A DNA stretch of 48,800 nt from Desulfocapsaceae bacterium (GTDB lineage: Bacteria; Desulfobacterota; Desulfobulbia; Desulfobulbales; Desulfocapsaceae), in assembly GCA_031292275.1 (NCBI GenBank), contig JARLHL010000021.1, positions 1 through 48,800 of the forward strand, read 5' to 3'. Shown here in pieces: positions 1-48,800 of the stretch. Numbering within the stretch: the stretch's first letter is position 1; each line of letters begins with the position of its first letter. The notes beneath the pieces were generated by a model that worked only from the letters and a program-made list of their open reading frames with translations, was not told where the DNA came from and made no database searches. The position numbers and the translations under genes were made by a program.

Positions 1-254
1 GGGTTAAGATGAAAATCTTGACCCCTTTTCTTTTGGTTGTTAGATTTCAGGATTTTGGTCATTCCAATGAGATGTATACTCCACGGAATTCACCCGATTT
101 TGACCTATCCGAGGTGAAAATTCAGCCGGGGAACTGGATGGAAATATACACAAAACAGGTAGTAAAGGGAATGTAAGTGTATTAAAGGCCGCATTGATTA
201 CATGGATTGTAACTATGATTGACAATCTATGCGCAATCCATTGTTGTTGATTCC

Positions 255-1441
255 ATGATTACCAGAAAACTCGCCGACAGGCTGTTGCAGCTCGCTACAA
301 ATTATCCCGTTGTGGCAGTGACCGGCCCCAGGCAGGCAGGAAAGACCATGCTGTGTCGAGCCGCCTTTCCGGTGAAGCCTTATGTATCGCTGGAATCCCT
401 GGATTTCCGTGAGTTTGCCCAGAACGATCCCCGGGGATTTCTGGCGGAATACCGACAGGGTGCAGTCCTCGACGAGTTCCAGCAGGCACCTGGACTGGTA
501 AGCTATCTGCAGCCGAGGTCGATGAGCAGAGAGAGCCTGGCCGTTGTATTCTCACCGGCTCGCAGCATTTCGGTATATCGCAGATCATTTCCCAGTCACT
601 TGCCGGACGCTGCGGCCTGCCGACCCTGTTGCCCCCTGATTTTGATGAGCTGCAGGGCTTCCCCGAGGTCCCGGATGATCTTTTCACCCTCCTCCGGCAA
701 GGCGCTTACCCGAGGATCTATGGCCAGAACATTCCTGCCCACAAGTGGCTGGCCGACTATATCGCCACCTATGTGCAGCGTGATGTCCGTCAGGTCTTGA
801 ACATCGGGGACTTGCTGACCTTTTCCAGCTTTCTCAAGCTCTGCGCCGGGCGCACTGCGCAGGAGATCAATCTTTCGTCCCTGGGGGGGGCCGGGGTCTC
901 CCATAATACCGCAAAATCCTGGTTATCAATTCTCGAGTCCGGTTATATCATTCACCGGATACCTGCCTGGCATGTCAACATCCGCAAGCAGATAGTGAAG
1001 GCACCCAAGCTCCATTTCCTGGATACCGGGCTGGTCTGCTCTCTTCTGCAGATCAGAGAGCCTGGACAACTCCGGTTGCATCCTCTCCGAGGGGCTATTT
1101 TCGAAAGCTGGGTGGTGTCGGAGCTGTATAATGCACTGGCCCATCAGGGCGAGCAGCCGATTCTGCACCATTATCGCGAAAGCCGCGGGTTGGAAATGGA
1201 TGTGCTGGTACACCGTGGTGATTGTCTGCATGCCGTTGAGATCAAATCCGCGGCCACGGCGGCTCCTGATTTTTTCAGGGGATTTGAACAGATTGCCGGG
1301 AGAATGCAGACAGCCGGCCTGTCCCTGCACCTGGATAATGTGGTGGTCTATGGGGGCGAGACATCGCAGCAACGGAGGGCGGCGCGGCTGCTCGGCTGGC
1401 GGGACGTGGGCAAGATTTTGCATCAGGCGTTAGAGCAGTAA
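255..1441 (+). pseudogene. Frameshifted AAA ATPase with DUF4143 C-terminus
   Basis: The first part, from ATG 255, encodes an AAA_14-type ATPase start with Walker A GPRQAGKT and a Walker B-like segment AVLDEF. The reading frame then breaks. The second part, open to 1441, carries the rest of the ATPase core (LTGSQHFG) and a DUF4143 nuclease-like domain (motifs LHFLDTGLVC and HAVEIKS). Translation continues smoothly if one base is added near 510-514, in the context ctgcagccgag, so a single-nucleotide deletion explains the break. These proteins are common, poorly understood accessory ATPases of anaerobes. The upstream TTG at 219 is a possible but less likely start. A sequencing error cannot be excluded. 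Confidence 0.8.
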
Positions 1442-1621
1442 CCGGGCAGGCATATTTTTGTTCATGTATTCTGAGCAACTCAGGAAGCTCAGGTTTCGAA
1501 TTTGTTTCTTAGCAGATGCCTGCCAATAGACATCTCATTAATCCATGAAGAGTTCAGAGATTGCTGTGATTGATCAGGGAGTTAATAGAACCTGGGAAAT
1601 AAATCCCCCTTTTTCATGATT

Positions 1622-2197
1622 TCAAGGAAGTAGATCCTTTACCCAGGCAGGTAACGGATTCACCTTTTTCTCACAATAGCCGCTTTTAATAATGGCAATC
1701 TGTTGGAATCTGTTTTGTCCCGAAGAGTTGTCAAGAAGCCAAGCTTCATCCACAAGAGGCAGTGCCGTCTTAATGTTTTTCACGGTCCTCGGAATACGCG
1801 AACGGATTTTTTCAGCGGGCACATTATGGCCGCCTTCCAGCGTGCGCTGATATACCCTGGCCTCGTTCAGGCTTGGGTCATTCAGATGGATATAGACCAG
1901 TATGACGGTATACCCGTGAGCTTTAGCAACTGCGATAAAATCAATTTTTGATTCATGGGAAAAGACGGTTTCGAAACAAAAGGATTCTCCCTGGGCGATC
2001 ATGTTTTCTCTCATTTCTGTGGCCAGAGTCGCAGCCTCGTAACTCAACCTTTCCGGGTGATCCGTATCCATTGTCTTGGCGATCAAATCGGCGTTGACAA
2101 ACTTGATACCATATTTTGACAGGTACTGATAATAAAACGTGGATTTACCCGCGCCATTCCCACCAGCCAGCACCCAGAGTTGTTTTTCTACGGACAT
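1622..2197 (-). CDS. Zeta-toxin-like P-loop kinase (putative toxin)
   Basis: The 191-residue protein begins MSVEKQLWVLAGGNGAGKST, a Walker A motif at the extreme N-terminus. This is typical of the zeta-toxin / predicted ABC-type ATPase family (COG4185), small P-loop kinases. The family motifs NADLIA and FCFETVFSH follow. ATG 2197 overlaps the stop of the upstream antitoxin-like gene in a TGATG junction, so the two are translationally coupled. By analogy it would phosphorylate a cell-wall precursor or another small substrate when not neutralised. No activity is shown by the sequence, and a non-toxic kinase remains possible. Confidence 0.75.
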   Translation of the reverse strand: MSVEKQLWVLAGGNGAGKSTFYYQYLSKYGIKFVNADLIAKTMDTDHPERLSYEAATLATEMRENMIAQGESFCFETVFSHESKIDFIAVAKAHGYTVILVYIHLNDPSLNEARVYQRTLEGGHNVPAEKIRSRIPRTVKNIKTALPLVDEAWLLDNSSGQNRFQQIAIIKSGYCEKKVNPLPAWVKDLLP

Positions 2198-2595
2198 CAA
2201 ATTGCCTCAAAAATACCGTTTTGAAATCTCCCTGTCTGCCTTTCTCCGGTTACAGTATCCACCTTGTCCAGGAAACCGGGGTGACTGGCACTTGCCTCAA
2301 AATAGAAAGGGGCAGATGTGACCGGTTTCCCGGAAAAACCTTTTGCTCTGTCCTTCTCAAGTTCGTTCCTCACAGTTTCGGGATCAATGGAAATATTTCT
2401 GGCAGGCTCCAAACGGATTTCCTTGAGGCCCTGGGCTACTGCAAAGGCGTCAGCTGCGCTGATCTTTGAAGCAATGGCCTTACCCAGTGTCGCCCAATAT
2501 TCTACCTGAGCATTAAGAGACCTGTGTTGAACCTTAGCTTGTCGTTGGGCCTGGATCACCAAATTTTCGTCGATTCTTAAAGATCGGGTTCCCAT
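2197..2595 (-). CDS. Putative antitoxin, ParD/TraY-like
   Basis: I place the start at ATG 2595, which has a GAGG box a few bases upstream, instead of the far-upstream start near 2673. This gives 132 residues beginning MGTRSLRIDENLVIQAQRQA. The N-terminus resembles a ribbon-helix-helix ParD-like antitoxin: a short strand, then helices with SLNAQVEYWATLGK. The C-terminal half (FSGKPVTSAPFYFEASASHP) has no motif I recognise and may be the toxin-neutralising arm. It lies directly upstream of, and overlaps, the zeta-toxin-like kinase, which is the usual order of type II modules. RHH antitoxins normally repress their own promoter. Confidence 0.6.
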   Translation of the reverse strand: MGTRSLRIDENLVIQAQRQAKVQHRSLNAQVEYWATLGKAIASKISAADAFAVAQGLKEIRLEPARNISIDPETVRNELEKDRAKGFSGKPVTSAPFYFEASASHPGFLDKVDTVTGERQTGRFQNGIFEAI

Positions 2596-2721
2596 GGATG
2601 CCTCAATATATTGAGTTAAGTTTGTAGTGTTCAGCATCGAAAAGATGCATTTTGCCACAAAGTAATACTTCAAACTCGCATTGTCAAATTGAATTGAATT
2701 TAAACAAATTAATCTATAGTT

Positions 2722-2741
2722 GTTCGATTCCTGCGCCAGGG
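2722..2741 (+). other. Possible tRNA 3'-end remnant (attachment site?)
   Basis: The string TTCGATTCCTGCGCCAGGGA has the layout of a tRNA T-loop, 3' T-stem strand (CCTGC), 3' acceptor strand (GCCAGGG) and discriminator A. The upstream sequence cannot form the matching 5' T-stem, so no tRNA is present. Such half-tRNAs are left at the ends of elements that integrate into tRNA genes, and a toxin-antitoxin pair lies alongside. No CCA follows. The match is short and could be chance. Confidence 0.25.
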
Positions 2742-2750
2742 ATATAGTAC

Positions 2751-2787
2751 AAAAACCCGCATTCCTAAAAGGATTGCGGGTTTTTTT
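2751..2787. terminator. Bidirectional intrinsic terminator
   Basis: AACCCGCA and TGCGGGTT form a stem with a short loop. It is followed by a T-run on the plus strand, and preceded by an A-run that gives a T-run on the minus strand. It lies just beyond the etfA stop, so it most likely ends the minus-strand gct/gcd/etf transcript. Confidence 0.75.
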
Positions 2788-2882
2788 GTTGTCCTGCGTA
2801 ATCCAATAATATGGATTTTTATTAATATATCAAAACCTTATTTATGATTCGCTTTCCTCCTTCGCTGTGCTGAATTTTGTTT

Positions 2883-3800
2883 TTACAGGGCCAGGATTCT
2901 TTCAGTAAGGAGGGGAATGAACTGTTTGAGGTCAACGACGACGAGGACATCGGCCATCTCGCCGATGGGGGCATCTTTGTCGGTATTGATCGCGACCACA
3001 AACTCGGATTTCTTCATCCCGGCCAAGTGCTGAATTGCACCGGATATACCGCAGGCCATATACAGCTTTGGCGACACCGTCTGGCCTGTGGTCCCGACCT
3101 GACGGTTGTGCTCGGCCCACTCGGAGTCGACCACCGGGCGGCTGGCCCCATATTCGCCCTTCAGGGCCTGGGCGAGCTTGGCGATCATCCCGATATTCTC
3201 GGGCTTGCCGATGCCGCGGCCGGCGCTCACAATCACCTGTGCCTTGGTCAAATCAATCCCACCTTTTTCAGCCTGCTCGTAGCCGCCGAACCGGATCGTA
3301 CCGGTTGCAGGAGTGCTGATCATTTCAACGATCGGAGTGACCGGGGTTTGATCTGTCAGGCTGAAGGCCCCGGCCTGCAGGGTGAGAACTGTGATGTCCG
3401 TCTTCGGGGTCACCTTCCTTCGTAATTTTGAGTTGCAAACCGGTACGATGGGCACACCATCGACGAAATCAACCACCTCGGAGATCTGGGTAGCCTTTAA
3501 GGCAAAGGCAACCCGCGGGGCCAAATCCCAGCCGTAGGACGAATGGCTGAAAATCACCATATCCGGTTTGACCTTGGCAACCACGTCCAGCAGCAGCTCT
3601 TTGTGCACCTCCGGATTATATTCGCCGCATTTTTCCGTGTCAGCCAGGTAAAGTTTTCCTTGAAACTGAGGCAGATCAGTCTTACTGCCGACCAGAAACA
3701 TGGTGCTGTCGGCGCCTGCCTTATTGGCGAAGGCCATCAGATCGTTCACGTTATTCTGCAGTCTTCCCTCTCTGTATTCCGCAACCAGCAGTGTCTTCAT
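2883..3800 (-). CDS. etfA: Electron transfer flavoprotein alpha subunit
   Basis: The 305-residue protein has the EtfA order: an N-terminal alpha/beta domain (MKTLLVAEYREG...) and a C-terminal FAD-binding domain with SAGRGIGKPENI, GTTGQTV, CGISGAIQH and VAINTDKDAPI. These contact FAD in the family. Together with EtfB it carries electrons from acyl-CoA dehydrogenases. It starts 11 bp after etfB, with an AGGGGGG ribosome-binding site, and is the last gene of the minus-strand operon. The operon context points to the glutaryl-CoA-type dehydrogenase at 7263-8420 as its main electron donor. The electron acceptor is not encoded in this window. Confidence 0.95.
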   Translation of the reverse strand: MKTLLVAEYREGRLQNNVNDLMAFANKAGADSTMFLVGSKTDLPQFQGKLYLADTEKCGEYNPEVHKELLLDVVAKVKPDMVIFSHSSYGWDLAPRVAFALKATQISEVVDFVDGVPIVPVCNSKLRRKVTPKTDITVLTLQAGAFSLTDQTPVTPIVEMISTPATGTIRFGGYEQAEKGGIDLTKAQVIVSAGRGIGKPENIGMIAKLAQALKGEYGASRPVVDSEWAEHNRQVGTTGQTVSPKLYMACGISGAIQHLAGMKKSEFVVAINTDKDAPIGEMADVLVVVDLKQFIPLLTERILAL

Positions 3801-3811
3801 AGCATGCCCCC

Positions 3812-4582
3812 CTAGGCCAGAACGGTGGTTTTCTCTTTCAGAATTCTGATTAATTTATCGGCCAGGTCGCCCAGATCTCCCTCCAGAACGAGACCGCCAC
3901 CCTTCTTCTCAGGAAAATACAGCCTTGTTGTCTCCTGTTGAACCGAGATATTCAGGAGATCGGCAACCGGAAGAGAAAGCAGCTCTTTCTTCTTTGCCTT
4001 CATGATGTTCGGCAGGGTCGGATAACGCGGGGTGTTGAGACCCAGCTGGCAGGTGACCAGTGCTGGGGTGGGGGCTGTAACCCTGGCCTTCACACCTCCT
4101 TCCAGCTCCCTTTTTACAGTGACTGTCCCCTTTTCGAAGGCAAAGTCAACGATAGTGGTGATACAGGGCAGCCCCAGCATCTCAGCCGCAAGAGTCCCGA
4201 CCTGGGCACTGCCCCGGTCTTGCGACTGCATTCCGGTAAAGATCAGATCGAAGCTTTTGGGCCGGGCAAACTCAGCGATGATGGCGGCGATGGAATAAGG
4301 GTCCTTTTCAAACGATGCCTCATCGACCACGTGGACACCCCGATCGCAGCCCATGGCCAGCGCCTTCTTCATCGCTTCCTTGACCCGCTCGGGACCGATA
4401 CAGATCACCGTCAGGTCGGCACCGGTCTTTTCCTTCAGCTGCACTGCCTGCTCGACCGCATATTCATCGTATTCGTTCATCCGCCAGGCCAAGTCGGCGC
4501 CGTCATACCAGGTGCCCTCTTTATTTACTTTAAACTTTGATTCCATGTCAGGAACCTGTTTGATACTGACCAGTATGTTCAT
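3812..4582 (-). CDS. etfB: Electron transfer flavoprotein beta subunit
   Basis: The 256-residue protein begins MNILVSIKQVPD and has the EtfB features VICIGPERVKEAMKKALAMGCDRGVHV and FTGMQSQDRGSAQVG. In the family these regions bind AMP (or a second FAD in bifurcating forms) and the partner subunit. Length is normal for EtfB. It precedes etfA by 11 bp and is separated from the upstream thioesterase gene by a copy of the ~95-bp dispersed palindromic repeat. Whether this ETF is a simple carrier or a bifurcating type cannot be decided by eye. No FixC/X-like partner is present here. Confidence 0.95.
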   Translation of the reverse strand: MNILVSIKQVPDMESKFKVNKEGTWYDGADLAWRMNEYDEYAVEQAVQLKEKTGADLTVICIGPERVKEAMKKALAMGCDRGVHVVDEASFEKDPYSIAAIIAEFARPKSFDLIFTGMQSQDRGSAQVGTLAAEMLGLPCITTIVDFAFEKGTVTVKRELEGGVKARVTAPTPALVTCQLGLNTPRYPTLPNIMKAKKKELLSLPVADLLNISVQQETTRLYFPEKKGGGLVLEGDLGDLADKLIRILKEKTTVLA

Positions 4583-4596
4583 TGTTGCTCTCCTGT

Positions 4597-4695
4597 TTAT
4601 GTGAAAGCCCCCCGCCGGAAGCAGCGGCCCCTGCCTTGCCGAAGCGATGAGCTTTCATGTTTCGTTGTAGTCACCCCGTCGGGTCCAGTCATGCC
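4597..4695 (-). repeat. Dispersed ~95-bp palindromic repeat, copy A
   Basis: Read on the minus strand this copy contains GGCATGACTGGACC, then ATGAAAGCTC, CGCTTCGGCAAGGCA, CTGCTTCCGG and a closing GGGGCTTTCAC. It lies immediately upstream of etfB, in the same orientation as the gene, like copies D, E and F on the other strand. The arms ATGAAAGC and GCTTTCAC can pair. Confidence 0.7.
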
Positions 4696-4712
4696 CTTCG
4701 TTCCCGTATCGT

Positions 4713-5189
4713 TCAGGGCTTGTCTCCATCTTCACGCCCCTTTTTGTCGATAGGGATCTGTACCATCACTGCAGATCCTTCGGCATACAGCTTGCCGCCG
4801 GCTGAGAGCGTCAGGTCCACGACGACTTTTAGGCCCTTGATCTGGCTGACTTTTCCTCGAATCTCGATTTCTATGTTTATCGGGGTCGGAGCACGATAAT
4901 CAATCTTCAACGATGCGGTCACAAACCGGCTCAGCGGCAGCGGTTCCATGCCGGCCATGGCCGCCCAGGCCGTCGCTGCCCCATGGCAGTCCATCAGCGA
5001 GGCAATCATGCCGCCATAAAGAAAGCCCGGAAATCCGCCTGAATACTTATGACCCGGGGTGAAATGACAGACGGTCTCATCGCCATCCACATAACTCTTG
5101 ATCTGCAGACCATGATCATTGAGTCTTCCGCATCCATAACAGTGGGCGTACTCATCAGCATAGTGATGTTGAATGGGCTTTTCCGTCAT
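4713..5189 (-). CDS. PaaI-type hotdog-fold acyl-CoA thioesterase
   Basis: The 158-residue protein has the hotdog-fold signature GGFPGFLYGGMIASLMDCHG, in which the glycine-rich turn and following helix carry the catalytic acidic region of PaaI-like thioesterases. An N-terminal pair CYGCGRLN is typical of a subgroup of these proteins. It sits between gcdA and etfB in the minus operon. A likely role is to release CoA from stalled or dead-end acyl-CoAs of the pathway. The substrate is not evident. Confidence 0.85.
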   Translation of the reverse strand: MTEKPIQHHYADEYAHCYGCGRLNDHGLQIKSYVDGDETVCHFTPGHKYSGGFPGFLYGGMIASLMDCHGAATAWAAMAGMEPLPLSRFVTASLKIDYRAPTPINIEIEIRGKVSQIKGLKVVVDLTLSAGGKLYAEGSAVMVQIPIDKKGREDGDKP

Positions 5190-5324
5190 TTCCTCCTCCG
5201 AAGATCATTGAATTGTTCATATATAGGTATAAAAAGCCTGCCCGGACCTGCGGCCCGGCCATCCTGGTTTAGAAACGAAGCCGGCTCATCAAAAAAGGAT
5301 TACGTATTGCCCGTATTTCCCAAT

Positions 5325-7082
5325 TCATCCCTTGATAATTCGGGGAAGAATCATTTGATGGACCGGGGTGATTGATCTCGGATTCTGGTAGTTCGCCCCG
5401 ACAAAGGCCTGGATATACTTGCGCAGATCGGGCAGGAACACAATTTCATCGACCAATCCGTTCATGGCGCAGAATGCCGGGCGCGACTTATCCTGATAAT
5501 CTTTGATCATCTGGTTCATCTTGTCCAATATCGGCTTCAGATCGTTGCCGGCAGATTCCTCTTTCACCAGGCGTCGGGCATAGGAGGCGGCGGCGGCGGT
5601 CTCGCCGTGCATGACGTAGATTTCAGTCAATGGCGTACCAAGGGTGAAGACATTGTTGTTGTTGGCCTGGGGGCCGCACATGATATAGTGGGCGGCGGCA
5701 GAGCCTTTGCGCAGGACAATGCACATCATGGAGAGTTCGGTCTGCTCGATGGAATAGATCAGCGACTGGCCGAGAGCGAGCAGCTCCGCTTCTTCGGCCG
5801 GATCACCGACATCAATCCCCGTTGTGTCCTGGAGCCAGATGATGGGAAGATTGTCCCGCCCGCAAAGGGTGACAAATTCGGCCTGCTTAATCAGCCCCTC
5901 ACGGTAATGTTTGCCGCCGACGGCAAAATTCGACTCACCCGCGTATTGGGGATAGTCGGGGATAAATCCCTGGTTGTTGCCAATGAAGGCAACCGGGAAA
6001 CCGTCGATCTTCCCGAGTCCGGTAAAAACCTCAGGACCATAGTCGGATCGATATTCCATGAACTCGCTGTCGTCGGTCAGACGGGCCAGAATCTGTCTGG
6101 CATCATAGAGACGCTTCTGATTGATCGGCAGGATCCTGTTCAAATCCTCGACGGGAAACCTTGGTGCTGCTGGTGCCGCGACCCGGAACATGCCAGGATT
6201 GTAGGCCGGTATCATCCGCATGTAATCCTTGATGCCATCCAACACTCCCCGTTCGGATTCGTGGACCTCCCGGAAGAATGCAGTCTTGTCAAAATGGGTT
6301 TCGACTCGGCCCGGACTTTTGCTTTTGAAGTTTTTCGTCGCCTCGATCAATGACTTTGCCGCTTCCGCATCAAAATGTCCTTTTGGATTCATGCCGCCGA
6401 CGATGCCGGCCCCGCCAACAGCAATATTGGCATCTTCATGGGCCAGCAATATTGTCGGGCTGATTCCCTGATAGCCGCCGCCGGCCGGATTCGTTCCATA
6501 GATTGCATTGAGAATCGGGACGCCCAGGTGATTGAGGTCGGCATGACGAAAAAACGGCGTACCGCTCGAACGCCTGCCGGCATAGACGGTCTCCTGTTCC
6601 ATCAGCTTGACGCCGCTGCAGTTCGTCAGCCAGACCAGGGGGATATTGAGCCGCCTGGCCATGTCCGTGACCATAAGAATATTCTCGGACTGACCGGATA
6701 TCCAGGCACCGGCCATGACCTTGTTGTCAAAGCCGATGATCACCGCCCACCTATCGGATATTTTTCCGATTCCGTTGACAACGCCAGTGCATCCCTCTTC
6801 GTTGTTGCGCGGGTTGTAGAGGGTATGGAGAGGGGACCAGGTGCCTGCGTCAACCAGATAGTCCAGGCGGTCATAAATGGTCATTCCTCCGCGGTCATGG
6901 ATTTTCTTGGCCGGGATGCCTGCGTTTTCAACGCGTTCCACCTCTTGCGCAATAATCCGTTCCTGCTCCCTGATCAGTTCAACATTTTCCAGTGAACCTT
7001 GGATATCAGCATCACTGAGGGCGGCACCAATGTCAGCCATTTTTTCAAAGTATGGCCGTAATGGTGTTTGTTTGCGTGACAT
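5325..7082 (-). CDS. gcdA: Glutaconyl-CoA decarboxylase alpha (carboxyltransferase) subunit
   Basis: The 585-residue protein matches the biotin-dependent carboxyltransferase family. It resembles GcdA of Acidaminococcus in length (about 587) and in segments such as TLYNPRNNEEGCTGVVNG, NCSGVKLMEQE, GTNPAGGGY, VGGAGIVGGMNPKGH, WLQDTTGIDVG and the C-terminal HQMILPR. GcdA moves the carboxyl group of glutaconyl-CoA to biotin. The biotin carrier and the membrane sodium-pump subunits (GcdB, C, D) are not in this window and must be elsewhere if the complex is the energy-conserving pump. It lies between the dehydrogenase that would make glutaconyl-CoA and the etf genes, which supports this assignment over other acyl-CoA carboxylases. 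Confidence 0.88.
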   Translation of the reverse strand: MSRKQTPLRPYFEKMADIGAALSDADIQGSLENVELIREQERIIAQEVERVENAGIPAKKIHDRGGMTIYDRLDYLVDAGTWSPLHTLYNPRNNEEGCTGVVNGIGKISDRWAVIIGFDNKVMAGAWISGQSENILMVTDMARRLNIPLVWLTNCSGVKLMEQETVYAGRRSSGTPFFRHADLNHLGVPILNAIYGTNPAGGGYQGISPTILLAHEDANIAVGGAGIVGGMNPKGHFDAEAAKSLIEATKNFKSKSPGRVETHFDKTAFFREVHESERGVLDGIKDYMRMIPAYNPGMFRVAAPAAPRFPVEDLNRILPINQKRLYDARQILARLTDDSEFMEYRSDYGPEVFTGLGKIDGFPVAFIGNNQGFIPDYPQYAGESNFAVGGKHYREGLIKQAEFVTLCGRDNLPIIWLQDTTGIDVGDPAEEAELLALGQSLIYSIEQTELSMMCIVLRKGSAAAHYIMCGPQANNNNVFTLGTPLTEIYVMHGETAAAASYARRLVKEESAGNDLKPILDKMNQMIKDYQDKSRPAFCAMNGLVDEIVFLPDLRKYIQAFVGANYQNPRSITPVHQMILPRIIKG

Positions 7083-7262
7083 GAGGGTCTCCTTTCTTCC
7101 TTGGAATTTGTAGATCCGGTGTCAGAATATCTTAATACATTAGGGTCAGTGTATGCTGTAATAAATCGATATTATGCATATAATTCGTTTGTGCCGTTGC
7201 GGTTAAGCCGCCGGATCAATAACGCTCTATCTCAGGCCTTCGATCGTGCAAACCAGGGTTGA

Positions 7263-8420
7263 TTACCGGTTTTGAACGTCTCCGAGGGCTATGCCGGAGA
7301 TGATGGTTTTCTGTATATTGCTGGTCCCTTCAACAACTCGCAGAGACTGGGCGTCGCGCAGAAAACGTTCGGCCGGGAACTCCGTCGAAAAGCCGTAGCT
7401 GCCGAAAATTTTCATCGTATCGCTGGCTGCGTGAACGGCGGCCTCGGAGGCAAATAATTTGGCTATCGAGGTCTGAAACTGGTTGGGCAAGCCCTGATCC
7501 TTTAACCAGGCAGCTTGATAGACGAGCAACCTGGCAGCCTCATGTTCGGCAACCATATCGGCGATCTGGGCCTGGATCATCTGATAAGAACCAATTTTTT
7601 TACCGAACTGGGTCCGTTCGTTGGCATAACCGATGGCCGCCTCCAAGGCACCGCCGCCAATACCGAGAGCTCCTGCGGCACAGCTGATTCTGGTATTATT
7701 GAGCTGCCACATACAAATCTGGAAGCCCTGACCGACCTCGCCCAGCACCGAATCCTTTGGAATTTTTGCCCGGGTAAACGCAATTTCACCGGTCGGGGAG
7801 CAGTGCAGCCCGAGCTTGGTCTCGATCGGAGCGGTGACAATGCCCTCATTATTCTTCAAATTGACGATAAAGCAGGTTAACCCCTTATATTTCTTGCTCC
7901 TGTCCGTGCAGGCATAGACCAAACCCCAATCACCTACATGGGCGTTGGAGATCCACATTTTTTGCCCGTTTAACTCCCAATGATCACCGCGATCGGTGGC
8001 CGTCGTTCCCATGCTGGCCACGTCGGAACCGGAGTTCGGCTCAGTAATGGCAAAAAAACCAAACGCTTCACCTTTGACCCAGGCTGGGATGAAGCGCTCT
8101 TTTTGTTCCCTGGTGCCGAACTTGTTCACAGTTACCGAGGGGCCTATATTCTGCATGTTCAGCGGCACCCGCCAGGAACCGCTTACCATTGCCAACTGTT
8201 CAGCCAGGAGAACCGACTCGAAAAAACCGCATCCATTCCCACCGTACTCTTCCGGAATTGCACAGCCAAAGAAACCGAGAGCGCCCATCTTTTTTACCAA
8301 TTCGGGCCGAAACCTGTGGTCTCTTTCATCTTCTTTGAGAGTGGGAAGAATTTCCTTCTGGGCGAAATCCCTGGCCATATCCTGCATCATCTTTTGTTCG
8401 TCAGTTAACTTGAATTGCAT
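7263..8420 (-). CDS. Glutaryl-CoA dehydrogenase, probably non-decarboxylating
   Basis: The 385-residue acyl-CoA dehydrogenase has FAITEPNSGSD and WISNAHVGD for FAD binding and a catalytic glutamate at E364 in VVEGTSNIQ. R84 in SWRVPLNM aligns with the arginine that binds the distal carboxylate in glutaryl-CoA dehydrogenases. The residue before the catalytic glutamate is V363, as I recall for the non-decarboxylating Desulfococcus enzyme, where decarboxylating enzymes have tyrosine. A separate glutaconyl-CoA decarboxylase subunit is encoded next to it, as expected if this enzyme stops at glutaconyl-CoA. Electrons would pass to EtfAB. Another dicarboxylyl-CoA substrate is possible. Confidence 0.82.
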   Translation of the reverse strand: MQFKLTDEQKMMQDMARDFAQKEILPTLKEDERDHRFRPELVKKMGALGFFGCAIPEEYGGNGCGFFESVLLAEQLAMVSGSWRVPLNMQNIGPSVTVNKFGTREQKERFIPAWVKGEAFGFFAITEPNSGSDVASMGTTATDRGDHWELNGQKMWISNAHVGDWGLVYACTDRSKKYKGLTCFIVNLKNNEGIVTAPIETKLGLHCSPTGEIAFTRAKIPKDSVLGEVGQGFQICMWQLNNTRISCAAGALGIGGGALEAAIGYANERTQFGKKIGSYQMIQAQIADMVAEHEAARLLVYQAAWLKDQGLPNQFQTSIAKLFASEAAVHAASDTMKIFGSYGFSTEFPAERFLRDAQSLRVVEGTSNIQKTIISGIALGDVQNR

Positions 8421-8530
8421 TTTTATCTCCTTGTTATATGGGTATATGACAGGTCCTGAGAAGCTGGGCTCCTTTCTTGCCGGGGAGAATTATTCAGAAT
8501 CTGTTGTGAACCTGGCCCAGCCTTGGGCTT

Positions 8531-8587
8531 TGGAAAACCTCCCGGATGCAGCGCTGCCTGGCCTTACCGAAGTGATGAGCTTTCATC
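8531..8587 (-). repeat. Dispersed palindromic repeat, copy B (core only)
   Basis: Read on the minus strand it runs ATGAAAGCTC, ATCACTTCGGTAAGGCC, GCTGCATCCGGG, AGGTTTTCC. The left block seen in other copies is degenerate. It is upstream of the glutaryl-CoA-type dehydrogenase gene, in gene orientation, within the gctA-dehydrogenase spacer. Confidence 0.6.
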
Positions 8588-8675
8588 CGTCTGGAGCGTT
8601 AATGTGTTTTGCAGCCATAATCGTTGCCATTTTTTAAAACTATAATTCATCATGCCACACGATCGCGGCTGAAAA

Positions 8676-9653
8676 TTATCGTCTGTCCGGAGCGGGAGCA
8701 GGCCCAGTCCTTTTACTGGCGGCGATTATCTTCAGCTGCTCTTTCCCCACGAGATTCAAAAGACCTTTATGGTCTTTCACTCCATAAACAAACGTTTCCA
8801 GGTATTCTTTGTAGAGCTTGTTGTCTTTTGCGAAGGTGCTCTGCTGTTTCAGGTATATAGGGTCGTAATCGTAATAATTGCAGCATGCGGAGGGATATGC
8901 GCCGTGCGGGACATGAACAACAGCGCTTACATGGATAAACGGGATTTGATTATATTCGGGGTGCTTCCTCAATTCAGCGGTGTCGACAATTTCTTCACAG
9001 GTCACGATGACGTTTTTCGATGCCTTCACCTGATCAATATCGGCGAAGTTCAGACCTTCGATTCTACACGTTCCGTATTTATCCGCTTTCTGGACATGGA
9101 TGACGGCAACGTCCGGATTAATAGCGGGAACCAGCACGACCTTTGCCGCTCCAGCCCAATCTCCAAACGGATTGTCTATGACTTCAACTTTCTTATCCGG
9201 TAGTTTCGGGTCTTCCACCCGCATTTCTTTGGAAAATCCCCATTTTTCCAGCATATCCGTATTCAGCCCCGATAATGTGCTGATAAACGGGACACCCATA
9301 GCACCGGCATGGAATCGAAGCGACATTTGATAATTAGTATAATCTTCGAACAGAATTTCCCCCCTCTGCATTGCGAATTTAAAACGGACGCATGCCGGGG
9401 CGGCCTTCCCCTTTCCACCAAAGGCGATTTCAAGCCTCGCAACACAACCACCGCCAATGAGCTCATCAACTGCTGTGCCGTTTGAATGGGCATAACAGTG
9501 AAGGTTTTTTTTCCTCTGCCGCATAATCTCATAAATAGCGGCCATAGGATTCCGATTTACAGTAAACCCGCCGATCGATAGATGACAACCGTCGGAGATA
9601 TAGGACGAAATTGCCTCCTCTAGGGTCATTATTTTTTCCTGAGCAGCATTCAT
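8676..9653 (-). CDS. gctA: Glutaconate CoA-transferase subunit A-like protein
   Basis: The 325-residue protein aligns from memory with GctA (about 320 residues): MTLEEAISSYISDG, LSIGGFTVNRNPMAAIYEI, FRFHAGAMGVPF-type and IDNPFGDW segments, IVTCEEIVDTAELR and PHGAYPSACCNYYDYD. In GctAB the catalytic glutamate is on the B subunit. No B gene follows here: only 255 bp separate this gene from the dehydrogenase. The subunit is therefore orphaned locally and needs a partner elsewhere or has another role. It is the first gene after the sigma-54 element at 9709-9724, giving a leader of about 45 nt. Confidence 0.82.
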   Translation of the reverse strand: MNAAQEKIMTLEEAISSYISDGCHLSIGGFTVNRNPMAAIYEIMRQRKKNLHCYAHSNGTAVDELIGGGCVARLEIAFGGKGKAAPACVRFKFAMQRGEILFEDYTNYQMSLRFHAGAMGVPFISTLSGLNTDMLEKWGFSKEMRVEDPKLPDKKVEVIDNPFGDWAGAAKVVLVPAINPDVAVIHVQKADKYGTCRIEGLNFADIDQVKASKNVIVTCEEIVDTAELRKHPEYNQIPFIHVSAVVHVPHGAYPSACCNYYDYDPIYLKQQSTFAKDNKLYKEYLETFVYGVKDHKGLLNLVGKEQLKIIAASKRTGPAPAPDRR

Positions 9654-9708
9654 TTGTTATGCCCTTAATGAATACGAAGATTCTCAAATTAATCGTATAC
9701 AAACCCAG

Positions 9709-9724
9709 TGCAATATGGATACCA
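9709..9724 (-). promoter_or_regulatory. Sigma-54 -24/-12 promoter for the gct-gcd-etf operon
   Basis: On the minus strand the sequence is TGGTATCCATATTGCA, matching TGG-N9-TTGCA with correct 15-base spacing. The only clear deviation is in the R/Y positions after TGG. Predicted transcription starts near 9697, about 45 nt before gctA. Confidence 0.7.
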
Positions 9725-9801
9725 TCTGGATTTATGTGTATATCTATATGTAACTACATGAGTAATTTAATTATAAAAGGGCCATGCGGCAAAGGAAAAA
9801 T

Positions 9802-9917
9802 GTAGGAAAATATCTACATTGGCAGGGGGGGAAGAGGGGTGTTTATCGGTAACTTACATTATTGACGTGGTATTTTCTTTCTGTAGGGAAAAACCAACGT
9901 TGTAGGATTATTCCTAC
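9802..9917. promoter_or_regulatory. Three 16-bp activator palindromes upstream of gctA
   Basis: Sites are GTAGGAAAATATCTAC (9802-9817), the degenerate GTAGGGAAAAACCAAC (9883-9898) and GTAGGATTATTCCTAC (9902-9917). The proximal site is 77 bp from the -24 element, and the distal pair starts 19 bp apart. The same arrangement occurs upstream of the ligase/bam operon at 14589-14705. They are probable binding sites for the sigma-54 activator encoded at 11179. The rest of the 9654-10062 gap is AT-rich and holds no gene I can support. Confidence 0.7.
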
Positions 9918-10062
9918 GAAAAAAGTCTATCGCAGTCGGTACAACAGCACTACTTATCGTAATTATTATGTAATATATAGAATATTAAGAGATATGCAGA
10001 TTGCTGCTTTCCCGATGAATGCCTGAGGGTTGTTTTGGTATGCTGACCGCTGCATCCTCATT

Positions 10063-11112
10063 TCAGAGGGCAAATCCTCTGGGCTTCCGGCCAAAGGTCA
10101 GGCCCCGGCTGATCCGTTCCAATACCAGGTCCTTGTCGCCTGGGAATTGATAGCCTTCGTATGCGTGGCGAAAGACTAAATCACCGTTGGAGGTCCGCCA
10201 AAAGTTCCCGGCATGGTCAAAACAAACCTTTGAGGTGACCTCCAGTGCCGATATTATCAGTTTGAGTTCCAGAAGCTGTTCTTTCGGGGCGAGCAGCGTC
10301 AATTTCCCTGTCCGAACCTGATCATACATCGGAGTGCCGGGAAAAGGTCTGAAGGGTCGGGAACGGATATAGTGGGGATTGATCTCATTGAGAACCCGGG
10401 CCGTGTTGAGGGCATGCTGTTCGGACATGTCTTTGCCGCCCAGGCCCGGCATCCAGTATTCTGAAACCTGGAATCCTGCTGCCATGGCCTTTTGGCCGCC
10501 GGTTATATGCCCCCGGGCATCCACTCCTTTTTTGATCAGTTTGAGCAAGTCGTCATCCCCGGTCTCCAGGCCCAGATGGACCCTGTCCAGCCCTGCAGCT
10601 CTGATGGCTTTGAGATCCTCGGGGGACCTTTGGGCAAGCGTTCTTGCCCGGGCGTACGTGGTGATCCTGTTAATGGAGGGGAAGGTGGCTTTTAGATGGC
10701 TCAGGGCGTCAATCAGATCACGGGGGGGCATGATTAAGGAATTGCCGTCTTGAATAAAGGCGGTTTTTCCACCGGAAAGCAGCCATTGGATCAGCATGTC
10801 AGCTCCCTGGTGGCAGTCAAGGCCGGGGCAACGGTGAAGCAGGGCACGAACGGCCTCCAGCATGACCTGACCGTCTGTGCCCAGACGGATGGATTCTGCT
10901 TTCAGGTCATGAGCCAAAGCAGCCATGGCATTAATATCTGATTTGATCTCCTCAAGCGGCCGCAGCTGGAACTTTTCCGTTTTATACATCGCGCAGAAGG
11001 TGCAAGCGTTCCAGGGGCAGTTGCGCGTAAACCGGACAAGAAGAGAATTGCTCCCTCCCTCGCTGGGGGGGCGGTAGACACCTGTCTCAAAATTGTAATC
11101 CCTGATCGCCAT
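10063..11112 (-). CDS. Radical SAM protein with atypical CX4CX2C motif
   Basis: The 349-residue protein has NCPWNACTFCAMYKTEKF near residue 30, giving cysteine spacing C-x4-C-x2-C instead of the usual C-x3-C-x2-C. The rest looks like a radical SAM TIM barrel (ETGDDDLLKLIKKGV, MPGLGG, RPFRPFPGTPMYD). GGAGAG lies 6 bp before ATG 11112. It follows the sigma-54 activator by 66 bp, so the two are probably co-transcribed. I do not know its substrate. The location between the two halves of an aromatic degradation locus suggests a cofactor or enzyme maturation role, but this is inference only. Confidence 0.85.
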   Translation of the reverse strand: MAIRDYNFETGVYRPPSEGGSNSLLVRFTRNCPWNACTFCAMYKTEKFQLRPLEEIKSDINAMAALAHDLKAESIRLGTDGQVMLEAVRALLHRCPGLDCHQGADMLIQWLLSGGKTAFIQDGNSLIMPPRDLIDALSHLKATFPSINRITTYARARTLAQRSPEDLKAIRAAGLDRVHLGLETGDDDLLKLIKKGVDARGHITGGQKAMAAGFQVSEYWMPGLGGKDMSEQHALNTARVLNEINPHYIRSRPFRPFPGTPMYDQVRTGKLTLLAPKEQLLELKLIISALEVTSKVCFDHAGNFWRTSNGDLVFRHAYEGYQFPGDKDLVLERISRGLTFGRKPRGFAL

Positions 11113-11178
11113 GAGTTCTCTCCATTATTGGACACGCTGATGAAGGAAATAAGGGGTTGAGCGTATCGTTGCACGCAA

Positions 11179-12624
11179 TCAAATCCCCTTGCTCTTCATC
11201 GCGGCAGGATTTGCCCGATTGAGTTTATCGTACAATGATGTCCGATGAATCCCCAGGATTTCAGCCGCCCTGGTTTTATTGCCCTGAACAGATCTCAGGA
11301 CATCCTCTATTACCTGTTTTTCCGTCTCTTCCAGGATATGTTTAAGATTGCCTTTCAGCGAAGAACCGATCTTTTCCTGAGCCTGATCATTATTCAGGCG
11401 AATCTGCTCGGGAAGATCATCCGGCTGAATCATATTTCCCCTGGCAATGATGGAGGCCTTTTCCATAACATTTCTCAGTTCCCTGACATTGCCGGGCCAG
11501 GAATAGTTTTTCATCAGTTCCAAAGCCTCTTCAGATATCCCTGAAGGACCCCAGGAAATTTCTGACTTGAGCTGCGACAGCAGATAATTTGCAATGAGAG
11601 GAATGTCCTCCGTCATCTGCCTCAGGCTTGGTGCCTTGATATTAAAAACATTGATTCGGAAGTAAAGGTCTATCCTGAATTTATCCTCTTTGATAAGTTC
11701 ACTGAGATCGCGGTTTGTCGCCGCGATGAGCCGAAAGTCTACCGGTATGGTCTTTGTCCCTCCAAGTCGATCCACCGTTCGCTCCTGCAGGACCCTCAGC
11801 AGCTTGGCCTGCAGGGGTAGGGGGAGTTCCCCGATTTCGTCGAGCAGAATGGTGCCGCCATGAGCCATTTCAAATTTTCCGGGTTTTCCCTTCGCCCTTG
11901 CTCCTGTGAATGCACCGTGTTCATAGCCGAAGAGCTCACTTTCGAAAAGATCTGGAGGAATTGAAGCGCAGTTTACTTTAATAAAAGGTTTATTGACTCT
12001 TTGGCTTGCCTGATGGATATTATAGGCAATAACCTCCTTTCCTGTCCCTGATTCGCCTGTAATCAGAATTGTCGAAGTCGTTTTGGCAGCAAGCAGGGAT
12101 CTTCGCTTGACCTCCTGAATCGAAGCAGATTCGCCGATGATAGTATTTCCTCCTTTGAGCTGGCTTATCTGATTTTGGAAGTATTGCAGCTGTCCATCAA
12201 GGAGTTCGACTTTTCGTTGCATATCCCATAATCTCGTCACCTCGTTCAGCATTCCTTTTCCGACGGCGCCGATCAGGTTTCCATCAAAATCTTTAAGCGG
12301 AATCCGGGAGATAAGCTGTTGGCGGCCGGCGATATACAGAGTGTCCCCAATCCTCGCCTTACCGTCCTTGAGTATTTCATGCAGGTGCGTTCCATTGACA
12401 ACCTCGGTAACATGTTTGCCGATCGCGGCTTCGGCATTAATTCCGAGGAGTGTGTCACTGTAACGACTTATAAAGATGATGATGCCATCCTTGCCGATCA
12501 CTATCGGGCATTCATAGGGGTTGTCGATAAGAGCGTAGACGTATTCTTCACCGAGACTAAGCAATTTCGATATGTGGGCATCTTTGTTTTTATCGTCCAT
12601 GTCGCTCTTATATTTGGTAATCAT
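11179..12624 (-). CDS. Sigma-54-dependent activator (PAS, AAA+, Fis HTH)
   Basis: From ATG 12624 (481 residues) the protein has an N-terminal PAS-like sensor domain (about residues 25-125, with CPIVIGKDGIIIFISRYSD). A sigma-54 AAA+ domain follows with Walker A GESGTGKE, the sigma-54 contact loop GAFTGA and Walker B TILLDEIGELP. A C-terminal Fis-type helix-turn-helix (AAEILGIHRTSLYDKLN) ends the protein. There is no receiver domain, so a ligand probably acts through PAS. It lies between two operons with matching palindromic upstream sites and -24/-12 elements and is the obvious candidate to activate both. An upstream TTG (12663) and a later ATG (12600) are alternative starts. Confidence 0.92.
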   Translation of the reverse strand: MITKYKSDMDDKNKDAHISKLLSLGEEYVYALIDNPYECPIVIGKDGIIIFISRYSDTLLGINAEAAIGKHVTEVVNGTHLHEILKDGKARIGDTLYIAGRQQLISRIPLKDFDGNLIGAVGKGMLNEVTRLWDMQRKVELLDGQLQYFQNQISQLKGGNTIIGESASIQEVKRRSLLAAKTTSTILITGESGTGKEVIAYNIHQASQRVNKPFIKVNCASIPPDLFESELFGYEHGAFTGARAKGKPGKFEMAHGGTILLDEIGELPLPLQAKLLRVLQERTVDRLGGTKTIPVDFRLIAATNRDLSELIKEDKFRIDLYFRINVFNIKAPSLRQMTEDIPLIANYLLSQLKSEISWGPSGISEEALELMKNYSWPGNVRELRNVMEKASIIARGNMIQPDDLPEQIRLNNDQAQEKIGSSLKGNLKHILEETEKQVIEDVLRSVQGNKTRAAEILGIHRTSLYDKLNRANPAAMKSKGI

Positions 12625-12785
12625 GGTATCTTGTCCGTCAGAATTTATCTGAAAGCTCCCCAAAAGATGGCACTCAATTGCCTGCTCTGCGTTAAAATAA
12701 ATCTGTCCCCGTTGGTATGTCCCTGCCGTTAAAGAAGTCCCCGGGCAGTCGAACCAGGGACGGAAATGTCTTCGATAATGCTCGT

Positions 12786-13253
12786 TTATCGTGGATACTT
12801 CTCTGTGTTGTGAGGAGTGGCGGAATTATCCAAAACCGCCATGGTAACCCTTGAAACACAAACGAGCCTATCTCGCTGATCTCTGATCATGACCTGCCAG
12901 ATCTGGGTGGTGCGGCCAATATGCAAGGCTGAGGCGATTCCCTCGACATATCCGTCTTTTACCGACCTGACATGGTTGGCATTAATGGACAGACCAACGC
13001 AGTGTTGCCTGCTGCGGTCCAAGGTAAAAGCGGCGGCACAGGAGGCTAAGGTCTCGGCAAGAACAACCGATGCCCCGCCGTGCAGGATCCCTGCCGGCTG
13101 GCGCGTTCTCTGATCAACCGGCATCCGGGCTTTGAGGAAATCGGCACCAGCCTCAAGCATTTCTATGCCCAGATGATCTATGACGCAATTTTTCCATCGG
13201 CTGGAGGCATATTCAAAAGGAGAATCGTCAAACCAAATTGGATTTTTAATCAC
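12786..13253 (-). CDS. PaaI/YdiI-type hotdog thioesterase
   Basis: The 155-residue protein has the hotdog motif GILHGGASVVLAETLASCAA, with the HGG turn and catalytic glutamate of PaaI/MenI-type acyl-CoA thioesterases, and the later strand SINANHVRSVKDGYVEG. Its start overlaps the stop of the DUF2889 gene by 4 bp, so the two are coupled. It is one of at least three thioesterases in this locus and may salvage CoA from aromatic or alicyclic CoA esters. The exact substrate is not visible. Confidence 0.88.
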   Translation of the reverse strand: MIKNPIWFDDSPFEYASSRWKNCVIDHLGIEMLEAGADFLKARMPVDQRTRQPAGILHGGASVVLAETLASCAAAFTLDRSRQHCVGLSINANHVRSVKDGYVEGIASALHIGRTTQIWQVMIRDQRDRLVCVSRVTMAVLDNSATPHNTEKYPR

Positions 13254-13867
13254 AATGACCTCTCTGAAGATATCAGGGAGTTATCTTCGGCTGGGGACTC
13301 TTCTTCCCGATCAGGCTGTGTGCTGACCTTGTGGCCCATGGCCGCAGCCAGGGGACCATTTTCTCGCCAAGTCCAACAGGAATCCACGAGGTGACCGCCT
13401 GTTTCCGGGTCGAATCGTTCAGCCTCCTTTTGCTGCCAGGAATTGTATATCCAGGAGCCTTGAACGGCCGCCGGTCCCATCGCCAGCAGCAAGGTATTCA
13501 AATGAACGCAGCCGTTAATTCCTCCAATCAGCTTTTTGATTGTCGCTGAAAAACCGCGGGTAATAGTCATTCCTTTTATCTGATCGAGGCTGGCAGCCGT
13601 CGCCGAACAATCATCACGCGGGATTCGGGGCAAAGATACGGCCACATCTTTGATCGTCATGGTCCTGGTGTCAATCAGCAGCTCGATTTTCATATTGTGG
13701 TAGATGCCTGGATTCACCCCCTCACCTAGGTGGTTGATAAAGCCTACATATCGCTGTTCTTTCAGCTCGCCGACCATCAGAACGTGTTCGGTGTCCCAGG
13801 CATATGTCGATATATCGATCGTGCGATTGTGAATATTCTCTTTACTGCATTGATCCAGAAAACTCAT
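13250..13867 (-). CDS. DUF2889 family protein
   Basis: The 205-residue protein matches the DUF2889 pattern: an N-terminal AWDTEHVLMVGELKEQR, a central IELLIDTRTMTIKDVAVSLPRIP, and a conserved GCVHLNTLLLAMGPAAVQG, where the family keeps Cys and His residues. No biochemical role is established as far as I know. It is often seen near CoA-ester degradation genes. It is the first gene of the minus-strand group with the thioesterase, sigma-54 activator and radical SAM protein. Confidence 0.75.
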   Translation of the reverse strand: MSFLDQCSKENIHNRTIDISTYAWDTEHVLMVGELKEQRYVGFINHLGEGVNPGIYHNMKIELLIDTRTMTIKDVAVSLPRIPRDDCSATAASLDQIKGMTITRGFSATIKKLIGGINGCVHLNTLLLAMGPAAVQGSWIYNSWQQKEAERFDPETGGHLVDSCWTWRENGPLAAAMGHKVSTQPDREEESPAEDNSLISSERSL

Positions 13868-13980
13868 CGTATCGTATCCTGATTTTGCTGTTAATTTTTG
13901 AATAATAAAGTGGAGTTCCCGGTTGGCCGAAATCCTCTTTTGTGGCCATTTCAGCTCAAAAAGAGCAGGTGTTTCTCACC

Positions 13981-14074
13981 AGCATGGCTACCCCGGATTG
14001 GCCAGCCACAACGCATCATGAAAGCTCGTCACTTCGGCAAGGCAATGCCGCCGTTTTGACGTGACTTTCATATA
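13981..14074 (+). repeat. Dispersed ~95-bp palindromic repeat, copy C
   Basis: Blocks in order: AGCATGGCTACCCCGGATTG, GCCACAACG, ATGAAAGCTCGTCACTTCGG, CAAGGCAATGCCG and GACTTTCATATA. This copy lies in the 13868-15128 gap and is the only one not directly followed by a gene in its orientation. Confidence 0.7.
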
Positions 14075-14588
14075 TACCGTTTGCTGAATGGCTGGCGTTG
14101 CGGTTCACAGAGATTTCTCCATTGCAGAAGAGTGCATGCTCAGCTTCCATGTGGTCCCAGAATCTGACAAATTGAATTAACTGATCTGTCAGGGAATAAA
14201 GAATGGATTCATCTGCATCCCTGTAGATACAAGGTGTAGGATCCAATCTCCCGGTAATTGCCTTTTCGACCGACAAAGGGAACATATTCATGTTTTTTCA
14301 GTAGTGTCAATCTATTTGTGCAAAATTATTCCTGGCCTTTTTTTCAAGAGGGGCAGATTTTTCCTAACTTCCTAAGAGGGTCTGGCCGCCAGTCTAATTC
14401 CTTGTGAGAAATATCAAGGCAGGGGACCTGTGAGATGCAGCCTCATTATCTCTGTACTCCATTGATTTATTTCGACATTTACCTCTCCTTCTTCCGGAAG
14501 CGGAATGGCGACGGATGAGGAGGGATCTCTACTTATAATGATGAGTATCGGTGATGGTGTCTTGACTGCAGATACGGAATATTCCTTC

Positions 14589-14705
14589 GTAGGAACAACC
14601 CTACATTGTTCATATTTCCCTACATACAGAAAATACTGCGTTAATAATGTGAGTTACCCGATGAACGACCCTCTTTTGTCAAAATTAATGTAGATATTTC
14701 CCTAC
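14589..14705. promoter_or_regulatory. Three 16-bp activator palindromes upstream of the ligase/bam operon
   Basis: Sites are GTAGGAACAACCCTAC (14589-14604), GTTCATATTTCCCTAC (14608-14623) and GTAGATATTTCCCTAC (14690-14705). The distal pair starts 19 bp apart. The proximal site is 76 bp from the -24 element at 14782. This is the mirror image of the set at 9802-9917. The 76-bp spacer is AT-rich and contains GTCAATTATTTTA, a partial IHF-like match. Confidence 0.72.
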
Positions 14706-14781
14706 GTTTCCTCTTTGTCATACGACGTCAATTATTTTAAATATTTATGTTATTACAGTATTATAGATATATGTTTCTGGT

Positions 14782-14797
14782 TGGCGTGCATCTTGCA
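14782..14797 (+). promoter_or_regulatory. Sigma-54 -24/-12 promoter for the aryl-CoA ligase/bam operon
   Basis: The sequence TGGCGTGCATCTTGCA fits the consensus TGGYRYRN4TTGCW at every defined position. Transcription would start near 14809, leaving a ~320-nt leader before the ligase start at 15129. I find no convincing gene in that leader. Confidence 0.8.
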
Positions 14798-15128
14798 CTA
14801 AATCGATATTCATTATGTGTGAGCCTTTGCGTTTTCATCAAGGGCATAACGAATTTATCAGCACGTACCTCCAAAAATGGTCGGAACGGCGGCGGTGGAG
14901 GCAGTTCGGGAAACAGTCTTTCAGTGCAGTTCTGTCTGAATTCTGTTCTTTCATTTTTGCTGTATGTTTTTTGACTGCGATAACGGAAGGAGCCTGTGGG
15001 CCACCGGACTTGTCCCAGTTGGCGGCCTCATTGAACTTTCAACTGTTCTCTAAAACAGCACACATCGGGAGCCATCCTGCTCAACGATTGTGCGTCCGTA
15101 CCCGTAAAAAAGGGGGAGGAGGTATGAC

Positions 15129-16694
15129 ATGCATCAAGAATCCGCTCATAACAATGCGGCTTGGTTTTTGCTGGATAGGAATATCGAAGAGGGCGGGGCA
15201 AAACGCCCTGCCCTCCACTCTGGTGACAAGTCTATCAGCTATGCAGAGGTTCAAAGGGAGGTAAATCGCCTCGGCAACGCACTCCTCAAGCAAGGTCTGG
15301 GAATCGAAGACAGGGTGTTTCTGTTATCGACTGACATCCCCGAACTCGTCTATGCGCTGTTGGGGTCGATGAAGATTGGTGCGGTGCCTGTTGTCGCGAA
15401 CATCATGCTCCCTCCGAAAGATATCTCCTACATCCTCAATGACTGCAGAGCCCGAATAGCAGTTGTGCACGAGGCCCTGTTCCCAATTTTTTCGGAGGCC
15501 CGAAAAGAACTTCGCCATCTTAAAACGGTGGTTGTGATCGGTCAGGTGGACGGGGAGACCGCGTATTCCGAGTTCGTCCGCAGTGCTGATACCGAGCTTG
15601 CGGCTACTGCTGTTTCCCCCGATGACTCGGCCGTATGGCAGTATAGCTCGGGGACGACCGGGGCCCCCAAGGGTGTCATCCAGATGCATCACAATATAGA
15701 GCGCCATTCTTTGCGAATAGCGAAAGGGATCTGGCAGGCGACCAAGACGGACCGGGTCCTTTCTGTGGCAAAGCTCTTTTTCGGATACGGGCAGGGAAAT
15801 CAGATTTACATCCCGTTCAGCGTGGGGGCTTCCACTGTCCTTCTGGCCGAGAGACCCACCCCGGATGTGGTTGCCGGGACAATCACCAAATATCGCCCAA
15901 CGATTTTTTGCGGTGTCCCCACATCCTTCCACGGTATTTTGCACCTGCCGAACCTGGGCAAAGACTATGATTTCAGTTCTGTCAGGTTCGCGACCTCTGC
16001 CGGGGAAGCGCTGCCTGAATCCATTATCAAGGCCTGGACTGAAACCTTTGGCCATGAAATTGTGGATGGGCTCGGCAGCACGGAATGTTTCCATATCTTC
16101 ATTTCCAATCGCCAGAAAGACATTACTCCGGGCTCCATCGGTCGGCCGATAGACGGGTTTGAGGTGAAGCTCGTTGATGAGAAGGGCCTGGAATTGGAAG
16201 ATGGGCAGTTAGGCAACCTGATGGTCAGGGGGGACAGTTTTGCCGCAGGCTACTGGAATAAATGTGACATGACCAGAAGGACCTTTTTAGGAGAGTGGGT
16301 AAGGACCGGTGATAAGGCGTACCGTGACGAAAAGGGCAATTATTGGTTTTCGGGACGTGGTGACGACATGATCAAGGCAGGCGGTATTTGGGTTTCGCCT
16401 GTCGAAGTCGAGAGTGCGGTCCTGCAGCACCCGCAGGTTTTTGAATGCTGTGTGGTTGGAGCAAGGGACAAGGAGGGTCTGGAAAAGCCCAAGGCGTATG
16501 TGGTTCTCGCTGCCGGCGTCGAGGGATCTGAGGGGCTGACCCGGGAGATCCAGGCTTTTGTGAAGGCAAAAATAGCACCGTACAAATATCCGCGCTGGAT
16601 TGAGTATGTGACCAAGTTGCCGAAAACAGCAACAGGCAAACTCCAGCGATACAAATTGCGCGATAAAAATTTTGTGCCGTCGAATGTCAGGTAG
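15129..16694 (+). CDS. Benzoate-CoA ligase family protein
   Basis: The 521-residue protein is an AMP-forming acyl-CoA ligase. It has YSSGTTGAPKG (ATP loop), DGLGSTECFH (adenine binding), the hinge region RGDDMIKAGGIWVSP and the C-terminal lysine in KTATGKLQRYKLR. The overall pattern (LLDRNIEEGGAKRPALHSG at the start, length about 520) fits the benzoate/4-hydroxybenzoate-CoA ligase group. It would activate an aromatic acid for the downstream reductase. GGAGGAGG lies 7 bp before ATG 15129. It is the first gene after the sigma-54 promoter at 14782. The exact aromatic acid cannot be read from sequence. Confidence 0.9.
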   Translation: MHQESAHNNAAWFLLDRNIEEGGAKRPALHSGDKSISYAEVQREVNRLGNALLKQGLGIEDRVFLLSTDIPELVYALLGSMKIGAVPVVANIMLPPKDISYILNDCRARIAVVHEALFPIFSEARKELRHLKTVVVIGQVDGETAYSEFVRSADTELAATAVSPDDSAVWQYSSGTTGAPKGVIQMHHNIERHSLRIAKGIWQATKTDRVLSVAKLFFGYGQGNQIYIPFSVGASTVLLAERPTPDVVAGTITKYRPTIFCGVPTSFHGILHLPNLGKDYDFSSVRFATSAGEALPESIIKAWTETFGHEIVDGLGSTECFHIFISNRQKDITPGSIGRPIDGFEVKLVDEKGLELEDGQLGNLMVRGDSFAAGYWNKCDMTRRTFLGEWVRTGDKAYRDEKGNYWFSGRGDDMIKAGGIWVSPVEVESAVLQHPQVFECCVVGARDKEGLEKPKAYVVLAAGVEGSEGLTREIQAFVKAKIAPYKYPRWIEYVTKLPKTATGKLQRYKLRDKNFVPSNVR

Positions 16695-16782
16695 AGGCAT
16701 GTCCCGGGGCAACCTGGGCTAAGACCTACGGTAAACAAGTCGACGACAGCCGGACAGAGAGCCTGAATCGGCACCGCGGCCG

Positions 16783-16827
16783 AATTTTCAGACAGCTCCG
16801 AACCTGCCCGGTAGCTGCCTGAAAATT
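16783..16827. repeat. Inverted repeat between ligase and bamB-like gene
   Basis: AATTTTCAGACAGCT (16783-16797) and AGCTGCCTGAAAATT (16813-16827) form a 15-bp stem with one G-T pair and a 15-nt loop, followed by a short T-run (gaaaatttttaggg). It could be a partial terminator or processing hairpin that lowers expression beyond the ligase. Confidence 0.55.
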
Positions 16828-16870
16828 TTTAGGGACGGCATTGAGCTGAACGATACCTGAAGGGGTAAAA

Positions 16871-18811
16871 ATGAGATACGCGGAGACAGGATATAACCTG
16901 GAAGTCGACCTCTCCCGGGGGATGGTCGAGAAGGTCATGACGGACCCGAAATTAACCGAGCGGCATCTCGGAGGCCAGGGGACTGCAGCAAAGATACTCT
17001 GGGACAGGGTCCCTCCGGAAGTTGATCCCCTCTCCCCCGACAATCTGCTTATTTTCAGTTCCGGTCTTCTGCTCGCCACGCCGGTGCCCGGGGCCAATCG
17101 GACCTCTGTTGACACCTTTTCGCCGCAGACCGGTCTGTACTCCCACTCGCTGTTCGGCGGGTTCTTCGGTCCCGAGCTCAAATATGCCGGCTATGACAAG
17201 ATCATCTTTCGCGGCAAGGCCCCTGGCCTGATCTATCTGTGGATCCACAACGACATGGTGGAGATTCGAGACGCCAGTCACCTTCAGGGGATGGGCGCCC
17301 AGAAAACAGCCCTGGTGCTCAAGGAGGAACTGAAGGAGCCCCACGCCCAGGTGGCGGCCATCGGCCTGGCCGGTGAGAACCGCGTTTACATGGCCAGTAT
17401 CGAACACGCCAATTCCAGCGCCTCCCGCGGGGTGGGCGTGATCATGGGGGACAAGCGGATCAAGGCGATCGTGGTGCGTGGGACCAGGGACGTCAATGTA
17501 GCCCGGCCCGCCGAACTGGCCGAGATCGCCATTCCCCTGTACCGGGAAATGTACGACAACAAGGACTGTGGCGACTCGATGGCTCACGGTGAGGGGGACG
17601 AATTTCATGTCGACAACTTCGCCTGGGGCAACGCCCGCTCCCGCAGAAAAAAATTCTTTTCCAAGGAACTGGAGCAGGAGTGGTTGGCGTTGGAGAAGAG
17701 ACTGCGGCAACGCTGGACCGGCTGTCATAACTGCCCGAAAGACTGTCATCAGGCGATCCACTACCCGGGACGGATGCCCTATTTCCAGAAGTGCTACAGC
17801 AAACTGACTTATGCCATGGGCTCCTTCGGTGACCTCAGCTTCGACTACGACATCATCGGTATCACCCAGGAGTACGGCCTGGATGCCTACTCGACACCGC
17901 AGGCCATCGCCTTTGCCATTGAGCTCTATGAGGCCGGTATCCTGACTGACGAGGATCTGCCGGACTTCCCGGCTCCCGACGGCGAAACCCCCGAAGGCTT
18001 CAAGATCCACGAGTCGCGCTTTTTTTACCTCGTCGAAAAGATCGCCCGGCGCGAGGGAATCGGCGACATTCTGGCCAACGGCATCTCTATGGCGGCCCGT
18101 CAGATCGGCAGGGGGGCCGAGGAGTACGACCACAACACCATCAAAAAGTTCGAGCAGGTGCCGATCAAGCTCAACTACGTCAATTACCCGTATTTCCTGA
18201 TGTACGCCACCGGCGAGAAGATGAATATCACCCAGATCGAGGGCTCTTTCCCCCAGATGGCGATTGCCGACATGAAGGAGCGGGAGAAGTTCGTCAAAAA
18301 TTGGGATGCCGCCCCGGAGCGGTTCAAGAAGTGGCTCCTGGAGTGGGAGCCGCGCACTAATCTGCCGCTGGATGCCGCGGTCCATGTCTGCGACTGGAAT
18401 GAGACGATGCACTATATTGACGACAGCATAGGGACCTGTGCCTTCCTCTCATCCTTCAGAGGGCAGTTTGGCGGCCGGCCGCCCTATCATATTCACAACC
18501 TTCCGGTATTCATTACCCGTGCATCAGGGGTAGAACTCGATACCGATACACTCTGGGAAGTCGCCAGACGGAACCGCAACCTGATTCGAGCCCTCAATAT
18601 CAGAAGGGGGATGAGACGAGCCGACGAGAGGCCTCCTGCCGATCATTGGAAGAGGCGGGAACCCGAAACTGAACAGAAGCTGCTCGATATGTACTACGAG
18701 TTCAAGGGGTGGAGCAATGACGGTATCCCCACCAGGGAAACCCTGGACCGTCTGGAACTCGATTACGTCAGCGAAGATTTCATCGCCAGGGGAATTCTAA
18801 GCGATGAGTAA
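16871..18811 (+). CDS. Divergent BamB-like tungsten aldehyde oxidoreductase-family protein
   Basis: The 646-residue protein is clearly related to BamB, the active-site subunit of class II benzoyl-CoA reductase. It starts MRYAETGYNLEVDLSRG and has FGPELKYAGYDK and SSASRG. It keeps the cluster cysteines (CHNCPKDC, residues 285-292), the likely fourth (GTCAFLSSF) and the tungsten-ligand cysteine position (C308 in QKCYSKL). The active-site segment differs from canonical BamB: positions equivalent to E251, H255 and E257 are M237, E241 and D243, while H260 is kept as H246, and a short stretch before it is missing. A different aryl-CoA or alicyclic substrate is therefore likely. It is followed by its own bamC-like gene and AAGGGG lies before ATG. 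Confidence 0.85.
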   Translation: MRYAETGYNLEVDLSRGMVEKVMTDPKLTERHLGGQGTAAKILWDRVPPEVDPLSPDNLLIFSSGLLLATPVPGANRTSVDTFSPQTGLYSHSLFGGFFGPELKYAGYDKIIFRGKAPGLIYLWIHNDMVEIRDASHLQGMGAQKTALVLKEELKEPHAQVAAIGLAGENRVYMASIEHANSSASRGVGVIMGDKRIKAIVVRGTRDVNVARPAELAEIAIPLYREMYDNKDCGDSMAHGEGDEFHVDNFAWGNARSRRKKFFSKELEQEWLALEKRLRQRWTGCHNCPKDCHQAIHYPGRMPYFQKCYSKLTYAMGSFGDLSFDYDIIGITQEYGLDAYSTPQAIAFAIELYEAGILTDEDLPDFPAPDGETPEGFKIHESRFFYLVEKIARREGIGDILANGISMAARQIGRGAEEYDHNTIKKFEQVPIKLNYVNYPYFLMYATGEKMNITQIEGSFPQMAIADMKEREKFVKNWDAAPERFKKWLLEWEPRTNLPLDAAVHVCDWNETMHYIDDSIGTCAFLSSFRGQFGGRPPYHIHNLPVFITRASGVELDTDTLWEVARRNRNLIRALNIRRGMRRADERPPADHWKRREPETEQKLLDMYYEFKGWSNDGIPTRETLDRLELDYVSEDFIARGILSDE

Positions 18812-18869
18812 GGCGGTTCTTCATAAAGATTCAAGGGAAGGACGAACACACAGCGGAAGGGAGAAACCA

Positions 18870-19421
18870 GTGAAGGATGGGACGAAATCTAGAATCATTA
18901 AACGGATCACAGTCAACCTGGAAAAATGTATCGGCTGCCGCGCCTGTGAGATGGCCTGTTCGGGATTTCACGCCGTGCCGAAGTTCAGCAGCACAAATCC
19001 GGCCCGCTCCCGGATCCGGGTGGTGGTGGAAGACCGCAAGGATATCTATATACCGATCCGGGCGGCAGGCTATACGCCGAGCGAATGTGAATCCAGGAAT
19101 ACCTATTCCATCAAGGACAAGAACTACCCGGAATGCGGCCTCTGCAATGCCTCCTGTCCGTCGAGAGAACTGTTCAGAGAGCCCGACTCGGGTCTTCCCC
19201 TCAAATGCGATATGTGTGAATCGGTTCCGCCGCTTGATGAGCCGATGTGCGTGCAGGTGTGCAGGTGCGGTGTCCTGACCTACGATGAATGGGAAGAGAG
19301 AAGAGATGACCAGGTGAATCGTGAGCAGATGGAGATTGGGCTGCAGTCGCTGGTGAACAGGTATGGAGTGGAGAAGGTGATGGAGAGGATTGAGCAATTC
19401 TCCCGGAACGTGAAGCGTTAA
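18870..19421 (+). CDS. BamC-like iron-sulfur electron transfer subunit (first copy)
   Basis: From GTG 18870 (183 residues) the protein has the BamC pattern CIGCRACEMACSGFH, PECGLCNASCPSRELFREPDSG, CDMCE and CVQVCRCGVL, enough cysteines for several [4Fe-4S] clusters. GTG 18870 has GGAAGGGAG upstream and gives an N-terminus like the second BamC. An ATG at 18804 overlapping the bamB-like stop would add 22 residues. BamC passes electrons to the W-containing BamB subunit, so this should be the partner of the divergent BamB-like protein. Confidence 0.88.
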   Translation: MKDGTKSRIIKRITVNLEKCIGCRACEMACSGFHAVPKFSSTNPARSRIRVVVEDRKDIYIPIRAAGYTPSECESRNTYSIKDKNYPECGLCNASCPSRELFREPDSGLPLKCDMCESVPPLDEPMCVQVCRCGVLTYDEWEERRDDQVNREQMEIGLQSLVNRYGVEKVMERIEQFSRNVKR

Positions 19422-19500
19422 AGGAAAGAAATCGGACGGCTGATGCCGCAGGGGAGCCAATTCGGCAGGAGTCGGAGGTGTCCCGGGGCTCGAATAAACC

Positions 19501-19590
19501 AGCATGGTGCAAGCAGGCCGGCCGCAACAAAGTACGAAAATTCGTCATTTCAGTGTGGCAAGGCCGTTGCTGAAACAAGACGTTCAGAGA
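19501..19590 (+). repeat. Dispersed palindromic repeat, copy D (divergent)
   Basis: Blocks AGCATGGTGCAAGCAGGCCG, GCCGCAACAAA, ACGAAAATTCGTCATTTCAG, TGGCAAGGCCG and TGCTGAAACA are recognisable. It ends about 40 bp before the VOC gene, in gene orientation. Confidence 0.55.
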
Positions 19591-19629
19591 AAAGCAGGGG
19601 GCAATACGCGCCCTGAAAAAGGAGAGACG

Positions 19630-20079
19630 ATGGAAAGCAAAAAGATAGATCACATCTGCATTGCCGTGAAGGATCTCAATGCTGCGAGGAAAATGTGGGA
19701 ACCGATCCTGGGAAAATCCCGGCCCGACGACCCCTACGTGGACGAGCCGGAGAAGATCCGCGTCGCTCGATATTGGCTCAAGGGAGTGGGGTTTGAGCTC
19801 ATGGAATCCACCACCCCGGACGGACCTGTTGCCAAGTGGATCGAGAAGAACGGCGAGGGCGTCATGCTCATCAGCTTCAACGTCGAGAATACCCGTGAGG
19901 CCGTCCGGGAACTCGAAGGGCAGGGATATCCCTTCATTCTCAACCCCAAGCCTCTACCCGACGATGCCACGGGCAAGGCGAGGGCCTTTCGGGACTGCGA
20001 GTTCGCTTTCGTGCACCCGAAAAAAATGAACGGCGTTCTCCTGGAAGTCATTGACTACAAATGGAAAGAGCTGGAATAG
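19630..20079 (+). CDS. VOC (glyoxalase/epimerase) family protein
   Basis: From ATG 19630, with GGAGAG just upstream, the protein has 149 residues in two VOC half-modules: KIDHICIAVKDLNAARKMWE and a C-terminal FAFVHPKKMNGVLLEVIDY. H9 and the terminal E of LLE fit metal ligands of the methylmalonyl-CoA epimerase type. In this place it may act as an epimerase or isomerase on a CoA ester, or detoxify a side product. The gene is between the divergent bamBC pair and a thioesterase. The true substrate is unknown. Confidence 0.78.
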   Translation: MESKKIDHICIAVKDLNAARKMWEPILGKSRPDDPYVDEPEKIRVARYWLKGVGFELMESTTPDGPVAKWIEKNGEGVMLISFNVENTREAVRELEGQGYPFILNPKPLPDDATGKARAFRDCEFAFVHPKKMNGVLLEVIDYKWKELE

Positions 20080-20356
20080 GCCGTTCCCCTATCCCAACCG
20101 GGGAGGCGGGCTGCGCCAATTTCTGACGACCTGCTCTTCTCTGGGGGGAGGGGCGCAGGGGTGAATCTTCTGGTTGCCGTCCGAAGCCGGCCAGTGCCCG
20201 GTTGGCAGCAATCGGTCTCTTTATGGTGGGACGTAGTCCCGTGCCTCACAATGCATTCCAGTATTACACTGTGTTTTGCCGGTTCGACCAGAGGCCTGGT
20301 GACAGGGGATCGTACGAGTATCAGGCCATAATCATAAAACAGGCGGGATATACATA

Positions 20357-20809
20357 ATGTTCACAGCAATTCAAAGAATCCGCGTCGAATGGGCACACTG
20401 TGATCCGGCAGGTATCATTTTTAACCCGCATTATTACATCTGGATGGATGGCGGAACGCACGCAATGTTTCAGGCCGCCGGATTTGATTTGCCGCTTATG
20501 ATGCGCGAAGACAGATTTTTCAGAGGATTCCCCCTGGTGGCCAGCAATATGGCCTTTAAACGACCTTTGCATTATCGCGACATAACAGAACTTACCTCAA
20601 AAGTGGAACAATTCGGGAACACCTCGTTTGTTGTCGCCCATGCATTCAGGCAGGGAGATGACCTGAATCCGGTTGCCATCGGTAATGAAGTGAGAGTTTG
20701 GGGGTACTCGGATCAGGCTGACTCCGCAGTCATGGCGGTGCGGAGAGTGCCTGAAGATGTCAGGTCCCTGTTATCGGTCAATCAAACGGTGGATACTACG
20801 GTAAAGTAG
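20357..20809 (+). CDS. 4-hydroxybenzoyl-CoA thioesterase-like protein
   Basis: The 150-residue protein has the 4HBT motif VEWAHCDPAGIIFNPHYYIW, including the aspartate (D16) that is catalytic in the Pseudomonas-type 4-hydroxybenzoyl-CoA thioesterase, and later FKRPLHYRDITEL. It would hydrolyse an aryl- or acyl-CoA. In a pathway that spends ATP to form aryl-CoA this looks wasteful. A safety-valve role releasing CoA from non-reducible aryl-CoA is plausible. The ribosome-binding site is weak (AGGCGGGATA). Confidence 0.85.
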   Translation: MFTAIQRIRVEWAHCDPAGIIFNPHYYIWMDGGTHAMFQAAGFDLPLMMREDRFFRGFPLVASNMAFKRPLHYRDITELTSKVEQFGNTSFVVAHAFRQGDDLNPVAIGNEVRVWGYSDQADSAVMAVRRVPEDVRSLLSVNQTVDTTVK

Positions 20810-20837
20810 CTTTCACCGTTATGAGGATGCTTTTTGA

Positions 20838-20889
20838 TTGACAAACATGTTAGCTTTATTTTAACTCTTTTATAGCTAATATATAGCTA
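20838..20889 (+). promoter_or_regulatory. Possible internal promoter/operator before bamB
   Basis: A TTGACA (20838) lies in an AT-rich stretch with two direct copies of TATAGCTA (20871 and 20882), 11 bp apart, within the spacer before bamB. The -10 is poor, so this may be an operator or merely AT-rich sequence. Confidence 0.3.
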
Positions 20890-20993
20890 TATTGGTTGAC
20901 GGACAGGTCATCCTGAGCGTTGGGCGCTGGAGGTTCCGAACAGATGTTACGGGCAGGGAACTGCGCGGAAAATAACACTACGAGGAAAAGGCA

Positions 20994-23003
20994 ATGAGGT
21001 TCGCAGAAACTGGCTACAATCTCGAGATTGATCTGACCCGCGGCAATATTGAGCGGGTGGCCACCGCCCCCGAGGACAGTGCACTGTATCTTGGCGGTTT
21101 GGGGACGAACGCTAAGATCATGTGGGAGCGAGTGCCTCCAGAAGTAGACGCTTTTTCGCCTGACAACCTGCTGGTTTTCGGCACCGGCCTGTTGTGCGGA
21201 ACACCGGCCATCGGCTGCAACCGCACTATCGTCACCACCATCTCGCCTCAGACCCAGTTGCTTGCGTTTTCCATGATGGGCGGGTTCTGGGCCCCGGAAT
21301 TGAAGTACGCCGGCTACGACAAGGTGATTCTGCGCGGCAAATCTCCCGGACTGGTCTATGTGTGGATCAAGGACGACAAGGTCGAAATCCGTGATGCCTC
21401 TCACCTGAAAGGCAAAGGTGCTGTGGAAACGGCCAAACTGCTCTGCGAGGAACTTAAGGAGCCGAAGGCCCAGGTGGCGGCCATCGGCATGGCAGGCGAG
21501 AACCGGGTGTATTTTGCCTCCATTGAGCAGAGTCGCTCCAGCGCCAGCCGGGGCGGCCTTGGGGCGGTGATGGGCGACAAGGGAGTGAAGGCCATTGTGG
21601 TCCGAGGAACCAAGGATATTCATCTGGCCCGCCCGGCGGAATTCATGCACCTGTGCGACGAGGTGATGGACTATATCAAGTTTCGCGGTGAAAACCCGAT
21701 CCCCGGTGTCATACCTATTCTGGCCGTACTGGGCTCTCCCCAGGAGATGGCGATCCACGATGAGAAATGGCATACCGAGAACTTCATGTGGGGCAATGCC
21801 CGGGTGCGCCGTAAAGATTTCTGGAGCGAGGAAATCGCCCGGGAATGGACACGGACCATGGAAGAAATGCGCGGGCGGCTGATCAGCTGCTACAACTGCC
21901 CCATGCACTGCGGCGCCACCATTTCGCCTCCGGGAAAGCCGACGTATATGATGAAATGCTTTTCCAAGCTGACTTATACCATGGCGGCCTTCTCCGACCT
22001 GGCGTTCGGCCTGGGGATCGCCCAGAGCGCCACTGAGTACGGGGTTGACGGGTATTCCGCTCCCCAGGTCATGGCCTTTGCCCTGGAGCTTCTGGAGGCC
22101 GGTATCCTGACTGAGAATGATTTTCCCGGTATGCCCGAGGATAGCGAAGGGAGGTTTTACTGGCTGCTGGACCACATCGTCCGGCGGGAAGGCATCGGCG
22201 ATATCCTGGCCAACGGCACCTATTGGGCGGCCGGACAGATCGGCAAGGGCGCCGAGAAGTACGCCCACAACAACATCAAGAAACAGGAGCAGCTGCCTCT
22301 GAAGCTCTCCATGCTCAACCCTGTCTATTTTCTCATGTACTGCACCGGCGAAAAGCTGAACATCACCCAGATTGAAGGGCAGTTCCCCCAGGCGGCTTTC
22401 CCCGCGCGGGAAGACCGCGAGGCCTTCGTCAAGGACTGGTTCCAGGTGCCCGACGAAAAATTCAAGCAATATTTTCTGGACTGGGAAGTACGCGGCGAAA
22501 AATCGATACCCTCTTATCCCACGCCGGAAATGTGTTGCGATATCGTAGACTGGCAGGAACGGATGCACTACATCGACGACGCCCTGGGCATGTGTGCCGG
22601 TCTGTCGTCTTTTCATCTCAAGGCACCCTATCATATCCACAACTATCCGAAATTCATCTCTTCAGGGACCGGCTTCGATATGGACGAAGCAACATTGACC
22701 AAGGCAGCCAAGCGCTACCGTACCTTGGTGCGGGCCATCAATACCCGAAGAGGCATGCGCAGAAAAGACGAAAAGCCTCCTGCCGACCATTGGAAGAAGC
22801 GGTTCCCGGAACTGGAGAAGGAGCTTCTGGACACCTACTATACCTTCAAGGGCTGGAACGAGCAGGGTATCCCCACCGAAGAGACCCTGCGCGATCTGGG
22901 ACTGGACTATGTATACGAAGAGTTTTTGAAACGGGGCGTCTATTCGGACAATGGGGCTGCACCTTCCCAGGCAGGCCCGGCCATGACCGGCAAAGAGGTG
23001 TAA
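20994..23003 (+). CDS. bamB: Benzoyl-CoA reductase class II catalytic subunit BamB
   Basis: The 669-residue protein matches BamB of obligate anaerobes throughout. It has residues E251, H255, E257 and H260 in QEMAIHDEKWHTENF, the [4Fe-4S] cysteines C299, C302 and C306 in SCYNCPMHCG, and C322 in MMKCFSKL. As I recall, these are the active-site, cluster and tungsten-ligand positions of the Geobacter metallireducens structure. The enzyme contains W-bis-pyranopterin and reduces benzoyl-CoA to cyclohexa-1,5-diene-1-carbonyl-CoA without stoichiometric ATP hydrolysis. bamC, bamD, bamE and bamF follow at once. The long antisense ORF over it is a shadow. Confidence 0.96.
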   Translation: MRFAETGYNLEIDLTRGNIERVATAPEDSALYLGGLGTNAKIMWERVPPEVDAFSPDNLLVFGTGLLCGTPAIGCNRTIVTTISPQTQLLAFSMMGGFWAPELKYAGYDKVILRGKSPGLVYVWIKDDKVEIRDASHLKGKGAVETAKLLCEELKEPKAQVAAIGMAGENRVYFASIEQSRSSASRGGLGAVMGDKGVKAIVVRGTKDIHLARPAEFMHLCDEVMDYIKFRGENPIPGVIPILAVLGSPQEMAIHDEKWHTENFMWGNARVRRKDFWSEEIAREWTRTMEEMRGRLISCYNCPMHCGATISPPGKPTYMMKCFSKLTYTMAAFSDLAFGLGIAQSATEYGVDGYSAPQVMAFALELLEAGILTENDFPGMPEDSEGRFYWLLDHIVRREGIGDILANGTYWAAGQIGKGAEKYAHNNIKKQEQLPLKLSMLNPVYFLMYCTGEKLNITQIEGQFPQAAFPAREDREAFVKDWFQVPDEKFKQYFLDWEVRGEKSIPSYPTPEMCCDIVDWQERMHYIDDALGMCAGLSSFHLKAPYHIHNYPKFISSGTGFDMDEATLTKAAKRYRTLVRAINTRRGMRRKDEKPPADHWKKRFPELEKELLDTYYTFKGWNEQGIPTEETLRDLGLDYVYEEFLKRGVYSDNGAAPSQAGPAMTGKEV

Positions 23004-23005
23004 CT

Positions 23006-23548
23006 GTGGCAACGCAAAAAAAGATCGTCAGGACTATCAAGATCAATGCCGACCTGTGCAATGGCTGCCGGGCCTGCGAGATGATCTGTTCGGCCTTCCA
23101 CGCCCTGCCCAAATACAGCAGCAATAACCCGGCCCGAGCCCGGATCCGCGTGGTCCGCCATCCGCTGGAAGACATCTATATGCCGGTTTACGCCGGCGAA
23201 TCCGCCGGAGCGGAATGCGCAGGACGTGACAAATATGTGATCGGTGGCAAGGAGTACGAGGAGTGTGCCTTTTGCCGGGCGCCCTGCCCCTCCCGGAATG
23301 AATTCAGGGAGCCCGATTCCGGCATCCCCGTTCGATGTGATATGTGCGAAGGCGAAGACAAACCTCTGTGCGTCAAATGGTGTATCACCGATGCGCTGAC
23401 CCTGGAGGAGCGCGAGGAAGAGGTCGAGGTCGTGGAGCAACAGGAAGAGTTGGATATAGGATTGGAATCGCTGGTCGAAAAGCACGGCATCCAGAAGCTC
23501 CTGGACGCCGTGGCCAGGATGTCGTCGTCCTCAAAAATCTTTGAATAA
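23006..23548 (+). CDS. bamC: Benzoyl-CoA reductase iron-sulfur subunit BamC
   Basis: From GTG 23006 (GAGG 7 bp upstream, 2 bp after the bamB stop) the protein has 180 residues and the BamC cysteine pattern: CNGCRACEMICSAFH, CAFCRAPCPSRNEFREPDSG, CDMCEG and CVKWCITDAL. It is a polyferredoxin-like subunit that tightly binds BamB and relays electrons to it. The C-terminal helix is acidic (EREEEVEVVEQQEE). Strong similarity to the first BamC-like protein indicates duplication of a bamBC unit. Confidence 0.93.
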   Translation: MATQKKIVRTIKINADLCNGCRACEMICSAFHALPKYSSNNPARARIRVVRHPLEDIYMPVYAGESAGAECAGRDKYVIGGKEYEECAFCRAPCPSRNEFREPDSGIPVRCDMCEGEDKPLCVKWCITDALTLEEREEEVEVVEQQEELDIGLESLVEKHGIQKLLDAVARMSSSSKIFE

Positions 23549-23551
23549 GAC

Positions 23552-24757
23552 GTGCAGGCCTCCAAGAAAAGGACACAGGAACAAGTGGACACAGTAGCGG
23601 ACTTCAAAGAGATTGTCGAAGAGATCGAGGCCAAAGGCGGCGAGGCCTTCAAGCGCTGTTTTCAATGCGGGCTTTGCGATGCGGTATGCCCGTGGAACCG
23701 CCTCATCGACTTCAGTATGCGCCGGCTGGTCCGTCAGGCTGTCTTCGGCATGACGGACATCGAAAGCGGGGATATCTGGCGCTGCACGACCTGCGGCCGC
23801 TGCCCCCAGCAGTGTCCCCGAGACGTGCGGCAGATAGACTCCGGCCTGTCCCTGCGCCGGGTGGCCACGGAATACGACGTTTTCCCCGATGCCGTCAAGC
23901 CCTTGCGCTCGATCAGCGTCCATCTCACTGATGAGGGCAACCCCATGGGTGAAGACCGCGAGCAGAGAGCCGACTGGGCCAGCGGACTGGATGTCAGATC
24001 CTTTAGCGAGGAGATGGAAGTCCTCTATTTCCCCGGCTGCTACCTGAGTTACGATCCAAGGATGAAAAAGGTGGCCAGGGCCACCGCCGGTATTCTCAAC
24101 CGGGCCGGAGTCAATTACGGCATCTTGGGCAGCAGGGAGAACTGCTGCGGCGAGAGCATCCGCAAGACCGGCAACGAGGGACTCTTCAGACGCCTGGCCA
24201 GGGAAAACATCAAGACCTTCATCGATGAGGGGGTGAAACGGATCGTGGTCTCGTCCCCCCACTGTTACCATACCTTCAAAAACGAATATCCTGAGTTCAT
24301 GGTCCACTTCGACGTGGTGCACATCAGCCAGTTGATCAGTGAACTCATTGACCAGGGCCGCCTGGCCCTTTCCGGTGAATTTGCCCGCAAGGTCACCTAC
24401 CACGATCCCTGTTACCTGGGACGGCATAACGGGGTGTATGACCAACCCCGCAGCATTTTGCAGGGCATTGCCGGCCTGGAACTGATCGAGATGCCCGAGT
24501 CCCGCGGCAGAAGCCTGTGCTGTGGCGGCGGGGGCGGCCGCATCTGGGTCGAGACGGCCAAGGGAGAGCGCTTCTCCGATCTGCGGGTAAGGCAGGCCAT
24601 CGACCTCGGGGCAAAGGTGCTGGCCACCGCCTGTCCCTACTGCATTTCCAATTTTGAAGACAGCCGGCTGGCACTTGAGGACGAAACCGCATTGGAGATC
24701 AGGGATATCACTGAGATCGTCTTTGAGGCCATCCAGAAAACTGACGCAACAGGATAA
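23552..24757 (+). CDS. bamD: BamD, HdrD/HdrBC-like iron-sulfur protein
   Basis: The 401-residue protein has two N-terminal ferredoxin-type motifs ([13 protein letters not shown] and [14 protein letters not shown]) and two C-terminal CCG modules (YFPGC...ENCCGES and HDPCYLG...LCCGGGGGR). That is the layout of heterodisulfide reductase HdrD or fused HdrBC. In the class II reductase it is proposed to be part of the electron-bifurcating arm delivering low-potential electrons to BamBC. GTG 23552 is 3 bp after bamC. A second GTG at 23585 with AGGA nearby is an alternative start. Confidence 0.92.
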
Positions 24758-24767
24758 GGAAACAACC

Positions 24768-27700
24768 GTGGAAAATCAATCAATTGCACAGCGCTGTGAG
24801 GGGTTTGGGCAAGGCAGCTTTGGAGACGTCATGGTGGTCGGCGGCGGCATCAGCGGCATCCAGGCCTCGCTGGATCTGGCCACGGCCGGCTTCAAGGTCT
24901 ACCTGATCGAAAAGGGACCGGCTATCGGCGGTCACATGGCGCAGCTGGATAAGACCTATCCGACCAACGACTGTTCGATGTGAATTCTTTCACCGAAACT
25001 GGTCGAGGTCGGCCGGCATCCCAATATCGAAATTTTCACCTATACCGAAGTTGACAGCGTCGACGGGCAGGCAGGGGATTTTACCATCAGACTGACCCAA
25101 AAGCCGCGCTACATCATCGAAGACAGGTGCACCGGCTGCGCCACCTGCGTGGAGTATTGCCCGGTGGAGTATCCCGATCAATACAACCAGGATATCTCCA
25201 CTAATAAAGCGGTGCATATCTACTTCGCCCAGGCCATCCCTCTGATCACGTACATCGATGAAAGCTGCCTGTACCTAAAGGAAAAGAAATGCCGCATCTG
25301 TGAATCGATGTGTAAGAACGAGGCCATCGATCTGCACCAGATATCCCGGAAGATGGAACTCAAGGTTGCGGCCGTCATCCTCTCCCCCGGCTATGACGTC
25401 TTCGATCCGAAGGTCAGGGATGAGTATGGCTACGGCAGGCTCCAGAACGTGGTGACCGGCATGGACTATGAGCGGCTGCTGTGCGCCACCGGGCCGTACG
25501 AAGGCCGGATTCTGCGCGCATCGGACAAGCGGCACCCCCATAACATCGCTTGGATCCAATGTGTGGGTTCCCGGCGGGACAGCGAAGGGGACAACGACTA
25601 CTGCTCGGCCGTCTGCTGCACCTATGCCCAAAAACAGGTGATTCTGACCAAAGACCACAATAGCGGCGCTGCCTGCACCATCTTCCACAACGATGTCCGT
25701 TCCTACGGCAAGGGCTTCGAGGCCTACTACCAGCGTGTCCAGGAGTTTCCCGACGTCCGGTTTGTCCGCAGCTATGCCTCCATTGCGGGTGAAGACCCCG
25801 AAACCCGAAACGTGATTATCCGCTACGCCACCGAATCCCAAGGGGTGAAGGAGGAATCATTCGACATGGTGGTGCTCTCCGTCGGCCTGAACCCGCCCGC
25901 GGATCACAAGGCGCTGGCGAAAACATTCGGCATCGAGATCAACAGGCACGGATTCTGCCAAATCGATTCCGCCAACCCGATGGTGACCACCCGTCCGGGA
26001 ATCTTCGTCAGCGGCGCCTTCCAGGGACCGATGGATATCCCCGAGTCGGTCTTTACCGCCAGTGCCGCCGGATCCCAATGCGGCGAGTTGCTGAACTATC
26101 GCCGGGGCAAGCTGACCACCGACAGGATCTACCCGCCCGAAAGGGACTGTGCTGCCGACGAGCCGCGTATCGGCGTGTTCGTCTGCCACTGCGGGTCCAA
26201 TATCAGCAGGGTTGTGGATGTCCCCGACACGGTCGCCTCGATCCGGAGCCTGCCTCATGTGGTCCACGTCCAGGATCAGCTCTTTTCCTGCGCGACCAAC
26301 TCCATGAAGGCGATTGTTGATACCGTAAAAGAGAAGGCGCTCAACCGGGTGGTGATAGCGGCCTGCAGTCCCCGGACCCTGGAGCCGCTCTTTCGGGATA
26401 CCCTTCGTGAAGCAGGCATCAACAAGTACTATCTGGATATGGCCAATATCCGCGAACACTGCTCCTGGTGCCACGTGCGGGAGAAGGAGGCTGCAACGGC
26501 GAAGGCCAGGGACATCATTCGTATGTCGGTGGCCCGCTCAATTGACCTGGAGGCCCTGCAGGAGTTTGACCTCCCGGTCAACAAGGCGGCCTTGGTGGTG
26601 GGAGGGGGGCTGGCAGGCATGACCTGCGCGCTGTCCATCGCCGAACAGGGTCACGACGTCCACCTGCTCGAGCGGGAATCCGAGCTTGGCGGTACCGCCA
26701 AGAGGCTGCATTCCACCCTGGACGGCAGGGATGTCCAGGCCGATCTTACCAAACTCATCCGCAGGGTCTATAGCCATCCGGCAATCCATGTGTACACGGA
26801 CGCCGTCATCACCGAAGCCACCGGCTACGTGGGCAATTTTGTTACCCGACTCACCTCTGAGAAGGGTGTGACGGCCATTGAGCACGGGGCCGTGGTGATC
26901 GCCATCGGCGCTGAAGAGTACAGACCCGTCGAGTACCTGTACGGGGAAGATGAGCGCGTGCTGACCAATCTGGAGCTGGGTGAACGGATCGCGCGGGAAG
27001 ATGATACAGTCAGCCGGGCCCGGAGCGTGATGATGATCCAGTGCGTCGGCTGCCGCAACGAGGACCGCGGCTACTGCAGCCGGGTATGCTGCAGCCACAG
27101 CATCAAGAATGCCCTGAAACTCAAAGAAATAAACCCTGATATGGACGTTGCCGTAGCCTTCAGGGACATGCGCACCTATGGGTTCAACGAAACATACTAC
27201 CGTGAGGCCTCCCGTAAAGGCGTGCGCTTCATACGCTGGACACCGGCGGACCCGCCCGGAGTGGAAAGGGCCCGGGCAGGAGACGGCCGGCCCGTCCTGC
27301 AGGTGGCGCTGACCGACTCGGTTTTAGGCAAAAGACTGGCATTCGATGCCGACCTGCTGGTCCTGGCTGCGGCCGTCATCCCGCCTGAATCGGCCCAGGA
27401 GATTGCAAGTCTGTTCAAGGTGCCGCTGGGACCGGACGGCTTTTTTCAGGAAGGACATGTCAAATTGCGGCCGGTGGAATTTGCCGCCAGCGGCGTTTTT
27501 CTCTGCGGCTTGGCCCACTATCCCAAGCTTATCCCCGAGGCCGTCAACCAGGCCTACGGGGCGGCAGGCCGGGTCCTGGCCCTGCTGTCCAATGATATCG
27601 TGACCGTATCGGGAGCGGTCTGTGAGGTGCATGAACGAACCTGTACAGGCTGCGGGGCCTGCGCTGCGGTCTGCAGCTATGGCGCCATTGAATTCCGCAA

Positions 27701-27866
27701 GGCCAAACAGGGCCAAAAAGCCGTCGTCAACCCGGTGATCTGCAAAGGGGACGGCCTGTGCAACGCCGTTTGCCCCACCGGAGCCATTGTCCTGAAACAT
27801 TTCACGGATCGCCAGATTTTGAGCCAGATCGATGCGCTGATTCCCGAATCGACAGCCGCCAAATGA
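24768..27866 (+). CDS. bamE: BamE, HdrA-like flavoprotein, selenocysteine-containing
   Basis: The gene runs from GTG 24768 to 27866 through an in-frame TGA at 24981-24983. The residue there (position 72) sits in [19 protein letters not shown], where HdrA proteins have cysteine, so it is read as selenocysteine. A SECIS-like hairpin follows. With readthrough the product has 1032 residues: an FAD domain ([16 protein letters not shown]), inserted ferredoxin motifs ([12 protein letters not shown] and CRICESMC), a second flavin module ([18 protein letters not shown]) and a C-terminal 2[4Fe-4S] ferredoxin ([11 protein letters not shown] and [12 protein letters not shown]). HdrA is the bifurcating flavoprotein of heterodisulfide reductase, and BamE is thought to act likewise. 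Confidence 0.93.
24981..25012 (+). promoter_or_regulatory. Selenocysteine TGA and SECIS-like hairpin in bamE
   Basis: TGA 24981-24983 is followed by CCGA-AA-CT-GGTCG-AG-G-TCGG (24993-25012). It has a 4-bp lower stem, an asymmetric bulge, a 2-bp upper stem and a GGTCG loop holding the G-U expected for SelB binding. It begins 9 nt after the TGA, near the short end of the usual range. Confidence 0.75.
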
Positions 27867-27887
27867 CAAGCGAGGAGAAAGAAAGAC

Positions 27888-28760
27888 ATGAGTAGAGAAC
27901 AAGTGTTCATCCCCAGAATCATCGGTTTCGTCTGTCACTGGTGAGTATACGGGGCGGCTGACCTGGCTGGAGTTTCCAGACTGCAATACTCGACCAATGT
28001 GAGAATGGTGCGTGTGATGTGCTCGGGCCGAATAGATTTGGCGCACATCCTGCGGGCCTTTGCCAAAGGAGCGGATGGTGTCTTCATCGGCGGATGCCGG
28101 CTGGGGGAGTGCAACTACCTCACCCACGGCAACTACCATGCCTTGAACCTTGTCCTGCTCTGCAAAAAGATCTTTGAGCATATCGGCTTAAATCCCCGGA
28201 GGCTGCAGATTGCCTTTATGTCCGGCGGAGAAGGCAATCTGTTTGCCGCAGAGGCAGACGATTTCAGCAAAACGATTAAAGAGCTTGGTTTCATAGGACA
28301 GGCTGACAGGATTGGGCCGTCACAGCTTGAGGCGGTCCTGGCGGATGTCGGCCGGCTGGTCCCTTTTATCACGATTGAAAAACATGCCAAGCTGACAGCC
28401 CGTCTCAAGGACGCCGCCGACTGGGAGAACCATTTCAGTCTTGCGGAGATAAAGCAGCTGTTCGACCAGGTGGCTTCATACGTGATCGATCCGGCAAAAT
28501 GCCAGGCCTGCATGATCTGCGCAAGGAGCTGTCCGGTGGAGGCCATCGAAGGCGGCAAGGGCCTGATCCATGTCATCGCTCAGGACAGGTGCATCAGGTG
28601 CGGCACCTGCCTGAATGCCTGTCCTCCCCGGTTTGGAGCTGTCACCAGGATTGACGGCGGTCCGGTACCTCCGCCTCTACCCGTTGACAAACGGACGATT
28701 GTCCGAAAGGGCGGCCAAGAGGGCAAGAAAAGCACCTCGACTGAAAGGGCGCTCCCATGA
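27888..28760 (+). CDS. bamF: BamF, MvhD-like selenoprotein with ferredoxin domain
   Basis: From ATG 27888 the frame runs through TGA 27942-27944 to 28760, 290 residues. The start reads MSREQVFIPRIIGFVCHW, then U19, then VYGAADLAGVSR. MvhD proteins have the motif CNWC-x-Y-x-GADLAG here, so the TGA replaces the second cysteine. The MvhD part (GGCRLGECNYLTHGNYHA) binds a [2Fe-2S] cluster and links hydrogenase or other donors to HdrA. The C-terminal half adds two [4Fe-4S] motifs (CQACMICARSCP and CIRCGTCLNACP). Without readthrough only 18 residues would be made. BamF was reported as Sec-containing in other benzoate-degrading anaerobes, from memory. Confidence 0.92.
27942..27979 (+). promoter_or_regulatory. 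Selenocysteine TGA and SECIS-like hairpin in bamF
   Basis: TGA 27942-27944 is followed 22 nt later by CTGGA-GTT-TCCAG (27967-27979), a perfect 5-bp stem with a GTT loop. Distance and the G-U loop fit a bacterial SECIS element. Confidence 0.72.
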
Positions 28761-28951
28761 CAGCAGAGACCCTTAGCATACGGCCTATGACGGAAAATGA
28801 TCCTGATGCCATTTTGGGAAACGAGGCAAAAGATTTCGGCACAGATCGATGCAGTTCCTCCATGATTCTTAATCTGGAACCGGCAAGATGGCATATTGTC
28901 AGGGACAAAGAGGGAATGATTATTTTTAACAATCCGGAATCAAAAGGATAA
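28757..28951 (+). CDS. Small protein of unknown function between bamF and dch
   Basis: The 64-residue frame starts in an ATGA overlap with the bamF stop and ends 7 bp before dch, so it fits an operon gene. The sequence LSIRPMTENDPDAILGNEA resembles the first strand and helix of GNAT acetyltransferases. The protein then stops far short of a GNAT fold, so it may be a truncated remnant or a true small protein. There is one cysteine and no membrane segment. I do not recognise a function. Confidence 0.5.
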   Translation: MTAETLSIRPMTENDPDAILGNEAKDFGTDRCSSSMILNLEPARWHIVRDKEGMIIFNNPESKG

Positions 28952-28958
28952 TGACAGT

Positions 28959-29723
28959 ATGACGCTCTATCATCAGTTGACCAGAGATAACGGCATAGCC
29001 CGGATTACGCTCAACCGCCCGAAACACAATGTGTTGAACATCGATATGATGCAGGAGTTGACCGCCGTATTGGCTGAGCTGAACGCGGATGCCGGGGTCA
29101 AATGCGTGGTCATTGCCGCAGCAGGCGCCAGCTGGTGTGCCGGTGTGGAAGTCCTGGATCACAGGCCTGAACTGGCGCCGGACATGATCCGGGTCTTCGA
29201 CACGCTGCTCAGACAGATTGATGGCCTCGCCTTTCCGTCCATTGCCGCCGTCAGCGGGGCCTGTCTGGGGGGAGGAATGGAGGTCGCCATTGCCTGCGAT
29301 ATGGTCGTGGCCGCCAGATCCGCCGTATTCGGCCAGCCCGAGATCAAACTGGGCTTTCTGCCGCCCTATGCGGCGGTTCGTCTGCCCCGCCTGGTGGGGC
29401 CTGCAAAGGCCATCGAGATCTGCACCACCGGAAGGCGCTACGGTGCGGAGGCCATGCAGCAGATGGGAATTGTCTGCGATGTCTTTGACGAAGACACATT
29501 TGAACAAGGAGTATCCCGGTTGGTCAGGGAGATTCAGCAGGCCAGTCCCCTGATCCTCCGACTCAACAAAAAGGCAGTCAACAGCCACCTGGGGCTGACA
29601 CTTTCCGACGCTCAGGACAGCGTCAACGCCCTGTTCCTCAACCAGTTGATGAAAACTGAAGATACCCTCGAAGGTATAAGAAGTTTTGAAGAAAAACGTC
29701 GTCCCGCATGGAAAAACAGGTGA
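28959..29723 (+). CDS. dch: Cyclohexa-1,5-diene-1-carbonyl-CoA hydratase
   Basis: The 254-residue crotonase-family protein has the oxyanion-hole segments SWCAGVEV and ACLGGGMEVAIACDMV and the downstream FGQPEIKLGFLPPYA. It fits Dch/BamR, which adds water to the dienoyl-CoA made by benzoyl-CoA reductase, giving 6-hydroxycyclohex-1-ene-1-carbonyl-CoA. The call rests on length and on the operon, which has the reductase upstream and the matching dehydrogenase (had) and hydrolase (oah) downstream. It overlaps fdhD by 16 bp. Confidence 0.88.
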   Translation: MTLYHQLTRDNGIARITLNRPKHNVLNIDMMQELTAVLAELNADAGVKCVVIAAAGASWCAGVEVLDHRPELAPDMIRVFDTLLRQIDGLAFPSIAAVSGACLGGGMEVAIACDMVVAARSAVFGQPEIKLGFLPPYAAVRLPRLVGPAKAIEICTTGRRYGAEAMQQMGIVCDVFDEDTFEQGVSRLVREIQQASPLILRLNKKAVNSHLGLTLSDAQDSVNALFLNQLMKTEDTLEGIRSFEEKRRPAWKNR

Positions 29724-30562
29724 GCCTTTACCGTCCCCGGATGACCGCTGCCGGAGTGCGGCCCACCCATGCCATTTCGGTGAAAGACGAAAAAGGAGAG
29801 GTGAAAGAGGTTGAAATTGCAGGTGAATTGCCGCTTACGATCCTGGTCGACGGCCATGAAATCGTTACCCTGATGACGCTGGGCACCTACCCGGAGCTCC
29901 TCGCCCTGGGCTATCTGCGTAACCAGCGCCTGCTAAGCGAGATCGAAGCCATCGAATCCGTGCGGGTCGACTGGCAGACGGAATCGGTGCGGATACGGAC
30001 CAGAGACGGCAAAGGCGGGCAGCTCAGGGAGAAGCTGACGGGGCGGACGATCACCACCGGCTGCGGCCAGGGGACCATCTTCAGCTGCACCATCGACGGG
30101 CTCTATGCCGCGGAGGCATTGCGCCCCATTACAGTGCGCCAGTCGCAACTGAGCCGGCTGATGAAGTCTCTCGCCACCTATAACGAAATTTATAAATCCG
30201 CCGGCGCGGTGCACGGCTGCGCACTGTGCAGCACCGAAAAGGTGGAGATATTCGTTGAGGATGTCGGCCGCCACAACGCAGCCGACACCATCGCCGGAAA
30301 AATGTGGCTCGACCGGATTTCCGGTCTGAATAGAGTTTTTTACAGCACCGGCCGTCTCACTTCGGAAATTGTGATGAAAGCGGCCTTGATGGCAATTCCG
30401 GTCATTATCTCCCGATCCGGCATCACGTACATGGGGCTCACTCTGGCCCAGGATCTCGGCATGATCATGATCGCCCGCATCAAGGGCGATAAATTTCATA
30501 TTTATAACGGCCAGGAACATTTCATCCACGATTTGATTCCGATAAACGGCAACAACCCATAA
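29708..30562 (+). CDS. fdhD: FdhD family sulfurtransferase
   Basis: The 284-residue protein has the FdhD pattern: an N-terminal LPLTILVDGHEIVTLMTLG, a central HGCALCST with the C-x2-C motif, VEDVGRHNAADTIAGKM and a late SRSGITYMG. FdhD transfers sulfur to the molybdenum cofactor of formate dehydrogenase. Here no formate dehydrogenase is nearby. The gene lies inside the pathway, overlapping dch by 16 bp and 11 bp before had. Its target may be the tungsten cofactor of one or both BamB proteins, which would need a terminal sulfur-type ligand. That link is inference. Confidence 0.88.
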   Translation: MEKQVSLYRPRMTAAGVRPTHAISVKDEKGEVKEVEIAGELPLTILVDGHEIVTLMTLGTYPELLALGYLRNQRLLSEIEAIESVRVDWQTESVRIRTRDGKGGQLREKLTGRTITTGCGQGTIFSCTIDGLYAAEALRPITVRQSQLSRLMKSLATYNEIYKSAGAVHGCALCSTEKVEIFVEDVGRHNAADTIAGKMWLDRISGLNRVFYSTGRLTSEIVMKAALMAIPVIISRSGITYMGLTLAQDLGMIMIARIKGDKFHIYNGQEHFIHDLIPINGNNP

Positions 30563-30573
30563 GGAACGGGCCT

Positions 30574-31647
30574 ATGACAACAATGATATCCTGGCAGATG
30601 GTAGCCCCCAACCAAGCTTTGGGGCGTGCGGAGGCGCCCCTTCCCGAGCCGAAGGCAGGGGAAGTCCTGCTGAAAGTCAGCGGCTGCGGCGTATGCCATA
30701 CGGATTTGGGCTTTTTCTATGACGGTGTTCCCCTCAAATCGGCCCTGCCGTTGACCCTGGGACATGAGATCAGCGGCATCGTCCAGGCGGCCGGTCCCGG
30801 CGCCGAGGCCTGGAGGGGATGCGCCGCCGTGGTCCCGGCTGTAATGCCTTGCGGCGAATGTGAGGCCTGCCGGGAAGGCCGCGGCAATATCTGCGGGGCC
30901 CAGAAAATGCCGGGCAATGACATCCAGGGCGGGTTCGCCAGCCATATCGTGGTGCCGGCCGGACAGCTCTGCAAAATTCCCGTTGATTCGAACATGAAGC
31001 CAGTCGGTACGGCAGATATCTCCCTGGCGGAGCTGTCCGTTGTTGCCGATGCCATCACCACCCCCTATCAGGCAATCGTCGAAGCAGGTCTCACTGACAA
31101 GGACCTGGCCGTGTTTGTCGGCGTGGGGGGCATGGGCGGCTTTGGTGCCCTGCTGGCCAAGAGTTTCGGCGCCGCGGTGGTGGCCATCGACGTGGATCCG
31201 CTGAAACTCGAAAATCTGTCTTCCCATGTGGATGCAACTTTCAATGTCCAGGATATCTCCTTCAAGGACCTCCGCAACAAGGTCTTCGGCGTGGCCAGGG
31301 AGACGGGCCGGTCGCGCATCCATATCAAGATTTTCGAAACCTCCGGCACCGCCGCCGGTCAGAAGACCGCCTTCGGGCTCTTAACCTTCGGCGCCCACCT
31401 GTCCATCGTCGGCTTTAGCCTCGATACCGTGAACATTCGTCTGTCCAACCTGATGGCCTTCAATGCCACGGTGCGGGGCAACTGGGGATGTAAGCCTGAA
31501 TATTATAGGCCGGTTGTCGATCTGATCCTCGCCGGCAGGATAAATATCAAGCCGTTTGTCAAAACCTTCCCGCTGGATTCCATCAACGAGGTATTTGCGA
31601 TGACCCACCAGCGTAAGATCAACCAGCGTCCTATCATGGTCCCTTAA
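30574..31647 (+). CDS. had: 6-hydroxycyclohex-1-ene-1-carbonyl-CoA dehydrogenase
   Basis: The 357-residue zinc-type alcohol dehydrogenase has GCGVCHTDLGF and LGHEISG (catalytic zinc), CGECEACREGRGNIC (structural zinc) and VGVGGMGGFG (NAD binding). It fits Had/BamQ, which oxidises the alcohol formed by Dch to 6-oxocyclohex-1-ene-1-carbonyl-CoA using NAD+. AGGA lies before ATG. Position directly before oah supports the assignment over other medium-chain dehydrogenases. Confidence 0.9.
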   Translation: MTTMISWQMVAPNQALGRAEAPLPEPKAGEVLLKVSGCGVCHTDLGFFYDGVPLKSALPLTLGHEISGIVQAAGPGAEAWRGCAAVVPAVMPCGECEACREGRGNICGAQKMPGNDIQGGFASHIVVPAGQLCKIPVDSNMKPVGTADISLAELSVVADAITTPYQAIVEAGLTDKDLAVFVGVGGMGGFGALLAKSFGAAVVAIDVDPLKLENLSSHVDATFNVQDISFKDLRNKVFGVARETGRSRIHIKIFETSGTAAGQKTAFGLLTFGAHLSIVGFSLDTVNIRLSNLMAFNATVRGNWGCKPEYYRPVVDLILAGRINIKPFVKTFPLDSINEVFAMTHQRKINQRPIMVP

Positions 31648-31702
31648 CCTGCAGACACTCCCTTCCCCGGGTATCCCGGAAAAACAAAAAGGAGAACAGA
31701 AG

Positions 31703-32836
31703 ATGAAAGACTTACATTGGCTTCCTCGAGAATCCGGACACAAAGACCATCACCTGTGGAGCGGCGATATCTTTTCGAGTGAGGCCCCCGGCGTAATTTT
31801 TGAGAAAAAACCGATACGCGACCCTCAGGGCAAGGCGGTGGACGGACTCTATTCGGCCTGGGTCACCCTGAACAATCCCAGGCAATACAATTCCTATACT
31901 ACCGAGATGGTCAAGGCGGTGATTGCCGGTTTTCACCGCGCCTCGGCCGATTCTTCGGTGGTGGCCTGCGTATTCACCGGTGCCGGCGACACGGCCTTCT
32001 GCACCGGCGGCAACACCAAAGAGTATGCCGAATACTATGCGAAACGGCCTAATGAATACGGCCTCTACATGGATCTGTTCAACGCCATGGTCGACACCAT
32101 CCTGTTCTGTAAAAAGCCGACCATCTGCCGGGTCAACGGCATGCGGGTCGCCGGCGGTCAGGAAATCGGGATGGCCACCGATATTACCATTTCCAGCGAC
32201 CTGGCAATATTCGGTCAGGCCGGCGCCAAACACGGCAGCGCCCCGGACGGGGGCAGCACCGATTTCCTGCCATGGATGCTGCCCATGGAGCTGGCCATGT
32301 GGAACTGTGTCTCCTGCGAGATGTGGAGCGCCTACAAGATGTATCGCCTTGGCCTGATCTCCAAGTGTCTGCCGGTCATCAGAGACAGCGGCAAGTGGGT
32401 GCGCAATCCCGCCGTGCATATCGATTCCTATGTCGCCGACGGCGAGCTGGTATATGGCGAGTATAAAACCGGTGAAGCCGCCAAGGAGGCACGCGCCTAT
32501 GTGAAGGAGGCCACAATCGATTTCGAGTTGCTCGACAAGGAGGTCGACAGGGTTCTTTGGACCTATACCAATCTCTTTCCCGGCTGCCTGATCAAGAGTA
32601 TCGAGGGGATCCGGTTGAAGAAGAAGTTTTTCTGGGATCAGGCCAAGGTAATCAACCGCCACTGGCTGGCCGCCAACATGTCCGGTGAGGCCTTTCTGGG
32701 CTTTAATGCGTTTAATACTAAGAAAATTACCGGTCAGGACACCATTGATTTCATTGAATATCGCAAGCGCCTTGCAGCTGGAGAGCCTATGGATACCGCA
32801 TTGATGGCGGCCGTTATGGGAAGCCCGAAAGGATAA
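31703..32836 (+). CDS. oah: 6-oxocyclohex-1-ene-1-carbonyl-CoA hydrolase (BamA)
   Basis: The 377-residue crotonase-family protein matches BamA/Oah, the marker enzyme of anaerobic aromatic degradation. It has the long N-terminus, LNNPRQYNSYTTEMVKAV, FCTGGNTKEYAEYYA, RVAGGQEIGMATDIT and AKHGSAPDGGSTDFLPW. It adds two waters and opens the ring to give 3-hydroxypimelyl-CoA. A strong AAGGAG ribosome-binding site precedes ATG 31703. The length (about 377) and the PDGGSTDF segment separate it from ordinary enoyl-CoA hydratases. Confidence 0.95.
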   Translation: MKDLHWLPRESGHKDHHLWSGDIFSSEAPGVIFEKKPIRDPQGKAVDGLYSAWVTLNNPRQYNSYTTEMVKAVIAGFHRASADSSVVACVFTGAGDTAFCTGGNTKEYAEYYAKRPNEYGLYMDLFNAMVDTILFCKKPTICRVNGMRVAGGQEIGMATDITISSDLAIFGQAGAKHGSAPDGGSTDFLPWMLPMELAMWNCVSCEMWSAYKMYRLGLISKCLPVIRDSGKWVRNPAVHIDSYVADGELVYGEYKTGEAAKEARAYVKEATIDFELLDKEVDRVLWTYTNLFPGCLIKSIEGIRLKKKFFWDQAKVINRHWLAANMSGEAFLGFNAFNTKKITGQDTIDFIEYRKRLAAGEPMDTALMAAVMGSPKG

Positions 32837-32849
32837 CATCCGGCCAACC

Positions 32850-32947
32850 GGCATGGCAGGACCGGACTTGCCCGCCGCAATGAAATATGAAAACACGTCA
32901 TTTCAGCAAGGCAATGCCCGCTGCTTCCGGGGAGTTTTCATATAACC
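32850..32947 (+). repeat. Dispersed ~95-bp palindromic repeat, copy E
   Basis: Blocks GGCATGGCAGGACCGGAC, CCGCCGCAATGAAA, ATGAAAACACGTCATTTCAG, CAAGGCAATGCC, GCTGCTTCCGGGG and AGTTTTCATATAAC. It sits just before the ribosome-binding site of the SDR gene. Confidence 0.75.
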
Positions 32948-32966
32948 ACAAGAAAGAGGGAAATAT

Positions 32967-33716
32967 ATGTTACTGGAAGGGAAAAATGCCATCGTAACGG
33001 GTGGGTCCCAAGGTATAGGCACCGCCGTATCCTTGATGCTGGCCGGGGAGGGCGCCAACGTATGCCTGACCTATCGCAATCATCAACACGAGGCTGAAGC
33101 TGTCGTCAGGCAGATTGAAGGGATGGGGCGAAAGGCCCTGTGCGTCAAATGCGATATCGCCTCTTTTACCGAAGCCGAGAAGGTGGTCAAAAGCGCCCTG
33201 GAAACCTTCGGCCGAGTAGATATCCTGGTCAATAACGCCGGAATGAACTGGGACGGCGTCTGCTGGAAAATGACCGAGGAGCAGTGGGACAGAGTTCTGG
33301 AGGTCAATCTGAAAGGCTATTTCAATTTCATCCGTCACACCGCGCCCCTGTTGAAGGAACAGAAATCCGGACGCATTATCAATGTCACCTCCATCAACGG
33401 CCTGCGCGGTAAATTCGGCCAGTCCAATTACAGCGCCTCCAAGGCGGGCATCATCGGCTACACCAAGGCAGTCGCCAAGGAATTGGGCGCCTTCGGGGTG
33501 ACGGTCAACGCGGTGGCGCCGGGCCTCATCGAAACCGCCATGTTGAAAAACTCCGAGGCCCGGGACAAAATCATCGATCTGGCCATGGCCGAAATCGTTC
33601 TCAAACGGGTAGGACAGCCCGAAGATCTCGCCAATGTGATCGCCTTTCTGGCCTCGGACAAAGCCCGGCACATTACCGGAGAATGCATCAAGGTTGACGG
33701 AGGACAATACATCTAA
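32967..33716 (+). CDS. Short-chain dehydrogenase, probable 3-hydroxyacyl-CoA dehydrogenase
   Basis: The 249-residue SDR has TGGSQGIG (NAD(P) binding), NNAGMN, the catalytic S-Y-K set (SINGLRGKFGQSNYSASKAG) and the usual C-terminal GGQYI. It resembles FabG-like reductases. Its place after oah and before a thiolase suggests oxidation of 3-hydroxypimelyl-CoA to 3-oxopimelyl-CoA. A FabG-type role in fatty acid synthesis is less likely here. GAGGG precedes ATG 32967. Confidence 0.85.
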   Translation: MLLEGKNAIVTGGSQGIGTAVSLMLAGEGANVCLTYRNHQHEAEAVVRQIEGMGRKALCVKCDIASFTEAEKVVKSALETFGRVDILVNNAGMNWDGVCWKMTEEQWDRVLEVNLKGYFNFIRHTAPLLKEQKSGRIINVTSINGLRGKFGQSNYSASKAGIIGYTKAVAKELGAFGVTVNAVAPGLIETAMLKNSEARDKIIDLAMAEIVLKRVGQPEDLANVIAFLASDKARHITGECIKVDGGQYI

Positions 33717-33735
33717 ACCAAAAAAGGAAACACCT

Positions 33736-34905
33736 ATGGGAAAAGTTGCCATTATTGGAGTCGGACAGAGCAGATTTGTCCGTAATTATCCGGGATCTAT
33801 CCGTGAACTTGCATTTGAAGGATTCAAGGAAGCGATCACCGATGCAGGGATCACCCCTCAAGACATTGATGCGTCAATTTTGTGTTCGGCACCGGAATAT
33901 GACAAACAGCGGTCACCGTCCGCTGTTGTCGCCGAGTACCTTGGGCTCAACCCGCAGCCGACTTTTTATGTAGAATCGCTGTGCTCGTCGTCCAGTACAG
34001 GCCTCAGGATGGCCTATGCAATGGTGGCCTCCGGCGTCCACGATGTTGTGGCGGTCATCGGCCTGCAGAAGATGTCCGAAATTTCTTCGGCCGAGAGCCA
34101 GGAACGCATGGGCCGTGGCGCCGACATCCAGTGGGAGAGCCCCTTCGGGACCATGATGCCGGCGTATTACGCCATGCACGCCCAGGCCCATATGGATAAA
34201 TACGGCACGACCCTGGAAGATCTGGCGATGGTTCGCGTCAAGGCGTCCACCTACGGCCAGATCAATGAACGCGCGGTCTTCCGTAAGCCCGTGACGCAGG
34301 ACATGTTTACCGACCCGAAAAACATGATGTCGGGTCCGGTCTCCAGTCCTCTCCGAGTAGGAGATTGCTGTGCCAACGCCGACGGCACGTCCTGCCTGAT
34401 CGTGGCCAGCGAAGAAAGGGCCAGGTCCTTTTGCAGGAAACCGGTCTGGATCTTGGGTGTGGGTGCGGCCAGCGCCAGCGTCAACCTGACCGGACGGGAC
34501 ACCCTCTACGGACTGAGGGCGGCAGAGCAGGCAGCAAAGCAGGCCTACGCCATGGCCGGCCTCGGTCCCCGGGATATCGATGTGGCCGAAGTACACGACT
34601 GCTTCACCATTGCCGAATTGCTGGCATACGAGGCCTTGGGCTTTGTCGGCCCCGGGGGTGCCAAAGAGCTGATTCGGAGTAAGGAGACATACAAAGAAGG
34701 GATCATTCCGGTCAACGTGGACGGTGGCCTGCTCTCCAAGGGCCACCCCATCGGCGCCACCGGCGGCAGCCAGGTCCGCACAATTGTTCTGCAGCTGCGG
34801 GGCGAAGCAGGGGACATTCAAGTCAGGGATCCGCAGATCGGTTTGGTGCATAATATCGGCGGGGTCGGCATCTACGGCAATGTGACCATTCTTGGCAATG
34901 AGTAA
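33736..34905 (+). CDS. Thiolase (SCP-x type), probable 3-oxopimelyl-CoA thiolase
   Basis: From ATG 33736 (AAGGAAA upstream) the protein has 389 residues. The catalytic cysteine lies in VESLCSSSSTGLR, and HDCFTIAE and GHPIGATGGSQ provide the other active-site histidine and oxyanion loop. It belongs to the SCP-x/thiolase II branch that works with a small DUF35 protein, which is encoded next. By position it would cleave 3-oxopimelyl-CoA to glutaryl-CoA and acetyl-CoA. Confidence 0.88.
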   Translation: MGKVAIIGVGQSRFVRNYPGSIRELAFEGFKEAITDAGITPQDIDASILCSAPEYDKQRSPSAVVAEYLGLNPQPTFYVESLCSSSSTGLRMAYAMVASGVHDVVAVIGLQKMSEISSAESQERMGRGADIQWESPFGTMMPAYYAMHAQAHMDKYGTTLEDLAMVRVKASTYGQINERAVFRKPVTQDMFTDPKNMMSGPVSSPLRVGDCCANADGTSCLIVASEERARSFCRKPVWILGVGAASASVNLTGRDTLYGLRAAEQAAKQAYAMAGLGPRDIDVAEVHDCFTIAELLAYEALGFVGPGGAKELIRSKETYKEGIIPVNVDGGLLSKGHPIGATGGSQVRTIVLQLRGEAGDIQVRDPQIGLVHNIGGVGIYGNVTILGNE

Positions 34906-34908
34906 ACC

Positions 34909-35005
34909 CGCATGGCCGGACTGCGCTGGCCGGCCGCGACAAATTATGAAAGCTTCTCACTTCGGTACGGCAAGAGCCGTGCTTTCGGGGAGCTTTCATT
35001 GTAAC
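34909..35005 (+). repeat. Dispersed ~95-bp palindromic repeat, copy F
   Basis: The best-formed copy: CGCATGGCCGGACTGCGC, GGCCGGCCGCGACAAA, arms ATGAAAGCT and AGCTTTCAT, and an inner ACGGC-aaga-GCCGT hairpin. The changed inner stem bases still pair, unlike a random mutation pattern. It ends 11 bp before the DUF35 gene start. Confidence 0.78.
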
Positions 35006-35016
35006 TGGAGGACGAG

Positions 35017-35448
35017 ATGAGTGAAAAAAAAGAAGATGTCCGCTTCGGCAGGTTCGGCACGGTGAGTTTCACCAAGACAATGCGGGTCAACGATTTCATT
35101 GACCATCTGGAAAAAGGCAAGGTCATGTTTACGCACTGCAAGACGTGCGGGGCGAATTTTTTCCCTCCCCGGGCCGACTGTTCGGGATGTCTGTCGAGCG
35201 ACATGGACTGGCGTGAGGTGAGCGGAACGGGCAAGCTGGTATCGTACAGCCAACTCCAATACGCCCCGGTGGGCTTCGAGGCCGATGTACCATACAGCAT
35301 CGCCATGCTCGATTACGGCGATTTTCAGATTTTCGGACGTTTCGGCAACGATCTGGATCCGGCCGAGGTGAAGATCGGCATGCCTATGGCCACCGTCGCC
35401 AATACACTGTCTAACGGACAACTGAACTTTGTATTCAATAAAGCATAG
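35017..35448 (+). CDS. DUF35 zinc-ribbon/OB-fold protein, thiolase partner
   Basis: The 143-residue protein has a zinc ribbon (CKTCGANFFPPRADCSGC, residues 41-58) and a following OB-fold (GKLVSYSQLQYAP and FGRFGNDLDPAEVKIGMP). DUF35 proteins bind SCP-x-type thiolases and are needed for their activity, as in the BbsA/BbsB pair of anaerobic toluene degradation. GGAGG stands before ATG 35017. It is the last gene of the long plus-strand run. Confidence 0.9.
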   Translation: MSEKKEDVRFGRFGTVSFTKTMRVNDFIDHLEKGKVMFTHCKTCGANFFPPRADCSGCLSSDMDWREVSGTGKLVSYSQLQYAPVGFEADVPYSIAMLDYGDFQIFGRFGNDLDPAEVKIGMPMATVANTLSNGQLNFVFNKA

Positions 35449-35469
35449 TCGAGAAGCAATTCGGGATAG

Positions 35470-35517
35470 ATTCAGTCCCTGGCTGAGTGAAAACCTTTTC
35501 AATACCGGGGACTGAAT
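35470..35517. repeat. Inverted repeat after the bam operon
   Basis: ATTCAGTCCC (35470-35479) and GGGACTGAAT (35508-35517) form 10-bp arms, followed by GCTGTCCCCGG. It has no T-run. It could be a transcript-end structure or a REP-like element. Confidence 0.45.
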
Positions 35518-35560
35518 TGAATGCTGTCCCCGGTTGAAAAAGAGGGGACGAAGATGTGGA

Positions 35561-36013
35561 CTACAGGATTCTTTCCAAGTTGATGAAGTCGCTTCGATGA
35601 AATCCCAGCGTTTTGAAAAAAGAGACGATATCGGTGGAATCCCATTGCACGGATGTGTAAATCCTGGTGATACCCAGGGTTTTGTAATACTCAAAAATCT
35701 CAGCCGCTAGCCGTGCTCCGATCTGTTGCCCCATGTGCTTGGGGTCCACTCCCAAGGCGGCCATCCATGCGCTTTTTTCCAGACCAAAGCTGAAGGTCAT
35801 AACGTGGTTGATCATAAAGCCTACCACCTTGCCCTCGAGTTCGGCCACAAAACAGGTCGATTTCGCTTCCCGCTGTTCTGAAGGATTTTCCACTAACTCA
35901 CTGAAATTTGCCCTGACCTTGTTGTTTGTGATAAGCGTGTAGATCCGTTCAATATCTTTTATGTCGTCGCGTCTCATCTTTCTGATAAAGACACTTGTCT
36001 TATTTGGATTCAT
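35561..36013 (-). CDS. GNAT family N-acetyltransferase
   Basis: The 150-residue protein has the GNAT pattern: an N-terminal IRKMRRDDIKDIERIY, CFVAELEGKVVGFM, and LGVDPKHMGQQIGARLAAEI, which is the acetyl-CoA pyrophosphate loop (Q-x-x-G-x-A). The C-terminus contains FFKTLGFHRSDFI. The substrate is unknown. It may share a transcript with the DUF2080 gene 17 bp upstream. It lies near a sirtuin-type deacylase gene. Confidence 0.85.
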   Translation of the reverse strand: MNPNKTSVFIRKMRRDDIKDIERIYTLITNNKVRANFSELVENPSEQREAKSTCFVAELEGKVVGFMINHVMTFSFGLEKSAWMAALGVDPKHMGQQIGARLAAEIFEYYKTLGITRIYTSVQWDSTDIVSFFKTLGFHRSDFINLERIL

Positions 36014-36030
36014 TCTGTAACCACGTACTT

Positions 36031-36237
36031 TCAGTCTATTTTGATGATTTTTACACGGTGGCCCACCCAGATCGGAGGTAAATATATCCTGCCGCTGTTC
36101 CCGCTGAGTTTAACCTCTTTTTCAATCATTTCCTCGCCATATACCTCAAATTTAACCTTCCCGGGATTTGTATTGGCTTTGGCCGATTGCTCGGCGCCAG
36201 GTTCTGGATAATCAGTATTGGTATTCTTATTTCCCAT
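36031..36237 (-). CDS. DUF2080 family small protein
   Basis: The 68-residue protein ends in VKFEVYGEEMIEKEVKLSGN followed by SGRIYLPPIWVGHRVKIIKI, the pattern of DUF2080 (putative transposon-encoded, AbrB-like) proteins common in methanogens and some Desulfobacterota. The N-terminal extension (MGNKNTNTDYPEPGAEQSAK) is hydrophilic. No transposase is adjacent. It may be a DNA-binding protein of the AbrB fold. Confidence 0.8.
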   Translation of the reverse strand: MGNKNTNTDYPEPGAEQSAKANTNPGKVKFEVYGEEMIEKEVKLSGNSGRIYLPPIWVGHRVKIIKID

Positions 36238-36842
36238 CAGTTTTACAACTCAGTTGTTTAACGTTCAAATCAGATTTCATGTATCAGGCCCGGAGAGTAT
36301 TCGATCATCTTTCCTTTGACTATCCAAGTGATTTCCATCCATTCCCCGCTTAGCGGTCAAACCCTTCAGCCCGTCGCAAGCAAGAACAATGCAGTTGGCC
36401 GCAATCGACCGGGTTCTCGGCAGATACAGGAACCGGCTCATGATAATTTATACAATAATTCTCTCACCCGATAAGAATAGCCCAAGTTTTTCAGATAATT
36501 GTCAAAATTGTAACATTACAAGACAGTATAGTCAAGGCGGCGTGGCTGCGATGCAGCTAAATAAACCTGTCCCCCGGTTAAGGAATGAGAATTTATTGTG
36601 GCCAACCATCCCGATCCAGCCATGGAGTTTTATATAAAGCTCCCGTGTAGAGAATGATAACTTCTCAATGGACAATCGCAGAAAAGATTGATAATCAAGA
36701 AACAGACAGGCAAAACGGTAACGGAGCACAATGGAGTAACAGGCAGGGGGCGTGGTGCGCATTGTTTCCGGGGAAATTCTGCCGGTAACGCGTTCCGCCT
36801 GCCCGCTGTCCGCCACAATTGTATACAGGGACTGGATCAGGA
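36238..36842. other. Intergenic stretch with no gene I can support
   Basis: This 605-bp AT-richer stretch has several short ORFs with no ribosome-binding site or recognisable protein. I see no clear promoter or repeat in it. Confidence 0.5.
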
Positions 36843-37355
36843 ATGTCGGATATCAGAAAAAAAGCTGTTGCAGGATTGAAGTCAGGCGATACTTTTTCTG
36901 TCTCACGCACCTTCAGCGAACAGGACATGATCCGCTTTGCAGAAATTTCCCGTGATTATAATCCCGTTCACTTCGATGAGCGTTTTGCAAAGGCGAAAAA
37001 ATTCGATCGCCGCATCTGTCACGGTCTTTTGATAACAGGCCTGCTCACCGAAATCGGCGGGCAGATGGGCTGGCTTGCCTCAGGGATGAATCTGCGGTTC
37101 CTCAGGCCAGTATATTTCGGGGATACGGTGAGATGCGATTTCACGATTACCGCTGTCGACGAAAGAGGCCGTGCTGAGGCCAAGGTGGTCTTTTTAAACG
37201 GAGACGGGCAGGCAGTATCGGAAGCTGTCCTGACCGGTATCCTGCCGGGAGAGAATGAAAAACGGATAATGCACGATATGCTGGCTGAAGGAGACCCTAC
37301 GAACAGGGCGGCCTCGTCAATCCCTGCCGCCCCGCAGCGGACAGAAAAGGCATAA
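36843..37355 (+). CDS. MaoC-like (R)-specific enoyl-CoA hydratase
   Basis: From ATG 36843 the 170-residue protein has the MaoC hydratase motif FAEISRDYNPVHFDERFAK, where D and H are catalytic, and ICHGLLITGL. The C-terminal tail after residue 140 is extra and low in structure. It probably hydrates a trans-2-enoyl-CoA to a (3R)-hydroxyacyl-CoA. Whether it belongs to the aromatic pathway or to fatty acid or PHA metabolism is unclear. The gene is alone on the plus strand. Confidence 0.85.
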   Translation: MSDIRKKAVAGLKSGDTFSVSRTFSEQDMIRFAEISRDYNPVHFDERFAKAKKFDRRICHGLLITGLLTEIGGQMGWLASGMNLRFLRPVYFGDTVRCDFTITAVDERGRAEAKVVFLNGDGQAVSEAVLTGILPGENEKRIMHDMLAEGDPTNRAASSIPAAPQRTEKA

Positions 37356-37485
37356 GCCTGCGCAATCGCCCTGAGGTGGAGGGGCTTGAGGCGGATATGC
37401 CCCTTCGTATTCAATATTTTCCCCCGCATCCATGGATCGCATACCCTTTCCCAGGGGGCAAGCTCCTGGCCCCAAGCGCCGGGGA

Positions 37486-38193
37486 TCAAGAGGGCTTTCT
37501 CCCCTCCAGCCAGCATGTCACCACACGAGGGACTACAGCGGTGGCCTTGCCCTGCAGGAGACGGTAGCCGGGCGGAGGCTCCTGGCTGTCCGGGCTGACA
37601 AGATACTTCTCGGCGGATGTCTTTGCAAAGCCGACCAGCCCGGCTGCGGGGTAAACGGACAGTGAAGTGCCCACAGTCAGTATCTTCGATGCCGTTGCGA
37701 AGTGCTGCTCCGCCTCATCCATATGCAGGACCTGCTCGCCGAACCAGACCACATGCGGCCGCAGCTGGCTGCCTTTCCCGCAGCAGTCGCCCAGTTCGAT
37801 GTCCGGCGTACTCAGAGGATAGATCAGCGCCGGATCCAGTGAGCTGCGCGCCTTGAGGATTTCGCCATGGACATGAATGATCGTGGAGGAGCCGCCTCGT
37901 TCATGCAGATCGTCAATATTCTGGGTGACTACGACGACGTTGAAGCGTTCTTCGAGCTTCGCGATCGCATAGTGTGCAGCATTGGGCCGGGCCTCCAGCA
38001 CAGCCTTCCGGCGCTCATTATAAAAACGCAGGACAAGGGAGGGGTTTGCTGCCCATCCTGCGGGAGATGCGACATCTTCAACGGAATATTCATTCCACAA
38101 TCCGTTCATGTCGCGAAAGGTCCTCAGGCCGCTTTCTGCGCTTATGCCCGCCCCGCTGAAAATGACAATCTTCTCTTTCATGAGTTCCGACAT
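37486..38193 (-). CDS. Sir2-family NAD-dependent protein deacylase
   Basis: From ATG 38193, with AGGA upstream, the protein has 235 residues. It shows GAGISAESGLRTFRDMNGLW (NAD binding), TQNIDDLHERGG, the catalytic histidine in IHVHGE, and LRPHVVWFGE. FYNERRKA contains the Y-x2-R pair that gives desuccinylase/deglutarylase activity in E. coli CobB and SIRT5. The zinc cysteines are mostly lost (only GDCCGKGS). It could remove acidic acyl groups derived from glutaryl- or pimelyl-type CoA esters of this pathway. Starts near 38346 look too long. Confidence 0.88.
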   Translation of the reverse strand: MSELMKEKIVIFSGAGISAESGLRTFRDMNGLWNEYSVEDVASPAGWAANPSLVLRFYNERRKAVLEARPNAAHYAIAKLEERFNVVVVTQNIDDLHERGGSSTIIHVHGEILKARSSLDPALIYPLSTPDIELGDCCGKGSQLRPHVVWFGEQVLHMDEAEQHFATASKILTVGTSLSVYPAAGLVGFAKTSAEKYLVSPDSQEPPPGYRLLQGKATAVVPRVVTCWLEGRKPS

Positions 38194-38635
38194 ACGATTT
38201 TCTGTTCCTGAATAATTTTCGAAGGTTCCATCTGAAAAAGATCTTCTCCGGGAAGTTGCGACCTTGCCGGTCAGGTGGCCAAGGTCCCAGAACCTCCCCT
38301 TCCTGATGATTTTGCGTACAGTAAACGGAGAATTGGGAAGAAGCACGTTTATTCATTAATCCGGCCCCGGACGGCCTTTTTGAAGATATAACGTGTGGTT
38401 AATCCAAAAAACAACCTGGCTGGGCCCGATTGGCACGCAAGGCCGGCAGGAAAAATGAATGATGGTTCATTTCCCAATTTAATTTTTATTCAAAATCAAT
38501 TACGTTTATTTCGGCAATTTTGTTCGGTGGAAAATCAGATTATCAATGAGATGAGGAGTGATGAAATAGTTACGCCCTGGGCCAGCCGCGAACTGTGTAC
38601 ATGGGCACAGATAAAACCCCAAAAAGGAGATCATC

Positions 38636-38836
38636 ATGACCTGGACAACAGCCCGAAACAATGCCTTCGAAATCAGGATTGATCTGGAGCATCCCAAGAG
38701 AAATGTCGAGTTTCGACTAGACAGCAATGCCGATTGGGCCCAGACACCATTTCTGACGCACAAATTCTACTGCGGGCTGGACGAGGATATCGCCGCCCTT
38801 ATTTGCGTTGAGAAATGGTGGGACTCACAGTCGTAA
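38636..38836 (+). CDS. Small conserved-looking protein, unknown function
   Basis: A strong AAAAAGGAG ribosome-binding site stands 6 bp before ATG 38636. The 66-residue product (MTWTTARNNAFEIRIDLEHP at the start) is soluble, with two Trp near the C-terminus and no signal peptide. A hairpin follows at 38851. I do not recognise the family. Confidence 0.6.
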   Translation: MTWTTARNNAFEIRIDLEHPKRNVEFRLDSNADWAQTPFLTHKFYCGLDEDIAALICVEKWWDSQS

Positions 38837-38850
38837 GCAAATCCTCAAAT

Positions 38851-38879
38851 CCCCGACAGCCCACGGTACGCTGTCGGGG
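38851..38879 (+). terminator. Hairpin terminator after the small ORF
   Basis: CCCCGACAGC (38851) and GCTGTCGGGG (38870) form a perfect 10-bp stem with a 9-nt loop. Only TT follows, so intrinsic termination may be weak. Confidence 0.6.
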
Positions 38880-39233
38880 TTCCCTGTAGAAGACGAAAAG
38901 TTCAGCCCTTCAAAACGGACTGTCTGTTCGTCCGGAACAGTCAATCCCCGCTTCCATGGTATATCCTCGCAGGAGATATCCATTCATTGACTGCGGTCTC
39001 CGCCGCTTCTGCCTTTCCCCTCCTCCCGCTTGCGGGGCCTTCCCGCCTTCTGCTGGGCCCATTAAAGCCATCTGCAGCGGTGGAGAAGCAGGCAGCGCCT
39101 GATGCCCTGGCCTGATTGTATTCCGATGGGCAACCGCCCGCCGCCGCGCGCGTTCAATTTCCCGGATATATCGGGGCGAATGACCAATGCCTGATCGGCA
39201 AGGTGAAAATGGGTAATTTTAGAGGTTACCCTG

Positions 39234-39358
39234 AATAATTGCCCTTTCGTCCAATCTCTTCGTTATGCTCAAAATTTTATCCTCTGAATATCGACTCTAT
39301 GCCTGCGGTGAAATTTTTCGCATGCCTTGATCATGAGCGAAAATTCTCCTTATTCAAG
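39234..39358 (+). repeat. Duplicated ~125-bp intergenic element, copy 1
   Basis: It begins AATAATTGCCCTTTCGT and continues with TCTCTT, AAAATTTTATCCT, CTATGCCTGCGGT, AAAATTCTCC and TTCAA. The same order of blocks occurs at 43017-43140. It lies in the 745-bp gap before the FMN/glutamate-synthase-like gene. Confidence 0.6.
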
Positions 39359-39480
39359 GAACCCTATAGTTAATTATAAATTTATTTATTGACAAATAAT
39401 TAAGTTTCAATAAATAGATTATCCGGAAACAGTCTACATTGGCGTATGCTCGGTAAAATTACACGGAGCGCGATAAGACA

Positions 39481-39520
39481 AAGGCGTCTGCCTCCCTTTC
39501 CGGGGCAGAGGCCTTTTTTT
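39481..39520 (+). terminator. Intrinsic terminator or attenuator before the 39582 gene
   Basis: AAGGC-g-TCTGCC pairs with GGCAGA-g-GCCTT and is followed by seven T. There is no gene on the plus strand for about 640 bp upstream. It ends only 61 bp before the next gene, so it may be a leader attenuator rather than an operon end. Confidence 0.6.
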
Positions 39521-39581
39521 CTCCACATTGAGCCTGCATGACGGACGGCAGGCATTTCATCTATTCATAAGAGGACAAAGT

Positions 39582-41219
39582 ATGCGTTTTACAAAAAGTA
39601 ACGATGTTCTGGGTACCACAAACAGAGGAAATCCAGCTGAATCAGGGCTTTGCACGTTATGTCGGGCCGACTGCAAGGGGCAGTGCGAAACCTGGAAATC
39701 GAGCCTTGTCGGCCGTAAACTTCTTTATCCCCGTGACTTCGGAGTCGTAACTGCCGGCGCCAACAATATCACCCATGTGGGGGTATCCTACAATTCTCTG
39801 CGCATCCAGGGCTATGCATACGGCGCCCATGGCCTGGGCCGGGGACTTTCGGGCGGTGCCGATAACTGCATTTTCCCCAATGTCGACCTGACCACGGAGT
39901 TCGGCAAAACGATCAAGACCAAAAGCAGGATTCCCCTGATGACCGGGGCCCTGGGTTCGACCTTCATTGCCGCGAAGTATTGGGATTCCTTTGCCATCGG
40001 TGGCGCCCTCGTCGGCATCCCGATCGTGGTCGGCGAGAACGTGGTCGGCGTCGACAAGGCCTCCGAAATTAAAAACGGCAGAATCACCAAGGCCCCGGAG
40101 CTGGATCGCCGCATCGACACCTACCTGCGTTATCAGGAGGACTACGGGGCGATCATCGTCCAGATGAACGTAGAGGATACCCGTAACGGCGTTGCCGCCT
40201 ATGTGGCGGAAAAATACGGAGACCGCTGCATCGTCGAGTTGAAATGGGGGCAGGGCGCCAAGGATATCGGCGGTGAAATCCAGGTGGCCAGCATCGAGTA
40301 CGCTCAGTTCCTGAAGAACCGCGGTTATATCGTCGATCCCGACCCGACCCTTCCTGAGGTGCAGCAGGCCTTCGCCAAGGGCGCAATCAAATCCTTTGCC
40401 CGCCACAGCCGGCTGGGCGGCACGGATTGCAATGCCGTCGATCTGGTACGCGAAGACTTCATGAAGTCGGTGGATTACCTGCGCAGCCTCGGAATCAAGC
40501 GCATCTCACTGAAGACAGGCTCCTACGGCATGGAAGAGCTTGCCATGGCGATTAAATTCGCCAGCGATGCCGGACTTGATCTGCTGACCATCGACGGTTC
40601 GGGCGGCGGCACCGGCATGAGCCCGTGGAACATGATGCAGAGCTGGGGCGTTCCTTCGATCAATCTCCATTCGAAGGCCTACGAGTATGCCAGCATCCTG
40701 GCCGCCCGCGGCAGACGGGTGGTCGATCTCTCCTTTGCCGGCGGTTTTGCCCTTGAAGACAGCATCTTCAAAGGTATCGCCCTGGGCGCTCCCTATACCA
40801 AGCTGATCTGCATGGGCCGGGGCATCATGATCCCCGGATTCCTCGGCGCAAATATCGAGGGAGCCCTTCATCCGGAGCGTCGGGAAAAGGTCAACGGCAA
40901 TTGGGATAGGCTGCCGACCAGCATCAGCGCCAAGGGCAGCACCCCGGAAGAGCTCTTCGCCTCCTACTATGATGTCGAGAAAAAGGTGGGACGGGACGAA
41001 ATGAAGAACATCCCCTACGGGGCGATCGCCATGTGGACATTGGCCGACAAGCTGGCCTGCGGCCTGCAGCAGCTGATGGCCGGGGCAAGAAAGTTCAGCA
41101 TCGACACGATCAGCCGCAACGACATCTTTGCCGGCAATCGTGAAACGGCACGGGAGACAGGCATCACCTACATCACCGATGCCCGGGATGAAAGCGCCCG
41201 GAAAATCCTCTCGGCCTAG
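39582..41219 (+). CDS. FMN-binding glutamate synthase-like protein
   Basis: From ATG 39582 (GAGGACAAAG upstream) the protein has 545 residues. The core (LKWGQGAKDIGGE, TIDGSGGGTGMSPWNMMQ, DLSFAGGFALED and CMGRGIMIPGF) matches the FMN/glutamate-synthase barrel (PF01645). Residues 24-35 give CTLCRADCKGQC, a C-x2-C-x3-C-x3-C cluster motif at the very N-terminus. There is no amidotransferase domain, so it resembles archaeal-type glutamate-synthase-like oxidoreductases whose true substrate is often not glutamine/2-oxoglutarate. It is convergent with a regulator gene 48 bp away. Confidence 0.82.
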   Translation: MRFTKSNDVLGTTNRGNPAESGLCTLCRADCKGQCETWKSSLVGRKLLYPRDFGVVTAGANNITHVGVSYNSLRIQGYAYGAHGLGRGLSGGADNCIFPNVDLTTEFGKTIKTKSRIPLMTGALGSTFIAAKYWDSFAIGGALVGIPIVVGENVVGVDKASEIKNGRITKAPELDRRIDTYLRYQEDYGAIIVQMNVEDTRNGVAAYVAEKYGDRCIVELKWGQGAKDIGGEIQVASIEYAQFLKNRGYIVDPDPTLPEVQQAFAKGAIKSFARHSRLGGTDCNAVDLVREDFMKSVDYLRSLGIKRISLKTGSYGMEELAMAIKFASDAGLDLLTIDGSGGGTGMSPWNMMQSWGVPSINLHSKAYEYASILAARGRRVVDLSFAGGFALEDSIFKGIALGAPYTKLICMGRGIMIPGFLGANIEGALHPERREKVNGNWDRLPTSISAKGSTPEELFASYYDVEKKVGRDEMKNIPYGAIAMWTLADKLACGLQQLMAGARKFSIDTISRNDIFAGNRETARETGITYITDARDESARKILSA

Positions 41220-41267
41220 GATTCCACCCTCCTGCCGGGCAGGCTGCTGTCCGTCCGGTAGGGGGAG

Positions 41268-42578
41268 CTATCTGGTCGTGATCCAAAGGAGTTCCGCCGC
41301 AGTTTCGCCGGCATTTTCCCACTGCTCCGGGACTTCCTTCTTGATGCAGACGACGTCGCCGGCAGTCATTTCCTGCTGCTGGCCGTTGATCTGCAGGGTC
41401 AGGGTCCCGCTCAAGAGATATCCCATCTCTTCGCCCTTGTGGCTGAAAAAATGACCCGCCAGTTTCTTGCCCGGCTCTATCCTGAGCAGGTATGGGTCGA
41501 AACTGGTGGCCTTGCTGTCCGTTGACACGAGACGGACGCCTGCAATTTTTCCCTTAAATGTTTTGTCAAAACTGATGCCGACTCCATCGCTGCCCCGGTG
41601 GACGCATCCCTGGCGCCCTGCTGCGGCCATCCCGTCGAGCAGGGAGGTCACTTCCACGGAAAGGCTTTCCGCCAGACGAAACAGGGCGGGAATCGAAGGG
41701 TAGATGAGGTTCTTCTCGATCTGGGAGATGCTGCTGGGGGTGACGCCGGTCTTTTCCGCGAGTTCTTTCTGGGAAAGCCCCAGCTTCGTCCGCACCGCCT
41801 TGATCCTGGTCCCGAGGTGAAACCGTTCCGGCAGCGGACTGGGCAGGTCGAAAATTATCTCGCCCCCCTCGCAGCTGAAGAGCTGGGGCTTGTTGAGAAA
41901 TTGGGAGTTCCGCTTCTCCGCCTTCAGGACCTTGAGGACCGGTCTGCCGTTTTTTACGGAGAGATCGATGGCCACCTGGGCGATCCTGTTGATATTCGCC
42001 TTCAGCCGATTGGAGTGAGCATCCTTTTCAACAACCCAATAGGCAATGGTATCCAGCTCATAGAGTCGAGGGCAGGTCCGGGTATAGAAGGAGATCACCT
42101 GCTCCTCGTCGCCCCAGAGGGTTTGCATGCCGGTAAGACTGTCGATAATGAACCGGGTATCGCCGCTGAGGCTGCCCTGCAGGCCGTAGATGGCCTCTGC
42201 CACCAGGGTGGGATTGGCGGGATCCTTGACCTTGACCACCTGATGGGGCCACTGGGCTCCGTCTTTTTCGTAGAATTTGTTGAAGATCTCGGAGCGGTCC
42301 CCCTTGCCGTTGGTGAAGCAGTCGAGGATGGTGAAATTCTGGCTCTCCGCCAGCGGGCCTAAAAAGGTGACGACGTTTTTCGGAGAACGGTCGAAGGTGA
42401 CATAAATTACGGGCTGCTTCAAGGCGAGCGCGTCCCGGATGAAATGTACGCAGAATGCGGATGAAAAGCTGCCCGCATCCTCATACCACAGGACGTTGTC
42501 TCCGATATAGAGATCCTTCAGCAGGCTGTCCAGCTGCGGGATCCCCGATGAAATCCGATTCTTGTTCATATTCTCCAT
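41268..42578 (-). CDS. Regulator with degenerate KaiC-like, XRE HTH and cupin domains
   Basis: The 436-residue protein has three parts. Residues 1-235 look like a KaiC/RecA fold (GIPQLDSLLKDLYIGDNVLW, YVTFDRSPKNVV, FIIDSLTGMQTL), but the P-loop position reads YEDAGSFSSA, so the Walker A motif is lost. Residues about 255-320 form an XRE helix-turn-helix (LGLSQKELAEKTGVTPSSIS). Residues about 360-435 form a cupin (HFFSHKGEEMGYLLSGTLTL). HTH-cupin regulators sense small ligands. The KaiC-like addition is unusual. It likely controls the convergent FMN protein gene or its own operon. Confidence 0.82.
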   Translation of the reverse strand: MENMNKNRISSGIPQLDSLLKDLYIGDNVLWYEDAGSFSSAFCVHFIRDALALKQPVIYVTFDRSPKNVVTFLGPLAESQNFTILDCFTNGKGDRSEIFNKFYEKDGAQWPHQVVKVKDPANPTLVAEAIYGLQGSLSGDTRFIIDSLTGMQTLWGDEEQVISFYTRTCPRLYELDTIAYWVVEKDAHSNRLKANINRIAQVAIDLSVKNGRPVLKVLKAEKRNSQFLNKPQLFSCEGGEIIFDLPSPLPERFHLGTRIKAVRTKLGLSQKELAEKTGVTPSSISQIEKNLIYPSIPALFRLAESLSVEVTSLLDGMAAAGRQGCVHRGSDGVGISFDKTFKGKIAGVRLVSTDSKATSFDPYLLRIEPGKKLAGHFFSHKGEEMGYLLSGTLTLQINGQQQEMTAGDVVCIKKEVPEQWENAGETAAELLWITTR

Positions 42579-43016
42579 GCCTCATATCCTTGGGGAAATA
42601 GTATTTTCCTCTTCTGTGGATTGATTGGTTTTATAGTACCCTTTTAATAGCCTCGACTGCAAGGAGCAGAAAGCGCAAATGAAAGACCTCTTGAGAGTTT
42701 GAAGTTACTGTGTAAGTCTACGATACTATTTTTGGCAGCTTTTTTACAGAGGGAGGATCGGCATAATCACCGCCTTTTCAGCTGCCGGGGGCCATCCCGG
42801 TCTTTCTGCAGCTTGAAACATCATAAGGAATGATTATTGTGATCACAATTTACGACAAGGCCATTTTTCGCACAATACAGACCATGCATTTCGATTGATC
42901 GCGGAGAGAGTATAAACGGGGATATTTGCATGATACCTCTTAAGGCCTGGGGCTAGAATTTATGATTATCCGGAAGTACACTCCTGTGGATTTTGTTTTA
43001 TTTGTGTGACGTTCTC

Positions 43017-43140
43017 AATAATTGCCCTTTCGTGTATTCTCTTTTTTTGCTGAAAATTGTATCCTTTAAAAAGAAATAGTATGTCTGCGGTTCTTTGTAC
43101 CGCGTCGCTCAGTTTTAGATGAAAATTTTCGTCCTTCAAT
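43017..43140 (+). repeat. Duplicated ~125-bp intergenic element, copy 2
   Basis: It matches 39234-39358 in block order: AATAATTGCCCTTTCGT, TCTCTT, AAAATTGTATCCT, TATGTCTGCGGT, AAAATTTTCGTCC and TTCAA. It lies in the 710-bp gap between the regulator (minus) and ugd (plus). The rest of this gap has no gene I can support. Confidence 0.6.
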
Positions 43141-43289
43141 GTGGCCTGCTCAGAGAAACCGGCCTGAATTGATCGTCAGGGGGGAGGATGCAGAGTACCC
43201 TTCCGGGGCCTGTTTCCCTGCTCGTCTGCAAACGGGAAAGATATGCAATCCATGATTCGGTTAAATAAGACTCGTATAAAGGAAATAGA

Positions 43290-44600
43290 ATGAAAATATC
43301 AATGATCGGAACGGGGTATGTCGGGCTGGTTACCGGGACCTGTTTCGCAGAATTCGGCCATCATGTTACCTGTATAGACAAGGATCAGAGCAAGATCGAC
43401 AGCCTGTTGAAGGGGCAGATGCCGATCTATGAGCCGGGACTGGAAGTCCTGGTCGGCAAAAATCTGCAGGAAGAGCGCCTTGCCTTTACCATCCTCAGCC
43501 CTGAAGCCATAGCCGGGGCCGATGTCATCTTCCTCGCTGTGGGGACTCCCAGCAGCAGGAGAGGGGACGGCTATGCCGATCTTTCCTATATCTATGAGGC
43601 GGCAAAAGAAATCGCCGTTCATCTGCAAGGCTATACGGTGATTGTTGACAAGAGCACGGTGCCGGTGGGGACAGCCCGGCAGGTGGCCAGAATTATCCGT
43701 GAGGTCAACCCCGAAGCCGATTTCGATATCGCCTCAAATCCCGAATTTCTCAGGGAAGGCGCTGCGATTACCGATTTCATGCGGCCGGACCGGGTGGTCA
43801 TCGGTGTTGAGGCCGCCAGGGCCGAGGAGATACTGAGGGCCGTCTATCAGCCTCTTTTTCTGCAGGAAACGCCCATTATCAAAACAGGCATCGAGACTGC
43901 GGAGTTGACCAAGTACGCGGCCAACGCCTTTTTGGCGACAAAGATAAGCTTTATCAATGAGATGGCCTTGCTCTGCGATATCGTGGGTGCCGATGTCGTT
44001 GCCCTGGCCAAGGGCATGGGCATGGATGGCCGGATCGGCAAGAAATTCCTCCATCCCGGGCCGGGCTACGGCGGATCCTGTTTCCCGAAGGATACCCTGG
44101 CCTTGATGAGGATTGCCCAGGAACACGGCCAGAATCTCAGAATTGTCGAGGCGACTGTGGAGGTGAACGCCGCCCAGAAGGCCAAAATGATCAAAAAGAT
44201 TCGAGACGGCCTCGGCGGATCGGAGGCCGGGAAGACCATCGCCGTCTTGGGGCTGACCTTTAAGCCGGAGACCGACGATATGCGGGATTCGCCGTCGCTG
44301 ACCATCCTTCCGGCCCTTCTGGAGAAAGGGGCCGTGATCAGGGCCCATGATCCCCAGGGAATGGGCGAGGCGCAAAAACTCCTCCCCCAGGGAATCGACT
44401 ACTTCCAGAATCCCTATGAGGCCTGCAAAGGTGCGGATGCAATCGTCCTGATGACCGAATGGAATCAGTATCGCGCCCTTGATCTGGAACGGTTGGCCCA
44501 GCAGGTGCGGCAGAAGGTCTTTATTGATCTCCGCAATGTCTACGATCCGGAAAAACCCAAGGCCAACGGCTTTGCCTATGTCGGCGTGGGTCGGTCGTAG
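43290..44600 (+). CDS. ugd: UDP-glucose 6-dehydrogenase
   Basis: The 436-residue protein has MKISMIGTGYVGLVTGTCFA (NAD binding), DKSTVPVGTA, SNPEFLREG, the catalytic cysteine in GYGGSCFPKDTLAL, and FKPETDDMRDSPS. It oxidises UDP-glucose to UDP-glucuronate with two NAD+, for exopolysaccharide or lipopolysaccharide. No glycan genes are adjacent. AAGGAAA precedes ATG 43290. Confidence 0.95.
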   Translation: MKISMIGTGYVGLVTGTCFAEFGHHVTCIDKDQSKIDSLLKGQMPIYEPGLEVLVGKNLQEERLAFTILSPEAIAGADVIFLAVGTPSSRRGDGYADLSYIYEAAKEIAVHLQGYTVIVDKSTVPVGTARQVARIIREVNPEADFDIASNPEFLREGAAITDFMRPDRVVIGVEAARAEEILRAVYQPLFLQETPIIKTGIETAELTKYAANAFLATKISFINEMALLCDIVGADVVALAKGMGMDGRIGKKFLHPGPGYGGSCFPKDTLALMRIAQEHGQNLRIVEATVEVNAAQKAKMIKKIRDGLGGSEAGKTIAVLGLTFKPETDDMRDSPSLTILPALLEKGAVIRAHDPQGMGEAQKLLPQGIDYFQNPYEACKGADAIVLMTEWNQYRALDLERLAQQVRQKVFIDLRNVYDPEKPKANGFAYVGVGRS

Positions 44601-44618
44601 GCACCCGAAGGCGGGAGA

Positions 44619-44650
44619 GCGCCGACCGTTTTGAAAATCGGCTTCGGCGC
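44619..44650. repeat. Hairpin downstream of ugd
   Basis: GCGCCGACCG pairs with CGGctTCGGCGC around TTTTGAAAAT. There is no T-run, so it may be a weak terminator or RNA stabiliser. The rest of the 44601-44945 gap shows no gene. Confidence 0.4.
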
Positions 44651-44945
44651 ATGAATGAACACTAATAACAGTGGCTTGTGCTGATAGAGATCGGGATGAA
44701 GCAGTTGGATTTTCCTGACCGTTTCTATCTGTCGCATCGGGAATTTTTAACATAATGGGAAAATATATTAAAGGGATCAGGAAAAATTACCGATAGAGAG
44801 GCAGACGGCAAAGAATCGTCTGGATCCGGGACGCTCCCTGAGACTATAATAAGAGATGGGGCAGGTGAGGCGGATTCCGTAATTCTCGCCATTTTGCGGG
44901 CCGAGACCGGGAAGCTTTAACATACAGATATTGAGGAGGTTCCTT

Positions 44946-45632
44946 ATGACTACCAGCTCTATCTCTGGTTCTTATTTATATTCGAATCAGCAATTCTATC
45001 AGACGGGCACGGCGAGCCAGGCCTCAAACGGCAGCGACAGCGGCAGCACTTCTCAGGTGTCCGGAGGCCATCACCACCACCACCATCATGGCGGCGGCCA
45101 AAATCTGATGGATGCCGTTCAGGAGAGCCTCGGCCAGATGGGCCTAACGGCTTCCCAGGCTTCTTCCTCCGGGGCATCGTCAAGCGGCACGGGCAGTTCG
45201 GACAGCACGACGGACAGCAGCGCCACCACTGCCGCCGGTGCAGCCTCATTTGCAACCGCTCAGGCCCTGCAGACTTTCATGCATGACCTCTTTACGACGG
45301 CCCAGGATCAAAGCAGCGGCACCACCGCCGCCGCCACAACCGGCACCGCCGCCACCGCCGCCACCGGATCCTACTCGTCCGGTCTGAGCAATAGTCTGGA
45401 GAATATAATTCAGGCGCTCGGCAGCAGCACTTCTTCGAGCGGGAACAATGATCTGACCACCTTGCAGAGCGACTTCCAGAGCCTGGTCAATACCATGACG
45501 GGAGGGAGTTCAAGCACGACAGGGACGAAATCCGCAGACCTGCAGACATTTTTGCAGAATCTGGTGCAGAATCTCAACGGACAGCAGAATAGTACCACAG
45601 GAGTCGGCTCATTTTTGCAAACGACCGCCTGA
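44946..45632 (+). CDS. Ser/Thr/Gly-rich low-complexity protein with His tract
   Basis: From ATG 44946 (GAGGAGG 8 bp upstream) the protein has 228 residues. It starts MTTSSISGSYLYSN and holds a GGHHHHHHHGGG tract near residue 45, long Ser/Thr/Ala/Gly runs, three helical blocks (ALQTFMHDLFTTAQDQ, LTTLQSDFQSLVNTM, LQTFLQNLVQNLNGQ) and a terminal FLQTTA. There is no signal peptide or cysteine. A His-rich metal-binding or surface-associated protein is possible. The same helical-block layout occurs in uncharacterised proteobacterial proteins I have seen, but I cannot name a function. Confidence 0.75.
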   Translation: MTTSSISGSYLYSNQQFYQTGTASQASNGSDSGSTSQVSGGHHHHHHHGGGQNLMDAVQESLGQMGLTASQASSSGASSSGTGSSDSTTDSSATTAAGAASFATAQALQTFMHDLFTTAQDQSSGTTAAATTGTAATAATGSYSSGLSNSLENIIQALGSSTSSSGNNDLTTLQSDFQSLVNTMTGGSSSTTGTKSADLQTFLQNLVQNLNGQQNSTTGVGSFLQTTA

Positions 45633-45654
45633 GCCGGCCGTTTACCTTTCAGCC

Positions 45655-45680
45655 CCAGGCAGGACTCTGCTCCTGCCTGG
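45655..45680. terminator. Hairpin between convergent genes
   Basis: CCAGGCAGG (45655) and CCTGCCTGG (45672) form a perfect 9-bp stem. A second stem, GCCCC-TTTTGGC-GGGGC, lies at 45696-45712. They separate the His-rich protein gene and the convergent aldolase-family gene. Confidence 0.6.
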
Positions 45681-45714
45681 CGGTATCCTTTAAGGGCCCC
45701 TTTTGGCGGGGCTC

Positions 45715-46317
45715 TTATTGTTTGAGCAGGGCGATCAGCCTCTGGCAGTATTCCAGGACCAGCCTTCCCGCCGTGTCGATATCCCCGCCGACGGCGACAA
45801 AACCGTGATTTTTCAAAATGATGAAATCGGTCCCTGCGGCTTGCAGGAGATCAATGGCCGAATCCGCCAGCTCTTCGGTTCCGTAGGGCAGAAAGCATGC
45901 GGTCACGGGAATCGACAGCGCCTCCGCGTGCCGTTCCAGGAGCCCGGAATGCCCGTGCATGATCGCCCCGGCATGAGCAAATTCCCGGTAGACGGCATAA
46001 TGGAGGATGCTCTCCGATGAGGGCTCGGCGGGGCCCCTGGTGCGAAAGGTCAGGAGTTGCTCGTCGAAGCCTTCGATCAGGACAAAATTCTCAGCCCGCA
46101 GCGCTTCTTCCGGGATCATCCCGGATTTGGTGATGACCAGGGATGCCGGTCCGGTGCGATACGACTGGTTGCCGTATGCCCCCGCGGCATGGACCGGGGT
46201 CAGGCCCAGGCCGGCCAGGACGAAGGCCCAGGAGTTGAGCCTGGCCAGGCGTTCATCGAATTCGAAGGTGGCGCCTTCGCTCAGACACGCGAATTTGACG
46301 CCTGTATACTGTTCCAT
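45715..46317 (-). CDS. Class II aldolase/adducin family protein
   Basis: The 200-residue protein has the class II aldolase fold features LVITKSGMIP, AIMHGHSGLL (zinc-binding H-x-H) and FIILKNHGFVAVGGDIDTAG, which includes the second zinc histidine. Family members cleave sugar phosphates such as fuculose-1-phosphate or act as dehydratases or epimerases. No sugar pathway genes are near, so the substrate is open. Confidence 0.82.
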   Translation of the reverse strand: MEQYTGVKFACLSEGATFEFDERLARLNSWAFVLAGLGLTPVHAAGAYGNQSYRTGPASLVITKSGMIPEEALRAENFVLIEGFDEQLLTFRTRGPAEPSSESILHYAVYREFAHAGAIMHGHSGLLERHAEALSIPVTACFLPYGTEELADSAIDLLQAAGTDFIILKNHGFVAVGGDIDTAGRLVLEYCQRLIALLKQ

Positions 46318-46363
46318 GGGCTTTCTCTTCCTGAGATCCTTCAGATTTTCCGGGCGGCAGGAA

Positions 46364-47164
46364 TCAATGTCTTTCAGCGCGGGAACGCTCGTATTTCCGG
46401 ACTGCGGAAACGATGGTCCCGACTATCGCCTTTTGGTTGTTTTTGTCGTTCACGTACTGCTGGTCCTTCGGGTCGACGATCACCCCGACCTCCAGAAGGA
46501 CAGCGGGAACCGTGGTCTTTTTCAGGACGATGAGGTCGTCGAACCGATAGATCCCCAGCCTGGTATCCAGCAGTTCCCGGTTCTCGCCCTGGATATTCTC
46601 GGCGTGGTGCAGGGAGGGCGATCTGCCCAGGGCCAGCATACCCTGTCCCAGGAGTTCGGCGAAACGGTAGCTGTCGGCAAACTGCGGGTTGAGTTTGGAC
46701 ACGAAAATCGAGTAGCCCGTGATCGGCATTTTGTCCTGGTAGGCGGGCAGTGCGTTGTGGGTGATCTTCTCCAGATACTGCGGCTGGGCCGAATCATGGT
46801 GGATAGCCAGGAAGAGATCGGCGTTGAAGTCATTGGCGATGCGCGCCCTCTCCTCGAGCCCGATATTCTGGCTCGGGCTGCGTGTCAGCAGGACGGCGAA
46901 TCCGGCAGCCCGCAGCGCATCGGCAAGCTGGGCCGTCAGATTGTCGTTATAGACGATTTCATATATCCCCTGATTGCCCAATGCCCCGGGCTGTTTCGGG
47001 TTGTGGCCCGGGTCGAGGACGATTGTCATTAGCGGCGGTTTTGTCCCGGCAGCCTGCGCCGGGCCGCAGGAGAAGGGCGTCAGCCCGAAAACAATTGCCA
47101 GCAGGAAGATGAAGCCTGCAAAACCGATAGGAATTTTGATCACTGCAAGGCCCTTTTCAGACAT
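46364..47164 (-). CDS. N-acetylmuramoyl-L-alanine amidase
   Basis: The 266-residue protein has an N-terminal hydrophobic signal (IPIGFAGFIFLLAIVFGLTP) and the amidase_3 zinc motifs: LDPGHNPKQPG, ADLFLAIHHDSAQ and the catalytic glutamate in AVLLEVGVIVDP. It would be exported to cut peptide stems from peptidoglycan during cell separation or turnover. The catalytic domain fills the mature protein, with no AMIN or LysM domain. Confidence 0.88.
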   Translation of the reverse strand: MSEKGLAVIKIPIGFAGFIFLLAIVFGLTPFSCGPAQAAGTKPPLMTIVLDPGHNPKQPGALGNQGIYEIVYNDNLTAQLADALRAAGFAVLLTRSPSQNIGLEERARIANDFNADLFLAIHHDSAQPQYLEKITHNALPAYQDKMPITGYSIFVSKLNPQFADSYRFAELLGQGMLALGRSPSLHHAENIQGENRELLDTRLGIYRFDDLIVLKKTTVPAVLLEVGVIVDPKDQQYVNDKNNQKAIVGTIVSAVRKYERSRAERH

Positions 47165-47382
47165 AATGGTTTGTAGGGTGGGAATAAACGACCAGTCCCT
47201 TGTAACCGCGGGTTATATTGTGAGTTGTGAAAAACCATAACACGGCGCCACAACCAAGGAGAAAGGTGCGACGAAACGCCGGCATGCGATAACAAACCCG
47301 CGTATATCAAGTGATCAAACATCGCCACTCGGTCCTGTCTCTGCTTTTGATCTGAGAGACAATCTCGATCATCAGCAGAAGA

Positions 47383-47778
47383 TCAGTTCCAGGATTTCTG
47401 GCCGATCATGTCGCTCCGGCAGTTTCCGGTCTTGCATTCGCGGACCCGGTCGCGCAGATAGATGGTCCGTTCCCGGTTGACCTTATAATTGCAGTCGACA
47501 TTGATGGCGCCCTGCCGCTCGCAGGTGGAGTCGCGGTATTTCATCCAGTCCCTCTGGGTCTGGGTCAGCTGCTGCTTGACGTCGTCCTTGACCTGGCTGC
47601 GCAGCTCCTTATAGGCTTCATTGAGTTCCTTGTCGGATTCCATGAACAGCTTGCAGTAACAATAGGTCTGGTCGTAGCTGGTTGTATACTTGTCGCATTC
47701 CCCCATCTCAGCACGGGCGGTCTGGGATACGAACAGGAGGCAGACAAGCGATAAAGAAAGGCCGATAATCGATTTCAT
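47383..47778 (-). CDS. LprI-like secreted protein (DUF1311)
   Basis: The 131-residue protein has a signal peptide (IIGLSLSLVCLLFVSQTARA) and a Cys-containing LprI-type domain: CDKYTTSYDQTYCYCKLF, ELNEAYKELRSQ and QTQRDWMKYRDSTCE. Some family members inhibit lysozyme. An amidase gene is encoded nearby, so a cell-envelope role fits. The inhibitor activity is not shown. Confidence 0.82.
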   Translation of the reverse strand: MKSIIGLSLSLVCLLFVSQTARAEMGECDKYTTSYDQTYCYCKLFMESDKELNEAYKELRSQVKDDVKQQLTQTQRDWMKYRDSTCERQGAINVDCNYKVNRERTIYLRDRVRECKTGNCRSDMIGQKSWN

Positions 47779-48185
47779 AAGTTTTCCTCACAGGATAAGA
47801 CAGCGGATAGGGAGAGCGGCCCGAGCAGGCGACAGGGCCAAAAGTAAATAATATACCATATAGTTACAGGTTGAGCGTTAAATTGTAAATATATTTTTTG
47901 AATGCATATTGGGGGATTTACTCAACGATTTACATTCACATTTTTTGCCAGCTCTTATTGCAACCTTTCAACCTCGCTCTCGAAATTACGCAAATGCTCC
48001 TTTTACGCCATTTTGAGTCCTGGGCTCTCCTTAAGTAATATATTCAAAAAGCCTGAGGGGCAGGCTGCAATGTGCGGATTCCTTTCTTTCCAGACCCCGC
48101 GAACTGGAGCCGGGGTGCTCTGCGAAGAGGGGATGGCGAAGGGAGGGGCGGCGGTATGCCTTGGGCTGTGAGCGGGGGTTTTTTT
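47779..48185. other. Intergenic stretch, no gene supported
   Basis: An AT-rich first half that may hold a promoter for the minus-strand LprI-like gene, then GC-rich sequence. Short ORFs here lack ribosome-binding sites and family resemblance. Confidence 0.4.
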
Positions 48186-48503
48186 CTAATGCATGCGCTG
48201 TTCCACTGCCTTTACCTGTGGTTTTGTCAGCACTTTCAAAAAACGGGGGTCATTGATCAGGCGGTCTAGCCTGCCGGCCTGAAGGTCAGTCATGATTGCA
48301 GAATCATTAAGCAATGCCTGCATGTCCGGATCATTCTGCAGGGAGAGAACGAGGGCCATGATCTCAGAATCCTTGAGCATCCGTTCCTGTATTGCCTGTA
48401 TCTGGGCAGAACCGACACTGTCGCCCTCTGCCAGGGCTACGGCGGCCGATGCTGTGAGCAGTCCGCAAACCGCAAAAAAGATAGCAATTTGTTTGATTTT
48501 CAT
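48186..48503 (-). CDS. Small secreted protein of unknown function
   Basis: The 105-residue protein has a clear signal peptide (IAIFFAVCGLLTASAAVALA) and a mature part of helices (MLKDSEIMALVLSLQNDPDM, ALLNDSAIMTDLQAGRLDRL, LINDPRFLKVL). The repeated L-x-N/D-P-x-pattern resembles STI1-like helical repeats. It is probably periplasmic, and its function is unknown. Confidence 0.72.
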   Translation of the reverse strand: MKIKQIAIFFAVCGLLTASAAVALAEGDSVGSAQIQAIQERMLKDSEIMALVLSLQNDPDMQALLNDSAIMTDLQAGRLDRLINDPRFLKVLTKPQVKAVEQRMH

Positions 48504-48659
48504 TGTGTACCCCGCTCATGATTTGGCAGATGAAGGACAATGCGCGCAGGTTACCGGCTATGATTGTCCTTGTCGATACTATTTTTCCAGATATGCCACT
48601 GATGAGTGGGGTGAGCTTCCGGCCTGTCTGGCGGGGGAGGGCGGTCGTTGAGGGACGTC

Positions 48660-48688
48660 CCCATGCCGGCCGTCTAGGCCGGCATGGG
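48660..48688. terminator. Strong hairpin after the partial outer-membrane gene
   Basis: CCCATGCCGGCC (48660-48671) and GGCCGGCATGGG (48677-48688) form a perfect 12-bp stem with loop GTCTA. There is no clear T-run. Confidence 0.55.
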
Positions 48689-48697
48689 ATTGCCCGG

Positions 48698-48800
48698 CTA
48701 GAATTGATATTTCACCAGGAAACTGCCGGTAATGCCTTCATATCTTCCGGCATAGCCCTGGACCACAAAATCCACGGCCAGACGATCCTCGGCCACTGAC
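48698..48800 (-). CDS. C-terminal end of a probable outer-membrane beta-barrel protein (partial)
   Basis: The minus frame entering from the window edge reads SVAEDRLAVDFVVQGYAGRY, continues with EGITGSFLVKYQF and stops at TAG (48698-48700). Alternating hydrophobic residues and a final phenylalanine are typical of the last strand of an outer-membrane barrel. The rest lies outside the window, so the family cannot be named. Confidence 0.5.
   Translation of the reverse strand, partial: SVAEDRLAVDFVVQGYAGRYEGITGSFLVKYQF

Follow-up and report, generated by a model that had tools for sequence, protein, structure and literature searches.

In a Desulfocapsaceae genome, a gene for an HdrA-like protein is interrupted by a TGA within its reading frame. 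This raises the question of whether the codon ends translation or encodes selenocysteine (Sec), and of what selenium might do at this position. The window (the whole stretch of DNA that was analyzed) is 48,800 nucleotides in length. Within it bamE lies at 24768-27866 on the forward strand, starting with GTG and encoding 1032 amino acids when its one internal TGA is read as Sec. From reading of the frame and comparison between loci that TGA, at 24981-24983, is codon 72, at the end of the CxxU motif C69-S-M-U72. It is the sole interruption of the frame, with 960 codons open beyond it. A sequence-only reading made previously had described a frame open on either side of the TGA, which is borne out, and had expected standard annotation to give a 905-residue protein with a false start; using the standard code, the list of open reading frames indeed yields only GTG 25149-27866 from this frame, encoding 905 amino acids.

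A domain profile search finds FAD-binding stretches toward both ends of BamE, together with ferredoxin-type domains. The protein matches solved HdrA subunits with E values of 1.1e-175 (5odc) and 1.3e-174 (8rvu), and among NCBIfam models HdrA2 scores best (932.6 bits, E 1.7e-280), though under its curated cut-off of 1100. Residue 72 is cysteine in the three solved proteins with printed alignments, and it aligns with Cys197 of 5odc, a position counted by hand. The assignment of BamE as HdrA-like made from the letters alone thus agrees with the structural matches, and with the operon context of a class II benzoyl-CoA reductase.

The genes bamB, bamC, bamD, bamE and bamF are present in that order, all on the forward strand. 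bamB (20994-23003) belongs to the AFOR family and is of BamB2 type by profile search and tree. It is followed by a bamC-like open reading frame found by domain search (22532-23548 as listed, with the true start probably near 22980), and by a bamD-like gene with CCG and Fer4 domains (23552-24757). bamF lies at 27888-28760. Beyond it domain and family profiles identify, on the same strand, an enoyl-CoA hydratase family gene (28959-29723), fdhD (29708-30562), 6-hydroxycyclohex-1-ene-carbonyl-CoA dehydrogenase (30574-31647; TIGR03201, 454.4 bits) and 6-oxocyclohex-1-ene-carbonyl-CoA hydratase (31703-32836; TIGR03200, 550 bits), the last two above cut-off. Upstream there is a second AFOR-family bamB, of BamB1 type by profile search and tree (16871-18811, within 16871-19421), followed by a bamC-like gene found by profile search (18804-19421), all in the forward orientation, and an AMP-binding gene of the CoA ligase family. 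The NADH module bamGHI was not found among the 20 window open reading frames scanned, and was not seen immediately after bamF. The predicted genes make this a class II benzoyl-CoA reductase locus.

Decoding of the TGA at codon 72

Codon 72 is TGA or a cysteine codon in 81 of 81 BamE-type loci, the window included; the set comprises the matches listed, with cysteine loci added on purpose, so that the proportions of Sec and Cys in it are not prevalences. Sixteen loci were found by scanning named genomes. Fourteen have TGA at codon 72, one (L077) has TGT, and in another (L079) the motif was not found. The 14 TGA loci have between 84.6 and 64.9% identity with the window BamE, and their hosts include Desulfoprunum benzoelyticum, Desulfobulbus sp. 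Tol-SR, Desulfosarcina widdelii and Dethiosulfatarculus sandiegensis. In a 68-row HdrA tree, from which five loci with DNA common to others were left out, all 15 BamE rows, each of them Sec, cluster together with support of 100/100. We have used only this cluster from the tree, which has long branches (L032, L008, L077, L092 and L005). Three genomes of the same family (L035-L037) have bamE DNA in common with L065, L068 and L067 respectively, and are therefore not independent. The 14 further include metagenome bins carrying the labels Chloroflexi, Rhodospirillales and Bacillota (L073, L074 and L076), where Sec-BamE suggests either lateral transfer or mis-binning.

These comparisons bear on whether the TGA is a sequencing error, or bamE has been split or has decayed. 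In favor of this is the draft state of the genome, which consists of 114 contigs. However, the same TGA is found in the 14 named records, which come from different projects and include the complete chromosome of Desulfosarcina widdelii, and the 960 further open codons argue against a split gene. We consider the chance of either to be negligible.

A UGA can be read as Sec only where the cell has the means to do so. Because the machinery models make weak matches in many control genomes (14 of 14 for tRNA-Sec, selB and selD), we counted only matches above cut-off. In the genome carrying the window these are SelA (630.5 bits), SelB (369.9 bits), SelD (356.4 bits) and a single tRNA-Sec, scoring 73.3 bits where the gathering score is 47, which ARAGORN also reports as tRNA-SeC with anticodon tca. 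Thus selA, selB, selC and selD, whose absence would have spoken against Sec, are all present. A second SelD (L027, contig C64) scores 353.3 bits, also above cut-off, and, unlike the first, has one internal TGA, reading CGUAAK. The same genome contains a further HdrA-type fragment (L030, contig C71) with DCAMU, thus TGA at the same site; its other HdrA copies with the motif (L002, L005, L008, L031 and L032) have cysteine there.

The UGA might instead be read through, with tryptophan or another standard amino acid put in, or serve as a programmed stop that regulates bamE. Against this, the codon is exchanged only for cysteine across the BamE-type loci, SelABCD are present, and bamE itself terminates with TGA. 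We regard this alternative as highly improbable, and Sec as the better reading.

A hairpin that falls within the published rule for bacterial SECIS elements is predicted in bamE at 24999-25016 on the forward strand, CUGGUCG-AGGU-CGGCCGG, with a stem of 7 bp beginning 15 nt past the TGA and an AGGU loop (25006-25009) 22 nt past it. Like other bacterial SECIS elements it has the loop G, although its sequence is family-specific and matches no Rfam family: there was no gathering-level match in the window, and none up to E 5 in 24960-25060. The sequence-only reading had predicted a SECIS-like hairpin here, correctly, while placing its start at 9 nt and giving it a GGTCG loop, neither of which agrees with the hairpin found. 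Folding energy was considered as proof of the element and set aside, being weak in the longer stretches (z = -0.70 for 46 nt and -0.14 for 57 nt); for the 25-nt core z is -2.38, with 3 of 200 shuffles equally good. The case for the hairpin consequently rests on conservation.

That conservation takes two forms. Synonymous variation was scanned across 15 bamE orthologues in nine-codon windows having enough amino-acid-invariant columns (n = 172), and is lowest at the hairpin, the bottom two windows beginning at codons 77 and 78. A single codon is used in three of the six usable amino-acid-invariant columns at codons 77-85, compared with nine of 406 elsewhere in bamE, although codon bias rather than RNA structure could explain part of this constraint. 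The hairpin also follows the Sec codon. With a threshold of -5 kcal/mol or better, chosen in this analysis, a search by the bacterial SECIS rule finds a hairpin at all 44 distinct HdrA loci with Sec versus 4 of 25 Cys loci. The exact 18-base hairpin is present in 51 of 53 TGA loci and in none of 25 Cys loci, counted over 78 BamE-type loci after three that failed a stricter motif (L130, L132 and L151, all Cys) were dropped from the 81. Both TGA loci with a variant retain all seven pairs: in L074 the outer C-G pair becomes A-U and a loop base is altered, and in L160 U.G becomes U-A. Among Sec-HdrA groups more widely (L001, L038 and L082-L099) two registers are seen past the same Sec codon, with the loop at +22 or +27 nt and mostly containing GGU. 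We read these predicted registers as SECIS turnover inside one gene family.

The TGA at 24981 very probably encodes selenocysteine. The proposal that BamE is a selenoprotein is supported by the open frame, by the genes for Sec insertion, by a TGA and a partly compensated hairpin that are both conserved between loci, and by the synonymous constraint. SelB carrying Sec-tRNA(Sec) would recognize the AGGU-loop hairpin 22 nt past the UGA, and selenocysteine would be inserted as residue 72 of the 1032-residue protein. BamE itself would be an HdrA-like, probably electron-bifurcating subunit of the class II (tungsten) benzoyl-CoA reductase, and the same insertion would occur in bamF at UGA 27942. We hold this account, bamF included, with high confidence as a reading of the sequence.

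Predicted selenocysteine in BamF and at a second position of BamE

bamF encodes an MvhD/FlpD-like subunit (PF02662, FlpD; E 3.2e-30), and is the second selenoprotein gene predicted in the operon, one on which the sequence-only reading was silent. From frame reading and comparison between loci, its in-frame TGA at 27942-27944 on the forward strand is the Sec codon of C-H-W-U, within GFVCHWUVYGAADLAG. CHWU fits the CxxU motif given for MvhD/VhuD in the available text of a 2026 review (PMC13188914), and in the accessible part of a Geotalea daltonii paper from 2026 BamF is the subunit linked to selenium (PMC13119186). Past the TGA lies a predicted hairpin, CUGGA-GUU-UCCAG (27967-27979, same strand), with a folding energy z of -0.45. 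An exact copy of this 13-base hairpin occurs in 55 of 64 Sec bamF genes and in none of four Cys bamF genes. Nine Sec genes have variants. Five (L074, L107, L138, L139 and L141) swap the second pair from U-A to G-C, changing both sides; L138, L139 and L141 are alike, so these are not five separate events. The other four (L148, L153, L155 and L167), read by eye, lose one pair.

The state of BamF was compared with that of BamE. Among named isolates, Desulfoprunum benzoelyticum and Desulfosarcina widdelii have the TGA in bamE as well as in bamF. For the 53 Sec-BamE loci bamF is readable in 48, and it is Sec in all 48; in three the motif was not found, and two are cut by the contig end. At the 25 Cys-BamE loci bamF is Sec in 16 and Cys in four; it was not found by motif in four, and is cut in one. 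Failure to find bamF here refers to the motif, and at least L134 does have the gene, detected by tblastn in a larger region (L175).

Two relatives of the window bamE, L157 (G213) and L158 (G529), have a second in-frame TGA, at a motif of the N-domain that reads CYUG, equivalent to C473-H-C475 in the window, where bamE has no second Sec codon. They come from different genera of one family, and are 80% identical to each other. CxC is found at this site in 138 of 140 distinct loci examined, and G249, in the same family, has a cysteine codon. Rule-based hairpins past the second TGA have energies of -17.1 (L157) and -13.8 (L158) kcal/mol; among 103 BamE-type loci having CxC, seven reach -10 kcal/mol and none -13.8. 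A degenerate DNA pattern for the motif was found in two of 395 genomes of the phylum, only those of L157 and L158.

Residue 72 and the two BamB types

The sequence-only reading had the Sec replacing a cysteine of an iron-sulfur cluster. A direct [4Fe-4S] ligand at residue 72 would shift the potential of the cluster, and such a role is suggested by the cluster-rich nature of HdrA and by the position of the residue in the cysteine-rich DCSxU motif. HdrA has six clusters, however, and the other conserved cysteines nearly suffice for them, leaving the claim unsupported. In a four-sequence alignment C121/124/127/131, C167/175/178/182 and C265/279/283/284 are conserved, at least four in each group; the N-domain set C473/475/508/533/565/568 and C959/962/965/969 likewise provide at least four each. 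We take Cys386/399/403/404 of 5odc to be one set of cluster ligands. Only the last site has three, C992, C998 and C1002, with Asp995 in the fourth place. This census, weak evidence that comes from alignment, makes a ligand role less likely, and we consider that role unlikely. No statement on a ligand role for residue 72 was found in the literature passages searched. At the last ferredoxin-type site (residues 992-1002, nucleotides 27741-27773), Asp995 is found where HdrA of 5odc has cysteine, and it is invariant in the four-sequence alignment.

We tentatively favor a different role, in which Sec72 and its CxxU partner would act as a redox-active pair within the first flavin domain, on the electron path between the [2Fe-2S] center of BamF and the flavin, with selenium speeding or protecting the entry of electrons. 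By analogy with MvhD and HdrA, electrons would pass from BamF to the BamE flavin (PMC6019823, in the part available). Sec could plausibly tune the bifurcation, as the sequence-only reading had proposed.

The window contains both BamB types, and we examined whether these relate to selenium. Twenty regions of 17-20 kb were surveyed, from 11 genomes chosen for having Cys copies; nine of the regions have Sec-BamE and eleven Cys-BamE. In all nine Sec-BamE regions the upstream bamB is closer to the window BamB2 (20994). Among the eleven Cys-BamE regions a bamB closer to BamB1 (16871) is present in six and one closer to BamB2 in two, and in three no bamB was found; both with a BamB2-like gene belong to one family, f93. 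In a quick 28-row BamB tree the two types separate with an SH-aLRT of 100. Nineteen of 21 BamB2-type rows go with Sec-BamE, and six of seven BamB1-type rows with Cys-BamE, the seventh being the window BamB1, in the same operon as a Sec-BamE. Given this choice of genomes, the link with BamB type is a lead and not a frequency. Two bam clusters are found in many genomes; in the surveyed regions (L169-L188) Sec-BamE is paired with BamB2-type subunits, and Cys-BamE mostly with those of BamB1 type, except in f93.

These data would fit a stepwise addition of selenium along the Bam electron path, marking two grades of class II enzyme. BamF would be Sec in both; Sec-BamE would occur only on top of Sec-BamF and serve BamB2, with Cys-BamE mostly serving BamB1; and one family would have gained a second BamE Sec at the N-domain CxC, a likely cluster ligand. 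We offer this as a possibility to which we give somewhat less than even weight. Were it correct, selenium supply would set which isoenzyme works. If the Sec/Cys split follows BamB type, isoenzyme pairs within the same genome would allow the role of selenium in flavin-based electron bifurcation to be asked directly.

Comparison with known systems

Peters et al. in 2004 reportedly described Sec proteins in the benzoate metabolism of Desulfococcus multivorans. The closest precedent is the 2016 genome paper for that organism (PMC5109826). In its available text BamE (dmul_C24500/10) is one of five genes in which a Sec UGA precedes a SECIS, and the cluster likewise has two bamB copies; bamF is not among the five Sec genes listed there, whereas the window has a Sec codon in both bamE and bamF. 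The authors propose that the subunit active in reducing benzoyl-CoA is BamB2, although BamB1 was detected with all aromatic substrates (PMC5109826).

The class II benzoyl-CoA reductase of Geobacter metallireducens has the same order from bamB to bamF in the passages available (PMC1924859, PMC12016498), but in the window bamGHI is not seen directly after bamF. The selenoproteome list of 2006, as far as its text was accessible, includes FrhD and no HdrA for G. metallireducens (PMC1794560), and for this reason its BamE is presumably the Cys form.

Within the literature searched, largely without subscription papers and in part only as passages, we found no mention of Sec occurring jointly in BamE and BamF, of a link between BamB type and the Sec/Cys state, or of a BamE with two Sec residues. 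The two Sec codons here point to a selenium requirement, in these sulfate reducers, of two neighboring subunits of the electron-input module, which serves ATP-independent reduction of the benzene ring. Both genes are split or given a wrong start by ordinary gene calling.

In the accessible part of the 2006 study, the table of bacterial selenoprotein families contains HdrA and FrhD/MvhD, often clustered (PMC1794560). Several HdrA and MvhD genes with Sec are known from Desulfobacterium autotrophicum (PMC2702500, part of text). For HdrA the 2026 review states the motif as plain CxxU, and the portion of its table available lists one Sec (PMC13188914), whereas two relatives of the window bamE have a second Sec codon. 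BamE fits the Sec-HdrA family in its homology to HdrA, a CxxU motif with TGA where homologues have cysteine, the hairpin, and the adjacent Sec FrhD/MvhD often found in that family. The Sec-BamE described here is a new example of this long-known family, in which BamE was already listed as a Sec gene in 2016.
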